Assembly: GCA_017408485.1 (NCBI GenBank)
Contig: JAFQUM010000014.1
Span: forward strand, 1-64,000
Length of the DNA: 64,000 nucleotides
DNA from: Clostridia bacterium
GTDB lineage: Bacteria > Bacillota > Clostridia > Oscillospirales > Butyricicoccaceae
Direction of reading: 5' to 3'
The translations under genes and the position numbers were made by a program. Below are positions 1 to 64,000 of this stretch, in pieces (position 1 is the stretch's first letter; the number at the start of each line of letters is the position of its first letter). Below the pieces are notes generated by a model, which saw only the letters and a list, made by a program, of their open reading frames with translations, was not told where the DNA came from and did no database searches.

Positions 1-19
1 AAAACAACTGGAAAATCTG

Positions 20-49
20 CTCATAATTCTTGCAAAAAGTGTGATACTA
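20..49 (+). promoter_or_regulatory. Possible sigma-G-type promoter of spoVT
   Basis: A TCATA box (21-25) and a GATACTA box (43-49) are separated by 17 bases and lie about 37 bases before the spoVT start. They resemble the forespore sigma-G pattern (gHATR, 17-18 bases, CATnnTA), and spoVT of Bacillus is a sigma-G gene. Short degenerate motifs like these arise by chance, so this is tentative. Confidence 0.3.
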
Positions 50-85
50 ATATCACATTAAAATTGTAAAAGAGGAGATTTATAT

Positions 86-154
86 ATGAAAGCAACAGGT
101 ATTGTGAGAAGAATAGATGAATGAGGTATAATAACACCAAGAGCTATAAAGCCG
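86..154 (+). pseudogene. spoVT: 5' fragment of spoVT (AbrB-type N-terminus), interrupted
   Basis: After a good ribosome site (GGAG at 73-76) the frame reads MKATGIVRRIDE, the signature start of the sporulation regulator SpoVT, and then hits TGA at 122-124. Past the stop the same frame still reads GIITPRAIK, matching the GRVVIPKEIR stretch of the AbrB DNA-binding domain with one residue missing. Similarity ends near base 151. The remainder of the gene (from the GDPLEIF motif) lies about 26.7 kb away at 26,894, fused to the serine integrase. The gene has therefore been split by an inserted element, and its 5' part has additionally gained a stop and lost a codon. Confidence 0.85.
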
Positions 155-259
155 CATAAACACTCGGTTTTTCGCTGATTTTGTCCAAGAAATTTCGAGA
201 AAACAAGCGATTTTAGGTTTTAATTGTTATTGAAACGAGGTGTTAGAATACATAGCAAA

Positions 260-296
260 AGGCCGGATGGACACAGATGTTCATCCGGCTTTGTTA
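260..296 (+). terminator. Hairpin terminator near the left end of the element
   Basis: GCCGGATG and CATCCGGC arms (262-269 and 282-289) enclose a 12-base loop and are followed by TTTGTT. In the circular form this would lie just after the integrase gene, whose stop codon is then probably the TGA at 176-178, so it may be the integrase terminator. The rest of 155-325 shows nothing recognisable. Confidence 0.6.
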
Positions 297-324
297 TAAA
301 TAAAATATAAGATCATGGAGATAA

Positions 325-450
325 TATCCCTTAATTAAATTACGGTTCCCTTAAAAACACAGAACATTTGAGGGAATATTTTTAATTAAATGTTGACTAT
401 TCCCTTATTTATGGCTATAATATAAGGGAAAGAAAGTGAGGTTAAGGGAA
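325..450 (+). promoter_or_regulatory. fic promoter with repeated TTCCCTTA operator motifs
   Basis: A TTGACT -35 (393-398) and TATAAT -10 (416-421) are 17 bases apart. The octamer TTCCCTTA, or its complement TAAGGGAA, recurs at about 346, 400, 423 and 443, with near copies at 326 and 371. Copies at 400-407 and 423-430 form an inverted repeat bracketing the -10 box, and the last copy runs into the fic start codon. This looks like an autoregulatory operator; the Fic protein ends in a winged-helix-like domain that could be the repressor. Confidence 0.65.
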
Positions 451-1496
451 TGAGACCTTTCAATTATTCTATTATTAAAGATCAAAAATGGGATTCCGAG
501 ATATTATCACTTATAGCCGCCATATATAAAGAAGCAGGCAAGCAGGAGCTTTGGCTCAAACAGCGTCCCGAAGAACTGGATAAGCTGGTTGAGATCGCAA
601 AGATTCAGTCTACCGAGGCATCCAATGCCATTGAAGGCATTGTTACCACCAATACTCGTATCAAGCAGCTTGTAGAGGAGAAGACCACACCCCGAAACCG
701 TGACGAGCAGGAAATTGCAGGTTACCGCGACGTTCTTTCCCTTATTCACGAAAGCTATGACGCTATATCACTGTCTCGCAATTACATTCTTCAGCTTCAT
801 AAAATTATGTACAGCCATATGAATAACCCTATGGCAGGACAGACAAAGAATGTGCAGAACTACATCAGCGCAACCTATCCCGATGGACACACCGAGGTTT
901 TGTTTACGCCTCTTGCGCCATTTGAAACCGCGGAGGCTCTGGATAAGATCTGTCAGGAATACAACCGCGTTATTGGAAATATGGAACTTGAGCCCCTTAT
1001 TGCGATACCTGTCTTTATCCATGATTTTCTTTGTATTCATCCATTTAATGATGGAAATGGAAGAATGAGCCGTTTGCTCACCACTTTGCTTTTGTATCGA
1101 AGCGGATTTTTCGTGGGTAAATATATTTCGCTTGAGGCGAAGATTGCTAAGCATAAGGACTTGTATTACCAAGCTCTTAACCGTTCTCAATATGGATGGC
1201 ATGAAGGCACGGAGGATGTTGTTCCGTTCATTAAATATCTGCTTGGAACTATTCTCGCAGCCTATAAAGATTTTGGCGAGAGGTTTGCTCTGGTTGCAGA
1301 AAGATTGCCTGCCATTGAGATGGTCCGTAAAGCCGTTATGAGCAAGATCGGACGGTTTAATAAGCAAGATATACTTGAGCTTTGCCCAACTCTCAGCATC
1401 AGCTCTGTAGAAGGAGCTCTTAGAAAAATGGTCGCCTCAGGCGAACTGACCCGCCAGGGCAAAGGCAAAAACACATTCTACACAAGAAAAGATTAA
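450..1496 (+). CDS. Fic family AMP-transferase with C-terminal winged helix
   Basis: This 348-aa protein has the Fic core motif HPFNDGNGR at residues 197-205, the active-site loop that transfers AMP from ATP to a target hydroxyl. An N-terminal S-NAI-EG motif (58-63) fits the (S/T)xxxE(G/N) inhibitory helix, so the enzyme should be self-inhibited in cis (class II Fic). Residues about 285-348 look like a winged helix-turn-helix, and the promoter carries repeated palindromic motifs, consistent with autoregulation. Start at the ATG with GAGG at 438-441. The downstream LRR gene follows after 20 bases, so the two are probably cotranscribed. The target is unknown. Confidence 0.9.
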   Translation: MRPFNYSIIKDQKWDSEILSLIAAIYKEAGKQELWLKQRPEELDKLVEIAKIQSTEASNAIEGIVTTNTRIKQLVEEKTTPRNRDEQEIAGYRDVLSLIHESYDAISLSRNYILQLHKIMYSHMNNPMAGQTKNVQNYISATYPDGHTEVLFTPLAPFETAEALDKICQEYNRVIGNMELEPLIAIPVFIHDFLCIHPFNDGNGRMSRLLTTLLLYRSGFFVGKYISLEAKIAKHKDLYYQALNRSQYGWHEGTEDVVPFIKYLLGTILAAYKDFGERFALVAERLPAIEMVRKAVMSKIGRFNKQDILELCPTLSISSVEGALRKMVASGELTRQGKGKNTFYTRKD

Positions 1497-1516
1497 ACCG
1501 CAAGGAGAAAGCAAAT

Positions 1517-2137
1517 ATGAGCAACACAAGTGATTTTATCATTGAAAATGGAATACTGACAAAATATAACGGCGCAGGTGGAGATATTACTATCCCCGAT
1601 GGTGTAACAGGCTTCGGCAGAAGTGTATTCAGCTGGTGCGAAAATCTTACAAACGTCACCGTTTCCGATGGTGTGACGAGCATTAGTGAATGTGCATTCC
1701 ACGAGTGCAAAAACCTTGCATGCATTACCATTCCCAATAGCGTAACAAGTATCGGCAGAAGTGCATTCGGCTGGTGCAAAAGCCTTACAAGTATCGCAAT
1801 TCCCGATAGCGTGACAAATATCGGAGATAGAGCGTTCCAGTATTGCTACGAACTTGCAAGCATCACCATCTCCGGCAGCGTGGAAAAAATCAGCGATTAT
1901 ATGTTCTATGATTGCGAATGTCTTGAAACCGTCATTATTCCCGATGGCGTAACAAGCATCGGAGACTATTCATTCTTCAGCTGCCTCAGTCTTGAAAGCG
2001 TCTCCATCCCCGACACTGTCATAAGCATCGGCAAGGACGCCTTCGCTTATTGCAAAAACCTCACAATCCACGCCCCCGCCGACAGCTACGCCGAGCAGTA
2101 TGCAAAAGAAAACGGCATCGCCTTTGTAGCTGAATAA
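1517..2137 (+). CDS. BspA-type leucine-rich repeat protein
   Basis: The 206-aa protein consists almost entirely of repeats of about 23 residues of the form ITIPDGVTSIG-x-AF-xx-C-xxL, the LRR_5 (BspA/TpLRR) pattern, and ends with the usual cap (ADSYAEQYAKENGI). There is no signal peptide, transmembrane segment or cell-wall anchor, so it is likely cytoplasmic, unlike most BspA surface proteins. It begins with AAGGAG upstream and follows fic by 20 bases. It may act as a binding partner or target-recognition subunit for the Fic enzyme; that is inference from position only. Confidence 0.85.
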   Translation: MSNTSDFIIENGILTKYNGAGGDITIPDGVTGFGRSVFSWCENLTNVTVSDGVTSISECAFHECKNLACITIPNSVTSIGRSAFGWCKSLTSIAIPDSVTNIGDRAFQYCYELASITISGSVEKISDYMFYDCECLETVIIPDGVTSIGDYSFFSCLSLESVSIPDTVISIGKDAFAYCKNLTIHAPADSYAEQYAKENGIAFVAE

Positions 2138-2179
2138 GCCTAATACAAAGCGAATACTAAAAGTGTAAAATCGTAGATT

Positions 2180-2228
2180 AAACAAAAATCACCGGCACGG
2201 ATCTTTCTGTGACGGTGATTTTTGTTTA
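2180..2228. terminator. Bidirectional terminator between the fic operon and a convergent gene
   Basis: AAACAAAAATCACCG and CGGTGATTTTTGTTT form a long inverted repeat with A-rich and T-rich flanks on both sides, suited to stop transcripts from both the LRR gene and the convergent gene at 2257. Confidence 0.8.
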
Positions 2229-2256
2229 ATAATATGTAATTTTTAAACCAAGTTGA

Positions 2257-2598
2257 TTACAGACCTAAAATGGTAAACACGTCGTGCTTGGAAAAGTTCT
2301 CTTTGGTCCACTCAGAGGCCTCCTGGGCAGCTTTCAATAATTCTCCGCCCGCCTCGGTAGCAATTTGCATTATTTTATCCCATTCACTTTGTGTAACTGC
2401 AGTAATACCATAAGGATCGTAGGCTTCAACAACTTCCGCGATAGCTTTTTCAAAACCAATATCGGTAAAATTATCATCTGAAATACAAATGGAATCCTTG
2501 TGCCAAAACTCCATTTTCTCCTTGCTCCAAGGCCCGGCATAAAACTCATAATAGCAAGTGCCCTGCCTATCAGCAGAATGTATAAAATAACTTGCCAT
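2257..2598 (-). CDS. Hypothetical 113-aa acidic protein
   Basis: I do not recognise this protein. The start is set by GGTGG eight bases before the ATG at 2598 (MASYFIHSADRQ). It is acidic and rich in aromatic residues, with no signal or membrane segment. It is flanked by a terminator at its 3' end and decayed DNA at its 5' end, suggesting a stand-alone cargo gene. Nothing in the neighbourhood fixes a function. Confidence 0.6.
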   Translation of the reverse strand: MASYFIHSADRQGTCYYEFYAGPWSKEKMEFWHKDSICISDDNFTDIGFEKAIAEVVEAYDPYGITAVTQSEWDKIMQIATEAGGELLKAAQEASEWTKENFSKHDVFTILGL

Positions 2599-2619
2599 AA
2601 AATCACCACCTTGCACTTA

Positions 2620-2948
2620 TTATAACATATCCTAACATAATAAGAAAGATGCATCGCAAAGAAGTTCCAGCAGCACTGTGCCTTCGGTATTAAACGATAC
2701 ATCTATCTGTCAATGATTTGGTTGCCACACTTCAGAGACTGATGACAGTGATTGATGGGATATATAGGCCATCCATTGTAATATATCGGCGCTTCTCTGT
2801 TGATTGCTCGGCAGGGCATGTACTATCGTGGCAAAAAATAGCCATCCCAGATGCCGAAACAATGCGCAATGGTGTTTTATTACTGATTTAGATCTTTGTC
2901 AAGAATGAGATGAAAATGGATAATTGAATAAGAAAGACTATATGTGTT
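2620..2948. other. Gene-free stretch
   Basis: No convincing reading frame, RNA or repeat was found here. It lies directly before a tyrosine recombinase remnant and is probably decayed DNA from the same lost insertion. Confidence 0.4.
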
Positions 2949-3134
2949 GTGCAAAATTACAGCTTGCGATTTACTTTTGCAATTAGGATGCTGGAGTTCG
3001 ATATGGGTATAAAAGTTCCGTCAGGCATATTATACCATGCCCAAGCCTCAACCACACTCAACCTCTATGCCCACGCACTATTTGTCCATAAGAAACACAG
3101 CATGGACAAGATGAGCGAGTTTTATGGAGAGTAG
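2949..3134 (+). pseudogene. C-terminal fragment of a tyrosine recombinase
   Basis: The frame includes LRFTFAIRMLEFDMGIKV, then HAQASTTLNLYAHA and MDKMSEFYGE, matching the end of phage-type tyrosine integrases: degraded box II histidine-arginine region, the H-A-x-x-x-T-T-L pattern and the catalytic tyrosine in NLYAH. The HxLRHTFA motif is altered, and no N-terminal or catalytic core is present upstream. This is a remnant of an older integrative element within the present one. Confidence 0.65.
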
Positions 3135-3253
3135 TGCGAATGAGGAGACATTAATAATATCCCTAGGAAATATTTTGCGAGGAACGAATAAAAATAAAAT
3201 ATATTAAAAGTGATTTCAAATTGTGTGATAGTCTAGGAATATAATTTGGATTA

Positions 3254-4591
3254 TCAGATTTTAATTATCTTGTATAGCTCTATGTATTTGTCATAAAAGT
3301 TAAGCAATTCCACTAGACCAGGTTCTATATTAACGTGATAAATCTTAGCAAAATCTGCTGAAACTGACACCCCCTTTATACATATGTAGCAAATCTTATT
3401 CTCAGAACTTGAAAGATTTGTATATGTATTACGAGGGAGGAAAGTTAATAATTCTTTTAAATACCTCCCTAGTTCGGATGTGGGAGGATTTTCGTAATAT
3501 GGAAGAATGTTGCTAATGCTTTCTTCTTTTTCAAGGGCAATTTTACACGAAAATAGCAAGAGCTCAGACACGGCATATTCCTTTGGAAAAATCAATGCAT
3601 TTTGATTTATTATTTTATGGCATAATTCTGCGCTATTGCATACTTTTTCAAAATCTCTAGCAGGCATATATCGGCATAGATCATCAACGATTTTATTACA
3701 CAACTGAGGGTTATCAGCTTCGCCGAAGTAACTCCAAAAATTGGTAAGCTTGTTTTGTAGTTCCTCAGTGTTCGGAATGCCCGGATATAGGGATAACCGG
3801 AAGTCTAAAAACTTTCTCATATATACATCAAAAGATGTATCGTCACCGAACATTTTTTTTACTGTTTCACGTAATTGACATTCATTTAATGACACCACTG
3901 TTACAGACGAATTGATTTTTGTGAAAATATGATGCAACCTTTCTAGTGTTTTAATTGCATGTTCGGGAAGACATCGGTCTAATTCGTCGACGATGAAAAC
4001 AATTGGGGTTGAACAAGATATCTTATTAAGAGCACTGATTACTGTTTCAATATCTGTTTCAATATTAGCATCTAAATAATCGGACTCAGCCTTGAAGTTT
4101 CGAGTTTCTTCCACACTTTTAGCTATTTCTGCTCCACGTTCTAATATGTTTACTACATCAATCCCAATAATTCTTTTGGAAATTGATTGTAACACGTTTT
4201 TTAGAACATCTTTACTTTGGTTAAATAGTTCTATCAATGCTGAACTAATAGCATTTTTTATGGAGGTTTTCTTATTTAATTGATTTATAATGGTGATTAG
4301 TATAGCTATTAGTGGCTCCTCATAATAATCTTTTTCCCAAGCATTATATCGAATAACTAGAATATTATTAGCTTCATTTTGTAGAATATCTTGTTTTTTA
4401 ATGGATATGTCAAATCCTTCCAATGCGTCGGATATTTTCTCGATTATCCAGGTTTTTCCCTCACCCCATCCAGCTTCTATAGAAAAAGTCGTAGACTTTT
4501 TAGTTTCTATACATGAATTAATAACGCTAACTATTTGTACAACTGTCGCCTGCCTGTTGAGGTAATCTCCATATATTTTATCATTGTTCAT
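3254..4591 (-). CDS. KAP family P-loop NTPase
   Basis: The 445-aa protein has a Walker A motif GWGEGKT at residues 41-47 and a Walker B of the KAP type (IVFIVDELDRC) near residue 205, followed by an ERLHHIF helix. KAP NTPases are found in many mobile elements and several are linked with phage defence and membrane processes. No clear transmembrane hairpin, often inserted in this family, is visible here. The start at 4591 is chosen for GGAGGG eight bases upstream. It stands alone, with decayed DNA on both sides. A defence role is inference. Confidence 0.85.
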   Translation of the reverse strand: MNNDKIYGDYLNRQATVVQIVSVINSCIETKKSTTFSIEAGWGEGKTWIIEKISDALEGFDISIKKQDILQNEANNILVIRYNAWEKDYYEEPLIAILITIINQLNKKTSIKNAISSALIELFNQSKDVLKNVLQSISKRIIGIDVVNILERGAEIAKSVEETRNFKAESDYLDANIETDIETVISALNKISCSTPIVFIVDELDRCLPEHAIKTLERLHHIFTKINSSVTVVSLNECQLRETVKKMFGDDTSFDVYMRKFLDFRLSLYPGIPNTEELQNKLTNFWSYFGEADNPQLCNKIVDDLCRYMPARDFEKVCNSAELCHKIINQNALIFPKEYAVSELLLFSCKIALEKEESISNILPYYENPPTSELGRYLKELLTFLPRNTYTNLSSSENKICYICIKGVSVSADFAKIYHVNIEPGLVELLNFYDKYIELYKIIKI

Positions 4592-4684
4592 TTTTATCCC
4601 TCCTATGATAATGGTGAATGCTGTTATTGATACCAACGGGTATTGGGTAAATATGATTTCATAGTCTAAAACTATAATACAGCA

Positions 4685-4722
4685 AAAAACCTGTAGTATT
4701 CAATAGAAATACTACAAGTTTA
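4685..4722 (-). terminator. Terminator for minus-strand transcripts
   Basis: ACTTGTAGTATT and AATACTACAGGT (minus strand) pair around a short loop and are followed by TTTTTT. It would stop residual transcription coming from the mobilization genes before the KAP gene. Confidence 0.6.
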
Positions 4723-4771
4723 ATTAATTATTGTACATATACATCAGGACCTTAGAAAAAATCATCAGAAG

Positions 4772-4885
4772 ATGCTTAAACAATCCAAATACGTGTTAAC
4801 CTATATAACCCGCCCCTACGGCGGCGCATACCAATTCGCCCAAAAAGCCGCCAACCAAAACAAAACAGTCATCAACCTTGCGTAA
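4772..4885 (+). pseudogene. 3' fragment of a SLOG/DprA-like protein gene
   Basis: A 37-codon frame begins MLKQSKYVLTYITRPYGGAY and ends TVINLA. This resembles the very end of SLOG-fold (Rossmann-like) proteins of Firmicutes, where a YVxxx(S/P)xGGAxQ loop is followed by a TVINLA strand. Nothing upstream continues it, so it is an orphan remnant. The match is by recall of the family pattern and covers a short stretch only. Confidence 0.4.
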
Positions 4886-4894
4886 ATAAGTTTC

Positions 4895-5060
4895 CATTTC
4901 TTCTATATATTATATCAATATATATTAATATATTTTTATGTCTCTTATATATATCTCTTCCGTAAATATATATATCTTACATATAAATATATTATTTTGT
5001 TTCTAAATTTTGGCACATTGTTATGCCAATTTTTAGTCTATCTATCTGCTAAAAACTGGC
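4895..5060. other. Very AT-rich block with a TTGGCA inverted repeat
   Basis: Bases 4895-5005 are almost pure A/T. They are followed by TTGGCA, eight bases, TGCCAA (5010-5027) and a second TGGCACAT copy near 5055. Such DNA could be an unwinding region of a replication origin near the rep/mob module, or simply low-complexity filler. No gene is present between 4886 and 5175. Confidence 0.3.
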
Positions 5061-5106
5061 ACATAGATGCAAAATTAATCAAAATAGCGCGCTTTATATT
5101 CGCTTA

Positions 5107-5137
5107 GTAAAAATAGCCCGTTAAGGGCTATTTTTCA
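5107..5137. terminator. Bidirectional terminator after the mobilization operon
   Basis: AAAAATAGCCC (5109-5119) and GGGCTATTTTT (5125-5135) form a strong stem with a GTTAA loop. On the minus strand it follows the mobilization operon by about 40 bases. Confidence 0.8.
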
Positions 5138-5175
5138 TTAAATACTCCATTGCAATCAATAATTGAAGTTGCGGT

Positions 5176-5634
5176 TTAGATAATATGTAATCCTTGTACC
5201 AACCTATAGATAAAATACGCCGCTAAGCCGATATTCGCAGTTGTAGATAACCAAAATAAAACTTCCTTAATGCCTGAAAACCAGAAGAAATACCTAACAT
5301 TGTCTTTTATTTGGTGGATCCTAAAATCAATGCGCTCCAGTTCATCTTTTTGCGCTCTAATCATGGGCGTGACTTGCTCAATAATTGCTTTGTTGAGCTT
5401 TGGAGAAATGTCATTTACAAGATAATTGAAGTTTTTGTTCACGCATCTCGCTTCCTGATATATTAAATGTTCTATCAACCCTTTGATTTCTCCCAAGTCT
5501 TTTTGAATCTCGGCTATTTCTTTAATATTTTCTCTGATTACTACGATTTCTGCTTGATCTGATTGCTGCTCTGCTTGAGTATTTATTTCCTCTTTTTTCA
5601 GTGCAAGTTTTCCTTTGGTATACGGGTATGCCAT
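5176..5634 (-). CDS. Coiled-coil membrane protein of the mobilization operon
   Basis: This 152-aa protein has a Lys/Glu-rich start, a long heptad-rich middle (about residues 30-115) and one transmembrane helix near the C-terminus (about 125-147). It follows the relaxase directly; an ATG overlaps the relaxase stop, but the start at 5634 is preferred because GGATG sits at proper distance. Small membrane proteins in this place often act as MobB-like partners that bring the relaxosome to a helper conjugation channel; no specific family was recognised. Confidence 0.6.
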   Translation of the reverse strand: MAYPYTKGKLALKKEEINTQAEQQSDQAEIVVIRENIKEIAEIQKDLGEIKGLIEHLIYQEARCVNKNFNYLVNDISPKLNKAIIEQVTPMIRAQKDELERIDFRIHQIKDNVRYFFWFSGIKEVLFWLSTTANIGLAAYFIYRLVQGLHII

Positions 5635-5648
5635 TTTTTCACATCCTT

Positions 5649-6953
5649 TCATAGTTCGATATCTGTATAGTTTTCAGCTTGTCTGCTCTGCGCTTTTTTG
5701 ACGGTGTCAAGAGCTCGCGCATATTTCTTGTATCGCGCTTTAGCCTCGTTGAACATATCCTCAATGGGCCTCAGTTTTTCGTATTCGGCAGCTTTTACCT
5801 TTTCGATATGCTGTATTCTTTCTTCAATGGACGATATGGTGACGCTATTTGACAACTCCTCTATGACAATGTTGACTGAATTGTCATATAAGGCTTTAGC
5901 CTGCAGGTAAGAGCTTTTTGCCCGTCCAAACTCGATTCCTTCATTTTTCACAGCCAATTCGAGATCGCTTATGCTTTCGGCACCTGACTCTCGAATGACG
6001 CAGAGGGAATTAAGCATGTTCTGAACATTCCAATCTTTTTTCGCGTAGATAGTACGCGGTCGGGATTTCCGAGCGTTCGAAATTGATTCCGGGCATGGCT
6101 CATCTTTTTTGATAGATACAGCGGCCAATATGATCATTAGCTCCAGAAGAGAACGTTTTCGGCCGTTGGCATCATACATACGGACTTTGTATGGGCTGTT
6201 TACTGCTGCTGCAATGAAGTCTTTATTGCGATATGTAGTATTTTTCTGACGCGCAGGCTGAGTGCTTTTTGAAGTGGTGACGGGTATTTTTTCCTCAAAC
6301 TCCGGATTAATTGGCGATGAATGATAGTTGTTGCGAGTTTCGCGACGCTTCTTTATTTTAGCGACCACTTCGTCTTTCCAGTAATTGTTGTTGTGTAAAT
6401 GGTAGTATTTTCCTAATTCGTAGCAGTAATCACGAAGCTGCGATAGGTCCGTATTCGTAATTCTAAGCTTAGGTCTTGAGGGGTCAAAGGAACTTGCGTT
6501 CAATAGAATATGTGCGTGTAGATGAGGCTCATTTGCTGCGGGATTCTTAATCGTTAATTCGTTTTCAATAATCGTTTCCGGCTCACCGTTGTTATGGTAT
6601 TGAATAGTGATAATAGCTTGGTGGTCCGGCCATTTCTTATGTACTAAGTATTCCGCTTCTTTTTTTAGCTGCTCGGGAGTGATTCTCTGCATTTCACCCG
6701 GGTGGTAATCATTTGGATGGCATGAGATTTTGAAATGATAGTATTTTCTGCTGTTTGGGGTATACGGATTACCGGCAAGCTCTGCCGTTTCTTTGAACTG
6801 CTCAGCGTATGAGTGTCTATCATCGAGCCCGACAGTAGTCAAGATTAGGCTGCCGTTTTCGTCTTTGCAACACTTATCCGGGTTCATTATGTATTTGATC
6901 ACTCTCGCGGGGGTAGCCTTGCTGGCAGCATTTTCAGAAATGAACTTCGCCAT
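5649..6953 (-). CDS. Relaxase (MobP/MobQ-type mobilization nuclease)
   Basis: The 434-aa protein begins MAKFISENAASKATPARVIK followed by the Tyr of YIMNP, and carries a histidine triad HLHAH about residue 143, the metal-binding motif of HUH relaxases. It should nick oriT and stay bound to the 5' end during transfer. The C-terminal half is charged and helical. GGAGGTG precedes the start. A MobC-like gene lies upstream and a membrane protein downstream, with a candidate oriT beyond MobC: the usual layout of a mobilizable element that borrows a conjugation channel. Confidence 0.85.
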   Translation of the reverse strand: MAKFISENAASKATPARVIKYIMNPDKCCKDENGSLILTTVGLDDRHSYAEQFKETAELAGNPYTPNSRKYYHFKISCHPNDYHPGEMQRITPEQLKKEAEYLVHKKWPDHQAIITIQYHNNGEPETIIENELTIKNPAANEPHLHAHILLNASSFDPSRPKLRITNTDLSQLRDYCYELGKYYHLHNNNYWKDEVVAKIKKRRETRNNYHSSPINPEFEEKIPVTTSKSTQPARQKNTTYRNKDFIAAAVNSPYKVRMYDANGRKRSLLELMIILAAVSIKKDEPCPESISNARKSRPRTIYAKKDWNVQNMLNSLCVIRESGAESISDLELAVKNEGIEFGRAKSSYLQAKALYDNSVNIVIEELSNSVTISSIEERIQHIEKVKAAEYEKLRPIEDMFNEAKARYKKYARALDTVKKAQSRQAENYTDIEL

Positions 6954-6997
6954 TTTAACACCTCCTTTCTTAAAATTTGGGTTGCGATTTGCTCCGT

Positions 6998-7315
6998 TTA
7001 TTTGTAATTATCTTTCCAAATTTCTAAAAATTTTGAATACAATTCGTTACAATTTTTTATTGTTTCGGCAAGCTCGGCCACTCTGATTTGGTCGTAGTGA
7101 GCATACCGGACAGCCTGGTTTAAGTTGATGCCCTGGCGCTTCAACTCGGTCAAAATTTCGGTAATCCCAGGGTATATATTTATCTCTTTACCTTTTAGGG
7201 TGTCGAGCAGGAATTCTGTTTTCGACCTGCCGGAGCTGTTGATCTTTTGCGTTATATAATTGTACTCATCCTGACTGCATCTGAAATTAATTATGCGGGC
7301 TCTGGAGCGCGGCAT
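6998..7315 (-). CDS. MobC-like relaxosome accessory protein
   Basis: This 105-aa basic protein begins with the MPRSRARIINFRCSQDEY pattern of MobC proteins: a ribbon-helix-helix arm, then SGRSKTEFLLDTL, and the conserved NLNQAVRYA segment near residue 65. MobC proteins bind oriT and help the relaxase open the strand. It has AAGGAG upstream, precedes the relaxase by about 44 bases and lies just beside the repeat-rich candidate oriT. Confidence 0.8.
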   Translation of the reverse strand: MPRSRARIINFRCSQDEYNYITQKINSSGRSKTEFLLDTLKGKEINIYPGITEILTELKRQGINLNQAVRYAHYDQIRVAELAETIKNCNELYSKFLEIWKDNYK

Positions 7316-7375
7316 TTTGATACTCCTTTCTGCGTGTTACAGTTTCCAAAAAATATTAACAAGTGTAAAGAGATA

Positions 7376-7480
7376 TAGGAGCGACGTAGTGGAGCGACGT
7401 AGTGGAGCGACGTAGTGCCAGGTACGCATGTGGCAAGCCACATACCATGTTCTCCGAAGGTAAGGGGAGTCCCCTTAATC
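7376..7480. other. Candidate oriT with tandem and inverted repeats
   Basis: Three perfect copies of the 13-mer GGAGCGACGTAGT occupy 7378-7416. They are followed by ATGTGGC-AA-GCCACAT (7428-7443) and TAAGGGG-AGT-CCCCTTA (7461-7477). Direct repeats next to two short inverted repeats, immediately upstream of mobC and the relaxase, are the usual makeup of a transfer origin; the 13-mers could alternatively be iterons for the Rep-like protein encoded on the other side. The nick site cannot be read off directly. Confidence 0.6.
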
Positions 7481-7579
7481 ATTACTTTTAAATATCGAAG
7501 TTAATGTCATGCAGTGTTAAAGTGTATTTTACGTCCCGGCTCGGCCACAATGCTGAGCCGGGACCTTCCTTCGCTGTGA

Positions 7580-7942
7580 TTAATCTTTAGCCCGTTTGAA
7601 TGGCAACACGTATATGTGAGAAGGGGCGGCGAACATATGATGGACCCTGATCAATCCGTGTTCTTCCAACTCCTTGAGTACCTTAGTCGCGGATCCGTGA
7701 CTACACCCTAAATATTGTTGAATCATAGAGTTGGTAAACTTTGTATAATATGTACCGTTATCGTCGATCAATTTGCGGCCCTCTGAAAGCCGGATATTAC
7801 TTAACATAATTCCGTAAATGAGTTTTGCGGATATAGACATTTTCTTATAGGGTTCTTTAAATAATGCCCTAGGTACACGATAGTGGGAGAAATTGTCCTT
7901 CCAAAACTCATTGTTCTTGTCTTTTTCTAAATCAAATAACAT
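7580..7942 (-). CDS. RepA N-terminal-domain replication initiator-like protein
   Basis: The 120-aa protein has the pattern of the N-terminal domain of Firmicute replication initiators: FxKxPxxLF-like start (YRVPRALFKEPYKKMSISAK), YGIMLSNIRLS, then a winged helix (YLGCSHGSATKVLKELEEHGLI). It is much shorter than usual RepA proteins (over 200 aa) and lacks the C-terminal part, so it may be a reduced initiator or only a DNA-binding regulator. GGAG precedes the start. It suggests that the excised circle can replicate or is regulated like a plasmid. Confidence 0.7.
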   Translation of the reverse strand: MLFDLEKDKNNEFWKDNFSHYRVPRALFKEPYKKMSISAKLIYGIMLSNIRLSEGRKLIDDNGTYYTKFTNSMIQQYLGCSHGSATKVLKELEEHGLIRVHHMFAAPSHIYVLPFKRAKD

Positions 7943-7988
7943 TTAAATTCTCCTTTATATTTTTTATAGTTTTCGTTTAAATTATCTA

Positions 7989-8219
7989 TTATCTTTCATG
8001 GCTATGATCTTTTTCAGCGAACTTTTTGCGGTTGTAGAGAAGGAGCTGGCTTGTTGCGGAAAATAAATTTTGAGAACCGGAAAAATATATGACGGCGCTA
8101 TACCCTTGTGCTGAATATTCATGGCATATGGCTTCTGCCTGACGACGAACGATGTCGTTATTTTTTTCGTCGGAAGACAAAAATATTTGAATTGTTTTTT
8201 GAGTTTTCTTAATCAACAT
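7989..8219 (-). CDS. Hypothetical 76-aa protein upstream of rep
   Basis: Not recognised. AAGGAGGTG lies nine bases before the ATG, supporting a real gene. The sequence is soluble and looks like a small alpha/beta fold (KTIQIFLSSDEKN, then AVIYFSGSQNLF). It is the first gene downstream of the candidate small RNA and its terminator, so transcription into it and rep may be attenuated. Confidence 0.5.
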   Translation of the reverse strand: MLIKKTQKTIQIFLSSDEKNNDIVRRQAEAICHEYSAQGYSAVIYFSGSQNLFSATSQLLLYNRKKFAEKDHSHER

Positions 8220-8289
8220 ATCGCCAACACCTCCTTGATTACTTGGTTATTATTGCCAATTTCCCTAAAAGTATTAAAAAGAATAAAAA

Positions 8290-8452
8290 CAAAAAAAGCG
8301 CACTCACATTACTTTTTAAAGTAAGTGAGTACGCTTAATATAACGTATTCTGCGGCACCCTTGCTCCAGGCCCGCTTTCTTAGCTTTGGTACAGTTCCCG
8401 GTCTGTTTCACCCGGTAGGCCGCCGTCTTCCTCGCGTCAGCTATTTATTTTA
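8290..8452 (-). ncRNA. Candidate structured small RNA or attenuator leader
   Basis: A GC-rich island (about 8348-8442) sits in AT-rich DNA. On the minus strand it is preceded by a perfect consensus promoter (8460-8488) and followed by a strong hairpin (8296-8336) with a T-run. The RNA of about 160 bases can close a stem between GCGGC and GCCGC that encloses smaller hairpins such as ACAG/CUGU and GCU/AGC. No open reading frame of note is present. It may be an antisense or copy-control RNA of the element, or a leader that regulates the rep/mob genes 70 bases downstream. I do not recognise a named family. Confidence 0.6.
8296..8338 (-). terminator. Terminator of the candidate small RNA
   Basis: Arms AAGCGTACTCACTTACTTT and AAAGTAATGTGAGTGCGCTT (minus strand) pair along about 19 positions with two mismatches and are followed by TTTTTT. 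The direction of the T-run shows it acts on minus-strand transcription. Confidence 0.75.
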
Positions 8453-8459
8453 CATTGAT

Positions 8460-8488
8460 ATTATATCACAATACTAATGTTTTGTCAA
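8460..8488 (-). promoter_or_regulatory. Consensus promoter of the candidate small RNA
   Basis: On the minus strand TTGACA (8488-8483) and TATAAT (8465-8460) are separated by exactly 17 bases, a perfect sigma-A promoter. The predicted start is near 8452. Confidence 0.8.
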
Positions 8489-8549
8489 TAATATAAAAAC
8501 GTAAACGCGCAAAATATTTCAATATCGCGAATTATTTTTGCAAATATTG

Positions 8550-8578
8550 TTGGTTTAAGTCTAATATTGTGTTATACT
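8550..8578 (+). promoter_or_regulatory. Promoter of the Xre gene and the ParB/SNF2/radical SAM operon
   Basis: TTGGTT (8550-8555) and TATACT (8573-8578) are 17 bases apart, and two AATATT copies flank the -35 box as possible operator half sites. Transcription would start about 30 bases before the Xre start. The Xre protein is a plausible autoregulator. Between 8489 and 8549 the DNA is AT-rich, with a TATCGCGA palindrome but no gene. Confidence 0.55.
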
Positions 8579-8613
8579 CTACCCAAAGAATATTTATATA
8601 TTTGAGGTGTGAA

Positions 8614-8829
8614 ATGGCTGCAAGCTATAAAAAATTGTTCAAATTGATGATCGATCGCGAGATCAAAAGCAAAGACCTTGCCGCAATGGCAGGAATTAGC
8701 CCCACTACACTTGCCAAAATGAAAAAAGACGGCGCCGTTGTCTCCAGCAACGTCCTTGTGAAGATATGTACAGCGCTTGAGTGTAAGATGGATGATATTG
8801 TTGAAATAGTGCCTAACTGCGAAGGTTGA
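8614..8829 (+). CDS. Xre-family (YozG-like) helix-turn-helix regulator
   Basis: The 71-aa protein MAASYKKLFKLMIDREIKS is a typical small HTH_26/Xre regulator: KDLAAMAGISPTTLAKM forms the helix-turn-helix and LVKICTALECKMDDIVEIV the closing helix. The start at 8614 is chosen because GAGGTG lies just upstream and the family always begins at this methionine. It is the first gene of the defence-like operon, 32 bases before the next gene. Such regulators frequently precede restriction and other defence operons and probably control its dosage. Confidence 0.85.
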   Translation: MAASYKKLFKLMIDREIKSKDLAAMAGISPTTLAKMKKDGAVVSSNVLVKICTALECKMDDIVEIVPNCEG

Positions 8830-8861
8830 ATTATATTGTTAAGGAAAACGGAGGAAATAGT

Positions 8862-9857
8862 ATGTCTCAATATGTTGAGCTGTCGGTTGATAGCATTGAA
8901 CTCGATAAAAGCAATCCTAGAATCGCAAGAGGACTTGCTTATTACGACCCTATAACGAGTGAAATTATGGCTTTGCTTTTGGGATCCACTTCCGAAGCAT
9001 GTGCCAGTTTAAGGGAGTCTATTCGAGAAAACAAGGGGATCATTCATCCTATAGTAGTTAACAAAAGAGTTGATGGTTCTTATGTTGTAATCGAGGGTAA
9101 TACTCGCTTGCAAATTTATAGAGATTTCATTGCTTCTGGAGAGCCTGGAGACTGGACTAAAATACGTGCAATTGTATACGATGACTTGAATAGTGATGAA
9201 ATGCACTCAATTAGATTGCAAGCGCATTTAGTAGGCCCGAGAGAATGGGATCCCTATTCAAAAGCTATGTACCTCAACCATTTAGCCAACATAGAGCATA
9301 TGCCAATGAATACACTGATTTCTTTTTGTGGCGGTAACTCTAAAGCATCTGAAATTAGACACATGATTGCCGCTTATAACGATATGGAAAACTTCTATCG
9401 ACCATTATGCGATGATGACTCACAATTTGATATTAGAAAATTTCACGGTTTTGTCGAATTGCAGAATCGAAATATTATGGATGCTCTAACTGCTCGTGGA
9501 TATACGAAAACAGATTTTTCACAATGGATGATAGATGACAGATTCAGTACTTTGCAAGATGTTCGTCGGTTGCCTGATATCCTCAAAAGCAAAAAAGCAA
9601 CAGAGGTATTCTTAAAGGAAAACACGCGTGAAGCAAAGAAAATATTAGTCGTTGAAGAAATGAGTGCAGACAAGTTGAAAGATGTACCGTATGAATTGTT
9701 GGCTCAGGAACTTGCAAAAAGAATGATTGATTTTGGGGTGCATGAACTTAATCATTTACGAGATGATGCAGAATATTCGGGAAAGCTGGATAGTTTGCAA
9801 AGGGCGTATAGTGAAGTAAAGTTTATCCTTGAACAAGTAGGAGTAGAATTAGAATGA
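8862..9857 (+). CDS. ParB/sulfiredoxin-fold protein 1
   Basis: The 331-aa protein carries a ParB N-terminal (ParB/Srx) domain: LSVDSIELDKSNPR near the start, GIIHPIVV (59-66) and the signature VIEGNTRLQIYR (77-88). The fold binds or hydrolyses nucleotides and is used in ParB CTPases, sulfiredoxin and several DNA-modification systems (DndB and Dpd proteins). The C-terminal 230 residues have no familiar domain. The start follows GGAGG. It overlaps the nuclease gene by ATGA and shares its domain with two later genes of the operon, which argues for a multi-component complex. Confidence 0.8.
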   Translation: MSQYVELSVDSIELDKSNPRIARGLAYYDPITSEIMALLLGSTSEACASLRESIRENKGIIHPIVVNKRVDGSYVVIEGNTRLQIYRDFIASGEPGDWTKIRAIVYDDLNSDEMHSIRLQAHLVGPREWDPYSKAMYLNHLANIEHMPMNTLISFCGGNSKASEIRHMIAAYNDMENFYRPLCDDDSQFDIRKFHGFVELQNRNIMDALTARGYTKTDFSQWMIDDRFSTLQDVRRLPDILKSKKATEVFLKENTREAKKILVVEEMSADKLKDVPYELLAQELAKRMIDFGVHELNHLRDDAEYSGKLDSLQRAYSEVKFILEQVGVELE

Positions 9858-10261
9858 GTGAATCTTTACAGCATCAGCAGTTGGTCAAGCAAATTATTGC
9901 AGAGACAATAAGTATCGTTGGAGAAGAGAATAAGTCTTTGATCGCTACTGATGCTGTCGATGGTTTTACTTTGCCTCCTCTTACAAGCGAAGGCTTTCGG
10001 CCAGATGTGTATTATCACTATGGTAGTACGCTGATTATTGGCGAGGCTAAAACAAGTGCGGATATTGAAAGACTGCATAGCAGAGAACAATATGAATCCT
10101 ATATCAAAAAATGTTCGTTATATCAAGGAAATGCATTGTTTATTGTTGCTGTTCCGTGGATGGATCATGCAACCATAAACAACATTCTGTGCAAAATAAA
10201 AAAGAAACACCCTGGCAATTACGAGATAAAGATTCTTGACGGAATAGGAGGTGCTATATGA
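9854..10261 (+). CDS. Small PD-(D/E)xK nuclease-like protein
   Basis: This 135-aa protein shows the restriction-nuclease core: FRPDVYY (D51) followed by LIIGEAKT (E64, K66), a D...ExK arrangement on adjacent strands, then a helix rich in charged residues. Its size suits a stand-alone endonuclease domain. It is translationally coupled on both sides (ATGA overlaps with the ParB-like gene and the SNF2 gene), so it probably acts as the cleavage subunit together with the SNF2 translocase. No exact family was recognised. Confidence 0.7.
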   Translation: MSESLQHQQLVKQIIAETISIVGEENKSLIATDAVDGFTLPPLTSEGFRPDVYYHYGSTLIIGEAKTSADIERLHSREQYESYIKKCSLYQGNALFIVAVPWMDHATINNILCKIKKKHPGNYEIKILDGIGGAI

Positions 10262-11748
10262 AAAAAATACGGTTACTGAAAGAACCAAGTTTGGTTGCAA
10301 AATATAGCGCCTTCCCTTATCAAAAAGAAGCTTTTGATGCTGTTAAGGATTTAGAGTATGCAGCTATTTTTCACGAGCAGGGATTAGGGAAAACAAAAAT
10401 AGCTATAGACATTTTGCTATATTGGTTAGAATCCACTTCGATAGATACAGTTTTGATTGTCACAAAAAAACAGCTGGTACAAAATTGGGTACGAGAGTTC
10501 AAAAATCACACATCGATAAAACCCGCTGTGCTGGATACAGATAAAAATGCTAATTATTATGTGTTTTCCGGCCCTGCGCGCGTAGTGGTTACAAACTTTG
10601 AATTGTTGGTTTCTGAAAAAGAGCGTTTCAAGTTGTATTTGAAAACTCGCAATGTAGGAATTATTATCGATGAGTCTGCAAAGCTAAAAAATCCATCTGC
10701 TAATCTCACAAAAAATTTTTTCGAACTGGCTCCGTTGTTTAAAAAACGGATCATTATGACTGGGACACCAGTTGCCAATCGACCGTACGATATATGGGCA
10801 CAGATTTATTTTCTTGATCGGGGCGCAAGTCTGGGAACCAATTTTAGTGAGTTCAAAAGAGCTACTGATCTATCAAATAAACTCTCCACGAATGAAGATT
10901 TACAAGAAAATTTTGAGAATCATGTTTCTTTGATATTCAAAAAAATAGCACCATTTTCCGTGAGGGAAACTAAGAATAGTGGAATAATTGAGCTTCCAGA
11001 TAAAAGGTATATTAGAGAAGAAGTAGACTTTACGCGCGAGCAAGAAACTTTATACGATCAAATTTGTGAAGAGTTGAAAATCGAGGTCATAAAAAATGGC
11101 AAACTGATAGAAGATGACTCTTCTGCCATTGTAAAAAGGTTGTTGAGATTAGTTCAAGTTGCATCCAACCCACGCTTAGTTGATGAAGCGTATCGTGGGG
11201 TTTCGGCAAAGGAAATCTGTTTGGACTCGTTACTTGCCAAAATCATAGCTGCTGGAGAAAAATGTATTGTTTGGTCCAACTTTATTGAGAATGTAGATTA
11301 TTTCACAAAGAAATACTCGGAATATGGTAGTGTCAAAATCCATGGTGGCATGAAAATCTCTGATAGAAATCAATCTGTAGAACGATTTCGCACAGATAGT
11401 TATCGTGTATTATTTGCGACACCCGCTTCTGCTAAGGAAGGTCTCACGTTGACGATGGCCAATCATGTCATTTTTTATGATCGTGGATTTAGTTTAGATG
11501 ATTATTTGCAAGCACAAGACCGAATTCATAGGATTTCACAAAAGAAAACTTGCTATGTTCACAATATTATTCTCAATGGAAGCATTGACGAATGGGTCGA
11601 TGTGTTATTGCAAGCAAAACAAAATGCGGCTTTTTTAGCACAGGGAGATATGAATTTGAGCGAATATCAAAAAGTGGCTGACTATAGCTTTGGGGATATT
11701 ATTAGATATATTTTGTCGTTGAATCAGGAGGACGAAACAAATGAGTAA
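10258..11748 (+). CDS. SNF2-family DNA translocase/helicase
   Basis: A 496-aa superfamily 2 protein: Walker A in EQGLGKTKIA (40-49), motif II IIIDESAKLKNP (about 137-148), motif III MTGTPVANRP, motif V AKEGLTLTMANHVIFYD and motif VI QAQDRIHRISQ. This is the SNF2/SWI2 layout without extra domains. SNF2 enzymes track along duplex DNA and are the motor of systems such as DISARM and Dpd. It overlaps its neighbours at both ends, pointing to stoichiometric production with the nuclease and ParB-like proteins. Confidence 0.9.
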   Translation: MKKIRLLKEPSLVAKYSAFPYQKEAFDAVKDLEYAAIFHEQGLGKTKIAIDILLYWLESTSIDTVLIVTKKQLVQNWVREFKNHTSIKPAVLDTDKNANYYVFSGPARVVVTNFELLVSEKERFKLYLKTRNVGIIIDESAKLKNPSANLTKNFFELAPLFKKRIIMTGTPVANRPYDIWAQIYFLDRGASLGTNFSEFKRATDLSNKLSTNEDLQENFENHVSLIFKKIAPFSVRETKNSGIIELPDKRYIREEVDFTREQETLYDQICEELKIEVIKNGKLIEDDSSAIVKRLLRLVQVASNPRLVDEAYRGVSAKEICLDSLLAKIIAAGEKCIVWSNFIENVDYFTKKYSEYGSVKIHGGMKISDRNQSVERFRTDSYRVLFATPASAKEGLTLTMANHVIFYDRGFSLDDYLQAQDRIHRISQKKTCYVHNIILNGSIDEWVDVLLQAKQNAAFLAQGDMNLSEYQKVADYSFGDIIRYILSLNQEDETNE

Positions 11749-12730
11749 AATCACTATTGGAAAAAAAGAATATGAGGTTGTTGAAGAACTTCTCAACCAA
11801 TGTGAGTTGTTGTTTTATGAGGCGAATCCTCGCGTTTATTCTATATTGAGGGCAAACGGGACAACTCCAACTCAAAAAGAAATTCAGGCCAAAATGGTGT
11901 CGATGGATCACGTTAAACAATTAAGATTATCCATTGAACAAAATGGCGGTCTCATAGATCCTCTGATCGTTGTGAAGCGTAACGGCGAATATGTTGTTCT
12001 TGAGGGCAACAGCCGTCTTGCGGCATATCGACTTCTTGCAGATAAAGATCCTGTTAAATGGCAAAAAGTTCGCGCAAACATTCTTCCTGAAGAGATAACT
12101 GAAAACGAAATTTTCACGCTCTTGGGTCAATATCACTTAGTTGGCCGTAAGGATTGGAGCGTATTCGAACAGGCGGCATACCTTTATCGTCAGAAAATGG
12201 CCTCTGGTCTTGAAAACGATATATTGGCCAAAAATGTAGGACTTACCGAGGGCAAGGTAAACACCTACATATCAGTTTATACCTTTATGTTAGAGCATGA
12301 CGACCTTCGTCCAGATCGCTGGAGTTATTATGAAGAGTACCTTAAGAGCCGAGGTATTCGCAAATATAGAGAGACTAGCCCCAAAATTGATGATACTTTT
12401 GTAAAGCAAGTCAAGAGCGGTGAAATTAAACAGGCTATGGACGTTAGAACGGTCCTAGGTGAAGTGGCAAAGGCAAGCGATAAGACTGCAAAAAAAATTA
12501 TGCAAGAAATCATTGATGGTTCTGTAGATATATACGACGGTCACGAGCAGCTAAAAGCAACCGGAAAGACTACGAATACCTATAAGCATATAAATAAATT
12601 TCGTGAAACGATTGTATCCGATGATTTTCAAAAGGCGTTATTGTTAGAAGCAACATCAAATTCATCCATTCAGTTCGAGCTAAAAAAGATCAAAAAAGCG
12701 GTTGATGATATTTTAAAGAAAATGTCGTGA
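11741..12730 (+). CDS. ParB/sulfiredoxin-fold protein 2
   Basis: This 329-aa protein has the same core as the first ParB-like gene: LIDPLIVVKRNGEYVV followed by LEGNSRLAAYR (about 87-97), then LGQYHLVGRKDWS, parallel to the LQAHLVGPREWD segment of the first protein. The two are clearly paralogous across some 150 residues, while their C-terminal parts differ; here it is helical and lysine-rich and ends IKKAVDDILKKMS. It overlaps the SNF2 gene by 8 bases. A substrate-binding or DNA-scanning role is inferred from the family. Confidence 0.8.
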   Translation: MSKITIGKKEYEVVEELLNQCELLFYEANPRVYSILRANGTTPTQKEIQAKMVSMDHVKQLRLSIEQNGGLIDPLIVVKRNGEYVVLEGNSRLAAYRLLADKDPVKWQKVRANILPEEITENEIFTLLGQYHLVGRKDWSVFEQAAYLYRQKMASGLENDILAKNVGLTEGKVNTYISVYTFMLEHDDLRPDRWSYYEEYLKSRGIRKYRETSPKIDDTFVKQVKSGEIKQAMDVRTVLGEVAKASDKTAKKIMQEIIDGSVDIYDGHEQLKATGKTTNTYKHINKFRETIVSDDFQKALLLEATSNSSIQFELKKIKKAVDDILKKMS

Positions 12731-12749
12731 TCTCCGAGAGGTTGTTAGT

Positions 12750-14795
12750 ATGAGTAACATTTTATTAATTGAGCCGGATTATAAAAACAAATATCCGCCG
12801 CTTGGCCTTATGAAGATTTCTTATTTTCATAAGCATATTTTGCATGATTATGTTCGTTTTGCTAAAGGGCGACTCCCTGAAGCTTTGTCTAATACCAAAT
12901 GGGATCGAATCTATGTAACGTCATTGTTTACATTTGAATGGGCAAAGACTATTGAAGCAATTAATTATGCCAAAACATTAGTTGATGATATCTCTAAAAT
13001 AACCATCGGAGGTATTGCAGCAACTCTTTTACCGGATCAAATTTTTGAAGAAACCGGTATCTATCCAGTGCGTGGTCTGTTGAATGAACCTGGAAAATTG
13101 GGATTGCCCGGTGATGAGTGTATAGATCAAATTATTCCAGATTATGATATCCTGGATGATATTGATTATGTATATCCTTTTCACGATGCATATTTTTTGA
13201 GTGCAACAAAAGGATGTGGAATGAAATGTGGTTTCTGTGCAGTGCAGACTCTTGAGCCCACTTATATTCCATATATGGATATCAAAGGAAAAATCGCAGC
13301 CATTGATAAAAAATTTGGCCCCAAAAAGGACTTGCTTTTGATGGACAATAATGTGCTGAGATCTAATCATTTCGATCAGATTATTGATGATATTATCGAA
13401 GCTGGATTCGGTAAAGGGGCGACCTACATTAACCCCAAAACCAAGAAAGCAGTACGTCGTTATGTTGATTTCAATCAGGGCCTTGATGGTAACTTGTTTA
13501 CAGAAGCTAAAGCGAAACGATTAGGAGAAATCGCATTACGTCCTGCTCGTGTTGCTTTTGATCACATTGAAGACCGCGAAACATATGAAAAAGCATTGCG
13601 TCTTTGCGCGAAAAACGGTATCACTGAGTTGTCGAATTATGTATTGTACAATAGCGAAGACTTTGGCGGTAAGGGAAAGAAATATCATGCAGATACCCCC
13701 GAGGATTTGTACGATCGTATGAGAATCACTCTTGATCTTAAGGATGAGATCAACAAATCTTTACCTGAAGATCAGCGTGTTGCTGCCTTCTCTTTCCCGA
13801 TGCGATATATCCCTCTTAATGCGCACGAACGTGGATATGTTGGGTCAATGTGGAACGCTAAGTTTTTAAGAGCTGTTCAATGTATGCTAATCCCTACGCA
13901 AGGTAAAGGCGTTGGTAATCGTGATTTCTTTGAAGCTGACTTTGGTAAAGATTCAAAACAGTTTGTTCGATTTTTGTGTATGCCTGATAAACTAATTGCA
14001 GCTCGTGGGCATTTTACAGAAGGTGGACGTGGTAGGACCAAAGAAACTTCAGAGGAGTTAAAAGTCAGAAAGGCAAACTGGGAGAAAAACCAAAGAAAGA
14101 TTAAGGAATGGAATCGTCTTTACGACCAATTAGGCGATGATATTCAATCATTTGTAGCTCTTATAGGTGATAATGAATTTCTTCCTGAAAAGGTACTTGG
14201 TATTTCTTCTGATATTCAAAAGAAATTGTATTTATCATATTTAACAATGCCTCGATTAGTTTCCTTGCTAGGAATGATTAATCACGCCTCGCCTACTTAT
14301 ACTTTGCTTTATGACTATATCAAAGTTGAATTTAAAGAGATGTACTTTGATGTATTAAACTTTGTTGCAACCAGTGAGTCGCAACCCCTATATGTATTTA
14401 AGAGCTTTGCGGATTTCTTTGGCAAAGAAGGAATTTTGGATCTGTTAAAGCTTCTCGCAAAACAAAATTATTCTTCTGATCGTCTTTTGAAAAAATGGAA
14501 TGAAGCTAGCAAGAAGCACAAAATTGACTACGTGGATTTCGAGTTAATACGTGTATATCGAAGATTTGTTGATTTGGATATTCTGTCTAAGGAGAATCAC
14601 CAGTTTGCTCGATATGCTATCGAAACAATGAACATGTCTGGACTCGCTACTATACTTAACAATCATTTTGCCAAATTTGAAGCACAGGTAATCGAGGCTA
14701 TGAGCAATGAGCTGGGACAAAAGATTTTAAAAGATGCGACGAAGGCAATTATGAAAAATATTCAAATGAAGCTGTCGCAAATTTTGAGGGATTAG
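12750..14795 (+). CDS. Radical SAM enzyme with B12-binding-like N-terminal domain
   Basis: The 681-aa protein has the radical SAM cluster motif CGMKCGFC (C156, C160, C163), which binds a 4Fe-4S cluster and cleaves S-adenosylmethionine. The N-terminal 130 residues (ILLIEPDYKNKYPPLGL, then ITIGGIAATLLPDQIF) look like the Rossmann domain of cobalamin-dependent radical SAM enzymes, but no DxHxxG cobalamin ligand is visible. The last 250 residues are helical and unfamiliar. A radical SAM enzyme between ParB-like, SNF2 and GHKL proteins suggests chemical modification of a nucleic acid or of a partner protein; the substrate is unknown. It is 19 bases after the second ParB-like gene. Confidence 0.85.
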   Translation: MSNILLIEPDYKNKYPPLGLMKISYFHKHILHDYVRFAKGRLPEALSNTKWDRIYVTSLFTFEWAKTIEAINYAKTLVDDISKITIGGIAATLLPDQIFEETGIYPVRGLLNEPGKLGLPGDECIDQIIPDYDILDDIDYVYPFHDAYFLSATKGCGMKCGFCAVQTLEPTYIPYMDIKGKIAAIDKKFGPKKDLLLMDNNVLRSNHFDQIIDDIIEAGFGKGATYINPKTKKAVRRYVDFNQGLDGNLFTEAKAKRLGEIALRPARVAFDHIEDRETYEKALRLCAKNGITELSNYVLYNSEDFGGKGKKYHADTPEDLYDRMRITLDLKDEINKSLPEDQRVAAFSFPMRYIPLNAHERGYVGSMWNAKFLRAVQCMLIPTQGKGVGNRDFFEADFGKDSKQFVRFLCMPDKLIAARGHFTEGGRGRTKETSEELKVRKANWEKNQRKIKEWNRLYDQLGDDIQSFVALIGDNEFLPEKVLGISSDIQKKLYLSYLTMPRLVSLLGMINHASPTYTLLYDYIKVEFKEMYFDVLNFVATSESQPLYVFKSFADFFGKEGILDLLKLLAKQNYSSDRLLKKWNEASKKHKIDYVDFELIRVYRRFVDLDILSKENHQFARYAIETMNMSGLATILNNHFAKFEAQVIEAMSNELGQKILKDATKAIMKNIQMKLSQILRD

Positions 14796-14796
14796 T

Positions 14797-16320
14797 ATGC
14801 ACGAAATAGTTATTGGAAAACACACATTAGAATCCCTTACAACGGGTATGTACTCAGATCCGTTTGTTATATATCGTGAATATATTCAAAATGCAGCTGA
14901 TTCTATTGATTCCGCAATAAAGGCTGGAGTTTTGTGTAAGGGTGACGACTGTATAGATATTCATTTGCACATTGCTGAAAAAAGAATTACTATACGAGAT
15001 AATGGTGTCGGCATATCGTCTGCTGATGCGGCCGCAAGATTGTTGAGTATAGGCGACTCTAAAAAAGTTGCTCACCGCACAAGGGGGTTTCGCGGAATTG
15101 GTAGGCTTTCAGGATTGAGTTATTGTTCAAAATTAACATTTGAAACAAGCATGCAATCTGAATGCATAGGTACTCGAGTAACAATTGATTCAAAGAGGCT
15201 CGCGGAATTGTTGGTAGACAATATTGATAGCACATCAACAATAGTTGATGTGCTAAATGAAGTGTATACTGTAGAAACATATCCCGAAAAAGAAAAGTTG
15301 CATTATTTTTCCGTTATAATGGATGGGGTTGATGATTCGGTTAAACTCACGGATTACACAGAGGTAATCAACTATCTTTCTCAGAATGCTCCTGTTCCGT
15401 ATAATTTCGAGAAGTTTATCTGGGGAAAGGAAGTCGTAAACAGACTCTCCCAAAAAGGCTGTAATATTGAGGCATACAATGTTTATGTCAATTATCAAAA
15501 CAGGAGAGAACAGGTATATAAGCCATATACAGATTCTTTCCTAGCAGATAGAAACAAGAATATTATAGATCGCATATCTGACATTCAAATTGTAAGTTAT
15601 ATGAATTCCGAAAACGAAATCCTCGCAGCCGGTTGGATTGCTACTCTTGATTACTTTGGCAGTATATTTGATCGCAGTATAAAAGGAATCCGTTTGCGCA
15701 AAGGGAATATTCTAATTGGCGATAATCAAACACTGAATGTAATTTTTAAGGACGCTCGTTTTAACGGATGGGCTGTTGGCGAAATATTTGCATTACATCC
15801 AAAACTTATACCGAATGCTCGCAGGGATAATTTCGAGAAAAATCCACATTATTTTACGTTTATTGAGAAACTTACCGTTCTTGCTAATAGCATTACAAAA
15901 GATATACGTAATGCTTCATTGAAACGAAACGCCGAGCTTTCTGCAGCTATAGAAGCGACGGAGAGAGTAAGCGAAGCTGCTACAGACGCAATTAATAACG
16001 GGATGTCTGCTTCTCAAAAGAACGTTTTGAAAAGCGAATTGTCCAATATTCAAACCGCGGTAGGACAAGTTCCTCTCAACGGTGAGGTCGATGCCTATTG
16101 TCAGGAGATCGCTTTTGAAGAACTCGATATGCTAATAGGGACAATCAAGGGTGCTACGTCTTTTAAAGCGTTAAATTCGATGAAAAATCTTTCTTCATCC
16201 GAGAAAAAAACATTAGAAAGAGTACTGAAACTAATTATGGAGTATGATGCGGAAGCTTATTCCGATTTAATCGACTTTATACTTAGCGGATACTCTCAAG
16301 GCGGTGAAAATGTTGTATGA
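14797..16320 (+). CDS. HSP90-like GHKL ATPase
   Basis: The 507-aa protein has a complete GHKL ATP site: REYIQNAADSID (E28, N32, D35), IRDNGVGI (about 66-73) and RGFRGIGRLSGLSYC (about 95-109). This is the HSP90/MORC-type arrangement; such ATPases act as ATP-driven clamps and occur in several bacterial defence operons. The C-terminal part (about 370-507) is helical. Only one base separates it from the radical SAM stop, and it overlaps the next gene by 4 bases. It could clamp the modification complex on DNA or gate an effector. Confidence 0.85.
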   Translation: MHEIVIGKHTLESLTTGMYSDPFVIYREYIQNAADSIDSAIKAGVLCKGDDCIDIHLHIAEKRITIRDNGVGISSADAAARLLSIGDSKKVAHRTRGFRGIGRLSGLSYCSKLTFETSMQSECIGTRVTIDSKRLAELLVDNIDSTSTIVDVLNEVYTVETYPEKEKLHYFSVIMDGVDDSVKLTDYTEVINYLSQNAPVPYNFEKFIWGKEVVNRLSQKGCNIEAYNVYVNYQNRREQVYKPYTDSFLADRNKNIIDRISDIQIVSYMNSENEILAAGWIATLDYFGSIFDRSIKGIRLRKGNILIGDNQTLNVIFKDARFNGWAVGEIFALHPKLIPNARRDNFEKNPHYFTFIEKLTVLANSITKDIRNASLKRNAELSAAIEATERVSEAATDAINNGMSASQKNVLKSELSNIQTAVGQVPLNGEVDAYCQEIAFEELDMLIGTIKGATSFKALNSMKNLSSSEKKTLERVLKLIMEYDAEAYSDLIDFILSGYSQGGENVV

Positions 16321-16892
16321 AAAACAAACCAACTAGAGAGCCCAAAACATTATGGGAAAAGTTAACGGCACCATTCAGAGTGCTTTCGGTTGAAAAATTT
16401 TATTGGTTTTGGGTAGTAAGTTACTTTATCTCTTTTGCTGGTCTATTAATTGATCTTCTTAATCATAATTTTTCTAACAGTATAAATAATGGTATGGTTT
16501 TCAGTACGTGCATGGCTATTTTACCGCCCGTATTTATTGAATTTATATCAAATTATATTTATATGAACCGCAAAAAGAGTAAAGAAGAGTACTCTATTTA
16601 TAAGGGTTGGACTATGGGTATTTGTATCGTTATATTAATACTCCTTTTCCTTTTCTATGTTACCGAGATTAAGTCATCTAGGATTGCCCAACTAATTTGT
16701 TTTGTAGTTGTTTTCTTTGCTTTGTTTTATACATATTTGGTAACAAAAATGGAAGTGCATGATACTGTTTTTGAAGATTTCAAAGATAAGCCATATCTTG
16801 AAGCAGAAAAAGAGGTTTTGAGTAAAACTAGGAGTAGAGCAAAGAAATTAAAAACCACAACTACTGCGGAAGGAGTTGAAATAAAGCTATGA
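16317..16892 (+). CDS. Four-helix membrane protein of the defence-like operon
   Basis: The 191-aa protein has four predicted transmembrane helices (about residues 26-46, 58-82, 97-118 and 123-141), with a short basic N-terminus and a charged C-terminal tail of about 45 residues that would lie in the cytosol. No family was recognised. It overlaps both neighbours by ATGA, so it belongs to the same unit. A membrane subunit in an otherwise cytosolic DNA-processing operon could be an effector or an anchor. Confidence 0.7.
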   Translation: MKNKPTREPKTLWEKLTAPFRVLSVEKFYWFWVVSYFISFAGLLIDLLNHNFSNSINNGMVFSTCMAILPPVFIEFISNYIYMNRKKSKEEYSIYKGWTMGICIVILILLFLFYVTEIKSSRIAQLICFVVVFFALFYTYLVTKMEVHDTVFEDFKDKPYLEAEKEVLSKTRSRAKKLKTTTTAEGVEIKL

Positions 16893-17959
16893 AATACATA
16901 TATATGCTTGAAATTAGACAGCCAATTGGTACTTTTTATGTTGGCAAAATGTACGCTCAGGATATTCTTAATATTTCTTTCGTTTCTAGGCGCAAGGGTG
17001 GTCAAGGACATCAAAGATTACTCAAGGAAAAAAGAGCGAAAGAAATAGCACTATACTGTAAAGATCCGGACGCAACATTTCCTACCCCCATTATTCTTTC
17101 AGTAAACTATGATGATTTTAAGAATAAAGATTGTCCTATTCCTGGGGTTGTATGCTTTGAATTTAATGAGACGAAAAGGTTTGCTGAAATTCTCGATGGT
17201 CAACATCGTATGGCTGGAATTTCTAAATCTGATGAACTGGATTTTGAATTGCCAGTAATCATTATGTTTTCGCTTAGCGAGGAACAAAAAGGTTATGTTT
17301 TTTCAACTATAAATGGAAACCAGGCTAAAGTTGATAGGTCATTGATATATGATTTGTTTGCCTTAAACAAAACTCCGAGTCCTTATAAAACCTGTCATCA
17401 AATTGCCCGGATTATGAATTCCGATCCCAAATCTCCTTTTTACCGTCGGCTGAAGATGCTAGAAAAGAGGGAGAATCGGCTTGAAACGATTTCGCAGAGC
17501 ACATTTGTTACAAATCTTTGTGAATATTTAATTAGTAAGAATTCTCAAGAAGATGAGATTAACATTAAACGTAAAATTAAGTTGGAAGATAATCCAAAAC
17601 TTCCCTTAAGAAAATATTTTATATCAGGAAAGGACGAAGTTATTTTACGGATTTTAATGAATTACTTCACTGCAGCGGAATCGGTTTTTTCTAAAGAGTG
17701 GAATAATCCGGATGAATATATTCTTACAAAGTCAGTTGGTTTTGAAGGAATGATATCTGCGCTTGCTACGCTAATTCCAACGGGGGAAAAACTTGGTGAT
17801 TTAAGCAAAGAGTATTTCGTGAAAATTTTTAGAAACTTAAAAAATCACTTACATATGAGTAACATTGAATTGACTTCACAAAGTTTTTCGTCTAGTAGCC
17901 AAAATGCAAATCGTTTGGCTAAGCTGATTATAGATTCGAATAATTCACTGTACGAGTAA
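16889..17959 (+). CDS. DGQHR-domain (DndB-like) protein
   Basis: The 356-aa protein contains ILDGQHRMAGI with the DGQHR signature at 103-107 and a typical FSTINGNQAKV segment about 146-156, as in DndB and other DGQHR proteins. The DGQHR fold is a variant of the ParB/Srx fold, so this is the third protein of that superfamily in the operon. DndB is the regulator and DNA-binding ATPase of phosphorothioate modification; no DndC/D/E partners are here. It ends the overlapping gene series, and a gap of 82 bases follows. Confidence 0.85.
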   Translation: MKYIYMLEIRQPIGTFYVGKMYAQDILNISFVSRRKGGQGHQRLLKEKRAKEIALYCKDPDATFPTPIILSVNYDDFKNKDCPIPGVVCFEFNETKRFAEILDGQHRMAGISKSDELDFELPVIIMFSLSEEQKGYVFSTINGNQAKVDRSLIYDLFALNKTPSPYKTCHQIARIMNSDPKSPFYRRLKMLEKRENRLETISQSTFVTNLCEYLISKNSQEDEINIKRKIKLEDNPKLPLRKYFISGKDEVILRILMNYFTAAESVFSKEWNNPDEYILTKSVGFEGMISALATLIPTGEKLGDLSKEYFVKIFRNLKNHLHMSNIELTSQSFSSSSQNANRLAKLIIDSNNSLYE

Positions 17960-18041
17960 TTGATATCTCTTTAAAAGTGATTGATTTAGGTGAAAATTAG
18001 AAGAAAATAAATTCCATGCGTAAAGAGTTTGCCCGTCAAGG

Positions 18042-18425
18042 ATGTTAATTAAAATAAAAATTTACACCGCATTAGCAACAATATTTTGGATTGCTAGGCA
18101 ATTTTCGATCCCTAACCCCTTTGAACTCTTAGGCGAAGGCCTTGCTATCACAATCGGAGGATCGTCTCTACTATTATCACCCGAATTATTAAATTGGATT
18201 GCTGACCCAATTATAGGTGCAGTCACCTTTGCGGTCGTAGGGCTTTACTATACAAAGGGTTCGGAGCCGGCATTTGGCAGTATATTGTATATGATCTTTT
18301 ATGCTGTGCATATCGGATTGTTATATCTGATGTTATCGGTATACCCGATGGTTTGCTTAATGATTGTCATTGGAGTCATTTATGTCGGACTTCATGTCGG
18401 GGCAATTATTCTGAATAATAGCTAA
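18042..18425 (+). CDS. Small hydrophobic membrane protein
   Basis: A 127-aa protein with about four hydrophobic helices (SSLLLSPELL, PIIGAVTFAVVGLYY, SILYMIFYAVHIGLLYLML, VCLMIVIGVIYVGLHVG). No family was recognised and the ribosome site is poor, so the start is unsure. It lies between the DGQHR gene and decayed DNA and may be separate cargo or a last member of the preceding operon. Confidence 0.5.
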   Translation: MLIKIKIYTALATIFWIARQFSIPNPFELLGEGLAITIGGSSLLLSPELLNWIADPIIGAVTFAVVGLYYTKGSEPAFGSILYMIFYAVHIGLLYLMLSVYPMVCLMIVIGVIYVGLHVGAIILNNS

Positions 18426-18519
18426 CAAAGCACAACCAAAAGCGGAATTACTGATGGGATGAATCGTTTATTATAGTAGGAACAGGCATTGAGCTAAGCT
18501 AAAAAGGATTGAAGATGTA

Positions 18520-18783
18520 ATGGTTAAAGAACTAATACACGATCCGATATATCTGGCGGGAAAGTCGGGGTTGGCGACAAAAGAAGATTTGCAGGTCGCA
18601 CAGGACTTGCTTGATACGCTGATAGCGCACAAGGACAGCTGTGCCGGTATGGAAACGTTGACGATTGTGACGAAACGTATGAGTTGTTTGAAAATGAACT
18701 CGACGGAGTTATTAAGTCGCGGTGGTGTGCTGAATTTAAAAAACGAGTTTGAAATTGGTAAGTATCTGTTGAATAGAGGATGA
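18520..18783 (+). pseudogene. Truncated peptide deformylase fused to a foreign tail
   Basis: The first 44 codons (MVKELIHDPIYLAGKSGLAT, then KEDLQVAQDLLDTL and CAGM) match the N-terminus of clostridial peptide deformylases, where CVGMAANMIG should follow. After GM the similarity stops. From there another frame reads DDCDETYELFENELDGVIKS and continues to a stop near 18,750, looking like the tail of a different protein. All metal-binding deformylase motifs are absent, so this is a junction scar of two genes. The host presumably has a complete def elsewhere. Confidence 0.65.
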
Positions 18784-18788
18784 AAGAT

Positions 18789-19859
18789 ATGGCTGGAATG
18801 TTAGAAAACTTGGAATTTGATGTAAGTACATTTGCAGAGAAAGGAGTTCGGTTTTTTGAAGAGGAAGAAATATTACAGTGCAAAATCGATTCGTTTTCTG
18901 CCTTTGAGTATCTCATTTCAAGTTTAGGACGAGGAAGTTATCACTATGATTGTACATGGGACAGATTCTATCGTGGAGTATCAAACAAAGAATATGATTT
19001 GATTTGCAGCTTGTGTGTAAATAACCTCGAAGACAAAGAAGCGGATATAATAAATAGTCTATATTCGCGCGCACCGGATGAGTTTTCTTCATGTAAAACT
19101 GATTTTGAAATGGTTGCTCTTATGCAACATTATGGATTACCTACAAGATTGCTGGATTTTACAAGAAATCCGATGATTGCGTTGTGGTTTGCTTGTCAAA
19201 GAGATACGAAATGCAAGCTCGGGGAGGCTGATGGAGCTGTTTATTTGGCTTTTTCATCACGAAATACTCCTAAAAAAATAGTCGATTCTATTTTTAAAAT
19301 GGCACTTGCAGATGATATCGATAAAGCAGTAGATTTGAGGAATATTTTCTCAAAATCAGAAATATACGACTACATACTTGTAAACGAAATCCATTGTAAT
19401 CACATGTTATTCTTGGATGCCCCAATTATTGATTTGCGAGAAAGGAATCAACAAGCAGTTTTCTTGCTGGGAGTAAACGATATTTTAATGTCGGAAAAAT
19501 CCAGCTCCAACGAAAAACGATTGGTAAAGGCAGATAATTTTATTGAAGCTTTATCTGAATTGAGCAATGAAAATAGCTCGATTAGATTTGACCTGGGCGA
19601 AATACATTGTTATCAAAAAAATAGAGATAGTGATAAGGTGCTTAAAATTATAATTCCCAAAGAGTTAAAAAGGGAACTGCTTTATGAGTTGAGCGTAAGA
19701 GGGATAGATGAGACATTTATATATCCTACACTTGATAACTATTGCAAAGAAATAAAACGACAGGCAAGACATAAACATGATGTGAGCGAAGAAAAGTGGA
19801 ACTTGTGTAAAAAATATCTACTTGAGTATGCTGAGAACTCAAAAACTGATATGCAGTAA
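18789..19859 (+). CDS. FRG-domain protein
   Basis: The 356-aa protein has the FRG signature: FYRGVSNKEYDLICSL near residue 60, then MQHYGLPTRLLDFTRNPMIAL and WFAC about 115-140. FRG proteins are common in defence islands and phages and are suspected to be toxins or effectors, without a settled activity. The start at 18,789 is preferred over an ATG nine bases upstream because GAGG lies nine bases ahead of it. It precedes the large nuclease-ATPase gene by 35 bases, so the two probably form a pair. Confidence 0.85.
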   Translation: MAGMLENLEFDVSTFAEKGVRFFEEEEILQCKIDSFSAFEYLISSLGRGSYHYDCTWDRFYRGVSNKEYDLICSLCVNNLEDKEADIINSLYSRAPDEFSSCKTDFEMVALMQHYGLPTRLLDFTRNPMIALWFACQRDTKCKLGEADGAVYLAFSSRNTPKKIVDSIFKMALADDIDKAVDLRNIFSKSEIYDYILVNEIHCNHMLFLDAPIIDLRERNQQAVFLLGVNDILMSEKSSSNEKRLVKADNFIEALSELSNENSSIRFDLGEIHCYQKNRDSDKVLKIIIPKELKRELLYELSVRGIDETFIYPTLDNYCKEIKRQARHKHDVSEEKWNLCKKYLLEYAENSKTDMQ

Positions 19860-19894
19860 ACAAAGAAAAAGCAAAAATAATGTAAGGAGTAGAA

Positions 19895-22800
19895 ATGAAT
19901 TGGACAACTTTTAATACACACCAAATGTCACCGGATAAAGCATTTGAAATATTATGTAACCAGTTGTTTGAAAATTGGTGCAAGAGCGAGTATGTAGGCT
20001 TGATTTCTTCTTTTGCTGTGGTTAATGGTTCTGGTGGCGATGGTGGAGTGGAGTCGTACTTAACATTGAATGACGGCAAGATTATCGGATTACAAGCTAA
20101 ATGGTTCCCTAGCAGTATTGATAGCTCAGCGATTAGTCAAATTAGAAATTCAATTGAAACAGCAATTCGAGTTCGTCCTAATATTATTAGATACATTGTA
20201 TGTGTGCCACGAGATTTAGCATCAAAGACGGCTCGCACACTTAAATCGGGTAATTCAGAAGATAATAGATGGAATGCGCTGGTTCAAGAAATGAGTACCG
20301 AATTTCCAATGTTAGAAGTTGAATTATGGAATGAAACAAAAATCACAGAAGAGTTACAGAAAGCTGACTGCTCGGGAATATGTAGGTTTTGGTTCGAAAA
20401 TTCGGAAATTTCGTTAGAATCGGTAAAATATGCTTTTGATCGAGCAAAATGCAGTTGGTTGTCTAATAAATATGTTCCAGAATTAAATATGTGTGGGAAA
20501 ATAGATAAAATACTATCTGATTTCTTAGGCGATGAAATCGAAAGAGAAGCACTTTTATCTAGTTTCCATATGATTTGCAAGCATTGTGAAGAATATAAAA
20601 AGGCATCTGTGGATTTTCTTTCGATTTGTAAAGGTAAAGATGAAGAACTTAAATCTATTTTGATCTCCACAGGTGAAAAACTGGAAGATTTGTATGTCCA
20701 ATGCGAAAGAATTTGCTGGTTGTTATCGGGAGAAAAGTCGTTCTTTAATGTTGATGACGATGTACATTGTTACATTAACTTTGACTCCATAATAGAGCGA
20801 ATACAACACAATCAGCAAGCATTTCATCATCATTTCCATTCTTCAGAAGTTACGAAAGCGCTTCGAAGGCTATCTAAATATGATGTAAATGCATTATTAG
20901 AGAAAGTTAAGGCCGGTTGTGAAACTAGATCGATATTGTTTTTGGGAAATCCGGGAACGGGAAAAACTCACGGAATAGCAGCGTTTGCGGACAAATTATT
21001 TGAGAAGGGACTCCATGTACCGCTGGTAATTCGTGCTATGGATATCCCATCATCCTTTGGTTGGAGAGATATTATAGTAAAGAATTTGGGGTTGTCATCT
21101 ATATGGAGTGAAGAACAACTACTTCAGGCTTTATGTTCGTTAGCCAACCGTAATAGATTTAATGGAGTGTATTTGAACTCTAAGATAAAAGTTGTTCCTA
21201 AGATTTTAATTGTTGTAGATGGTATAGATGAGTCTATTCCTCATAGTAGGTGGGAGGAACGAATTCGAGAAGCAAAGCTTATTTCAGCAAAATACCAGCA
21301 GATAAGATTCTGTTTTACTACAAGGCCTACGGCTATTCCGAATCCTCAGCGAGAGTTTGTCAAACACTATCACTTAAGTAATAGCGGGGATGTATTGACA
21401 AAAGATTTGTTTGATGATTATATGCATGCGTACAACGTTAATGCGCAAAACAGGGGGTGGCTAAAATCGGCTTTAATAACGCCGTTGTCCTTGAAACTTT
21501 TTTGTGAAATCAATAAAAACAAGTCGGTTACCATTTCAGAACGTTCCGAAGTTTCTATGACAACACTGTGGAGACAACAAATTGATAAAGTCGAGACAGA
21601 GTTTGGTGAGAAGTATTCTATTGATTCGAGAAATCAATATATATTGCAAGCAATTGTTTTGTTATCTAATATGTTTTTGACCGAATCGGTATTAGATAGA
21701 GATCTCATATTGTCCGCATTTAACTCTAAATTAGGGTTGTCAGAGGATAGGTCCGAACAATTATTGTACTGCCTGGAGAATTATGGTATCTTGAGTTGCA
21801 GTTGTGAACGCGGGAATGGATTGAATCCTGACAAATATAAGTATTTTCACGGTATTCAAGGATATTTCGACTATGCGACCTCCTCTCTTCTGTTGAAACA
21901 GTTTGGACATCCTAAAGATATTGATTTTAGTAAATGCAAAGGGGTTTCTTTAAACGTATTGAACGGTTTAGCTGTCATATCAATGCAAAAATATGATTAT
22001 CTTATCACTAGGAATAGTACGATTAAAGAGGTCTTGTATTTAGATGAGTTCGAAGAACTGCAGTTTTTTGCATTGGTTCATACTAATCATAAAAATGCCA
22101 TTCAATTTGTTGAGCGCTCTCGCGAAATCATGAACGAAAATGCGGACGGATTAATTACAATCGCCAACAGAGTTGTGCTTCCATTAGCCAAAGATATTGG
22201 GCATCCTCTAGGAGTAAATCTTTTGGACGATTTCTTGAGTCAATTTGAAAGACCAGCTCAAAGAGATATATTGTGGTCGATCCCTGGCTACCTAAAAGAT
22301 AGTTATGGTAAGAGGTGGAATCAGCCCGATTCCTTCGCGCTGGAAGAAGAGGAATACAACCTTGATTCAGAGGATACTTTTGAAGGGGTGCCAACAATAT
22401 ATGCATGGGCACTTTCATCCGTAAATAATTCTTTTAGGAGGCTTTACAGAGATAGGCTGATGGTGTGGGCGAGATCTGTGCCGCAAGAATTCTACAAACT
22501 GTTTCTTAAATTTTCCAACGTAAATGATCCGCAAATTAGAGCCGATTTGTTTTCAATCTTGATGTGTCTTGTTCATGACATCAAAGACACAGACTTGTTA
22601 GATAAAGCAACCCGTTGGATTATGGAAAACATCCTTCATCCAAGCAAAATTGATCTGAATAGGGATATTGCAATTCGATACTATTCAATAGCAATTGTCA
22701 AAAAAGCCATATACGAAAAGTTAATAACTGAGGATGAGTGTAAAGATTGCTTGCCTCCTTATCAAGTTAAAACTAATGACATATCATTGAATAAGGAGGC

Positions 22801-24169
22801 GTTAGCGGGAACTCGTATGAATGGTTATAAAGCCATTGATTACGATCTTTCTCGATATGTATTGGTTGACCACTTCCTTTCTGATTTTAGCAGCTATACA
22901 AATAAAAAAAGCAAAGGACAAATATTGAACCTAATAGCATGCATCGCCAAAGATCATCCGGAATACTTAGGCATTACTGAAGAACAATTCTTTATTTCTA
23001 TGGCTTATGCATACATACTTGAAATGGGATGGAATGAAGAGGAGTTTTACAACTTTGAAAAAGATGATGCAGGTAATGATATTATCGGTGGAGCGGATAT
23101 TGCTATATTGAGAACTTATCATGCAGCAACGCATGGTAGCAAAAGCGCTGTTATGACTGTATGCGAAAAATACGTGTGGCAAGCGAGAAACTCGATTAGC
23201 GGTTTTTTGTGCGATAGATTGTTGTATGGAGATTCAGGTATACGAATTACTGATTACGGTTTACTTGACGATTTTGTTATCCCTTCGCATGATCTTGTGC
23301 AAATAGATCCGGATAATATTCCCGAAGATAGACCTTGGCATATTCCTGAAGAAAAAAGTGTAGTACTGGAAGGGGATAATCAGTCGAGAGAAGATGTTGT
23401 GAATAGCGTAGTATTAGCACCTATATTGGATTGGGAAAAATGGATTTCTGTCGATAATCCATCTAATAAATATAAGGTAGACGCCGATAACTTGATGGCG
23501 TTGTATATGTTTTCTTGCTTTTATGGTAGTGCGGGCGTTGAAACAGACATATTTATTAATTCAGTAATAGTCGATTTGGCGCAAGTGGATGATTTTATTG
23601 AGCAATTGTGCGAAAGAGCAAAGAAATATAAAAACGTTGCTAATCCTATGGATTGGAATGGATCAATTGCCTCATCATGTTATATAACACCAAAAGAGAT
23701 TTGTTGTTTCCCTTGGAAAACAAGGTACGATCCTTATATTGCTGAAGATTTTCCAACCATTGCTATAACAGCAGCGGTAGATTCATGCTGTTGTAATACG
23801 CTAGACTTTGGCGATGTGCACTATGAAGTTCCTTCTGCGATGGTTAGAGAGTATCTTGGAATAAAAGATACTGATGGATATACTTACATTGATTCACAAG
23901 GCAAAGTTATTGCGGAATATACGTTAGCAGGTGAGAAGTGGAGAACATATCAAAGTTCTCTACTCATTAACCGGTCTCTTCTGTTGAAAAAGCTTGAGAA
24001 GAACAATAAAACTTTAGTATGGATTATGAAAGAAAGACGCCGTAATTCTGGCATGACAATGGAGAAATACGGACGATTTGGAGTAGATAGAATGAAGAGT
24101 TTTGTTGGTTACTATAGCAATGGAGTATTTACCGTTAAGGAAATCATTTCTGATTTGGAAAGTTACTAA
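19895..24169 (+). CDS. Nuclease-STAND ATPase (Avs-like antiphage protein)
   Basis: A 1,424-aa protein. Residues 1-150 resemble an Mrr-like nuclease domain: GGDGGVESYL (D49, E53) followed by GLQAKW (Q67, K69), the D...QxK active site. A NACHT/STAND ATPase follows, with Walker A GNPGTGKTH about 350-358, Walker B ILIVVDGIDES about 435 and the arginine loop FCFTTRPTA about 470. The remaining 900 residues are helical and lack known motifs, as in the target-sensing arms of Avs proteins that recognise phage proteins. AAGGAG precedes the start. By analogy, sensing a phage protein would assemble it and activate DNA cleavage. Confidence 0.8.
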   Translation: MNWTTFNTHQMSPDKAFEILCNQLFENWCKSEYVGLISSFAVVNGSGGDGGVESYLTLNDGKIIGLQAKWFPSSIDSSAISQIRNSIETAIRVRPNIIRYIVCVPRDLASKTARTLKSGNSEDNRWNALVQEMSTEFPMLEVELWNETKITEELQKADCSGICRFWFENSEISLESVKYAFDRAKCSWLSNKYVPELNMCGKIDKILSDFLGDEIEREALLSSFHMICKHCEEYKKASVDFLSICKGKDEELKSILISTGEKLEDLYVQCERICWLLSGEKSFFNVDDDVHCYINFDSIIERIQHNQQAFHHHFHSSEVTKALRRLSKYDVNALLEKVKAGCETRSILFLGNPGTGKTHGIAAFADKLFEKGLHVPLVIRAMDIPSSFGWRDIIVKNLGLSSIWSEEQLLQALCSLANRNRFNGVYLNSKIKVVPKILIVVDGIDESIPHSRWEERIREAKLISAKYQQIRFCFTTRPTAIPNPQREFVKHYHLSNSGDVLTKDLFDDYMHAYNVNAQNRGWLKSALITPLSLKLFCEINKNKSVTISERSEVSMTTLWRQQIDKVETEFGEKYSIDSRNQYILQAIVLLSNMFLTESVLDRDLILSAFNSKLGLSEDRSEQLLYCLENYGILSCSCERGNGLNPDKYKYFHGIQGYFDYATSSLLLKQFGHPKDIDFSKCKGVSLNVLNGLAVISMQKYDYLITRNSTIKEVLYLDEFEELQFFALVHTNHKNAIQFVERSREIMNENADGLITIANRVVLPLAKDIGHPLGVNLLDDFLSQFERPAQRDILWSIPGYLKDSYGKRWNQPDSFALEEEEYNLDSEDTFEGVPTIYAWALSSVNNSFRRLYRDRLMVWARSVPQEFYKLFLKFSNVNDPQIRADLFSILMCLVHDIKDTDLLDKATRWIMENILHPSKIDLNRDIAIRYYSIAIVKKAIYEKLITEDECKDCLPPYQVKTNDISLNKEALAGTRMNGYKAIDYDLSRYVLVDHFLSDFSSYTNKKSKGQILNLIACIAKDHPEYLGITEEQFFISMAYAYILEMGWNEEEFYNFEKDDAGNDIIGGADIAILRTYHAATHGSKSAVMTVCEKYVWQARNSISGFLCDRLLYGDSGIRITDYGLLDDFVIPSHDLVQIDPDNIPEDRPWHIPEEKSVVLEGDNQSREDVVNSVVLAPILDWEKWISVDNPSNKYKVDADNLMALYMFSCFYGSAGVETDIFINSVIVDLAQVDDFIEQLCERAKKYKNVANPMDWNGSIASSCYITPKEICCFPWKTRYDPYIAEDFPTIAITAAVDSCCCNTLDFGDVHYEVPSAMVREYLGIKDTDGYTYIDSQGKVIAEYTLAGEKWRTYQSSLLINRSLLLKKLEKNNKTLVWIMKERRRNSGMTMEKYGRFGVDRMKSFVGYYSNGVFTVKEIISDLESY

Positions 24170-24322
24170 CCAAACAAAAGCGACATTGGTTGATTGCAAT
24201 CACGGAAAGGTGGTAATCGCAGTTCGAGGTTACTACTTTAATATTAACGGGATAATGTTGAAAAAAATGTTTTATGGTATAAGATTAAATCATGAATGAG
24301 AAAGAAAAAGGAGGATTATATT

Positions 24323-24790
24323 TTGGGACCTCTTTGGATCGATTATGATTTTGATCAAAATGATCAACTGGCTCGCAAATACTTGAAATATCAAGGAAAA
24401 TACTATGACGTGGGGACCATTGTAAAGATAAAGGGAGATATGAAAAAGGAAGCTCTTGCTGAGTTTAAAGGTTGGCATTGCAATAACCACGGCAATTTTA
24501 AGTCGGTAGATGGCGGAACGCTTGATATATGGGATAATTATAACTTTTCCGCTGCAAACAAATATATTATCGAAATTATAACTCCCGTATATCCACGGTT
24601 GGAAAAAATAGTAGCAAAGGGCGATGATAGAGAAAAACCACCGTCTTGGACCGTTGAGGTTGCTTGGATTTGGTACATAGTAATTATGATAGTGCTTGCT
24701 TTTTTCAAGGCTCGTTGGCTAGGATGGATTGTTGCTACTGTCATCTTTTTTGGATGGAAAAGTGGCTTCTTTAGCAATAAGAAAAAATAA
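24323..24790 (+). CDS. Small membrane protein at the end of the Avs-like cluster
   Basis: Not recognised. A soluble part of about 110 residues (DYDFDQNDQLARKYLKYQGK) is followed by two hydrophobic helices and a lysine tail. AAGGAGG lies eight bases before a TTG at 24,323, favouring that start, though an in-frame ATG exists at 24,296. It follows the Avs-like gene by about 150 bases and precedes a terminator. Confidence 0.5.
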   Translation: MGPLWIDYDFDQNDQLARKYLKYQGKYYDVGTIVKIKGDMKKEALAEFKGWHCNNHGNFKSVDGGTLDIWDNYNFSAANKYIIEIITPVYPRLEKIVAKGDDREKPPSWTVEVAWIWYIVIMIVLAFFKARWLGWIVATVIFFGWKSGFFSNKKK

Positions 24791-24865
24791 ATGTATTAAG
24801 ATTAGAATAAAGATGGCAGAATATGTTTTATGCGCAAGTGGTCAAACATATGGTCAAAGGCGAAA

Positions 24866-24917
24866 AATGGGCTTGTTTAACCCTCGAAGAAGGGGAAACA
24901 AGCCCGTTATATTTGTT
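24866..24917 (+). terminator. Terminator after the cargo genes
   Basis: GGGCTTGTTT (24,869-24,878) pairs with AAACAAGCCC (24,896-24,905), with further CCCT/AGGGG pairing inside, followed by a weakly T-rich stretch. Confidence 0.6.
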
Positions 24918-25120
24918 GCGGGAACGTGAGCTTTCGCGAGGATTTGCGAGATAAATAAAGAAAAATCGGGAATCTTACGACTACAGAGTTCTAGTCTGAG
25001 TGACAAGGCGTGAACTTGTGGACTTTACCACCCCATATCTAGTATCAATGCAGATGCAGTTGAAATATTAGAAAATGGTGAGATTTTTATATAGATAACA
25101 ATTAATAAATCCCATTTTTA
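24918..25120. other. Gene-free stretch before the integrase
   Basis: No supported gene. A short frame on the plus strand ending near 25,099 (SINADAVEILENGEIFI) looks protein-like but has no start and no family match, and may be another gene remnant. Confidence 0.3.
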
Positions 25121-25125
25121 AAAAC

Positions 25126-25154
25126 TTGACAGATCGTGTGCGGTATAGTACAAT
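25126..25154 (+). promoter_or_regulatory. Integrase promoter
   Basis: TTGACA (25,126-25,131) and TACAAT (25,149-25,154) are 17 bases apart, about 35 bases before the integrase start. Confidence 0.7.
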
Positions 25155-25189
25155 AACGATATCAAGAAAAGAACAAGAAGGTGATAACA

Positions 25190-27331
25190 TTGACAGAAAA
25201 ATTTGACATAGCCGGTTATTGTCGCATATCTGTTGACGAAGAACTCGATCAGGAAAATACATCCATAGAAAACCAAAAATCGATAATCGAAAAGTACGTT
25301 GAGGACAAGTTTCCGGGTTCTACATTGACACTTTATTCTGATCGTGATCGCTCCGGATATACCTTTGCGCAACGCGAGGAGTATCAGGTGATGCGCAAAA
25401 AACTTATGTCGCACAAGCACGACATTCTCATAATAAAAGACTTTTCAAGATTTGCTCGTAGAGGCGGTCACGGGTTGGCGGAATTGGAGGATTTGCTGGA
25501 TGCAGGAGTCCGTATAATTTCCATCGGTGACAGAATAGACTTGCCCAACGAAGATGATTGGCTGAGAGTTCAAGTTCAGTTCGTCTTTAACGAACTTCCC
25601 GTTACCGATACAAGCAAAAAGGTTCGCAGTGTTGTCAAGCGCCGTCAGGAAGAGGGCAAGTGGATTTGCGCCGCGCCCTATGGATATATCATCAACAAGA
25701 GCAAAAAGTTTGAGATAGTGCCCACCGAGGCGGAGATCGTAAGATTGGTCTTTGATCTTTACACCAACAAAGGCTGGGGCTACAAAAAGATCGCAAACTA
25801 CCTTAGTGACCAAAAGATTCCCACTCCTCGCGAGTCGGAGCGTGACCGCAAGGAAGCCGAAGGCCTTGAATACAAGCGCAAGCTGAACTCCACTTGGAGT
25901 ATAGTAACCGTGCAAGGCATCCTCGACAACGACTTTTACATCGGAACCCTGCGTCAGGGCAAGTATACCCGTAAAAAGATCAACGGCGACGCCATCAAGA
26001 AGGACGAGATGGATCACATCGTCATCGAAAACAACCATCAAGCTATAATCGATTACCGCACCTTCGCGTTAACGAGGGCGGCACGGCAAAAGCGTACCAC
26101 CTCTAACTATCGCGGTGTGAAGAAGAACGACAACCCCTACACGGGCTTCATTTCCTGCGGTGACTGTGGCAGCCCCATGTTCGCTGTGTCGCGTAGTGAT
26201 CTGAAACCGGGGTACATTTGCGGTGCATACCACAAAGTCGGCAAGTCGGCTTGCAGCAGGCATTACATCGCAAACGAAAAGCTCGACGAAATGCTGAAAA
26301 GCTATATCCGTTTGGTTATGGAAAACTCAAAGGATATGCTTGCAAGGCTGGATGAGGACATAAAGAACGAACAAGAGGATATCGCTGTAACCGAGGATTC
26401 CGCAGAAAAGCTGGAAGTGATCGTAGAAGAGCTTCAGGAGGAGCTGAAAGCCACCAAGCGTCAGCACATAAGGGATGTTCTCAAGCACCCTGACCAAGAG
26501 GAGATACTTGAAGAGACCTACGACGCAATAGAGTCCGACATTCAAAGAAAGATCGAAGGCTTGAGAAATCAAATCGAGCTTATAGCCGACAAGCGAAATA
26601 TGATCGTTCGGGTCAACCGCGTGGCAAAGACCGCTATCGATATTTTCAACGACATACTCGCAAAGGATAAGCTGGACAAAAACGACCTTGAGCTTATCAT
26701 AGAGAAGATCGTTGTATATGAAAAACGCATTGAAATATACCTTCAGGCTGATATTGACAGCATACTGAAAAGCGGAACCTTGGAGGATGCCGCAAATTTT
26801 AATTCAGGCATCGAAGATATCTTGAAGAGCCGTATTGTCCAAAGTGCAACCAACCAAAAGGACAAGGTCTTCGATGTCAGTGTTATCAGTGACGGCGAGC
26901 CGTTGGAGATTTTCACCGATGCGGGAGGCGGTGTTATATTTAAAAAGTATTCTCCCGCAGGGGAGCAGAGCGCGACGGCGAGCAATTTGTGCGATTCGAT
27001 GTTTAAGACCTGCTCTCGCCCCATGGTGGTATGTGACCGAGACAGCATAATCGCGTCCTCGGGCAATATGCGCCGTGAGCTGGAGGGCAAGCCCCTTTCC
27101 GCTGATGTGGAACGGATAATGGAAAGCCGACAGCTTAAAAAGAGCGAGGAAGGGCTGCCGCTTTCGCCGTCGGTGCCATCGGCGCAAGCGGCGGTGGTAG
27201 CACCGGTCATTTCGGAGGGAGATCTGTGCGGATGCGTGGCATTTTTGAAGAATGACCAGCCTATTTCGGAGGTAGATGTGCGTATGGCGCAGGCTTCCGC
27301 GCTGTTTTTTGCCCGTCAAATGGAAAATTAA
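25190..27331 (+). CDS. Large serine integrase fused in frame to SpoVT C-terminus
   Basis: Residues 1-150 form the resolvase catalytic domain with the active serine in YCRISVDEE and the arginine motif DFSRFARRG. A recombinase domain (GYIINKSKKFEIVPTEAEIV), a zinc ribbon (CGDCGSPM with later cysteines) and a long coiled coil follow to about residue 560, the full layout of large serine integrases. From about residue 569 the protein is SpoVT: GEPLEIFTDAGGGVIFKKYS and the GAF domain ending FFARQMEN. The integrase has no stop of its own here because integration joined its 3' end to spoVT. The TTG start at 25,190 is chosen for AAGGTGAT at 25,178. It should cut and join attP to the spoVT attB. Confidence 0.9.
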   Translation: MTEKFDIAGYCRISVDEELDQENTSIENQKSIIEKYVEDKFPGSTLTLYSDRDRSGYTFAQREEYQVMRKKLMSHKHDILIIKDFSRFARRGGHGLAELEDLLDAGVRIISIGDRIDLPNEDDWLRVQVQFVFNELPVTDTSKKVRSVVKRRQEEGKWICAAPYGYIINKSKKFEIVPTEAEIVRLVFDLYTNKGWGYKKIANYLSDQKIPTPRESERDRKEAEGLEYKRKLNSTWSIVTVQGILDNDFYIGTLRQGKYTRKKINGDAIKKDEMDHIVIENNHQAIIDYRTFALTRAARQKRTTSNYRGVKKNDNPYTGFISCGDCGSPMFAVSRSDLKPGYICGAYHKVGKSACSRHYIANEKLDEMLKSYIRLVMENSKDMLARLDEDIKNEQEDIAVTEDSAEKLEVIVEELQEELKATKRQHIRDVLKHPDQEEILEETYDAIESDIQRKIEGLRNQIELIADKRNMIVRVNRVAKTAIDIFNDILAKDKLDKNDLELIIEKIVVYEKRIEIYLQADIDSILKSGTLEDAANFNSGIEDILKSRIVQSATNQKDKVFDVSVISDGEPLEIFTDAGGGVIFKKYSPAGEQSATASNLCDSMFKTCSRPMVVCDRDSIIASSGNMRRELEGKPLSADVERIMESRQLKKSEEGLPLSPSVPSAQAAVVAPVISEGDLCGCVAFLKNDQPISEVDVRMAQASALFFARQMEN
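26894..27331 (+). pseudogene. spoVT: 3' part of spoVT (end of AbrB domain and GAF domain)
   Basis: Codons from GEPLEIF to the stop correspond to residues about 31-178 of SpoVT: the last strand of the AbrB swapped hairpin, the linker KKYSP and the GAF sensor domain (MVVCDRDSIIASSGN, VVAPVISEGDLCGCVAF, FFARQMEN). The frame is intact and is translated only as a tail of the integrase. Without the DNA-binding half it cannot act as a normal sporulation regulator. Confidence 0.85.
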
Positions 27332-27353
27332 GAGCTAAAATTAATAAAAAGTC

Positions 27354-27382
27354 TTGATTTTGTGTATTTATAGTGGTATAAT
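27354..27382 (+). promoter_or_regulatory. Promoter of the rimP-nusA-infB operon
   Basis: TTGATT (27,354-27,359) and TATAAT (27,377-27,382) are spaced by 17 bases, directly after the spoVT stop. Confidence 0.75.
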
Positions 27383-27405
27383 CTGCTTGTAAGTGGATGA
27401 TTGTT

Positions 27406-27434
27406 GAAAGAGTGGGAGCGGTTCTCACTCTTTC
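27406..27434 (+). promoter_or_regulatory. Hairpin in the rimP leader
   Basis: GAAAGAGTG and CACTCTTTC pair around an 11-base loop, close to the rimP ribosome site. It may set expression of the operon by attenuation or by RNA stability. No longer T-run follows, so it is a weak terminator at best. Confidence 0.5.
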
Positions 27435-27459
27435 TTATATATTAAGAGAAGGTGCAAAA

Positions 27460-27924
27460 ATGAGAGCAAAAGATTTTATCGCAAAAGTAAAAGCGATGGC
27501 AGAGCCTGTCTGCGCAGAAAACGGACTGTCACTTTGGGATGTTACCTTTGAAAAGGAAGGTGCTTCCTATGTGCTCACAGTGTACATCGACCGCGACGAG
27601 GGTGTTTTTATTGAGGACTGCGAAAAGGTATCCCGCACTATCGATCCTATGCTTGATGCTCCCGAGTTTGACTCGTTGCCCTCATACGTGCTGACCGTCT
27701 CTTCCGCAGGTCTTGAACGCAAGCTTTCCTGTCAGGAGCATTATGACTGGGCAAAGGGTAAGAGCGTTGAACTGACCTTCTACAAGGCGATCGAAGGCGC
27801 AAGCAACATTATCGGTATTCTTGAAAGCCACGAAAACGGCGAGTTTGCTATTCTTTGCGGTGAAGAAAAGAAGACATTCACCGATGCACAGGTAGCGGGC
27901 GCAAGACTTCATTTTGAGTTCTGA
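27460..27924 (+). CDS. rimP: Ribosome maturation factor RimP
   Basis: The 154-aa protein matches RimP: GLSLWDVTFEKEGASYVLTV with VYIDRDEGV, then the C(E/D)xVSRxIDPMLD motif and SSAGLERKL. RimP binds the 30S subunit during assembly of the S12 region. The start at 27,460 is set by GAAGGTG upstream. It opens the operon with nusA 29 bases downstream, the standard Firmicute order. Confidence 0.95.
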   Translation: MRAKDFIAKVKAMAEPVCAENGLSLWDVTFEKEGASYVLTVYIDRDEGVFIEDCEKVSRTIDPMLDAPEFDSLPSYVLTVSSAGLERKLSCQEHYDWAKGKSVELTFYKAIEGASNIIGILESHENGEFAILCGEEKKTFTDAQVAGARLHFEF

Positions 27925-27953
27925 AAAAATTAAAATAGAAGGAGCAAAGGAAA

Positions 27954-29024
27954 ATGGCAAGCGAGATCATTAGCGCATTAGAAGCGTTAGAAAAAGAAAA
28001 GGGCATAAAGAAAGACTATATGCTCGACAGAATTTCCCAAGCACTTGTTGCTGCTTATAAGGCACTTTATAAGCGCGACACACAGGCAGCCGCCATTGAA
28101 AATGTTTTCGTCAACATCGACGAGAAGAGCGGTGCTATCTCTATGGTAGCAGTTAAGACAATCGTTGAGGAGGTCGAAAACCCCGCAACCGAGATCAGCC
28201 TGCTTGATGCAGAGGCTTATTCCAAGACCCCCGCAATCGGCGATCAGGTCAGAGTCCCCGTCAATATGAAGGATTTCGGCAGAATCGCAACCCAGACCGC
28301 AAAGCAGGTCATCATTCAGGGCATCCGCGAAGCAGAGCGTACTATGATCGCCGAGGAGTTTGCTAACAAGCAGCAGGAGATCATCACCGCTTTGGTTACC
28401 AAGGTCGATCCCCGTTACGGAAGCGTTATCGTTGAACTGGGCGGCAAGCGTGAGCATACCGAAGCAATGCTCCCCGCACAGGAGCAGATCGCAGGCGAAG
28501 TCATCACCGAGGGCGACCGCATCAAGGTTTTTGTAGTTGAAGTCCGCGGCGCAGGTAAGGGCCCTCAGATCATGCTTTCCCGTACCCACGCAGGCCTTGT
28601 CAAGAAGCTCTTCGAGCTTGAGGTCCCCGAGATCTCTGAGGGCATAGTTTCCATCACCCATATTGCTCGTGAAGCAGGCAGCAGAACCAAGATCGCAGTT
28701 TCATCCACCAATCCCGAGGTAGACCCCATCGGCGCTTGCGTAGGTCCCAAGGGCGGAAGAGTTGCAGCGGTCGTCAACGAGCTTAAGGGCGAAAAGATCG
28801 ATATCATCAAATACAGTGAAGACCCCGTTCAGTTTGTGGCAGAGGCTCTTTCTCCCTCCGATGTTATTTCGGTTCAGATGTTAGAGGACAACAAGAGCTG
28901 CGTAGTAGTCGTTCCCGACAGCCAGCTGTCCCTTGCTATCGGCAAGGAAGGTCAGAATGCCCGTCTTGCTGCCAAGCTGACCGGCTTTAAGATTGACATA
29001 AAGCCCGAAAGTGCAGCGTATTAA
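27954..29024 (+). CDS. nusA: Transcription elongation factor NusA
   Basis: A 356-aa NusA with the N-terminal RNA polymerase-binding domain (about 1-125), S1 domain (about 130-200), and KH1 and KH2 domains: IGACVGPKGGRVAAVVNEL and later LSLAIGKEGQNARLAAKLTG. It lacks the C-terminal acidic repeats of proteobacterial NusA, as usual in Firmicutes. NusA modulates pausing, termination and antitermination. Confidence 0.97.
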   Translation: MASEIISALEALEKEKGIKKDYMLDRISQALVAAYKALYKRDTQAAAIENVFVNIDEKSGAISMVAVKTIVEEVENPATEISLLDAEAYSKTPAIGDQVRVPVNMKDFGRIATQTAKQVIIQGIREAERTMIAEEFANKQQEIITALVTKVDPRYGSVIVELGGKREHTEAMLPAQEQIAGEVITEGDRIKVFVVEVRGAGKGPQIMLSRTHAGLVKKLFELEVPEISEGIVSITHIAREAGSRTKIAVSSTNPEVDPIGACVGPKGGRVAAVVNELKGEKIDIIKYSEDPVQFVAEALSPSDVISVQMLEDNKSCVVVVPDSQLSLAIGKEGQNARLAAKLTGFKIDIKPESAAY

Positions 29025-29063
29025 ATAATCGATACATTTCTTAAAGGAAGGGAGAGAGAAGAC

Positions 29064-29330
29064 TTGAAAATTCCTATGCGTCAGTGCTCTGCTTGCAGAG
29101 GACATTTTGAAAAAAGACAGTTGCTCAGGGTCGTGCGCACACCGGAAGGGAATGTTGTGGTAGACACCAAGGGCAAAGCAAACGGCAGAGGCGTGTATAT
29201 TTGTAAGAAGGAAGAATGCTTGGAAAAGGCTATCAAAAGTCGCGCTCTTTCCCGTGCTTTGGAGGTTCCCGTTCCCGACGATGTTATAGAAAGCATCAGG
29301 CAGACCATAAAGGAGCAGGCTGATGGATAA
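29064..29330 (+). CDS. ylxR: YlxR/RnpM family RNA-binding protein
   Basis: The 88-aa protein has the YlxR pattern MRQCSACRGHFEKRQLLRVV and GRGVYICKKEECLEKA with conserved cysteines. The start codon is TTG at 29,064 after AAGGAAGGGAG. YlxR proteins bind RNA and are linked to RNase P regulation in Bacillus. It overlaps the next gene by 8 bases. Confidence 0.9.
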   Translation: MKIPMRQCSACRGHFEKRQLLRVVRTPEGNVVVDTKGKANGRGVYICKKEECLEKAIKSRALSRALEVPVPDDVIESIRQTIKEQADG

Positions 29331-29721
29331 CACCTTACACTTTATCGGTCTGATGAAAAAGGCATCGGCTCTGGCGATCGGTGCGGACAATATTTACACC
29401 GCCACCGAGCTGGGCAGAGTGAAGCTGCTTTGCCTGGCGTCAGATACGGCAAAAAACACCGCGTCGTCAATCAAAAATACCGCAGAAAATTGGGAACTTC
29501 CGCTTTTGACCCTGAGCGCCACCAAAACAGAATTGGGTGAGGCATTGGGACAAAAGGAATGTGCCGCTTTGGGCATAACGGATACAGGATTTGCACTGGC
29601 ACTTTGTAAGAAATTGGGAAAGAATACTTATGAAGAACAGCTTGCGCAACAGCTTGAGCGTGAGAAAAAACGCAAGGCAAAAAAGACTGCCGCAGGTGCG
29701 GCAAGAAAACGGAGGAAATAG
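29323..29721 (+). CDS. ylxQ: L7Ae-family ribosomal-like protein YlxQ
   Basis: A 132-aa protein with an L7Ae/L30e/S12e fold (FIGLMKKASALAIGADNI, then KLLCLASDTAKNTASSIKN) and a highly basic tail of about 20 residues. YlxQ proteins bind kink-turn-like RNA; their function is not fully settled. It sits between ylxR and infB as in most Firmicutes. Confidence 0.9.
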   Translation: MDNTLHFIGLMKKASALAIGADNIYTATELGRVKLLCLASDTAKNTASSIKNTAENWELPLLTLSATKTELGEALGQKECAALGITDTGFALALCKKLGKNTYEEQLAQQLEREKKRKAKKTAAGAARKRRK

Positions 29722-29724
29722 CTT

Positions 29725-32136
29725 ATGGCAGTAAAATATAAGCTTTCTGAACTTGCAAAGGACTTTGGTATGGCTCCAAAAGAGATAGCTGCCTTTTTGA
29801 GTCAGTACGGAAAGGTCAATAAGAACAGCTCTCAGACATTGAGTGACGACGAGCTGAATATTGTTTTTGACGTTTTGTCACAGAAGAATCAGATCAAATC
29901 TCTTGCAGATATATTTGCGCCCGCAGCCGCTGCTGCAGAACAGCGCAAGCGCGACAGTGAAGAGAGACTTCTTAAGGAGAAGAAAGAAGCGGAAGAGCGC
30001 GTCCTTGCCGAAAAGAAGGCAAAGGAAGAGGCTCAGGAGAGGGCAAAGAAGCCTCAGGAAAAGAAGCAGCCCGCAAAGGCAAGAGGCGGACAGACGCTTA
30101 CCCTCAATCCCAACGCATCCAATCAGCCTGAAAAGAAGAGCGAGCCCGTGCCGTCTGCAAAGAAGGTACATTATGTTGATACCCGCGGCGCAAATGTCAA
30201 TATGGATAAGTATGACGAGCGCCTTGAGACCCTCGTTCCCAAGCAGGCAGATCATATGGGTCAGCAGGGCAAGCAGAAGTTTAAGCAGAATCAGAAAAAG
30301 CAGCAGCAGTTTATGGGCAACAAGCGCCGTGCCGAGGAGCAGGAAAAGATGCGCCGCTTAGAGCAGCAGGCACAGGCTAAGAAGGTTCCCTTGAAGGTAC
30401 TTATCCCCGAGACCATTGCAGTTGGCGAGTTGGCTCTGCGCCTCAAGAAGACTGCCGCTGAGGTCATTAAGCAACTGATGAAGCTTGGCGTTATGGCTTC
30501 TATTTCTCAGGATATTGATTTCGACACAGCATCTCTGGTTGCTATGGAGCTGGGTGCAGTTCCTGAGAAAGAGGTTGTTGTCACCATTGAAGAAAAGCTT
30601 TTTGACGAGCGTGAAGATACCGCAGAAGAGCTTGTTGAGCGCGCCCCTGTTGTGGTTGTTATGGGTCACGTTGACCACGGCAAGACAAGCCTGCTGGATG
30701 CTATCAGACAGGCTGATGTTGCTTCCGGTGAGGCAGGCGGCATTACACAGCATATCGGTGCATATCGCGTTCGCCTGAACGACAGAGATATTACCTTCCT
30801 TGACACCCCCGGTCACGCCGCATTTACTTCTATGCGTGCCCGCGGCGCTCAGGTTACAGATATTGCGATCTTGGTAGTTGCAGCTGACGACGGCGTTATG
30901 CCCCAGACAGTTGAAGCAATCAACCACGCAAAGGCAGCAGTCGTTCCCATCATCGTTGCAGTTAACAAGATGGATAAAGAAAGCGCCGATCCCGACCGCA
31001 TCCTTCAGCAGCTCACCGAATATGAGCTTGTTCCCGAAGAGTGGGGCGGCACCACAGTCGTATGTAAGATCTCCGCTAAAAAGAAGCAGGGTATCGACAA
31101 CCTGCTTGAAATGGTCCTGCTGACCGCGGATATTCAGGAGCTTAAGGCAAATCCCAACCGTTTGGCAAAGGGTACTGTTATCGAGGCAAAGCTTGACCGC
31201 GGCAGAGGTCCTGTCGCTACTATTCTTGTTCAGAACGGTACTCTTAAGAATGGCGATATAGTCATCGCGGGCACAGCGGTCGGACGTATCCGTGCTATGA
31301 CCGACGATAAGGGCAGAAAGCTTGAAGAAGCAGGCCCTTCTGTTCCTGTTGAGATCATCGGTCTTGCCGAGGTTCCCGGTGCGGGTGACATATTCTACGC
31401 CGTCGAAGATGAGCGTATGGCAAGAACCCTTGCTGAAAAGCGCCGCTATGAAGAAAAAGAAGAGCAGGCACACGCACAGCAGAAGGTCACCCTTGACAAT
31501 CTGTTCTCACATATTGAGACCGGTTCTGTCAAGAGCCTTAACATCATCGTCAAGGCAGACGTTAAGGGCTCTGCCGAGGCGGTCAAGAGCAGCCTTGAAA
31601 AAATATCCAACGAGGAAGTCAAGGTCTCTGTCATCCATTCTGCAGTCGGCGGCGTAAATAACAGCGATATTATGCTTGCCGCTGCTTCCAATGCTATTAT
31701 TGTCGGCTTCAATGTCCGTCCCGAAGCAGGTGTTGCCGATGCAGCACAGCAGGCGGGTGTTGATGTACGCCTTTACCGCATAATCTATGACTGCATCGAA
31801 GAGATCGAGCAGGCAATGAAGGGTATGCTGGCTCCCAAGTTCAAGGAAGTAGTCATCGGTCACGCAGAGGTTCGTCAGACCTTCAAGGTCTCCGGTGTTG
31901 GCACTATTGCGGGCTGCTATGTTACCGATGGTAAGATGCAACGCAAGGAAAAGGTGCGTATCGTTCGTGACAGCATCGTTATCCACGAGGGCGACCTTGC
32001 AACCCTCCGCCGATTTAAGGATGATGCCAAGGAGGTCGCACAGGGCTTTGAATGCGGACTTAGCATTGAAAAGTTTAACGATATCAAGGAAGGCGACATC
32101 ATTGAAGCCTTTGTTATGGAACAAATTCAGCTGTAA
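29725..32136 (+). CDS. infB: Translation initiation factor IF-2
   Basis: This 803-aa protein has an N-terminal IF2_N domain ([19 protein letters not shown]), a charged linker rich in Lys, Glu and Gln, a second IF2_N domain (about 215-265), and a GTPase domain with [13 protein letters not shown] and NKMD motifs, followed by IF2 domains to the C-terminus. It brings initiator tRNA to the 30S subunit. GGAGG precedes the start. Confidence 0.97.
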
Positions 32137-32145
32137 GGAGAAATT

Positions 32146-32538
32146 ATGCCGTCAAACAGCAGTCGTATGGTTCGCATAAACGAAGAGGTTATGCGTAATC
32201 TTGCTACCCTTATCCGTCAGGTCAAGGATCCTCGCATTGCTAACTCTATGGTCAGCGTTATCAGATGCGATGTGACCAATGACCTGCGCTGGTGCAAGGT
32301 GTATGTAAGTGTATTAGGTCAGTTTGACCACAAAGAAATTATGAAGGGCCTTAAATCGGCATCGGGATTTTTGCGTCGCGAACTTGCTCACAGTATGAGC
32401 TTGCGCTACACTCCCGAATTGGTATTCGTTATTGACGATTCCATTGCTTACGGCGCTCATATTGCAGGAATACTGAATAAATTGGATATTCGCAGTGAGG
32501 ATGAAGATGGATCTCAACTCGGCAGCGAGCTTTCTTAA
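32146..32538 (+). CDS. rbfA: Ribosome-binding factor A
   Basis: A 130-aa RbfA: NSSRMVRINEEVMRNLATLI, VKDPRIANSMVSV and LRYTPELVFVIDDS motifs of the KH-like fold. It matures the 30S subunit and 16S rRNA 5' end. GGAG lies close to the ATG, and its end overlaps the start of the DHH phosphoesterase gene. Confidence 0.96.
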   Translation: MPSNSSRMVRINEEVMRNLATLIRQVKDPRIANSMVSVIRCDVTNDLRWCKVYVSVLGQFDHKEIMKGLKSASGFLRRELAHSMSLRYTPELVFVIDDSIAYGAHIAGILNKLDIRSEDEDGSQLGSELS

Positions 32539-33463
32539 GGCTCACGACAACTTCATAATCCTTACCCATCGCCGACCTGACGGAGATACCGTCGGCTCGG
32601 CGGCGGCGCTGTGCCGCGCTCTGCGCAAGCTGGGAAAGACCGCTTTTGTCCTTAAGAATAGCGGAATAAGCCCCAAGCTTGAGCTTTTTACCGAGGGACT
32701 TGTTGCTCCCGAGGGATTCAGAGCGGAGACGGTAGTAGCGGTGGATATTGCTGACGAAAAGCTCTTTACCCTTGAGGCAGAGAGCTTTTTTGGCATGGTG
32801 GATCTTTGCATAGATCACCATCCGTCAAATAGTTTTTATGCAAAAAATACCCTTTTAGACAGTGATGCTTCGGCGACGGGACTTGTGGTATATCGGGTCA
32901 TAAAAGAGCTTGGCGTTGCTTTTGACACCTCGATTGCCGAGGCTATCTACCTTGCTGCTTCTACCGATACGGGTTGCTTTAAATATTCAAACACCACCCC
33001 TGAATGTCATCGGGTCGCCGCTGAGTGTATGGAGGCTGGAGCGGATTTTCATTATATCAATACGCAGTTTTTTGTTGTTAAAACACCCGCCCGTCTTGCG
33101 GTTGAGAGCGAGATATTTGCCCGCTTGATAATGTCGGATGATGGCAAAATAGCCATTTCCTATCTTACGAGAGAGTTTGTTGACAGGATACAAGCAACTG
33201 CCGACGATATGGACAACCTTTCCTCTCTTATGATGCAGGTGGAAACAGCGGTCTGCGGCATTTTGCTGACCGAAAACACCAACCTCGGCACATATCGCTT
33301 GTCGGTGCGTACCCGAGAAGGCGCAAGCGCCTGCGATATCTGTCTTAAGTTTGACGGAGGGGGACACGCCCGTGCCGCAGGCGGAGCTATAAACGGCAAG
33401 CTCCAAGATTGCATAAACAGACTTATGACAGCCGCCCGTGAGGAAATAGAAAAGAATGTATAA
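32507..33463 (+). CDS. nrnA: DHH-family nanoRNase/pAp phosphatase NrnA
   Basis: The 318-aa protein has THRRPDGDTVGSAAAL, the DHHPSN motif and the C-terminal DHHA1 RNA-binding motif GGGHARAAGG. NrnA degrades short oligonucleotides and dephosphorylates pAp. The start at 32,507 is picked from three nearby candidates because GAGG lies six bases upstream. It overlaps rbfA by 32 bases and truB by 8. Confidence 0.93.
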   Translation: MDLNSAASFLKAHDNFIILTHRRPDGDTVGSAAALCRALRKLGKTAFVLKNSGISPKLELFTEGLVAPEGFRAETVVAVDIADEKLFTLEAESFFGMVDLCIDHHPSNSFYAKNTLLDSDASATGLVVYRVIKELGVAFDTSIAEAIYLAASTDTGCFKYSNTTPECHRVAAECMEAGADFHYINTQFFVVKTPARLAVESEIFARLIMSDDGKIAISYLTREFVDRIQATADDMDNLSSLMMQVETAVCGILLTENTNLGTYRLSVRTREGASACDICLKFDGGGHARAAGGAINGKLQDCINRLMTAAREEIEKNV

Positions 33464-34370
33464 CGGAATATTGATTTTTGATAAGCCGAAGGACTTTACC
33501 TCTCACGATGTGGTGGCAAAGCTGCGCGGCATTTTAAGACAAAAGAAAATAGGACACGCGGGAACCCTTGATCCCATGGCTACCGGTGTCTTGGTCATAC
33601 TTTTAGGCAATGCCACCCGCGCCTCCGATTATGCTTCGGCGCGAACAAAGGAATATGTGGCAGGGCTTAAATTGGGAATTACCACCGATACTCAGGATAC
33701 TACGGGTAATGTGCTGACGGAGTGTGAGCACAATGTGACTCGACAGGAGCTTGAGCAAAAGCTTACCGAGTTTTTGGGCACTCAAGCTCAGCTTCCTCCA
33801 ATGTATTCGGCGGTTTCGGTTGGCGGCACAAGGCTATATAAGCTCGCCCGTCAGGGAGTGGAGATAGAGCGCCAAAGCCGTGATATAGAAATAGAAGAGA
33901 TAGAGCTGTTAGGTGAACGCGATGGAGCATTTGACCTTCGCATAGTCTGCTCAAAGGGCACATATATCCGTACCCTTTGCCACGATATAGGTGCATCCTT
34001 GGGCTGCGGCGGCTGTATGTCGTCGCTCAGACGCACTGCTATCGGTGCCTTTAGAGTGGAGGACGCCCTTGACTTTGACAAGGTCAAGCAGCTTCACGAA
34101 GAGGGAAGACTCGAGAAGGTATTATTCCCCACCGACAGCGCTTTTGACGATATGCCGTCAGTATACCTGAACGAAAAGGGGATGTCTCGCGCTGTCAACG
34201 GCGCATTTATCAGCGCCGATGAAATAAACGATGGAAGCATTCCCGACACAGATGTCCTTTGTCGGGTCTATGATACAAAGGGCGATTTCATTATGTTAGG
34301 CCGCGGCGGTGAGCTTGATCGCGGCGGGCGGGCGCTATTCTGCCATAAAACTTTTTTTATCAGGGATTGA
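33456..34370 (+). CDS. truB: tRNA pseudouridine-55 synthase TruB
   Basis: A 304-aa protein: NGILIFDKPKDFTSHDVVAK, the catalytic motif GHAGTLDPMATG with the aspartate, KEYVAGLKLG and CSKGTYIRTL. It forms pseudouridine 55 in the T-loop of tRNAs. It overlaps the nrnA stop by 8 bases. Confidence 0.96.
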   Translation: MYNGILIFDKPKDFTSHDVVAKLRGILRQKKIGHAGTLDPMATGVLVILLGNATRASDYASARTKEYVAGLKLGITTDTQDTTGNVLTECEHNVTRQELEQKLTEFLGTQAQLPPMYSAVSVGGTRLYKLARQGVEIERQSRDIEIEEIELLGERDGAFDLRIVCSKGTYIRTLCHDIGASLGCGGCMSSLRRTAIGAFRVEDALDFDKVKQLHEEGRLEKVLFPTDSAFDDMPSVYLNEKGMSRAVNGAFISADEINDGSIPDTDVLCRVYDTKGDFIMLGRGGELDRGGRALFCHKTFFIRD

Positions 34371-34374
34371 TGAT

Positions 34375-35250
34375 ATGAAAAACACAGTAGTCGCATTGGG
34401 CTTTTTTGACGGGGTCCACATAGGACACAAAAGAATACTTGAAACTGCCGTGCGCATTGCCAAAGAAAAAGACTGCATTCCCGCAGCTTGCACCTTTGAC
34501 ATTCACCCCCGCGCATTTGTTCACGGGGTTGCACCCGCAATGCTTTGCACACTAAATCAGCGTGTTGAGCTTATAAAGGCTCAGGGTATAGAGCAGGTAG
34601 CCATACTTGAGTTCAATGAGAAAATGGCCTCAATGACACCATCTGAGTTTGCCACATTGCTGAAGGAAAAATATAATTGCAAATATGCCGTTTGCGGTAA
34701 GAACTTCCGCTTTGGTTACAAGGCACAAGGCACTCCCGAAAGCCTTCAGGAATACGGCATAGAGGCTATCATCTGCGACCATGTTGAAGATGATGGCGGT
34801 GTGGTATCCTCAACACGAATCCGCAAGCTGCTTACCGAAGGCGACGCTGTGTATGCCGCCCGTCTTTTAGACAGACCATATACCCTAACGGGCAAGGTGG
34901 TCGACGGCTTTAAGCTGGGCAGACAGATGGGCAGACCAACTATGAACCTCAAACCGGATAGCGGGCTTTTGATACCGCAAAATGGCGTGTACGCATCAAG
35001 GGTGGAGATCGATACAAACACCTATGATTCCATAACTAATATCGGCACACGCCCAACCTTTTCAAGTGACGATATCATATCCATCGAAACCCATATTTTA
35101 GGCTTTTCGGAAATGATATACGGCAAGTATGTCAGCCTTCAGCTGATCGAAAAGGTGCGCGGCGAAAGGGTATATGCGGATTACAATGAACTGATAGAGC
35201 AGATAAACAAGGATATAGAGAAAACCGAGGCGATCCTGAAAAGGGGATGA
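34375..35250 (+). CDS. ribF: Bifunctional riboflavin kinase/FAD synthetase
   Basis: The 291-aa protein has the adenylyltransferase motif GFFDGVHIGHKRIL, SSTRIRKLL, and the riboflavin kinase domain (GKVVDGFKLGRQMGRPTMNL, and NIGTRPTF). It makes FMN and FAD from riboflavin. The start at 34,375 has AGGG about ten bases upstream and lies five bases after the truB stop. Confidence 0.95.
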   Translation: MKNTVVALGFFDGVHIGHKRILETAVRIAKEKDCIPAACTFDIHPRAFVHGVAPAMLCTLNQRVELIKAQGIEQVAILEFNEKMASMTPSEFATLLKEKYNCKYAVCGKNFRFGYKAQGTPESLQEYGIEAIICDHVEDDGGVVSSTRIRKLLTEGDAVYAARLLDRPYTLTGKVVDGFKLGRQMGRPTMNLKPDSGLLIPQNGVYASRVEIDTNTYDSITNIGTRPTFSSDDIISIETHILGFSEMIYGKYVSLQLIEKVRGERVYADYNELIEQINKDIEKTEAILKRG

Positions 35251-35254
35251 ATTG

Positions 35255-36736
35255 ATGAGCGATTTTTGGGCAGGGGTACAGATATGGTTCCAGAACTTTA
35301 ACGCCCGCTATGGAGTAGCGGCGCTTATTTGCCTTGGAGTTTTGGTGCTTGCCCTTTTTATGTATACTATCATTAAAACGGTCATAGCGGGTCAGAGCAA
35401 GGAACGAAAGGTTCAGCTGCGGGCAAAAATGGCGGATGAAAAGATCCGCCTCAGGGCGGCAGAGAGCCTTGCTGATATGATAAGCTATCAAACCACACCC
35501 GATGACCGTAATGAGCTTAAACGGCTCATATCGTACATAAAAAAGCGTTATCCCAAGCTTTTTGCCGAGGCGGAGATAGAAAACAGTGATTGCGGCTTGC
35601 TTTTCTGCCTTAAAACAAAAAACAACCTCAAAAAGCCTCTGCTTTTCTGCGGACATCTTGATGTTGTGCCCGCGGGAGAGGGTTGGAAGCATCCTCCCTT
35701 CGGCGGCAAGAGCGACGGCGGCAAGATCTACGGCAGAGGCGCTTGCGATTGCAAGGGACCCGTTACCGCAATGCTTGAAGCTATTGAATCACTGCTTTGC
35801 GAGGGGGACAGACCCCAGCGTGATTTATGGTTTGCCTTTGGCGGTGACGAAGAGACGGGGGGCGAGCAGGGCGCGGCGGTATTTGCCGAGCTGCTTGAGA
35901 AAAAAGGAGTTACCTTTGACCTGATCCTTGACGAGGGCGGATATATTGCAAAGAGTCATTCCGATAGCAAGGACTTTCCCATTGCCCTTATTGGTGTAGG
36001 CGAAAAGCAAAGCTGTTATTTCAATCTGAAGGCGTCGGGTCAGGGCGGTCATAGCGGAATGCCGAGAGGCAGAACAGCGTTAGGCGCGCTTGCCGAGGCG
36101 GTCTGTCGTATAGAAATGATAGGCAACAAGAAAAAGCTGACCCCTATGGCAAAGAGGTTTTTGGTTCAGTCTATGCCCGCAATGAGCTTCAGCAAACGAT
36201 ATTTAGTTGCAAATATGCCCTTTACCCGTCCATTTTTGAAAAAGGCATTTGTCAATGATTTTGAGGTCTCATCACTGATGGGAAGCACCCTGGTTCCCAC
36301 CCGAGTTCAGGGAAGTGATGCTGATAATATGCTTGTATCAACAGCAGAATGCGTGGTCAATGCCCAGCTGATGCCAAGTCAGAGCGCAGAAAAGACCTTA
36401 GCATTCCTTAAGCGCTTGGTGGCGGATCTGGATATTGAGGTCACAATGAGCGGTGCTACAGAGAAGGTCAAGCTGACAAGCACCGACAGTGAGATGTATA
36501 AGACCCTTTGTGAGGTGCTTAAAGAGAGATATCCGGGTATTCCTTGCCTTGAATGGATATCCTCAGGCTGCAGTGATGCCGCCCATTATGGCAATCTCAG
36601 CGATAGTATTTTATATTTTACACCTATAGTTATGGAGAAGAAGACGGCATTTTCGGCCCACGGCGCAGAGGAGCGTATCAGCGAGGAATCCCTCGGCGCC
36701 GCAGTGGAAATATATAAGAAACTGATGGTGATATAA
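35255..36736 (+). CDS. Membrane-anchored M20 peptidase (PepV-like)
   Basis: The 493-aa protein begins with a transmembrane helix (about residues 20-45) and has the M20 metal site: GHLDVVPAGEGW, GRGACDCKGP, GDEETGGEQG, DEGG and the last histidine in FSAHGAEERI. PepV-like enzymes are Zn-dependent dipeptidases; a membrane anchor is uncommon and would place the catalytic domain outside or at the membrane. It begins five bases after ribF and ends touching the next gene. Confidence 0.85.
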   Translation: MSDFWAGVQIWFQNFNARYGVAALICLGVLVLALFMYTIIKTVIAGQSKERKVQLRAKMADEKIRLRAAESLADMISYQTTPDDRNELKRLISYIKKRYPKLFAEAEIENSDCGLLFCLKTKNNLKKPLLFCGHLDVVPAGEGWKHPPFGGKSDGGKIYGRGACDCKGPVTAMLEAIESLLCEGDRPQRDLWFAFGGDEETGGEQGAAVFAELLEKKGVTFDLILDEGGYIAKSHSDSKDFPIALIGVGEKQSCYFNLKASGQGGHSGMPRGRTALGALAEAVCRIEMIGNKKKLTPMAKRFLVQSMPAMSFSKRYLVANMPFTRPFLKKAFVNDFEVSSLMGSTLVPTRVQGSDADNMLVSTAECVVNAQLMPSQSAEKTLAFLKRLVADLDIEVTMSGATEKVKLTSTDSEMYKTLCEVLKERYPGIPCLEWISSGCSDAAHYGNLSDSILYFTPIVMEKKTAFSAHGAEERISEESLGAAVEIYKKLMVI

Positions 36737-37614
36737 TGAGCAGAAGAAAAAGAAAGAACCAAATCGCCATAGTGCCTATTTTGTTGCTTGTTGTGGCGAT
36801 CGCACTCTTTGGATATTATTGGATAAACAAAGAGAAAGACGCACCTCCTGCAGTGTCCGCTGACAGCAGTCTTGTTATGCGGGTGATCGATGTGGGACAG
36901 GGTGACAGCATACTTCTTTGCTGCGACAATGAATATATGCTTGTTGATTGCGGCGAAAAATACGAGGTAGAAGCTGTGCTTGAGCAGCTTGAAGGTGTGG
37001 AAAGCCTCAAATACCTTGTTGCGACCCATCCTCATACCGACCATATGGGCGGTGTTGTGACGGTTATGCAGACAATTAAGCCTGAGCTTTTCTTGATGCC
37101 GGAAAAAGAGCATACATCCATTGCCTTTAAGGAGATGCTTGACACGGTGGAGGAGCTGGAGATAGATGCCGCATACGCCTATGCGGGGGACGAATATACT
37201 CTTGGCAGTGCGAGAATTACCATTGTTTCCCCTGAGGAGGGAGCAAAGGAGAGCGACCTTAACAACAACTCGGTGGTAATGCTTGTGCAGTACGGTGATG
37301 TGAGCATTTTGCTGACAGGTGATTCCGAAGCAAAGATGGAAAGGCAGTATGTCAAGCGCCTTGACGGCAAGGTGGACATTTATAAGGTGGCACATCACGG
37401 AAGCGACACCAGCAATACCGAAGCGCTTTTGTCGGTCATCAAGCCTACATATGCCGCCATCAGCTGTGGTGAGGGCAATCAGTTTGGACATCCCATCAAG
37501 TCGGTTATGGATACCTTGAATAAGTATTGCGAAAGCGTTTACCGCACCGATGAGAGCGGGGATATCACCTTCACCGTCAAGGAGGGAAAGATAGATGTCA
37601 CAACCGAACGGTAA
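36736..37614 (+). CDS. ComEC-like secreted metallo-beta-lactamase hydrolase
   Basis: A 292-aa protein with an N-terminal signal anchor (about 10-28) and a metallo-beta-lactamase domain of the ComEC type: VIDVGQGDSILL, ATHPHTDHMGG with the metal ligands, LTGDSEAKME and KVAHHGSDTSN. It resembles the nuclease domain of the DNA-uptake channel ComEC without the channel part, so it may degrade extracellular DNA or act on another phosphoester. A DUF3006 gene overlaps its end, a frequent pair. Confidence 0.88.
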   Translation: MSRRKRKNQIAIVPILLLVVAIALFGYYWINKEKDAPPAVSADSSLVMRVIDVGQGDSILLCCDNEYMLVDCGEKYEVEAVLEQLEGVESLKYLVATHPHTDHMGGVVTVMQTIKPELFLMPEKEHTSIAFKEMLDTVEELEIDAAYAYAGDEYTLGSARITIVSPEEGAKESDLNNNSVVMLVQYGDVSILLTGDSEAKMERQYVKRLDGKVDIYKVAHHGSDTSNTEALLSVIKPTYAAISCGEGNQFGHPIKSVMDTLNKYCESVYRTDESGDITFTVKEGKIDVTTER

Positions 37615-37822
37615 ATATACTATAGACCGCCGAGAGGGCAATGTTTGGGTGCTTGAGTTTGAGGATGGAAGGATATACCATTTTGATTCAGTGCCCGAAG
37701 GAGCAAAAGAGGGGGACAGGGTTATCAAGGACTTCGATACGCTGACCCTTGAGCCCGCTTTGCAGAGCGAAAGAGAGCAGATAAAGAGCCGAATGGACAG
37801 ATTGTTCAAAAAACGGAGGTAG
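37595..37822 (+). CDS. DUF3006 family protein
   Basis: The 75-aa acidic protein matches DUF3006: [18 protein letters not shown] then [11 protein letters not shown]. These small proteins accompany ComEC-type metallo-hydrolases in Firmicutes; their role is unknown. It overlaps the hydrolase gene by 20 bases. Confidence 0.8.
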
Positions 37823-37823
37823 T

Positions 37824-38087
37824 ATGGAAAAGAAAAACTATGCCTTTATAAACCATAAGGATTGTGAGTATTTCCCTTGCCATAAAACAAACGATCCCGA
37901 GAACTTCAATTGCTTATTCTGCTATTGCCCCTTGTATGCACTGGGTGATGATTGCGGTGGCAATTTCTCTTACACAAACGGTTATAAGGATTGCTCAAAT
38001 TGCTTGGTTCCCCACAAAAGGGAGAATTACGATTATGTAAACAAAAAGCTTGGCGAGCTTTTTGAAAAGATGAAAAAACAAGATTAA
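37824..38087 (+). CDS. Cysteine-rich small domain protein
   Basis: An 87-aa protein with nine cysteines: [25 protein letters not shown] and [15 protein letters not shown]. This is the cysteine-rich small domain (PF04071-like), probably a metal or Fe-S site. It follows DUF3006 by two bases and ends before a strong terminator, so it closes the long operon. Confidence 0.8.
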
Positions 38088-38088
38088 T

Positions 38089-38129
38089 AAAAACGACGGC
38101 AACAGAAGTTCTGTTGCCGCCGTTTTTTG
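38089..38129. terminator. Terminator between convergent operons
   Basis: ACGACGGCAACAG and CTGTTGCCGCCGT pair with A-rich and T-rich flanks. It serves the plus-strand operon and also the convergent reductase gene. Confidence 0.85.
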
Positions 38130-38142
38130 TCAATATAAAAGA

Positions 38143-39834
38143 TTATTTATCCATACCGCAGGGGGTAGATGATTGAACAAGGCAACGGTCGGAATGCACA
38201 GTATCGTAAAAACGAAAACCGCCTGCAAAATTATATACATCAAAGCCGTAGCCTGACAGAATACGGGAGGCTATATAACTGCGGAGTCCGCTTTGGCATA
38301 TTACATAGACCGGTTTACCTTTTTCTATTTCTCCAATGCGTTGACGGAGCTCGTCAACCGGAATGTTAGAAAAACCTATTATGTGTCCCGATGCATATTC
38401 CTCAAAGGTTCGTGTGTCAAGAAGGGTGACACTTCCGTCACGGGGAAGGGTGGGCTCGTCTTCAAGATACCATTGCTTAACGATACCGCGGGCGATATTG
38501 TCTGCGATATAGCCTGCCATATTTACAGGGTCTTTTGCTGAGGAATAGGGGGGAGCATAGGCAAGGTCGATATGCTGAAGCTCGTGGGCTTTCATTTCTG
38601 CTCTGATGGCTGTAGCGAGAATATCGATTCTCTTATCCACGCCCTCATAACCTACGATCTGTGCGCCTAAAAGTCTCAAACTGCCTTTTTCAAAAAGGAT
38701 CTTTAAGGTCATAAGCTTGCCGCCGGGGTAATATCCTGCGTGATTCAAGGGGGAAAGTATAATTTTTTCATATTCAATGCCTGCATTTTTTGCCGAAGTT
38801 TCGTTTATTCCCGTGGTGGCAGCTGTAAGCTCAAAGACCTTGATTATACTGCTTCCTTGAGAACCTTGATATATACTGTCACCTCCGCAAATGTTGTCAG
38901 CGGCAATTCTTCCTTGCTTGTTGGCAGGACCCGCAAGAGAAATGAGTGCGTTTTGATCCGTTATAAAATGCCTGATCTGTACTGCATCGCCTACCGCATA
39001 TATATCAGGGTCGGATGTCTGCATACGCTCGTTGACCAATATACTGTCGCGTATGCCCAATTCAAGTCCTGCATTTTTTGCCAGCGTGCTTTCGGGTGTA
39101 ACACCGATTGCAAGGATCACCATATCGGCGGCTATGGCAGGGTTATCCTTTATGAGAACCTTGATCTTTCCGCTTTTTTCTTCGAAGCCTTCAACGGTGT
39201 AGCCCAAAGCAAGATCTACACCGTTGCGGCGCATTTCGTTGTGTATAAATGCCGCCATATCGCTGTCAAAGGGGTTCATAAGCTGACGGGGGCGTTGAAC
39301 GATAGTTACCTCAATGCCCAGATGCCGCAGATTTTCTGCAACCTCAAGGCTGATAAAGCCTCCGCCTGCAATAACTGCCGATTTTGGATGATGGGCATCT
39401 ATATAGCTTTTTATTTTAAGAGTATCCTCAACGGTGCGCAGTGTAAAGATCTTGTCTGAATCTATTCCCGACAGATTAGGTAATGTAGGTTTGGCACCGG
39501 GAGAAAGGAGAAGCTTGTCATATACATCTTCAAAAATCTCACCGCTATGTAGATTTTTGACGGTAACGGTTTTCTTATCTGGGTCAAGGGAGATTACCTC
39601 GTGGTTGGTTTTTACTTCTACGCGAAATCGTGAATAAAAGCTCTCAGGGGTTTGCAGAGTAAGCTCTTCGGGGTCGGTGATGACACCGCCGATATAATAC
39701 GGTAATCCGCAATTTGCATACGAAATATAGCCGGAACGCTCGTAAATGGTAATTTCCGCACTTTCATCGAGTCTGCGTATTCTCGCCGCGGCGGTGGCGC
39801 CGCCGGCAACACCGCCAACGATAATAACCTTCAT
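38143..39834 (-). CDS. CoA-disulfide reductase with C-terminal rhodanese domain
   Basis: The 563-aa flavoprotein has the FAD site VIIVGGVAGGATAAARIRR, the single redox cysteine in SYANCGLPYYIGG (C42) and the second nucleotide motif VIAGGGFISLEVAENL. Its last 100 residues form a rhodanese domain with the active loop ICQSGLRS. This fusion (CoADR-RHD) reduces CoA disulfides, persulfides or polysulfides with NAD(P)H. A single-domain rhodanese gene lies directly upstream and shares its last base region, so sulfane-sulfur handling is likely. Confidence 0.92.
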   Translation of the reverse strand: MKVIIVGGVAGGATAAARIRRLDESAEITIYERSGYISYANCGLPYYIGGVITDPEELTLQTPESFYSRFRVEVKTNHEVISLDPDKKTVTVKNLHSGEIFEDVYDKLLLSPGAKPTLPNLSGIDSDKIFTLRTVEDTLKIKSYIDAHHPKSAVIAGGGFISLEVAENLRHLGIEVTIVQRPRQLMNPFDSDMAAFIHNEMRRNGVDLALGYTVEGFEEKSGKIKVLIKDNPAIAADMVILAIGVTPESTLAKNAGLELGIRDSILVNERMQTSDPDIYAVGDAVQIRHFITDQNALISLAGPANKQGRIAADNICGGDSIYQGSQGSSIIKVFELTAATTGINETSAKNAGIEYEKIILSPLNHAGYYPGGKLMTLKILFEKGSLRLLGAQIVGYEGVDKRIDILATAIRAEMKAHELQHIDLAYAPPYSSAKDPVNMAGYIADNIARGIVKQWYLEDEPTLPRDGSVTLLDTRTFEEYASGHIIGFSNIPVDELRQRIGEIEKGKPVYVICQSGLRSYIASRILSGYGFDVYNFAGGFRFYDTVHSDRCLVQSSTPCGMDK

Positions 39835-40154
39835 TAGTATTCCACCTTTCCTTTATATGCTGAAATGCCGCCGATGTCTTTGACATTTGAGAAACCGAGG
39901 TCTTTAAGCTCTGCTGCTGCTTGAGCACTTCTTGCCCCGCTGCGGCAATAAACAAACAGGGGAGTAGATTTGTTTTCAAACAATTCTTCTGCTCTGTAAA
40001 TATTGTGGAGGGGAAGATTTACGCTTTTGGGAATATGCCCCTCATTGTATTCTTCGGGAGTGCGGACGTCAAGAAGAACTCCGTCGGGAGTGCTTAAAAA
40101 CTCCTCAATGCTGCGGTTTATATCGCTGTTTCTGAAAAATCCGAATAAACTCAT
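39834..40154 (-). CDS. Single-domain rhodanese
   Basis: A 106-aa protein with DVRTPEEYNEGHIPKSVNLP and the active-site loop VYCRSGARS. It should carry sulfane sulfur as a cysteine persulfide. Its stop touches the start of the CoA-disulfide reductase gene, so the two are one operon. Confidence 0.9.
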   Translation of the reverse strand: MSLFGFFRNSDINRSIEEFLSTPDGVLLDVRTPEEYNEGHIPKSVNLPLHNIYRAEELFENKSTPLFVYCRSGARSAQAAAELKDLGFSNVKDIGGISAYKGKVEY

Positions 40155-40222
40155 TGTCCCACATCCTTTTACTTTTTGATTATAGTATATCCGTAAAAAA
40201 GAGGTTCTTCCGTGATTATATC

Positions 40223-40260
40223 ACAAAAACGGCGGAAACCGTTATGGTCACCGCCGCTTT
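40223..40260 (-). terminator. Terminator after the sigma/anti-sigma operon
   Basis: AAGCGGCGGTGACC and GGTTTCCGCCGTTTTT (minus strand) form a GC-rich stem with a T-run, 13 bases after the anti-sigma gene. Confidence 0.75.
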
Positions 40261-40272
40261 GGCTTAAAAATA

Positions 40273-41901
40273 TCAATCGTCACGCTCTTTTTCAAAATCG
40301 ATAACTGTACCTGTTTTTGCGTTTATTTCAACCGAATATTCATATCCGTCTGCTTCAAACTCTACTTCGTATAGGCACTTGCCGTTTTCACAGTCGAAAG
40401 TTACGTCGGTTAAGTGCTTATCAAAAGCGGTATCGGAGTAGGCAAGCCCTGCTTTATCAAAGGCGAGCCTTATAGCTTCTTCCTTGGTTATGACTGCTTG
40501 GTCGTTTCCGTTTCCAATGTCATCAGGCTTGCCGTATTGATTTCCTTGGCCACTGTGGTTACCCTGATTGCCTTTACCGTCACCGTCGGCGATCTCACGG
40601 TCAAACTCAATGATCTTTCCGTCGTTGCCGTCAACGGTAACCTCATATTCCCAATGCCCGCAGATGAACTCTATTTCATATTGCCATTTTCCGTCATCAT
40701 ATTCAAACTCGTTTTTGATGAGGGTAATGCCGTCAAGAGATGCGTTGATTCTTGCGAGAGCGGCATCGAGAGCTTTTTCATGGCCGATCGGCTTTACACC
40801 TTCGGGAAGATCGGGATTAAAGTCGGGAATATCAGGGGTCTCGGGACGGGTGGCGGGGTCAGCGGGAGTGTCAGGCGTTACGGCCGCATCGGGTCTTCCG
40901 TTGCCGTCATAGTCCTTTTCTACCTTGATAATATTGCCGCTTATTGCATCAACATCAACATCATATTCTATGGAACCGATATAAAACTCAACTTCATAAA
41001 TTGCCTTGCCGTCACCAAAATCAAACTCAGTCTTGATTCTTTCTGCCTTGTTGATACTTACGGCAGAGATGAGGGAAAACACGTGTTTTACGGCAATATC
41101 TTCAGCTTTTTCCTTTCCGATATATCTGCTTTCGGAAGGGGTGCCGCTGTTGATAATATTCTCGGAAGATATTTCTGCATTTTTCATCAGCAGATTAAGC
41201 TCGTGTACCGACAGCTTTGCAAGCTCCTCAAAGGTATAGTAGGGGTCGTTTGCGATTATCTCGTTTATAAAGTTTGCCTTGCCGCAGGAAATGTTGTTTT
41301 CCTGTGCCTGCTGCTGAAGCTGCTTGTTTTTATTGCGTACAGCCTGAGTGATGACTGCACCGTTAATACTGTCGCTTTCAAGAATCTTGCTGACTTCAGT
41401 GGTGAGCTTTTCCTGAATCTCTGCAGACTTGCCCTGGCTTTTTGCGTCAACCGAAATAAGCACCGAGTTGGTGTCGCTGTCAAGATATCCGTTTTTAAGC
41501 ATCGAGCCGATAAGGGCATTTACCGCCACATCAAGGCTTGTGCCCCGAAGAGACATATCTCCCACAACGATCTTTCCGTCGTCGTTGAGAGCCTTGACCT
41601 CAAGCACCTTCTCCTTACCGTTTATATCTATTTCGATTGAGGGATTGACATCAAGTGAAACCGTGCCCGCAACGGCATTTGCCGAATATTGCTGCCAACC
41701 GAATATACCGCCAAAAACAAGAAGCAGCATTGCGGCGGTTGCGGCAAGGGTCCTTATCCATATAGTCTTGTTTGATTTTTTAGTCATAGTAATTGCACTT
41801 CCTTTCTGCTCTTCGCAGTGGGAGAGAACAGAATCGAGCACATCGGGGGTGCGGGCTGAAAAAGCCTTGGATACCTTATTTTCAATTTCTTTGTTATTCA
41901 T
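40273..41901 (-). CDS. RsgI-like anti-sigma factor with three PepSY repeats
   Basis: The 542-aa protein has a cytosolic N-terminus, one transmembrane helix (about residues 50-70), an RsgI-like outer domain starting AGTVSLDVNPSIEIDINGKE, and three PepSY-like repeats toward the C-terminus (for example YEVEFYIGSIEYDVDVDA, YEIEFICGHWEYEVTVDG, YEVEFEADGYEYSVEINA), separated by a Pro/Asp/Thr linker and a Gly/Asn/Gln linker. It should hold the sigma factor at the membrane and release it on an outside signal. The start at 41,901 has GGAGG at ideal distance and overlaps the sigma gene end. Confidence 0.85.
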   Translation of the reverse strand: MNNKEIENKVSKAFSARTPDVLDSVLSHCEEQKGSAITMTKKSNKTIWIRTLAATAAMLLLVFGGIFGWQQYSANAVAGTVSLDVNPSIEIDINGKEKVLEVKALNDDGKIVVGDMSLRGTSLDVAVNALIGSMLKNGYLDSDTNSVLISVDAKSQGKSAEIQEKLTTEVSKILESDSINGAVITQAVRNKNKQLQQQAQENNISCGKANFINEIIANDPYYTFEELAKLSVHELNLLMKNAEISSENIINSGTPSESRYIGKEKAEDIAVKHVFSLISAVSINKAERIKTEFDFGDGKAIYEVEFYIGSIEYDVDVDAISGNIIKVEKDYDGNGRPDAAVTPDTPADPATRPETPDIPDFNPDLPEGVKPIGHEKALDAALARINASLDGITLIKNEFEYDDGKWQYEIEFICGHWEYEVTVDGNDGKIIEFDREIADGDGKGNQGNHSGQGNQYGKPDDIGNGNDQAVITKEEAIRLAFDKAGLAYSDTAFDKHLTDVTFDCENGKCLYEVEFEADGYEYSVEINAKTGTVIDFEKERDD

Positions 41902-42454
41902 AATGTTCCTCCTGCTGCAAATGGTTTCTGAGTTTTTTGATCGCCCTGTGATATTTGGAAAGCACAGTGGGGAGAGCCAAGTCAAGCATCTGTGCTATCT
42001 CGCGGTGCTTAAATCCGCTGAGGGCGTGCAAAATAAGGATCTGACGGGACTCATCATTAAGAAGCTTCATACACGCCTGCAGGACTATTCTGTCCTCGGC
42101 ACTTGCTTTGAAGTCGTCAAAGGCTTCATCCTTGCTTTCACCCTGTCTTGCGCGGTCACGAAGCACCTGAGTTGCAAGGTTTTTTGTGATGGTCATGATC
42201 CAAGCCATAGGCTTTCCGTTTGATTTGTAAAGGGAAGACGAGTTGTATATGCGGATAAAACAATCCTGCAGTACATCCTCCGCATCGGCGGAGTTCTTTA
42301 CGATTGAAAGAGCAAAGCCGTAGACCTGTTTTGAAGATGCGTGATAAAGCTTAGCAAGTGCGTCGCGATCGCCTTTTGCTATGCTCTGGATCAGCCCGTC
42401 AAGCTGCTCGGAATCGGTATGCTGTTTTTCGTCTGTAAGCATAAATATCAGCAT
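41894..42454 (-). CDS. ECF-type RNA polymerase sigma factor
   Basis: A 186-aa sigma-70 family protein: region 2 (ALSIVKNSADAEDVLQDCFI, then PMAWIMTITKNLA) and region 4 (ILILHALSGFKHREIAQMLD, LALPTVLSKYHRAIKKL). It is paired with the RsgI-like gene downstream, which overlaps it by 8 bases. The start at 42,454 is supported by AAAGGGA. The target genes are not visible here. Confidence 0.9.
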   Translation of the reverse strand: MLIFMLTDEKQHTDSEQLDGLIQSIAKGDRDALAKLYHASSKQVYGFALSIVKNSADAEDVLQDCFIRIYNSSSLYKSNGKPMAWIMTITKNLATQVLRDRARQGESKDEAFDDFKASAEDRIVLQACMKLLNDESRQILILHALSGFKHREIAQMLDLALPTVLSKYHRAIKKLRNHLQQEEHYE

Positions 42455-42579
42455 TTTTTCTGTCCCTTTCATTAATATAACGGAGAAAGCGTAGGTTTTA
42501 TTGCAACAAGAAATAAATTATTTTTAATATCTACAAAAATAGTATACATTAAAAACTCCTAATATGCAACTAAAAAGTA

Positions 42580-42615
42580 TAAAAGAAAGCCGTCGACGGA
42601 TTGCCGACGGCAGAA
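42580..42615 (-). terminator. Terminator of the phosphatase gene
   Basis: GCCGTCG (42,589-42,595) and CGACGGC (42,605-42,611) pair. On the minus strand the stem is followed by TTTCTTTT, right after the phosphatase stop. Confidence 0.7.
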
Positions 42616-42619
42616 AATC

Positions 42620-43069
42620 TCATATCAAGCTATCAAGCAGGGCAGTACAACCCTCCAGAATATCCGCATAGGTGACATCAAAATTGCCGTAATACCAAGG
42701 GTCTGCCACATTACCGCCGCGGTCGGTATAGTCAAGCAGCTTGTGCATTTTGTTCTGCGGATCTGTGCCTATCATACGAAGCATATTGCGGACATTGTTG
42801 TCGTCCATCAGGATAAACAAGTCCCAATTATCATAGTCGCTCTTTTTAAGCTGAACGGCATATTTTCCACTGCAATCGAGTCCGTGTCTTGCAAGCTCAG
42901 CGCGGGCAGGGGGATAAACAGGGTTGCCCAACTCCTCGGTGGATGTAGCGCAGGATGCCACAACAAAGCGGTCGGATACTCCCCGTTTTTTAATAAGATC
43001 CTTAAATATAAACTCTGCCATGGGACTGCGACATATGTTGCCGTGGCATACGAACATAATTTTAGTCAT
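42620..43069 (-). CDS. Low-molecular-weight protein tyrosine phosphatase
   Basis: The 149-aa protein begins MTKIMFVCHGNICRSPMAEF with the P-loop C-x5-R (C8-R14) and has the general-acid region DNNVRNM and DPWYYG near the C-terminus (the usual DPW motif). Such enzymes dephosphorylate tyrosine or arginine residues and affect capsule or stress systems. A broken copy of its first codons lies just upstream. Confidence 0.92.
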   Translation of the reverse strand: MTKIMFVCHGNICRSPMAEFIFKDLIKKRGVSDRFVVASCATSTEELGNPVYPPARAELARHGLDCSGKYAVQLKKSDYDNWDLFILMDDNNVRNMLRMIGTDPQNKMHKLLDYTDRGGNVADPWYYGNFDVTYADILEGCTALLDSLI

Positions 43070-43097
43070 AAGAATAGCCTCCTAAGATAATAAGAGA

Positions 43098-43215
43098 TAG
43101 TGAGCAGTCCGCCACCGCCGCGAGTGCGGCGGAACGAAATTGGCGGAATTGATTTCCGACAATTTCTATTAAATGAAGAGGGTCCCCATTGCGACCTGCC
43201 GCAATGGGAGAAGAC
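43098..43215. repeat. Structured intergenic repeat-like insertion
   Basis: This block carries CCGCCGC/GCGGCGG (about 43,112-43,130) and CCCATTGCG/CGCAATGGG-type (about 43,184-43,207) inverted repeats. It interrupts a copy of the phosphatase start codons exactly after the P-loop. It looks like a small REP- or MITE-type element, but only one copy is present in the window so its repeat nature is inferred. Confidence 0.4.
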
Positions 43216-43261
43216 GGCAGATATTCCCGTGGCATACGAACATAATTTTAATTCTTTCCAT
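43169..43261 (-). pseudogene. Broken second copy of the phosphatase 5' end
   Basis: On the minus strand the frame reads MERIKIMFVCHGNICR and then unrelated residues to a stop at 43,169. The shared part is 23 identical bases followed by five changes that are all synonymous (GGC/GGG, AAC/AAT, ATA/ATC, TGT/TGC, CGC/CGT), so both copies evolved under protein selection before one was cut. It is probably a former paralogue or an interrupted ancestor of the neighbouring gene. Confidence 0.6.
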
Positions 43262-43388
43262 AGCCAAACCGCCTTTACCTTGATTGAGATTATAATAGCA
43301 TAAAAAGGGGAGAGTATCAACCCAAGGCTTGAATGTTTAATACGAGTATAGTATAATCTTATCAGACAGAATAAAAAGGTGATAAAAT

Positions 43389-43625
43389 ATGAGCAAACAG
43401 AAAAATAATGAAAACCAGGTTCAGTATATGCCCATTGGCATGAGCATAGGTGTGGCGCTGGGTGTTGCAGTGGGTGCGTTTACCCATAATATTGCCCTTT
43501 GTATGTGCATGGGACTAAGCATTGGTATGGCGGTAGGTTGTGGTATCGATGCCAAAATCCGTAGCGCAAAGGAAGAAAAAACCAAAGAGGAAAACGATGG
43601 ACAGATAAAAGAGGAAGAAAAATAA
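43389..43625 (+). CDS. Small glycine-zipper membrane protein
   Basis: A 78-aa protein with two hydrophobic stretches rich in small residues (GMSIGVALGVAVGAFTHNIA, then MCMGLSIGMAVGCGID) and a charged tail. Glycine spacing suggests packed membrane helices. The frame ends in TAATG, which restarts the next gene. The function is unknown. Confidence 0.65.
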   Translation: MSKQKNNENQVQYMPIGMSIGVALGVAVGAFTHNIALCMCMGLSIGMAVGCGIDAKIRSAKEEKTKEENDGQIKEEEK

Positions 43626-43975
43626 TGGTATTTTGCGGAATATCACGGAATTTTTCTCTGGTCGGGGAAGGACAATATAATACCATAGGCGCATTCTGGG
43701 ATGAAATGTCCGACCTTTACGGAATGGAAAATCTTCAGGGCTTGGGATACTTGTGGCAAAATGGAACTATATCCTACGCGATCGGACTTAAAAGCGGTGT
43801 TATTGACGGGGCAAATCTGCGTATTACTTTGCCGGATGACAATTGGGTAACCGTAGAAGGAAAAACCCACAAGCTCAAAGAAATATACGACTGTATATAT
43901 CAAAAAGGACCGCTTAAATACGAAATAGAAACCTTTTCCAATGATGGAAACTGCAAAATAAAATATTACAGATAA
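43625..43975 (+). CDS. GyrI/AraC effector-binding-like domain protein
   Basis: The 116-aa protein resembles stand-alone effector-binding (GyrI-like) domains: FWDEMSDLYGMENLQGLGYL, then VTVEGKTHKLKEIYDCIY and a short end. These domains bind small hydrophobic ligands. It is translationally coupled to the glycine-zipper gene. Assignment is by pattern and moderate. Confidence 0.55.
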   Translation: MVFCGISRNFSLVGEGQYNTIGAFWDEMSDLYGMENLQGLGYLWQNGTISYAIGLKSGVIDGANLRITLPDDNWVTVEGKTHKLKEIYDCIYQKGPLKYEIETFSNDGNCKIKYYR

Positions 43976-44015
43976 AAAACAGCCGCAGATCATAAGACCT
44001 GCGGCTGTATTATTA
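43974..44015. terminator. Bidirectional terminator between convergent genes
   Basis: ACAGCCGCAG (43,980-43,989) and CTGCGGCTGT (43,999-44,008) pair, with A-rich DNA on the left and T-rich DNA on the right. Confidence 0.75.
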
Positions 44016-44016
44016 T

Positions 44017-45696
44017 TTATTTTTCTTCCTCGTCACCGACGGGGTTAACAATACTGTATCCCACATTGACCAAATGGTCGGCAACACGCTCAAGACCTGA
44101 TACCGCAGAGGAGTAATAGGGAGAAACATCCATACTGCACTTACCTTCGGCAAGACGGGCAAAATGTCCTGCAGTAAACTCCTTTTTCATTTTGTCAACG
44201 TTTTCTTCCAGAACAAGCAGACGAGGAAGCTTTTCCGTATCCAGATTGTCAAAGGCGTTTTTGGATATACTCAACATCTCCAAAGCGGTGCTGCACATAT
44301 TTTCGAGATCCTGTCTGCCTTTTTCAGAGAAGGCAATTTTTTTATCGGTCATTTCCTGAGCTATCTCATAGAAGTTTTCTGCGTGGTCACCGATACGCTC
44401 AAGGTCGTTAAGCACGTGGAAATATGAACCTATCTTTAGCTCGTCCCTTTGTTCAACGTTGGGGGAAAGCTTTATAAGAAAACGGGTAAGAGCGCTGTTG
44501 GTAAAATCCACCACAGCCTCGTTTTCGGGAATCTTATCGCTTTCCGACAGGTCGTTTCTTGTCATTGCATCAAAGGAAAGATTTATATTTTCTTCAACAA
44601 GGCTGAACATATAGTCCATTTCCTTTTTAACCTGCATAAGAGCAACCGACGGCATAGCAAGAAGTCTGTCGTCAACGTACTTGAGTGCATGGACGGGCTT
44701 GTCCGCTGTCTTGTCCTTGATAACGAGGCAAGAATATCGCACAAGATGTTTAACAAAGGGAAGCAGAAGAAGTGTGGTGGTTACGTTGAATATAACGTGG
44801 AATGCCGATACTCGCATCTGCAGGGACATAGGGTCGTTTCCGGGGAACATAGACGTGAGAAGGTTTACAAAAGCATCTTTAAATATCCATACTATTGCGG
44901 TAAAGAATACCGTTCCTATGACGTTGAAGGTAAAGTGTATAAGAGCAACGCGCTTTGAGTTTGCTTTAGCGCCAACCGATGCCAAAAGCGCGGTAACACA
45001 AGTACCGATATTTGCGCCAAGGACTATAAACAGAGCAAGATGCAGGGGTAAAACTCCCGTTCCCACCATGGTGATTACAACACCGGTGGCGGCAGAGGAA
45101 CTTTGAATCAAAGCGGTGAAGATTACACCGATAAGTATAAGCAGCAAGGGGAAATCCACCACGCTGAAGATGTTCTGGAACATCTCTTCAACCAATTCAT
45201 TTCCAAATGCTTGTTCACTGCTCATTACGTTAAGACCAACGAAGATCAGTCCCAAACCGCTGCACAGTAGGCCTGCTATTTTTATCTTTTCCCTCTTAAA
45301 GAAGCCCATCATAACTCCGCCAAATGCGAAAAGATACATCAGCATATTGAAGTAGTCGTTTTTAAGAGCTACCAACACACCGGTTATGGTTGTACCGATA
45401 TTTGCACCCATAATAATTGGGGTAGCCTGCATCAAGGTCATAACACCGGCATTAACAAGACCGATGACCATAACTGAGGTTGCAGATGAGCTTTGGATAA
45501 TAGCGGTAACACCTGCGCCTATGCCGACTCCGGAAAAACGGTTGTTGCTGATCCTGCTCAGCATCTTTTTCATGCCTTCACCGGCACTCTTTTCCAAAGC
45601 CTCGCTCATAAAGTTCATGCCGACGATAAAAACACCAACGCCGGCAAGCAGCCAAATAAGACTGTTTATAAGCTGCATAATATTTTCAGAGGACAT
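44017..45696 (-). CDS. Na+/phosphate cotransporter (NptA-like) with PhoU-like domain
   Basis: A 559-aa membrane protein with the duplicated QSSSAT motif of Na/Pi-II cotransporters (IIQSSSATSVM and LIQSSSAATGV), about nine transmembrane helices in the first 320 residues and a PhoU-like helical domain after residue 350. It should take up phosphate with sodium. The start at 45,696 has AAGGAG. Its promoter carries the 17-bp motif shared with the OAD and KdpD-like promoters. Confidence 0.9.
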   Translation of the reverse strand: MSSENIMQLINSLIWLLAGVGVFIVGMNFMSEALEKSAGEGMKKMLSRISNNRFSGVGIGAGVTAIIQSSSATSVMVIGLVNAGVMTLMQATPIIMGANIGTTITGVLVALKNDYFNMLMYLFAFGGVMMGFFKREKIKIAGLLCSGLGLIFVGLNVMSSEQAFGNELVEEMFQNIFSVVDFPLLLILIGVIFTALIQSSSAATGVVITMVGTGVLPLHLALFIVLGANIGTCVTALLASVGAKANSKRVALIHFTFNVIGTVFFTAIVWIFKDAFVNLLTSMFPGNDPMSLQMRVSAFHVIFNVTTTLLLLPFVKHLVRYSCLVIKDKTADKPVHALKYVDDRLLAMPSVALMQVKKEMDYMFSLVEENINLSFDAMTRNDLSESDKIPENEAVVDFTNSALTRFLIKLSPNVEQRDELKIGSYFHVLNDLERIGDHAENFYEIAQEMTDKKIAFSEKGRQDLENMCSTALEMLSISKNAFDNLDTEKLPRLLVLEENVDKMKKEFTAGHFARLAEGKCSMDVSPYYSSAVSGLERVADHLVNVGYSIVNPVGDEEEK

Positions 45697-45748
45697 ATTT
45701 TTCTCCTTTCTACAACGGGGAATAAAACCATTTTCCCCCATTATAATT

Positions 45749-45781
45749 ACTATATCACGAGTTTGGTTAAGAAACAGTAAA
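45749..45781 (-). promoter_or_regulatory. Promoter of the Na/Pi cotransporter with shared 17-bp motif
   Basis: On the minus strand TTTACTGTTTCTTAACC (45,781-45,765) is followed after 10 bases by TATAGT (45,754-45,749). The same motif precedes the -10 boxes of two other operons nearby, at almost the same distance, in place of a good -35 box, as expected for an activator-dependent promoter. Confidence 0.55.
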
Positions 45782-45785
45782 AATC

Positions 45786-45815
45786 AAAGGCATCAAGCAA
45801 AACGCTTAATGCCTT
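45786..45815 (-). terminator. Terminator after the decarboxylase pump genes
   Basis: AAAGGCAT and ATGCCTTT arms with an inner AAGC/GCTT pair; on the minus strand the stem is followed by GATTTTTAC. Confidence 0.65.
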
Positions 45816-45825
45816 TAAAAAATTG

Positions 45826-45960
45826 TTATTTATCAGAATCGGATGAAATCTTGCTTATCGCATAGGTGGCGAACATTATAATTCCTATAATGATAAAAAC
45901 ACCCAGCATTCCGATTCCCATATATTTGAGATAGTTAATAAACTGAATAGGTTCAAACAT
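45826..45960 (-). CDS. 44-aa membrane protein, OadG-like partner of the beta subunit
   Basis: The frame MFEPIQFINYLKYMGIGMLG continues into a hydrophobic helix (VFIIIGIIMFATYAI) and ends KISSDSDK. GGGAGG lies just before the start, and the gene follows the beta subunit by 15 bases. Size, single N-terminal helix and place fit the small gamma (OadG) subunit of sodium-pumping decarboxylases, though it is shorter than usual (about 80 aa or more). Confidence 0.6.
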   Translation of the reverse strand: MFEPIQFINYLKYMGIGMLGVFIIIGIIMFATYAISKISSDSDK

Positions 45961-45975
45961 GGCAAATACCTCCCG

Positions 45976-47112
45976 TTATCTGAAAAAACCAAGGACGAGA
46001 GAACCGGCAATAACCGAAGCAATCTGTCCCGATACGTTAACGCCTATGGAATGCATAAGCAAGAAGTTTTGGTTATCCTCTGCAAGACCCATCTTATGCA
46101 CTATCCTGCCGGACATGGGGAATGCGGATATACCGGCTGCACCGATCATTGGGTTGATGGGGTCTTTGCCAAACAGCTTGAGGAAAAGGTTAAAGAGCTT
46201 TGCAAAGAGCACACCGCCCGCGGTGTCGATAACAAAAGCAACAAGACCAAGTCCCAAAATAAGCAGTGTAGAGGTGTTAAGGAACTTATCTGCACTCATC
46301 TGGAATGCAATGGTAATGCCAAGGAAAATGGTTATAAGGTTTGCGAGAACCTTTTGTGCAGTTTCAGAGATAGAATCCAAAACGCCGCACTCGCGAATAA
46401 GGTTACCGAACATCAAAAATCCGATAAGAGATGCCGCGGCAGGTACAAAGATACAGGTGACAATAGAAATTATGATGGGGAAAAGTATTTTAGTAGTTTT
46501 GGAAACGCTTTTCTGCTCATATTTCATACGGATCAAACGTTCCTTTTTGGTGGTTAAAAGCTTGATGACAGGGGGCTGGATAATGGGAACAAGTGCCATA
46601 TAGGAATATGCCGCAACCGCGATAGCGCCTATGTATCCCGAATTGGATGTGCCACCTAAAAGGGTGTTTGCAACGACGATGGATGTGGGTCCATCGGCGG
46701 CGCCGATAATGGAAATGGATGCTGCAACATCCTCGGGGAAGAACATTGCCGCAGTACAAAGGGTAAAGAAGATACCAAACTGCGCAGCGGCACCGAATAT
46801 CATCAGCTTGGGATTATTCAGCAAGGGGCCAAAGTCTATCATAGCACCGATACCTATGAACAGTATCAATGGGAACAGCTCGTTTGAAATACCTGCGTTA
46901 TACAGTGTTTCCAAAGGCTCGGCAATACCTGAACCGGGGAAGTTCATAAGTATAGCGCCAAATCCGATGGGCAAAAGAAGAGTGGGTTCCATCTCTTTTT
47001 TAATAGCAAGATAGATAAGCGCACCGCCTATCAGCCACATAATAAGCATTTTCCAGTTGTCTCCGCTGGCAAACTCGAGTATGGGCTCAAACAGTTTTAA
47101 AAGCTCATTCAT
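45976..47112 (-). CDS. Sodium ion-translocating decarboxylase beta subunit
   Basis: The 378-aa membrane protein matches OadB/GcdB/MmdB: LLLPIGFGAILMNFPGSG, then LLPIGIGAM-like IGIGAMIDFGPLL, GAADGPTSIVVANTLL and PMSGRIVHKMGLAEDNQNFL. The beta subunit couples decarboxylation of a carboxybiotin-bound group to sodium export. No alpha or biotin-carrier subunit is nearby, so it must work with subunits encoded elsewhere or in another role. It shares a promoter motif with the Na/Pi transporter. Confidence 0.9.
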   Translation of the reverse strand: MNELLKLFEPILEFASGDNWKMLIMWLIGGALIYLAIKKEMEPTLLLPIGFGAILMNFPGSGIAEPLETLYNAGISNELFPLILFIGIGAMIDFGPLLNNPKLMIFGAAAQFGIFFTLCTAAMFFPEDVAASISIIGAADGPTSIVVANTLLGGTSNSGYIGAIAVAAYSYMALVPIIQPPVIKLLTTKKERLIRMKYEQKSVSKTTKILFPIIISIVTCIFVPAAASLIGFLMFGNLIRECGVLDSISETAQKVLANLITIFLGITIAFQMSADKFLNTSTLLILGLGLVAFVIDTAGGVLFAKLFNLFLKLFGKDPINPMIGAAGISAFPMSGRIVHKMGLAEDNQNFLLMHSIGVNVSGQIASVIAGSLVLGFFR

Positions 47113-47177
47113 TTTGTCTACATCTCCTAATTAAGTTTATTCTTACACAACTTCCGCAAAACTATATACCATTATAT

Positions 47178-47210
47178 ATTTTAACAGAAGAGAGGCTAAG
47201 AAACAGTAAA
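47178..47210 (-). promoter_or_regulatory. Promoter of the decarboxylase pump genes with shared 17-bp motif
   Basis: On the minus strand TTTACTGTTTCTTAGCC (47,210-47,194) precedes TAAAAT (47,183-47,178) by 10 bases, as at the Na/Pi transporter promoter. Confidence 0.5.
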
Positions 47211-47211
47211 T

Positions 47212-47245
47212 AAAAAGGCATTGAAGCAATAAGCCTCAATGCCAT
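47212..47245 (-). terminator. Terminator of the two-component operon
   Basis: GGCATTGA (47,217-47,224) and TCAATGCC (47,236-47,243) pair. On the minus strand the stem is followed by TTTTTATTT. Confidence 0.7.
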
Positions 47246-47250
47246 ATACT

Positions 47251-47955
47251 TTAAGCGTTAAGTCGATATCCTACCCCAAGCTCATTGGCAATAAAGTTGG
47301 TCTCGCCCGGCTTGTCACCAATCTTTTTGCGGATATTTGCCATATTTACCTGAAGCTTTTTTATACTGCCCTCAGGGGTGTAGTCACCCCAAATTGCTTT
47401 AATAATAGATGCGTATGTCATCATTTTACCGCAGTTTTCAGAAAGAAGGGCAAGTATATTATATTCGGTCTGGGTAAGCTTTACCTCCTCAGCGTTTAAG
47501 AATACTTGACGAGCATCATAATCTATCTCAAGCTCGCGCAAAATAAATCGTCCGCCGGGCAGACGGCCATCATGGGAACTGAATCGGTTGTTACGCAATG
47601 CCGCACGTACGCGGGCAAGCAATTCCCCCGAGCCAAAAGGCTTTGTTATATAGTCGTTTGCACCCATATCAAGGGCGGTTATTTTGTCGGTTTCGTTTGT
47701 TCTGGCGGATAGCACAATAATGGGAGTCAAGGATTCCTTGCGGACAAAGGACAAAAGCTCCATTCCATCGGCATCGGGCAGACCTAAGTCAAGTATGATA
47801 AGGTCGGGGGTATATGATGCGTATAAGGTCTTTGCCCCCGCGCAGGATGTGGCAAGTATAGTTTGATATCCCGCATTATCAAGAACTGTGGCAACAAGGT
47901 TGCGAATGTTTGCTTCGTCCTCCACAAGAAGGATCTTATATTTGTTATGCCTCAT
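47251..47955 (-). CDS. KdpE-like response regulator
   Basis: The 234-aa OmpR-family regulator has the receiver motifs VEDE, DLIILDLGLPDADG with the phosphorylated aspartate, SART and K in TKPFG, then a winged helix (LTQTEYNILALLSENCGKMM). It resembles KdpE. The start at 47,955 overlaps the kinase stop. No kdpFABC potassium pump is seen in the window. The shared promoter motif at three nearby operons suggests local targets. Confidence 0.9.
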   Translation of the reverse strand: MRHNKYKILLVEDEANIRNLVATVLDNAGYQTILATSCAGAKTLYASYTPDLIILDLGLPDADGMELLSFVRKESLTPIIVLSARTNETDKITALDMGANDYITKPFGSGELLARVRAALRNNRFSSHDGRLPGGRFILRELEIDYDARQVFLNAEEVKLTQTEYNILALLSENCGKMMTYASIIKAIWGDYTPEGSIKKLQVNMANIRKKIGDKPGETNFIANELGVGYRLNA

Positions 47956-49006
47956 AATCAGATTCCGTATCCAAAATAAAACGGAATACCACACCTCCTG
48001 CTTTAAGATTTTCAGCTTTAATACTGCCGCCGTGGGCTTTTATTATGGTAGCGCAGACCGAAAGACCTATGCCTGCGTTTTTCTTTTGGCTGTCGGATAT
48101 ATCATCACTTGATGTATAGTAGCCGGTAAAAATGAACTCCAACATCTTTGGATTTATGCCGCATCCATTGTCAGATATTTCAAAAATTGCCTGATTGCCA
48201 AGTGTGAATACCTTGAGTGATAAATTGGTCATTCCCTTGGCGTGTTGAATGGAGTTTTCAAGCAAATTTACAATGACTTGCTCGATCAAAATGGCGTCCA
48301 TGGGAATAATGACAACATCGTCGGGAATATCAATATCTACCTTTTGAGAGGGGTAACGCTTTTTTATTTTTAAAATTACCGAGTCAATAAGCTCCTCCAA
48401 TACAGTGGGGGTCTTGATTATCTTGACCTGACCGCTGTCAATCTTGGTTATAGAAAGCAGGTTTTCAACCATACGAATAAGCCATTCGGAATCTTCCTTG
48501 ATGCCTGCGATGATCTTTTTTCTTTGCTCCTCGGTCATTTCTGCTCCGTTTTCCAAAAGAGTAGTTCCAGAGCCATAGATGGTGGTCAAGGGTGTGCGCA
48601 GATCGTGAGAGACCGCCCTGAGCAGATTTGCCCGCATACGCTCCTTTTCGCTTTCTGCCTTCATAGCCTCTTGCTGCTTCAGTTTGGTAGTCAAGGCGCT
48701 TGTTAAAACGGCAATGGCTATCATAATGATCCCCGAAATAAGATTGACGGGAATAGTAAAATTAAGAGAAAAATAGGGAAAAGTGAATGCATAGTTGACT
48801 GCAACAGTGCCGATAAAAGCGGCAAGCACGCCATAAAAATAGCCTTCAGTCAAAAGGGATATAAGAAATATCCCAAATATAAAAACAGTGGTTATGTGCT
48901 CGTGAACATCAAAGATATATTCAAAAAGCAAGCTCAGCCCAAAGGCACCAAGCAAGACACTCAGGGTGATAAGAATATCCTTGATATGTTTTCTGGAAAG
49001 CTTCAC
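47945..49006 (-). CDS. KdpD-like sensor histidine kinase, short form
   Basis: The 353-aa kinase starts with a four-helix KdpD/DUF4118 membrane domain (about residues 10-110), followed by HisKA with AVSHDLRTPLTTIYG, N-box NLLENSIQHA and G-box ISDNGCGI. The large N-terminal KdpD and UspA domains of classical KdpD are absent, so the input must come through the membrane domain. It overlaps the regulator gene. Confidence 0.9.
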   Translation of the reverse strand: MKLSRKHIKDILITLSVLLGAFGLSLLFEYIFDVHEHITTVFIFGIFLISLLTEGYFYGVLAAFIGTVAVNYAFTFPYFSLNFTIPVNLISGIIMIAIAVLTSALTTKLKQQEAMKAESEKERMRANLLRAVSHDLRTPLTTIYGSGTTLLENGAEMTEEQRKKIIAGIKEDSEWLIRMVENLLSITKIDSGQVKIIKTPTVLEELIDSVILKIKKRYPSQKVDIDIPDDVVIIPMDAILIEQVIVNLLENSIQHAKGMTNLSLKVFTLGNQAIFEISDNGCGINPKMLEFIFTGYYTSSDDISDSQKKNAGIGLSVCATIIKAHGGSIKAENLKAGGVVFRFILDTESDYEA

Positions 49007-49037
49007 TGTTTCACCTTCTTTGGAAATAAGTATATAT

Positions 49038-49071
49038 ATTATACATTATTTTTAAGCAAAGGAACAGTAAA
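49038..49071 (-). promoter_or_regulatory. Promoter of the kinase operon with a variant of the 17-bp motif
   Basis: On the minus strand TTTACTGTTCCTTTGCT (49,071-49,055) precedes TATAAT (49,043-49,038) by 11 bases. It is the third and weakest copy of the motif and suggests autoregulation. Confidence 0.5.
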
Positions 49072-49083
49072 TTATATATCTAT

Positions 49084-49110
49084 TAAAAAAAGTCGGACAC
49101 TGTCCGACCT
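49084..49110 (-). terminator. Short terminator hairpin
   Basis: GTCGGACA and TGTCCGAC (49,092-49,108) pair around one base, with a T-run on the minus strand. Confidence 0.6.
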
Positions 49111-49133
49111 TGAGTATATTAAACCGCAAAATT

Positions 49134-49182
49134 GAAATGACCTTCAGCCGGTGTACATCACCTCTTAGCTGAAGGTCATTTC
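49134..49182. terminator. Long inverted repeat
   Basis: GAAATGACCTTCAGC and GCTGAAGGTCATTTC are perfect 15-base arms around a 19-base loop. It could end a minus-strand transcript from the gene-poor stretch to its right, or be the terminal repeat of a decayed insertion. Confidence 0.55.
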
Positions 49183-49575
49183 ATTGATTTGTTGGGTTCC
49201 ACTATGGTTAACCTCTCTTTCTTTAGTTTGGCATAACCTTCTTCATCTTAATATTTGGATCGCTTCCGTACCGATCCATTCTTCATAGTTTTCTCCATCT
49301 ATATCATCGGAAGACACTTGAAGAAAGTCTGCCTTTTGTGATCCTGCTACTCTACAGGATCTTTCTCCTGTTTGTACATTGGACTCACCTCTTTGTGTCT
49401 ATATAGTACCATACTTTGGGAGGTTAAACAAGATGGCAGCTTTAACAAGATTTTTTTGGTAAAATTATGCAAAAGGGAGAAATTAAAAGTGCAGAGCCGT
49501 TTTGTGTTGACAGCACTGCATTTTCTATGTTATGATAAATGTGTTGGGTGGCTTGAAAGAGCCGCCTTTTCAGTT
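49183..49575. other. Gene-poor stretch with decayed coding sequence
   Basis: No intact gene. On the minus strand one frame (about 49,390-49,240) reads SQKADFLQVSSDDIDGEN and YEEWIGTEAIQILR, which looks protein-like, and a second frame continues DEEGYAKLKKERLTIVEPNK. A possible promoter and ribosome site (AGAGGTG) lie near 49,395. The frames are offset and have stops, so this is probably a broken small gene; no family was recognised. Confidence 0.35.
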
Positions 49576-49612
49576 ATAAAGCATCTGCATTTTGGCAGAT
49601 GCTTTATTTTTT
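49576..49612. terminator. Terminator of the HAD phosphatase gene
   Basis: ATAAAGCATCTGC and GCAGATGCTTTAT (49,576-49,588 and 49,595-49,607) pair around ATTTTG, next to the HAD stop. Confidence 0.7.
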
Positions 49613-50421
49613 TATTTATTCAGGATAAACTTATTTATTGCCTCAATAACGCCCTGCTCGTTTTCATTTTGACAGATATAATCTGCCTGAGCCTTGGTTA
49701 CATCCATTCCGTTTGCTACTGCACAGCCGCAGCCTGCAAAGGCAAGCATTTCGGCATCGTTACTGCTGTCACCGCAGGCAAAGACCTCCTCACGGGCAAT
49801 TCCTAAATCGGCGGTTAGACGCTCTAAGGCACTGCGCTTGTTGACACCGCGATTCAGCATCTCGGCAAGATGGGGAGAGGATTGAGCCACATAAAGCTTG
49901 TCGCCCCAACGCTCTTTGAGATAGGGGATCAGCTTATCGATAACTGCGGTATCAAAGTTATACACCATCATTTTGGGCGAAGTAAAGTTTGATGCCTTAC
50001 GCAGATCACCTAATTCCACCGTGTCGGTGGTGTAAAAATCGGGGTCTATTTTGGTCTCGGGAACTATCTTGTCAACAACTATGCGATTTTGCTCGTCATA
50101 AAGCTGCAGATAAAGTCCGTTTTCATAGGTAAAATCAATAAGCTCGTGAATTATGCCTTGCTCCAGATAGTTGGCATAGTAGGGCTTGTCCGCGCCCGCG
50201 TAGCGAATAACGCCGCCGTTGTAGCAAAGTACGGGACCGTTAAGCCCGATATCCTTGGCAATGCCCTCGGCGGTACGAAAATGTCGTCCCGTTGCAAGGC
50301 AGACAATAAGTCCCATATCCACCAAACCCTTAAGGGCGGCGGCAGCCTGAGTGGTTATTTCACCTTTCTTATTGAGTAATGTGCCATCTAAATCAAAGGC
50401 GGCAAGCTTGTATTTTTTCAT
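49612..50421 (-). CDS. Cof-type HAD superfamily phosphatase
   Basis: A 269-aa protein: AAFDLDGTLLNKKGEI (motif I with the nucleophile), CLATGRHFRTAEGIA, a C2 cap, and CGDSSNDAEMLAFAG with VANGMDVTKAQADYI near the end. Cof-like HAD enzymes dephosphorylate sugar phosphates or cofactors; the substrate is not predictable. Confidence 0.93.
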   Translation of the reverse strand: MKKYKLAAFDLDGTLLNKKGEITTQAAAALKGLVDMGLIVCLATGRHFRTAEGIAKDIGLNGPVLCYNGGVIRYAGADKPYYANYLEQGIIHELIDFTYENGLYLQLYDEQNRIVVDKIVPETKIDPDFYTTDTVELGDLRKASNFTSPKMMVYNFDTAVIDKLIPYLKERWGDKLYVAQSSPHLAEMLNRGVNKRSALERLTADLGIAREEVFACGDSSNDAEMLAFAGCGCAVANGMDVTKAQADYICQNENEQGVIEAINKFILNK

Positions 50422-50432
50422 AATATCTCCAA

Positions 50433-51188
50433 TCAGATAAACAGGGGAAGAACTGCAAGATATGCAAGCAGTGCAAAAATGATCACATACATGAAGCGGA
50501 AAAGGGCAAGGGTACGGGGACCGGAGAAGAAGTATGTAGCAGGCTTATCAAAGAACTTGGTATTCTTATAGTATGAGTTTGCAATAGCGTTGAATACGGG
50601 GGTCTTTGCAGCTGCACGCTTCTTGTCTTCGGTGTCATATTTTTGATACTTTTTCTTGGTCAGCTCCTGAGCCATAAATATCTCATATTTTGCCGCCAGC
50701 TCTACGTGGAATTTAGGATTTTTATTAACTCTTTCCTGAAGCATGGGAAGATAATATTCGTGGCGGAAATAATAGAACTCGTTGGTATCGGGCTCGCAGG
50801 ATAAACGATAAGGATCGTGGGAACCCTTTTCAGAATCTTCATGGTTTTTGGATACTGCAAGCAGTACAAGAGCCTTGGCTTTTTCAAAATGACCCTTATA
50901 GACCGCAGTCCAACGCTCTGTAAAAATAAGCCCTATATAAGATAGACCAAACAAAAATGCAAGAACGGGGTAAAGAATGATTGGCTTGTCCAAAGCACCA
51001 AAGGCTATGGCGACAAAACCTGCCATCGCCGCAAGGAATATGGAGTTAAAAGAAAGCCGCTCATTTTCAACATGGCGAGCGTGATCAAGGTTTTGACATA
51101 TCATCGTGGATAGAAAATCGCCTTTTATATCGATCTCCCTTGGGGTTTGCACATCAACATTTACAATACTATCGTTTTTTATCTTCAT
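50433..51188 (-). CDS. Hypothetical membrane protein with helical cytosolic domain
   Basis: A 251-aa protein with two hydrophobic helices at about 51-66 and 70-90, a long charged central part rich in Tyr and Lys, and a last helix at about 228-250. No family was recognised. It lies 11 bases upstream of the HAD gene and is probably cotranscribed. Confidence 0.6.
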   Translation of the reverse strand: MKIKNDSIVNVDVQTPREIDIKGDFLSTMICQNLDHARHVENERLSFNSIFLAAMAGFVAIAFGALDKPIILYPVLAFLFGLSYIGLIFTERWTAVYKGHFEKAKALVLLAVSKNHEDSEKGSHDPYRLSCEPDTNEFYYFRHEYYLPMLQERVNKNPKFHVELAAKYEIFMAQELTKKKYQKYDTEDKKRAAAKTPVFNAIANSYYKNTKFFDKPATYFFSGPRTLALFRFMYVIIFALLAYLAVLPLFI

Positions 51189-51262
51189 ATTTATTCCCCT
51201 TCAAATCAGGATAGACTCATTATACATCATCGATTTGCGTTTTGTAAACAGATAGCATAGTT

Positions 51263-51823
51263 TTATTCGTATATAGCCGAAGTGCTTTTAAAAGTATAAT
51301 ATGCACTTCCACTTAATTCAGCGGCACTTGGCCATTGGACATAGACCTCGTACAGATATTCGCCTTCCTTGAGCTTTACGGCAAAACTACCATCGGGACC
51401 TTTTGTCACAGTAATAGTTTCTGCCTTGTTTTCTGCATCTGCATCGGTCCAAAGGCTTTTTTCCCAACAACGCATTACTACCAATTCGGGAACAACAGAA
51501 AAAAGCAATACCGCATCAAAGGGAGCGCGATGTGAGAGCGGAGTGGGCTGAATATTAAGCACGGGAGCACTGTCATAAGCCTGCAACGCGGTTGGAGCAT
51601 CGGCAATGGATGATGTATAACCACTGGAGGTTTTAACAATAAGATGGTACCCCAGCATCATAGCTTCCACGCTGTCAGAAACTTCTGAAACGGTCAAGGA
51701 GTATGCGGACCGTATCTCCAAAGGGACATCCTCAGAGGGTGGCATTTCTGCGGTGGGTTTTCCACATGCACAAAAGGATAAAACGAGTGAAATAATCAAA
51801 AGGGTGCATAAAAGCTGTTTCAT
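51263..51823 (-). CDS. Predicted lipoprotein
   Basis: The 186-aa protein begins MKQLLCTLLIISLVLSFCACGK, a type II signal with a likely lipidated cysteine at 20. The rest is a beta-rich domain ending in YLYEVYVQWPSAAELSGSAY, as in small substrate-free exported proteins of clostridia. No function can be assigned. It follows vanZ by 16 bases. Confidence 0.65.
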   Translation of the reverse strand: MKQLLCTLLIISLVLSFCACGKPTAEMPPSEDVPLEIRSAYSLTVSEVSDSVEAMMLGYHLIVKTSSGYTSSIADAPTALQAYDSAPVLNIQPTPLSHRAPFDAVLLFSVVPELVVMRCWEKSLWTDADAENKAETITVTKGPDGSFAVKLKEGEYLYEVYVQWPSAAELSGSAYYTFKSTSAIYE

Positions 51824-51839
51824 ATGATAACTCCTTCCT

Positions 51840-52310
51840 TTATGACATATGGCGGCTTCTTACCTTCTTTATAACATAAATAACAAGCAACACAAACCCT
51901 ATTCCCGCGGCGGCGCCGCAGGAGTCGATACACATATCGCTAAAGCGGCAAGCGCGGTCGGAAAAGGATTGAATAAACTCATCAAGTACTGCTACGCAGA
52001 CGGTTAATCCCCAAGCGGTGAACACCGCAATTTTGGCGCTATTCTTGCCCAATCTCAAACAGAACAGACCTCCCAAGCAGGCAAACTCAAAGGCGTGGGC
52101 AAGCTTGCGGATCACTCCGTGAAAGGCTTCTTTATCTATGGGCAGATCACCGTAGTCAAGACCTAAAAAGTCCAAAAGCTTATCCATAAATCCGTGGCTC
52201 AGCGCGCTTGAATCGGAAACGGGTAGGGTGGAGTTTATCCATATAAATGCTATAACCGCAAGTATAAGAATATCCAAAACTATGCGAAAAGGAGTATTAA
52301 GCTTTATCAT
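51840..52310 (-). CDS. VanZ family membrane protein
   Basis: A 156-aa VanZ-like protein: FIWINSTLPVSDSSALSHGF at the start, RKLAHAFEFACLGGLF and AVLDEFIQSFSDRACRFSDM. Its name comes from a teicoplanin-resistance gene, but most copies are of unknown, envelope-linked function. It shares a base with the wecB stop. Confidence 0.85.
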   Translation of the reverse strand: MIKLNTPFRIVLDILILAVIAFIWINSTLPVSDSSALSHGFMDKLLDFLGLDYGDLPIDKEAFHGVIRKLAHAFEFACLGGLFCLRLGKNSAKIAVFTAWGLTVCVAVLDEFIQSFSDRACRFSDMCIDSCGAAAGIGFVLLVIYVIKKVRSRHMS

Positions 52311-53407
52311 TACTGCATAGCCTCAATAATATCCGCAATGCGCTCACAAGCGTGGCCGTCGCCATAAGGATTGCTTGCGCGGCTCATTTTTTCGTACTCA
52401 GCCTCGTCACAGAGAAGCTGCTTAAAGTTATTATAAATAACCTCTTCATCTGTACCCACAAGCTTAAGTGTTCCCGCCGCCACACCTTCGGGGCGTTCGG
52501 TTGTGTCACGCATGACCAAAACAGGCTTGCCCAAGGAAGGGGCTTCCTCCTGTATTCCTCCGCTATCGGTGAGAACAAGATAACTGCGGGCAAGGAAATT
52601 ATGAAAATCAAGCACATCCAGCGGCTCGATCATTCTTATTCTGTCACAACCGCCCAGCTCCTCGGCTGCCGCCTGACGAACTGCGGGGTTGAGATGTATG
52701 GGATAGATCGCCTTTACATCCGAATGCTCGTCGATGATTCTGCGAATGGCGCGGAACATAGCATGCATAGGTTCGCCGAGATTCTCTCTGCGGTGGGCGG
52801 TGATAAGAATGAGACGGCTGTCACTTGCCCAATCAAGATCAGGGTGGGAATAGCTTTCCTTGACGGTGGATCTCAGCGCATCAATGGCGGTGTTTCCTGT
52901 GACATAAGTATTGTCTTTGCCTCGTCCTTCGGCAAGCAGATTGGCTTTTGCCTGCTCAGTGGGAGCAAAATTAAGGGCAGAAATAATGCTTACCGCCTGA
53001 CGATTAAACTCCTCGGGGTAGGGGGAATATATATTGTTTGTACGCAGGCCCGCTTCCACGTGGCCTACGGGTATCTGCAGATAGAAGCAAGCAAGGGCGG
53101 CGGCAAAGGTGGTGGAGGTATCGCCGTGAACAAGAACCAGATCGGGCTTTTCCTGCTCTAAAATCGGCTTAAGACGCTCTAATACAGCGGTGTTTATATC
53201 AAACAGAGTTTGTTTATCCTTCATAATATCGAGGTCATAATCGGGCACAACAGAAAAAGCTTCAAGCACCTGATGAAGCATACTGCGATGCTGCCCCGTA
53301 ACACAAACGATAGTCTGCAGCGAGGCGCGCTTTTTCAGTTCGTTGACAAGAGGACACATTTTTATTGCCTCGGGTCTTGTGCCAAAGATAACAATGACCT
53401 TTTTCAT
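52310..53407 (-). CDS. wecB: UDP-N-acetylglucosamine 2-epimerase (non-hydrolysing)
   Basis: The 365-aa enzyme has FGTRPEAIKMCPLV, HRRENLGEPM, LTDSGGIQEEAPSLGKPVLV and RDTTERPEGV, all WecB/MnaA motifs. It makes UDP-ManNAc for teichoic acid linkage units or capsule. It heads the wecB-vanZ-lipoprotein gene run. Confidence 0.95.
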   Translation of the reverse strand: MKKVIVIFGTRPEAIKMCPLVNELKKRASLQTIVCVTGQHRSMLHQVLEAFSVVPDYDLDIMKDKQTLFDINTAVLERLKPILEQEKPDLVLVHGDTSTTFAAALACFYLQIPVGHVEAGLRTNNIYSPYPEEFNRQAVSIISALNFAPTEQAKANLLAEGRGKDNTYVTGNTAIDALRSTVKESYSHPDLDWASDSRLILITAHRRENLGEPMHAMFRAIRRIIDEHSDVKAIYPIHLNPAVRQAAAEELGGCDRIRMIEPLDVLDFHNFLARSYLVLTDSGGIQEEAPSLGKPVLVMRDTTERPEGVAAGTLKLVGTDEEVIYNNFKQLLCDEAEYEKMSRASNPYGDGHACERIADIIEAMQ

Positions 53408-53516
53408 TTTATCGACCTCATAATATTATAATGTTTAATTTTACCACAATTAATACTAAAAGACAAGCACAGTAAATAAATGACGGAAAAGAATGAAAAA
53501 TGTTACCATTTCGTAA

Positions 53517-53544
53517 TTGCTTTTTACAAAAGGTGAGTTATAAT
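53517..53544 (+). promoter_or_regulatory. Promoter of the deacetylase gene
   Basis: TTGCTT (53,517-53,522) and TATAAT (53,539-53,544) are 16 bases apart, and the ribosome site GGGAGG lies shortly before the start at 53,579. Confidence 0.5.
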
Positions 53545-53578
53545 ATAATTATGCAATATCTTTCTGGGAGGAACCAAA

Positions 53579-55027
53579 ATGGGCAAGCGTGCAATTAATA
53601 ATTCTAATATGAAGCTTTGGATACTTTTGGGTATTATTATTTTATCTATTGTTATGATAGTGTTCTCTTTGGTAAAGCTTTTTTCTTCTACCGAACCTAC
53701 ATATGAGGAGCCTCAAAAGCCGAGCATTGAAGATCCCGGCAATACCGATGAGCCTTCTGACCCCGGAACTACCGATGAGCCGGGTAATACAGACGAGCCC
53801 TCAAACCCCGGTAACACCGACGACCCCGGAACTACCGATGAGCCTGTGACCCCTCCCGCTCCCGGCAGTGAGGCAGAAGCGTTGGCTAAGGCAGAGGAGC
53901 TGGCAAAGGGATATTTCTATGACGAGGCGATCGCCGTGCTGGCAAGCTTTAACAGTGACGCAGTAAAGCAGAAGGCTATGGATATAGAAAAGCTTAAAAA
54001 GGGACTTGTAAAATACGATGGTAAGATCTATCACATATTCTTCCATAGTCTGATCATTGATACCGATCTTGCATTTGATAACAAGGGTAGCTCAGCAAGA
54101 AACTACAACGAGGTTATGACCACCGTTTCTGAGTTCAAGGCAATGCTTCCCTTGCTTCAGGAGAAGGGATTCGTGCTTTACGATATCACCGAAACCTGCG
54201 AGTATAAGGACGGAAAGGTAACTCCCAAGCCCATCTATTTGCCTGAAGGCAAAAAGCCCCTCATTCTTTCTATCGACGACGTTAACTATTATACCTATAT
54301 GGTAGACGACGGCTTTGCCCGTTATCTCGATGTTGACGCAAGCGGCAGGGTTGTCACAATGGTAGGCGGCACTCCTATCCGTCACAACGATGCTAAAAAG
54401 CACGTTAAGGGATATAAGGGCTGTGAGATTTCCTATGAGGGTGACGTAATGCCCATCCTTGATACCTACGTTGCAGAGCATCCCGAGTTTTCTTTCCGCG
54501 GCGCTAAGGGAATCGTAGCAATTACCGGCTATGAAGGCGCTTTCGGTTACCGCATCACCGACCCCAGCTGGTTTACCGAGGAAGAACAGACCCAAATGCA
54601 GAACAAGGTGCGCGAGGTAGCAAATGCACTGCGCAACACAGGTTGGCAGATAGCAAACCATAGCTATACCCACAATCAGTACTGGGCAAACAAGACCATG
54701 ACCATGGAACAGCTTAAGTACGATACCGGCAGATGGATAAATGATATTATGCCCTACGTTGGAGAAACCCATATTCTTATTTCTCCCTTCGGTGTAAGCT
54801 TCAAATCCACCGATGAGCGTATGAAGTACATAACCGAGGAGCTGGGCTTCTACATCTACTGTCCCGTAGGCAGCACCTTGAATACTCAGTTCAACGGCAC
54901 ATATATGCTTAATGAAAGACTTAATCTTGACGGTATGACAATGCTTTGGTATCCCGAACGCATTTCCAAATATTTCTTCGACCCCGCATTGGTGGTAGAC
55001 CCAGAGAGACCTGAGCTTACAAAGTAA
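53579..55027 (+). CDS. Membrane-anchored polysaccharide deacetylase family protein
   Basis: The 482-aa protein has a transmembrane anchor (about residues 11-33), a low-complexity linker of PG-(N/T)-TDEP units (about 55-95) and a C-terminal NodB-like fold: LILSIDDVNYYTY in place of the TFDDG motif and a clear metal site NHSYTHNQYW. The catalytic base motif is altered (DDV), so activity may differ from chitin/peptidoglycan deacetylases. It is likely to face the cell wall. The lipid kinase gene follows after 31 bases. Confidence 0.8.
   Translation: MGKRAINNSNMKLWILLGIIILSIVMIVFSLVKLFSSTEPTYEEPQKPSIEDPGNTDEPSDPGTTDEPGNTDEPSNPGNTDDPGTTDEPVTPPAPGSEAEALAKAEELAKGYFYDEAIAVLASFNSDAVKQKAMDIEKLKKGLVKYDGKIYHIFFHSLIIDTDLAFDNKGSSARNYNEVMTTVSEFKAMLPLLQEKGFVLYDITETCEYKDGKVTPKPIYLPEGKKPLILSIDDVNYYTYMVDDGFARYLDVDASGRVVTMVGGTPIRHNDAKKHVKGYKGCEISYEGDVMPILDTYVAEHPEFSFRGAKGIVAITGYEGAFGYRITDPSWFTEEEQTQMQNKVREVANALRNTGWQIANHSYTHNQYWANKTMTMEQLKYDTGRWINDIMPYVGETHILISPFGVSFKSTDERMKYITEELGFYIYCPVGSTLNTQFNGTYMLNERLNLDGMTMLWYPERISKYFFDPALVVDPERPELTK
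53740..53850 (+). repeat. Coding tandem repeat (TDEP-type linker)
   Basis: Units related to GGTAACACCGACGAGCC or ACTACCGATGAGCC repeat about six times and encode GNTDEP, GTTDEP and NPGNTDDP. Repeat number probably varies between strains and changes the length of the wall-spanning linker. Confidence 0.7.
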
Positions 55028-55058
55028 TTTTTTGTTTTTTTAAGAAGGTGCAATTATA

Positions 55059-55982
55059 ATGAAAAAAATGCTGTTGGCAGTTAATGCACGGGCGGGATTG
55101 GGCAAGGTTGCTCCCGCACTGTCTGAGATCATTGACTGTTTTCAGGACGCAGGCTATCGTGTTACCGTGTACCAGACCCGCAAGGATGAACTGCCCAAGG
55201 TGGTAGAAAACGAGGCGCAGGGTTATGATGCGGTGGTTTGCATAGGCGGTGACGGCACACTTAATGAAACAGTCAACGGACTTATGAAGTGCGAGACCCG
55301 CCCCACATTGGGGTATATGCCCGCAGGCACGATGAATGATATTACATCCACCCTTGGAATGCCTAAAAAGATGATGGAGTGCGCCAAGGTCATCGCCGCG
55401 GGACACTCCAGACCAATGGACATTAACCGTTTTAACGATAGATATTTTGACTATATCGCTGCATTTGGAAGTTTTGTCGATGTGTCCTTTGCAACATCCC
55501 GAGAAGCTAAAAACTCATTGGGACTTATGGCATATTTTTGGGAGGTGGCAAAGCGCGTTCCCAAGCTTCGTTCATATCGTGTAAAGGTAGAGTATGACGG
55601 CAACACCTTTGAGGGTGATGTAATGATCGGTATGGTCAGCAACGGCACCTATATGGGCGGCTTTGCTCTTGGTGAGCAGCTTGACGCCCATATTGATGAC
55701 GGATTGGCAGAAGTAATAATGCTTAAAAAACTTGAAAATGTCACCGATGCAGTGTCCCTTGTGGACTCCTATCTCTCAGGAAAAATGGCGGCATCCGGTG
55801 GAGTATTCTATGCCCGCGCAAAGCATATTAAGATAACCACAGAAGAACCTCTGCCTTGGACTCTTGACGGCGAGTTTGGCGGTGAGCATACCACAGTCGA
55901 ATGCGAAAACATTATGCACGCGGTCAATATCTTTGCACCGGAAAAGTCAATGATTCGCCATAAGCTTCACACTGGAAAATAA
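55059..55982 (+). CDS. Diacylglycerol/lipid kinase family protein
   Basis: A 307-aa protein with the DAGK signatures AVNARAGLGKVAPAL, VVCIGGDGTLNETVNGLM and MPAGTMNDITSTLG (phosphate and nucleotide site). It probably phosphorylates diacylglycerol (DgkB/YegS type), recycling lipid from teichoic acid synthesis. GAAGGTG precedes the start. Confidence 0.92.
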   Translation: MKKMLLAVNARAGLGKVAPALSEIIDCFQDAGYRVTVYQTRKDELPKVVENEAQGYDAVVCIGGDGTLNETVNGLMKCETRPTLGYMPAGTMNDITSTLGMPKKMMECAKVIAAGHSRPMDINRFNDRYFDYIAAFGSFVDVSFATSREAKNSLGLMAYFWEVAKRVPKLRSYRVKVEYDGNTFEGDVMIGMVSNGTYMGGFALGEQLDAHIDDGLAEVIMLKKLENVTDAVSLVDSYLSGKMAASGGVFYARAKHIKITTEEPLPWTLDGEFGGEHTTVECENIMHAVNIFAPEKSMIRHKLHTGK

Positions 55983-55992
55983 ATCTGAATAC

Positions 55993-56026
55993 CAAAAAAA
56001 CGGACAGAAAGCTGTCCGTTTTTTCT
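55993..56026 (+). terminator. Terminator after the lipid kinase
   Basis: AACGGACAG and CTGTCCGTT arms with a T-run (TTTTTTCTT). Confidence 0.85.
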
Positions 56027-56076
56027 TATATTTGCCCGCATTTTTTCATATATTGCCCTGAGGTGATAGTGTGGCA

Positions 56077-57441
56077 ATGCTTGAAAGGATAACCTATTGG
56101 TTTTACGGCGCACCCCTGCTGATACTGATCTTGGCGGCGGGACTGTACTTTACATTTAAAAGCCGCTTTTTTCAGTTTCGCAAGCTGTGGCAGATAATAA
56201 AAAGCCCTTTTATTCGGGATAAAGACCCGACATCTGGGCAGATGTCGGCATTTCAGGCTATGAGTATGGCAATCGGCGGCTCGGTGGGTGTGGCTAATAT
56301 TTCGGGAGTGTCCACCGCCATCGTTACGGGCGGCGCGGGAGCGCTTTTCTGGATGTGGGTATCGGCTTTTTTGGGAATGATAATCAAAATGGCAGAGGTC
56401 ACAATGGCTTGTCATTACCGCCGCCGTGATGCGGAGGGAAAACTGTGGGGTGGACCCACCTATTATATTGAGGAGTTTATTGGCAGGGAAAAGGGGAGCA
56501 AGCTGTGGAAGGTACTTGCTCTGCTTTTCGGGGGAGGCATATTTGTCAGCTTTTTTATTAATGTGCAGAATTATGCGGTGGCAGAGGCGATAGGCACCAC
56601 CTTTGATATTCCGTTTATGATCCCGTCGGTGATATTGGGAGTGGTGAGCCTTGTTCTTATTTCGGGCGGACTTAAACGCCTTGGCAAGATCGCCGAGTAC
56701 CTTGTTCCCTTTATGTGTGTTTTTTATATGGGCTGTGTGGCTATCGTTCTGTTCATTTGTAGGGCACGCCTTTCCAACGCCTTTGAGCTGATAATCTCCA
56801 ATGCCTTTAGCCTGAAGCCCGCTGTTGGTGGTGTGGCGGGAACCTGTATGGCACAAAGTATGAAGATAGGCTTTGCACGCTCGTTGTATTCCAATGAGGC
56901 GGGGTGGGGTACTTCCCCAATGGTTCACGCAACGGTAGAATGCTCCCATCCCGTAAAGCAGGGAATGCTCGGCGCATTTGAAGTGTTTGCCGATACCATT
57001 ATGGTCTGCACTGCAACGGGTCTGCTGGTCATCTGTACGGGAATGCAGGACAGCGGACTTATGGGCGCAGAACTGACCTTGACCGCACTGGAGGCATATT
57101 TGGGCGGTGGTGCGAGAATTGCCGTGGCGCTTTCGGTGTTTATGTTTGGACTTTCAAGCGTGGTGGGTTGGTATGCTTATTATCTCACTCTGATAAACCA
57201 CGGCATAAAAAAGAAACAACTGCGCCAAAGGGTAATAAAAGTATTCACCCTGCTAATGCCCATAATGGGTGTTGCCCTGACCTTGTTTGCAGTGACATCA
57301 AGCTATTCTGCCGATAAAATATGGACGATAGCAGACTTTTCGGCAATTTTCCCGACGGTGATAAATCTCATTGTGTTGCTGCTGCTGGGCGGCAAGTTTG
57401 CGGGTCTTGTGAAGGACTTTGAAAACAGAGCAAAAAAATAA
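56077..57441 (+). CDS. Sodium:alanine symporter (AgcS family)
   Basis: The 454-aa transporter has the AgcS motifs AIGGSVGVANISGVSTAI, GPTYYIEEFI, SNEAGWGTSPMVHATVE and HPVKQGMLGAFEVFADTIMV. It imports alanine or glycine with sodium. The ATG at 56,077 is chosen because GAGGTG lies nine bases upstream; a GTG six bases earlier is too close. Confidence 0.93.
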   Translation: MLERITYWFYGAPLLILILAAGLYFTFKSRFFQFRKLWQIIKSPFIRDKDPTSGQMSAFQAMSMAIGGSVGVANISGVSTAIVTGGAGALFWMWVSAFLGMIIKMAEVTMACHYRRRDAEGKLWGGPTYYIEEFIGREKGSKLWKVLALLFGGGIFVSFFINVQNYAVAEAIGTTFDIPFMIPSVILGVVSLVLISGGLKRLGKIAEYLVPFMCVFYMGCVAIVLFICRARLSNAFELIISNAFSLKPAVGGVAGTCMAQSMKIGFARSLYSNEAGWGTSPMVHATVECSHPVKQGMLGAFEVFADTIMVCTATGLLVICTGMQDSGLMGAELTLTALEAYLGGGARIAVALSVFMFGLSSVVGWYAYYLTLINHGIKKKQLRQRVIKVFTLLMPIMGVALTLFAVTSSYSADKIWTIADFSAIFPTVINLIVLLLLGGKFAGLVKDFENRAKK

Positions 57442-57467
57442 AAGGACGGATATCCGTCCTTTTTAGC
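57441..57467. terminator. Terminator between AgcS and the convergent lipoprotein gene
   Basis: AAAGGACGGATATCCGTCCTTT is a near-perfect palindrome with T-run. Confidence 0.8.
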
Positions 57468-57490
57468 TTAAAGAGATAATGCCTCAAGTC

Positions 57491-57811
57491 TCATCCGCCG
57501 CGGCTAGTTTCGGCAAAAAATGCATTTACCGCAATGCCGTCCTCATTAAACTCAATAACATAGGTATCGTGAATGTTATTTGGGTCTAAAAAGCTGTCAT
57601 AGATATGCTCGTTGACATCATAGCAGCCCCGTGTGGGGGAGGTGTATTCATCGTCAAACCTGCCGTATTTATCTTGTATTTGCTCGGCGGTCTTGCCGAT
57701 TATCCAATCGGCGTCATAAAGCTCGTGAATATTGCTTTTGTCGTATTTTTTGGGGGTACAAGCGGCAAAAAGCAACATCAAAATGAGCAAAAACGGAATA
57801 ATTCGTCTCAT
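57491..57811 (-). CDS. Small predicted lipoprotein
   Basis: A 106-aa protein with a lipoprotein signal (MRRIIPFLLILMLLFAAC) followed by about 85 residues: WIIGKTAEQIQDKYGRFDDE, then CYDVNEHIYDSF. It resembles short exported BLIP/SmpA-like domains in clostridia, but no family is assigned. Its start overlaps the ArsR gene end by ATGA. Confidence 0.65.
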   Translation of the reverse strand: MRRIIPFLLILMLLFAACTPKKYDKSNIHELYDADWIIGKTAEQIQDKYGRFDDEYTSPTRGCYDVNEHIYDSFLDPNNIHDTYVIEFNEDGIAVNAFFAETSRGG

Positions 57812-58185
57812 CGTTCAAAATGGCAGTGCCCACCGCAATCAAGGGTGAGCAGCTGCTTCATCATATTGTGAAGCAAACGGGCGCGGTCGGTGTCGGCGGC
57901 GGTGTAATAGACCTCTTTTCCATCGCGGCGGCTGACTATAAAGCCCGCACTTTTAAGCTGCTTAAGATGGTGTGAGACCGCGGGACTGCTCATTTCCACC
58001 ATAGCTGAAATATTTATAACACACTCTTCGCAGTGGCACAAAAGCCAAAAAATACGCAAACGGCTTCCGTCACCCAGCTGCTTAAAGCTGTCCGCCAATG
58101 CCTGAAACTCCGCAAGGCAGGGTGTATGACAAGCGAGACATTCCTCGTTCCCCGCGTGGTTATGGGGCAATTTGATATCTGACAT
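57808..58185 (-). CDS. ArsR/SmtB-family metal-sensing repressor
   Basis: The 125-aa protein has an ArsR winged helix (ISAMVEMSSPAVSHHLKQLK, AGFIVSRRDGKEVYYT) and candidate metal ligands in CLACHTPC near the N-terminus, LCHCEECV in the recognition region and CGGHCHFER at the C-terminus, like CadC/SmtB/CzrA proteins. It is divergent from an HMA gene and a metal-pump ATPase and probably represses them without zinc or cadmium. The start at 58,185 has GGATG at 58,197. Confidence 0.88.
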   Translation of the reverse strand: MSDIKLPHNHAGNEECLACHTPCLAEFQALADSFKQLGDGSRLRIFWLLCHCEECVINISAMVEMSSPAVSHHLKQLKSAGFIVSRRDGKEVYYTAADTDRARLLHNMMKQLLTLDCGGHCHFER

Positions 58186-58250
58186 AATTTTCACATCCAA
58201 TCGTGCGTTTAGCTTATTCTTATTTTACCATATAATTTCGCAAATGTCTA

Positions 58251-58311
58251 TTGACATATTTGAATGAGGGTGGTATTATACAAATAACAATTAAATACTT
58301 GTTTAATCGTT
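58251..58311 (+). promoter_or_regulatory. Promoter and operator of the metal-efflux genes
   Basis: TTGACA (58,251-58,256) and TATTAT (58,274-58,279) are 17 bases apart. Just downstream AACAATTAAA, six bases, TTTAATCGTT (58,286-58,311) is an imperfect 26-base palindrome with 9 of 10 matching positions, in the place where ArsR-type repressors bind. Confidence 0.65.
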
Positions 58312-58344
58312 TAATCTTAAAAACACCGAAAGCAGGACAAGGAT

Positions 58345-58563
58345 ATGAAAAAATCTTATAAGATCGAAGTGGATTGCGCTAACTGCGCAAACAAAATGGA
58401 GGATGCCGCCAAGAAAACTGTCGGCGTCAAGAATGCTACAGTAAGCTTTATGACCCTCAGAATGAATGTTGAGTTTGAAGAGGGCGCGGATATTTCCGCA
58501 GTTATGGCACAGGTGCTTAAAAATTGCAAAAGGGTAGAAAGCGACTGCGAGATCTATTTTTAA
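58345..58563 (+). CDS. Stand-alone heavy-metal-associated (HMA) domain protein
   Basis: A 72-aa protein MKKSYKIEVDCANCANKMED with the CxxC metal-binding motif and ferredoxin-like fold (VGVKNATVSFMTLRMNV). It precedes the P-type ATPase by 31 bases, which lacks its own HMA domain, so this gene is the detached N-terminal metal-binding domain or metallochaperone of the pump. Confidence 0.9.
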   Translation: MKKSYKIEVDCANCANKMEDAAKKTVGVKNATVSFMTLRMNVEFEEGADISAVMAQVLKNCKRVESDCEIYF

Positions 58564-58594
58564 GTCTGAGCTATACGGCTAAATGGGTGATATT

Positions 58595-60478
58595 ATGACC
58601 AAAAAACAGAAAAAGGTGCTATATCGCATTATTGCGGCGGCAGCGCTTATGCTTGCCTTGCACTTCATCCCCGCCCGCGGTTTGCTGAAGTTTGGGCTGT
58701 ATCTGATCCCTTATGCAGTTATTGGTACGGACATTCTCATCAAGGCGGCAAAGGGAATCAAAAACCGTCAGCCTACCGATGAATGCTTCCTTATGGCGAT
58801 CGCCACCGTGGGCGCCATGGCGGTGGGATTGATTAAAACGGGGGACTATGCCGAGGCGGTGCTGGTAATGCTGTTTTATCAGATAGGTGAACTGTTTCAA
58901 AGTGTCGCAGTCAGCCGTTCGAGAAGAAATATAACCAAGCTGCTTGACATTCGCCCCGATCATGCAAATATAGAGCGGGACGGCGCCCTTGTTAAGGTCG
59001 ATCCCTTTGAGGTGCCAGTGGGAAGTATTATCGTAATTCAACCGGGCGAAAAGATACCCATCGATGGAATCGTCACCAAGGGCTTATCCGCACTTGACAC
59101 CGCCGCCCTGACAGGTGAAAGTCTGCCCCGTGATGTGGGTGAGGGTGTTGATGTGGTCAGCGGCTGTATTAATATGACGGGCGTGCTTTATGTGCGTACC
59201 ACCAAGGCTTTTGAAGAGTCAACCGTATCAAGGATACTTGATCTTGTGGAAAATGCCGCGGCGGTCAAGTCCCGCCCTGAGCGGTTTGTGGCTCGGTTTG
59301 CCCGCGTCTATACCCCCGCGGTCTGTATCGGAGCACTGCTGCTTGCCCTTGTACCGCCCGTTGTTCGGCTTGCATTGGGAGAGAATGCAATGTGGGCAGA
59401 TTGGATATATCGGGCATTGACATTCCTTGTAATCAGTTGTCCTTGCGCCTTGGTAATATCCATTCCGCTGACATTTTTTGCGGGAATCGGCGGCGCAGGA
59501 AATCAAGGCATTTTGGTCAAGGGCGGCAACTACCTTGATGCCCTTTCCAAGACTAAATATGTGGCGTTGGACAAAACGGGCACCCTTACCCGCGGTGTAT
59601 TTGAAGTCAGCGCGGTATATGCGGAGCGGGGTATTTCAAGTGATGATCTGCTGCTTTATGCCGCCCTTGCCGAGTGTGCATCATCCCACCCCATTGCAAA
59701 AAGCCTTCGCAATGCCTGCAAAGCCGAGCTTGACAGAAGCAGAGTGAGCATGATCACCGAGCATAGCGGAAAGGGGGTCACAGCCCTTGTGGACGGAAAG
59801 ATCATAGCCGCGGGTAATGAAAAGCTTATGGCGGAGCTTAGTGTTTCCTCCCGTCAGGTCGACGAGGCGGGCGCGGTGGTTCATATCGCCGTAGACGGAA
59901 AATATGGAGGATGCATAGTGGTCTCCGATGTGATAAAGCAGAATGCCGCAAATGCCATTTCCGCGCTGAAAAAGGCGGGAATAAAGAAAACGATTATGCT
60001 TACAGGTGACAGAGCCGCGGCGGCAAATGCCGTGTCATCCGCCCTTGGAATAGACGAAGTACACAGCGGACTCTTGCCCGAGGACAAGGCAGAACGGGTA
60101 AAGTCCCTGCTTGAGCAAAAGGGCAAAAAGGAGCGAGTCGCCTTTGTTGGTGACGGAATAAACGATGCCCCGGTGCTTGCCTTGGCAGATGTGGGTATCG
60201 CAATGGGCGCTTTAGGCTCAGATGCCGCCATCGAAGCCGCAGATGTGGTGCTGATGGACGACGACCCCGAAAAGATAGCAAAAGCCATCCGCATTGCAAA
60301 AAAGACAATGTCCATAGTCTATCAGAATATCCTGTTCTCACTGCTTATAAAGGGCGCTTGCCTCCTCCTCGGTGCGGCGGGAATAGCGGGAATGCCCGTT
60401 GCCGTTTTTGCCGACGTAGGCGTTATGGTAATCGCCGTCCTCAACGCCCTCCGCGCATTAATAGTGAAGAAAATATAA
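58595..60478 (+). CDS. Zn/Cd-type P1B ATPase
   Basis: The 627-aa pump has six or more transmembrane helices, the actuator motif TGESLPRDV, the metal-binding helix SCPCALV, the phosphorylation site DKTGTLTRG (about residue 325), HPIAKSL and GDGINDAPVLALADVGIAMG. CPC with these helices fits zinc/cadmium/lead pumps (ZntA/CadA). No N-terminal metal domain is present; it is encoded by the preceding gene. The start at 58,595 has GGGTGAT upstream. Confidence 0.93.
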   Translation: MTKKQKKVLYRIIAAAALMLALHFIPARGLLKFGLYLIPYAVIGTDILIKAAKGIKNRQPTDECFLMAIATVGAMAVGLIKTGDYAEAVLVMLFYQIGELFQSVAVSRSRRNITKLLDIRPDHANIERDGALVKVDPFEVPVGSIIVIQPGEKIPIDGIVTKGLSALDTAALTGESLPRDVGEGVDVVSGCINMTGVLYVRTTKAFEESTVSRILDLVENAAAVKSRPERFVARFARVYTPAVCIGALLLALVPPVVRLALGENAMWADWIYRALTFLVISCPCALVISIPLTFFAGIGGAGNQGILVKGGNYLDALSKTKYVALDKTGTLTRGVFEVSAVYAERGISSDDLLLYAALAECASSHPIAKSLRNACKAELDRSRVSMITEHSGKGVTALVDGKIIAAGNEKLMAELSVSSRQVDEAGAVVHIAVDGKYGGCIVVSDVIKQNAANAISALKKAGIKKTIMLTGDRAAAANAVSSALGIDEVHSGLLPEDKAERVKSLLEQKGKKERVAFVGDGINDAPVLALADVGIAMGALGSDAAIEAADVVLMDDDPEKIAKAIRIAKKTMSIVYQNILFSLLIKGACLLLGAAGIAGMPVAVFADVGVMVIAVLNALRALIVKKI

Positions 60479-60483
60479 AATAT

Positions 60484-60517
60484 AAAAGCACAGTCCGTAT
60501 TATGGGACTGTGCTTTT
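60484..60517 (+). terminator. Terminator of the metal-efflux operon
   Basis: AAAAGCACAGTCC and GGGACTGTGCTTTT pair around seven bases, followed by T-rich DNA. Confidence 0.85.
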
Positions 60518-60590
60518 GGTATTATTTGGATATAGCAAGGGTGACAGGGGCAAAGCTCTGTGGTATAATAATTACAAAAGGAGGCAGCCT

Positions 60591-60725
60591 ATGGGAGTTT
60601 TTGATCAGCTTATCGACCGCGATGCAATAAATATGGATGCCATAAACACCGATCTTTTGGGCAACGACGAAGACGAGCTTGCTCTTACCATACATCTTTT
60701 AGACGAAATGGAGAAGGACAAATGA
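60591..60725 (+). CDS. Small acidic 44-aa protein
   Basis: MGVFDQLIDRDAINMDAINT starts seven bases after AAGGAGG. It is acidic, probably helical, and ends LLDEMEKDK. The stop overlaps the next start by ATGA. No family was recognised. Confidence 0.6.
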   Translation: MGVFDQLIDRDAINMDAINTDLLGNDEDELALTIHLLDEMEKDK

Positions 60726-60859
60726 GCATTTTCGGCAATATGTTTGACTTTAACCGCGACGGAAAGACCGATATTTTTGAGCTGTCAATGGGACTTGCCC
60801 TGCTTGATGAGCTTGAAAACGATGTTGCAGAGGACGGCAATGAAGGCGACGATCTATAA
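60722..60859 (+). CDS. 45-aa protein with a perfect EF-hand loop
   Basis: The frame MSIFGNMFDFNRDGKTDIFE carries D-x-N-x-D-G-x-T-D-x-x-E, all six calcium-binding positions of an EF-hand loop, followed by ELSMGLALLDELE and an acidic tail. A single EF-hand in so small a protein would need to pair with another copy, perhaps with itself. It overlaps genes on both sides (4 and 20 bases). Confidence 0.65.
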   Translation: MSIFGNMFDFNRDGKTDIFELSMGLALLDELENDVAEDGNEGDDL

Positions 60860-61028
60860 AAAGATAATCAGGCTATCCGGTGGGGAGAGGCAAGAGATAA
60901 TCTATTTTGACGAAAACGGAAGCTTTACCGACGAGCATCACGCTGTATTTTGCCTTATCAGGCGGTTTAACAGGTCGGGAAGACTAAAAAGCGACGAGTG
61001 GTCAAGATTAAAAGATATCCAAATATAA
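60840..61028 (+). CDS. Small basic 62-aa protein
   Basis: MKATIYKKIIRLSGGERQEI is followed by FDENGSFTDEHHAVFCLIRR. GAGG lies six bases before the ATG. It contains another short D-x-N-G segment but not a complete EF-hand. Function unknown. Confidence 0.55.
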   Translation: MKATIYKKIIRLSGGERQEIIYFDENGSFTDEHHAVFCLIRRFNRSGRLKSDEWSRLKDIQI

Positions 61029-61056
61029 AACGGCACGAGATAACTCGTGCCGTTTT
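61027..61056. terminator. Bidirectional terminator
   Basis: AAAACGGCACGAG and CTCGTGCCGTTTT pair around ATAA, between the tiny genes and the convergent aconitase X operon. Confidence 0.85.
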
Positions 61057-61072
61057 GCTGTATCAATATTTC

Positions 61073-61513
61073 TTACTCAACATCTACGCTGCCGTCGGAG
61101 TTGACGGTTATTTTCATTCCGTCCTTGACATAGCTTAAAAACTCATCGCCCAGAGAGTCGATTACGGGCATTTTTACATTGTCAAGCCATACATCTGCCA
61201 GAACTGCGCCCGCGGCGGCAAGGGAGTCGATGGGCTGTGAAAACAGCATACAAGCGGGCTGACGACCCATGGAGCAGGCGCAATACAGAACAAGTCCGCC
61301 GGTGGTAGAGCCTATGGTCTGGGGCAGGCAAAGTGCCTTTCCCGCCATCTGCTTGCCGTAGAGGTCGGGGTTGTTCTGGTCGCCGCAGGTTGCCTTTTTA
61401 TCACCGAACTGCAAAGCCTTTTGAAAGGATGCAAGGGTATTAAGTCCGCCGTGAGAGACCAGCGCCTCGGCGGTTATTGTGCCGGGAGAAACGATTCTTC
61501 CTTGGAACTTCAT
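61073..61513 (-). CDS. Aconitase X swivel-domain subunit
   Basis: The 146-aa protein (DUF126) has the swivel-domain pattern MKFQGRIVSPGTITAEALVS, TIGSTTGGLVLYCACSMG and PVIDSLGDEFLSYVKDGM. It forms the small subunit of a two-part AcnX. GGAGG precedes the start, two bases after the stop of the large subunit. Confidence 0.9.
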   Translation of the reverse strand: MKFQGRIVSPGTITAEALVSHGGLNTLASFQKALQFGDKKATCGDQNNPDLYGKQMAGKALCLPQTIGSTTGGLVLYCACSMGRQPACMLFSQPIDSLAAAGAVLADVWLDNVKMPVIDSLGDEFLSYVKDGMKITVNSDGSVDVE

Positions 61514-61514
61514 C

Positions 61515-62789
61515 TTATTTGCCTCCCTTCGTGATCTCGGCGAGGATCTCGTCGTCGGTGTAATAACGTGCGGTTGTATAGGTGCGAAGCTTGTTGCTTG
61601 ATGTGATTACGGGCATCTTTCCCGCCAAGGGGTTATTCATATACATAAGGGGACAAATGTAGGATGTAATAACGCCCGTTGCCTTAAGTCTGTCAGCATA
61701 GGGGGTCTTTTCAAACTCCTTAAGCACTGCGGGAGAAGCGGTAAAGACTGTAGGCACGCAGACCTTTTTGTTGCCCGATTCCTTGAGGGAGCGTTCTACC
61801 TTGTCTGTCCAATCGCAAAGCTGCTGCAGACTCATATGGGGGCAACCCATAAAGCAAAGCTTGGGGGTTGCATCCTTGTTCTTCCACATTACGGGATAGC
61901 TGTCATATACACGCTGAAGCTCCGCATCATCGATAACATAGGTCTGTGCGCCCTCGGCAATAAGGCTTGCGCCCTGCTCCACCGCTTCGGGGGTCAGGTT
62001 TTCAACGTGATAAAGACCTACCGCACCGTTAGAAGCGGTGGCGGCACCCATATCCTTAAGATAGGTGCAAGCCGCATCGGTCAGCTCTGTGCCTATCCAC
62101 TTATCCAAGCCGCGAATAAAGGGAACTTCCTCCATGACCCGCATTCCGATAGCCGAGCCGAGTAACTGAGCCTCCGGCTTTTTGGTGGTCTGAATGTCGA
62201 TTATCCAGGTTGCCCGTCTGCCCTCATCGGTCAGCAGGCCAAACTTGGGAACAAAGCCAACCACCGAGCCCATCAGGTCGATGATTCCGCTGTTGCGGTT
62301 GCATCTTGCGCCAAGCACCGAGTTGGCATAGACAACTGCAGAGGATTCTGCCCAAGAGAGCACCTCGCCCTTTTGGGGCTTATTGCCCACCTGATCCATA
62401 TAGCAGGTGCAGGTGAAGGCATCCTTGTCCATCAGACCCAGTTTATCAAGCTGACCCTCGTAGAAATCCTGCTTGGAGTACATAAAATTATTAAAAATAA
62501 AATCCAAAAGGAAATTGCTGGGCACATTCTTGTCCAAGGGACGGGGGTCGACCGAGAAGGTCTGCTTTGAAACAGCGCCCGTCTCGATAAGCTGATCCAT
62601 AAGGCTGTAAACGGGGCCTAAAGCCTTAAGGCCGAAGGATGTGACCAAATGATTGTGCTTTGATGTTACGGGAACCATCTCGGTAGCACCGAAAAGCTCA
62701 CCGTAGCGCACCAAGGTCTGCATAACCTTGGCAAGCACCTCACCCTTTTCGCCGTCAAGTATGGCTTGTTGTTCTTTGGTAAGATTCAT
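61515..62789 (-). CDS. Aconitase X catalytic subunit
   Basis: A 424-aa AcnX (DUF521) protein: NLTKEQQAILDGEKGE, SVLGARCNRNSG and CFMGCPHMSLQQL with cysteines that may bind iron. Bacterial AcnX enzymes include cis-3-hydroxy-L-proline dehydratase; archaeal ones act on mevalonate phosphate. The substrate here is not set. The start at 62,789 has GAGGTG upstream. The flavin oxidoreductase gene lies 15 bases upstream, so they probably work in one pathway. Confidence 0.88.
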   Translation of the reverse strand: MNLTKEQQAILDGEKGEVLAKVMQTLVRYGELFGATEMVPVTSKHNHLVTSFGLKALGPVYSLMDQLIETGAVSKQTFSVDPRPLDKNVPSNFLLDFIFNNFMYSKQDFYEGQLDKLGLMDKDAFTCTCYMDQVGNKPQKGEVLSWAESSAVVYANSVLGARCNRNSGIIDLMGSVVGFVPKFGLLTDEGRRATWIIDIQTTKKPEAQLLGSAIGMRVMEEVPFIRGLDKWIGTELTDAACTYLKDMGAATASNGAVGLYHVENLTPEAVEQGASLIAEGAQTYVIDDAELQRVYDSYPVMWKNKDATPKLCFMGCPHMSLQQLCDWTDKVERSLKESGNKKVCVPTVFTASPAVLKEFEKTPYADRLKATGVITSYICPLMYMNNPLAGKMPVITSSNKLRTYTTARYYTDDEILAEITKGGK

Positions 62790-62804
62790 ATTTTGCACCT
62801 CGAC

Positions 62805-64000
62805 TTATATCTTCATTGCAACGTCCCAAGCCTGCCAAATGACAGTGCGCAGGTTGCCCACCTTGCAAGCATCACCGATAACGTGGATATTCTTGCCCTT
62901 TTCGCAAAGGGGAGCGCTGCGGTAACCTGTGGACATAATGACATTGTCTGCATCTATCTTGAAGGATTTGCCATCCTTATCGGTGACCGTTACGCCGTCA
63001 GCGTAAACCTCGGCAAGTTTGGTCTCAAGATGTACGGGAACCTTTTTGGCATCGAAGAAATCACGCAAGAAGCTTGCGTTTGCAAGGCATACTCCCTTGA
63101 CATCGATGATGTCGGGCTTCATTTCTACAATGGTAGGCTTCTTGCCCTGCAGATAAAGCTCATATGCTATCTCACAACCGGTAAGTCCTCCGCCGACGAT
63201 GACAACGTTCTCGCCGACCTCTTTTTTGCCCAGCAGGAAGTCAATAGCCTCAATGCCGTACTCGGCAACACCCTTAACGGGCAGACGAATGGCATTTGCG
63301 CCGGTGGCAATGATATATTCATCAGCCTTGATGGAGGTCAGGTCGTTGATGCCTGTGTTAAGCTTGACCTCTATGGAGGGGAACTTGGTCAGCTCGCGGT
63401 TATACCAGGTGATGAGGTCGCGATCCTTCTCCTTAAAGGAGGGCGCAGCCGCCGCAATAAATGCGCCGCCCAGCTTATCACTCTTTTCATAAAGGGTGAC
63501 CTTGTGACCCCTCTTTGCACAGACGAGAGCGGCTTCCATACCGCCGATACCGCCGCCGATGACCGCTACGGTCTTCTTGTTTTCAGCGGGCTTTATGTAA
63601 TACTTCTTGCTTTGCATAGTTTCGGGATTCAGCGCGCAACGGGCAAGGCCGCGTGTGTCTCCGAAATCCTGATTGTTTGCGTGTCCCTTTGAATGTGAGA
63701 AGTTAAAGCAGCCGTTGTGGCAGCAGATGCAGGGACGGATATCTTCAATTCTGTCCTCGATCAGCTTGGTGATCCACTCGGGGTCAGAAAGGAACTGACG
63801 GGCAACACCCACGCCGTCGATAAGTCCGTCGGCAACAGCCTGAGCGCCTACATCGGGCTCCATTCTGCCTGCACAGACAACGGGAATGGTGACAAACTTC
63901 TTTATATGTGCAACATCCTCAAGGTTGCAGTTTTGGGGCATATACATAGGGGGATGTGACCAGTACCAGGAGTCGTATGTGCCGTTATCGGCATTGAGCA
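62805..64000 (-). CDS. NADH:flavin oxidoreductase/2,4-dienoyl-CoA reductase-like, partial
   Basis: The gene runs off the right edge; the N-terminus is missing. Visible parts are the end of the Old Yellow Enzyme barrel (GLIDGVGVARQFLSDPEW), the Fe-S cysteines in RPCICCHNGCFNFSHSKG with RCALNP, and the two Rossmann domains (VAVIGGGIGGMEAALVCAKR and VVIVGGGLTGCEIAYELYL). This is the FMN-FeS-FAD layout of dienoyl-CoA reductases and related enoate or proline-type reductases. It heads the AcnX operon. Confidence 0.9.
   Translation of the reverse strand, partial: LNADNGTYDSWYWSHPPMYMPQNCNLEDVAHIKKFVTIPVVCAGRMEPDVGAQAVADGLIDGVGVARQFLSDPEWITKLIEDRIEDIRPCICCHNGCFNFSHSKGHANNQDFGDTRGLARCALNPETMQSKKYYIKPAENKKTVAVIGGGIGGMEAALVCAKRGHKVTLYEKSDKLGGAFIAAAAPSFKEKDRDLITWYNRELTKFPSIEVKLNTGINDLTSIKADEYIIATGANAIRLPVKGVAEYGIEAIDFLLGKKEVGENVVIVGGGLTGCEIAYELYLQGKKPTIVEMKPDIIDVKGVCLANASFLRDFFDAKKVPVHLETKLAEVYADGVTVTDKDGKSFKIDADNVIMSTGYRSAPLCEKGKNIHVIGDACKVGNLRTVIWQAWDVAMKI

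Follow-up and report, generated by a model that had tools for sequence, protein, structure and literature searches.

This locus raises the question of what a radical-SAM protein (rSAM) does in an operon of ParB-like proteins, an SNF2-type helicase and a GHKL ATPase, and whether its substrate is DNA. The window, that is, the whole stretch of 64,000 nucleotides that was analysed, lies on contig C38 of a 1.33 Mb genome that is 64% complete. The rSAM gene is the fifth of eight genes in an operon at positions 8826-17959, with the following features:

8826-9857, + strand: ParB-like protein 1 (ParB1), 343 aa, which opens the operon; match to Pfam ParB_N (E 1.7e-4) short of the gathering cut-off
9854-10261, + strand: small protein of 135 aa, conserved between ParB1 and the helicase, with 4-bp overlaps with its neighbours; no match in Pfam, PADLOC or NCBIfam
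10258-11748, + strand: SNF2/SF2 helicase-type ATPase, 496 aa; Pfam SNF2-rel_dom E 1.3e-29, Helicase_C E 2.3e-20
11741-12730, + strand: ParB-like protein 2 (ParB2), 329 aa; weak ParB_N match, TIGR00180 parB_part E 3.9e-4, below cut-off
12750-14795, + strand: rSAM protein, 681 aa, ATG start, no internal stops
13215-13238, + strand: codons of the [4Fe-4S] cluster motif C156-G-M-K-C160-G-F-C163, invariant in alignment A2
14797-16320, + strand: GHKL-type ATPase, 507 aa; Pfam HATPase_c_3 E 6.7e-11
16317-16892, + strand: predicted membrane protein, 191 aa; weak membrane-protein Pfam matches
16889-17959, + strand: DGQHR/DndB-like protein, 356 aa; NCBIfam TIGR03187 DGQHR E 7e-52, over cut-off

The rSAM gene starts 19 bases past ParB2 and the GHKL gene 1 base past the rSAM stop, and the other neighbours overlap by 4-8 bases. 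Across the loci of relatives, ParB2 is conserved beside rSAM, and the GHKL ATPase, which in the window has a weak likeness to the Hsp90/TRAP1 N-domain, adjoins rSAM in most loci. A counterpart of the 191-aa membrane protein was present in one other fetched locus only (L022). The last protein of the operon also matched TIGR04172 (E 8.7e-57, below that model's own cut-off) and Pfam DndB (E 2.5e-12). A DGQHR/DndB-like protein is thus common to the window operon and Dnd phosphorothioation; the scanned operon genes (Pfam, PADLOC, NCBIfam) included no DndC, DndD or DndE. Downstream of the operon, positions 18780-24169 encode a protein with an FRG domain (Pfam FRG E 3.5e-19) and an Avs2-like protein of 1424 aa (PADLOC Avs2 E 2e-70; NCBIfam Avs2 below cut-off). 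Since these two genes follow directly, the rSAM operon is part of a larger defence island.

The rSAM protein was divided into a B12-binding-like Rossmann domain (residues 1-130), a radical-SAM core with a conserved extension (about 148-430) and a lineage-specific helical domain (about 430-681). The preliminary description had reported an intact CxxxCxxC cluster and the lack of a DxHxxG motif, and both observations hold across the family: the three cysteines (C156, C160 and C163) have counterparts in all 119 relatives, and DxHxxG, missing from the window protein, occurs in only 2 of the 119. A further motif, DFNQGxD, was found in 119/119. Judged by sequence, the family is far above chance: tblastn confirmed 417 candidate stretches in the contigs of one genome collection, and an alignment of 60 divergent members has 31 invariant columns. 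Profile comparison against Pfam and NCBIfam gave no radical-SAM family over cut-off, and NCBIfam gave nothing at E 0.1; one phage relative had a weak match to PF02310 (E 0.0095, below cut-off). Orthology to a known enzyme outside defence loci, which had been named beforehand as the finding that would speak against a nucleic-acid role, was looked for and did not emerge. The rSAM protein therefore appears to belong to no known enzyme family among those compared. The open-access literature searched contained no description of this rSAM in a defence locus, and mention elsewhere is possible.

An AlphaFold2 model of rSAM (pLDDT 94, pTM 0.87) agreed with the domain layout suggested previously. The B12-binding-like Rossmann domain proposed for the N-terminus was recovered, as residues 1-120 matched the cobalamin-binding AerR (VIA Z 9.6, 113 residues, rmsd 3.1), and the barrel matched many radical-SAM structures. 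Residues 1 to about 438 matched AprD4 best (VIA Z 18.0, rmsd 3.5, 350 residues), with MgmA (Z 17.1), TsrM (15.5), MiaB (15.0), RimO (14.5), CysS (14.4) and OxsB (14.2) as other matches; viperin structures matched the radical-SAM core only (Z 8.4). With the B12-type enzymes AprD4, MgmA, TsrM, OxsB and CysS, rSAM has a two-domain fold in common over residues 1 to about 430. However, the structural alignments have only 9-18% identity, DxHxxG is missing, and the motifs DFNQGxD and YKNKYPP set rSAM apart from these enzymes as a separate family. In the methylthiotransferases MiaB and RimO, the N-terminal domain has three conserved cysteines that serve an auxiliary cluster, whereas rSAM lacks them: fewer than 20% of the 60 alignment rows have a cysteine in any one column ahead of residue 150. 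By its modelled fold, rSAM belongs with the B12-type and B12-like radical-SAM enzymes, whose chemistries are methylation or dehydration, and not with the methylthiotransferases. The enzyme families listed in the VIA comparison favour none of protein, RNA or metabolite as substrate.

TsrM, a close fold match, binds cobalamin without the DxHxxG histidine motif, so the missing motif leaves cobalamin use by rSAM possible. The hosts did not help on this point, because genes with B12-binding domains were present in 46/46 host genomes and gave no discrimination. The claim that the helical C-terminal part has no known match also stands. Modelled alone (residues 408-681, pLDDT 91), it had no PDB match below E 0.001, the best being armadillo-like at E 0.4. 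This half lies outside the family core, and many of the relatives, which are shorter, lack such a tail. A coupling between the tail and the GHKL neighbour was considered (Fisher p 3e-15 over 82 loci) and set aside, since the tail changes only twice on the tree and 0/6 independent pairs agree, which makes the link a clade-level coincidence so far.

The rSAM gene was found in 8 of 398 genomes drawn evenly across the phylum (about 2%, window included) and is hence an accessory gene. The genome relatives examined were the best 80 of the 417 stretches, and the 77 distinct genome loci covered at least 17 named phyla, one of them archaeal. In viral contigs, 462 stretches were confirmed by tblastn and the best 80 were kept, representing 79 loci. 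The closest relative (85% identity) lies in a Lachnospiraceae genome (locus L018, 8610-10000), where the ParB-SNF2 genes are lost and rSAM and GHKL are kept; the last ParB2 codons are fused there to an ORF that reads like glycerol-3-phosphate dehydrogenase.

The genes accompanying rSAM differ between loci. Module types were defined as clusters of neighbouring ORFs, with domain calls made on representatives and other labels assigned by clustering. On this basis 72 of the 77 distinct genome loci fell into a module, and there are at least six alternative partner modules in all: ParB-small-SNF2-ParB as in the window (type A, 32/77), NurA-HerA (type B, 6/77), DISARM DrmA-DrmB-NERD helicase (type C, 10/77), PbeA-PbeC with a CxC-ATPase (type D, 11/77), DGQHR pairs (DGQHR/PIN; type E, 10/77) and PD-lambda-5_A (type F, 3/77). 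The five loci outside modules were L018 with its ParB2 remnant, L041 with a ParB-like gene, L074 with a helicase fragment at a contig edge, L034 and L043. The NurA-HerA type was confirmed against the PDB (HerA 7f6d, E 7e-60; NurA, E 7e-4). When five modules were scored on the rSAM tree (119 sequences, a quick tree with SH-aLRT support only), at least 16 changes were needed compared with 33 if shuffled, so a partner module stays with an rSAM lineage for some time before another takes its place. The window rSAM groups on the tree with a pair of DISARM-type enzymes that are 72% identical to it. Seen from the partner side, all seven plasmid records matching SNF2 (E limit 1e-40) carried rSAM, as did all seven matching ParB1, and both sets fall within 12 rSAM plasmid records. 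The even draw of 398 genomes, which was unbiased, contributed seven rSAM loci besides the window; these and the locus of one same-family genome from an earlier search were all of type D (PbeC) or type B (NurA-HerA) (8/8), one of the eight (L207) having a more distant rSAM relative without DFNQGxD.

The partner PD-lambda-5_A is of particular use for the question of function. In PD-lambda-5 systems elsewhere, a D12-class DNA methylase accompanies PD-lambda-5_A, and in type F loci rSAM occupies that place beside a PD-lambda-5_A-like protein with a full-length match (PADLOC E 4e-60), whereas the ParB proteins of the window match only the first ~100 residues of PD-Lambda-5_A (PADLOC). All five loci with PD-lambda-5_A-like genes and no rSAM had a gene of 283-293 aa that carries a methylase motif, directly adjoining PD-lambda-5_A in four and one gene away in L230; four of the five were Pfam D12 adenine methylases (E 5e-18 to 1e-22). 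Where rSAM is present, it follows the PD-lambda-5_A-like gene by 10-68 bp in L046, L055 and L118 and precedes PD-lambda-5_A in L053. However, L046 and L055, which are of DpnII type, keep a methylase beside rSAM, which counts against rSAM being the modification subunit. In one operon, each of these two loci has a DNA methylase and a DpnII-like endonuclease (a Pfam match in L055, by similarity in L046), then the PD-lambda-5_A-like protein and then rSAM.

DISARM combines DrmA and DrmB with DNA methylases, and ten sampled rSAM relatives lie in DISARM-type loci, DrmA and DrmB being typed in L029 and the remaining loci assigned by clustering. In L029, DrmA (E 3e-161), DrmB (E 1e-52) and a NERD helicase are followed by rSAM-GHKL. 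Unlike DISARM proper, the rSAM-bearing loci of this type show rSAM (with GHKL in most) and no methylase motif, and the window genes at 8826-17959 have no DrmA or DrmB match (PADLOC). Among eight DrmA/DrmB loci without rSAM, three had a DNA methylase and three had an Hsp70-like protein and no detected methylase. The latter count against a strict modification slot, and methylase replacement by rSAM as a strict rule in DISARM was rejected because of them. Three DrmAB-type loci with NERD helicases (L198, L199 and L200) have an Hsp70-like protein in the methylase's stead. PbeA (E 5e-222) and PbeC (E 5e-174) lie directly upstream of rSAM in L047, and the other type D loci were assigned to the PbeABCD/CxC ABC-ATPase class by clustering; a 153-aa gene in the place of PbeD had no PADLOC match. 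It has been reported that Pbe-class systems pair with phosphorothioation or cytosine methylation, and the rSAM version is not described there (PMC10853773). DndC-like PAPS_reduct genes were present in L211 and L213. DISARM-like and Pbe-type systems have a variable position comparable to that of rSAM, which elsewhere holds methylases, phosphorothioation genes or an Hsp70-like protein. In operon types A-E no methylase was detected by sequence motif among genes outside the assigned partner clusters.

Beside one partner, rSAM and a DNA methylase take each other's place, and rSAM has joined DNA-translocase or nuclease modules of different origin again and again; it is most simply read as a DNA-modifying subunit. 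Its operons are tight and combine ParB or DGQHR proteins of DNA-binding type with a GHKL ATPase and with a DNA-translocating or nuclease module, of which there are several. Judging from this gene context, the balance tips slightly towards rSAM being the modification subunit of restriction-modification-like systems and acting on DNA, on which it probably puts a chemical mark. The preliminary description had argued from the SNF2 and ParB linkage to a nucleic-acid substrate. This argument is strengthened by the partner swaps among DNA-acting modules and by the methylase replacement beside PD-lambda-5_A, while DNA as the substrate is still something that we infer. The fold counts against the DNA reading, in that it is no closer to enzymes acting on nucleic acids than to those that modify proteins or metabolites.

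In such a system, rSAM would cleave SAM reductively and the radical would modify host DNA, on a base or a sugar, wherever the ParB/DGQHR proteins select a site. The coupling of this site to the effector would, in some systems, fall to the GHKL ATPase, and the SNF2 module (or DrmAB, PbeAC or HerA-NurA) would attack DNA without the mark. GHKL ATPases are known partners of restriction-modification systems, where a role in connecting the recognition site with the cleavage site has been proposed for them (PMC2292703). The effector module of the window would be ParB-small-SNF2-ParB; since no nuclease domain was recognised in it, DNA may be stalled or remodelled by the window version, or cut by a nuclease activity of the ParB fold. 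A wider proposal is less likely than not, namely that the rSAM family writes a new carbon-centred self mark on DNA and is exchanged as a cassette among DISARM, Pbe, PD-lambda-5, HerA-NurA and ParB-SNF2 systems, and that phage relatives beside ParB-like genes possibly mimic this mark.

Other substrates have to be weighed against DNA. If rSAM modified a partner protein (ParB, DGQHR or the GHKL ATPase) and thereby switched the defence complex on or off, this would agree with the second-best fold match, MgmA (Z 17.1), being a protein glutamine methylase, and with rSAM and GHKL being adjacent in many loci and moving together through partner changes. However, many rSAM loci lack GHKL and the partners differ completely between modules, so that no single protein substrate is common to the rSAM loci; the methylase exchange in PD-lambda-5 loci would also be left unexplained, and we regard this explanation as unlikely. 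It is still harder to credit that rSAM modifies RNA (tRNA or mRNA) as an immune effector, in the manner of a diverted MiaB-type enzyme. MiaB (Z 15.0) and RimO (Z 14.5) are among the fold matches, but the N-terminal domain is without conserved auxiliary-cluster cysteines, and in place of RNA-binding proteins the partners include helicases and translocases of DNA as well as restriction proteins.

Among radical-SAM enzymes with a role in defence are the prokaryotic viperins, which act on nucleotides (PMC12926258), and following this precedent rSAM might make a small antiviral molecule such as a modified nucleotide. Viperins do appear among the fold matches (Z 8.4), but through the common radical-SAM core only and far below the B12-type matches, and an enzyme making a metabolite would not be expected to need, or to exchange with, DNA-restriction modules; such a role is very improbable. 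DNA would be the substrate also if rSAM were a repair or demodifying enzyme stripping marks from phage DNA so that the linked nucleases can cut. Its linkage to many kinds of DNA-processing modules and the more distant branch in phages beside ParB-like genes would be compatible with this. However, a protective mark would account for carriage by phages better than the stripping of a phage's own marks does, and the exchange with a methylase argues for the making of marks, so that only a low probability is given to demodification.

Defence-linked DNA marks have so far been mainly methylation, phosphorothioation and deazaguanine exchange. If rSAM is a DNA-modifying subunit, a radical-SAM writer common to several defence chassis would represent new DNA chemistry, would show what does the modifying in systems seemingly without a methylase, and would be a new candidate among enzymes for labelling DNA. 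Cultured carriers exist, which makes the question directly testable: Novosphingobium aromaticivorans plasmid pNL1, Rhizobium leguminosarum pR132505 and Eubacterium sp. 14-2.

Some observations concern the more distant relatives. Those in phages (L120, L121, L123, L124, L126-L129, L131, L135 and L137) have about 26-31% identity and lie mostly directly downstream of a ParB-like gene of ~200 aa, several of them just upstream of the terminase large subunit. Among the phage neighbour genes, ParB_N matched in L121 and L129 only (over cut-off in L129), and L127 had a weak GmrSD_N match. An association of phage rSAM with DNA methylases (cluster c6) was dropped, as the adjoining ~200-aa genes read as ParB-like. 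In PbeC loci, more distant radical-SAM proteins without DFNQGxD were encoded at L217:13236-14465, L224:11311-12483 and L207:7803-9056, so that radical-SAM enzymes of more than one family may have entered PbeC systems. Furthermore, two viral contigs (L111 and L133) carry two tandem radical-SAM genes, the second of which clearly matches Pfam Radical_SAM (E 7e-13 in L111).
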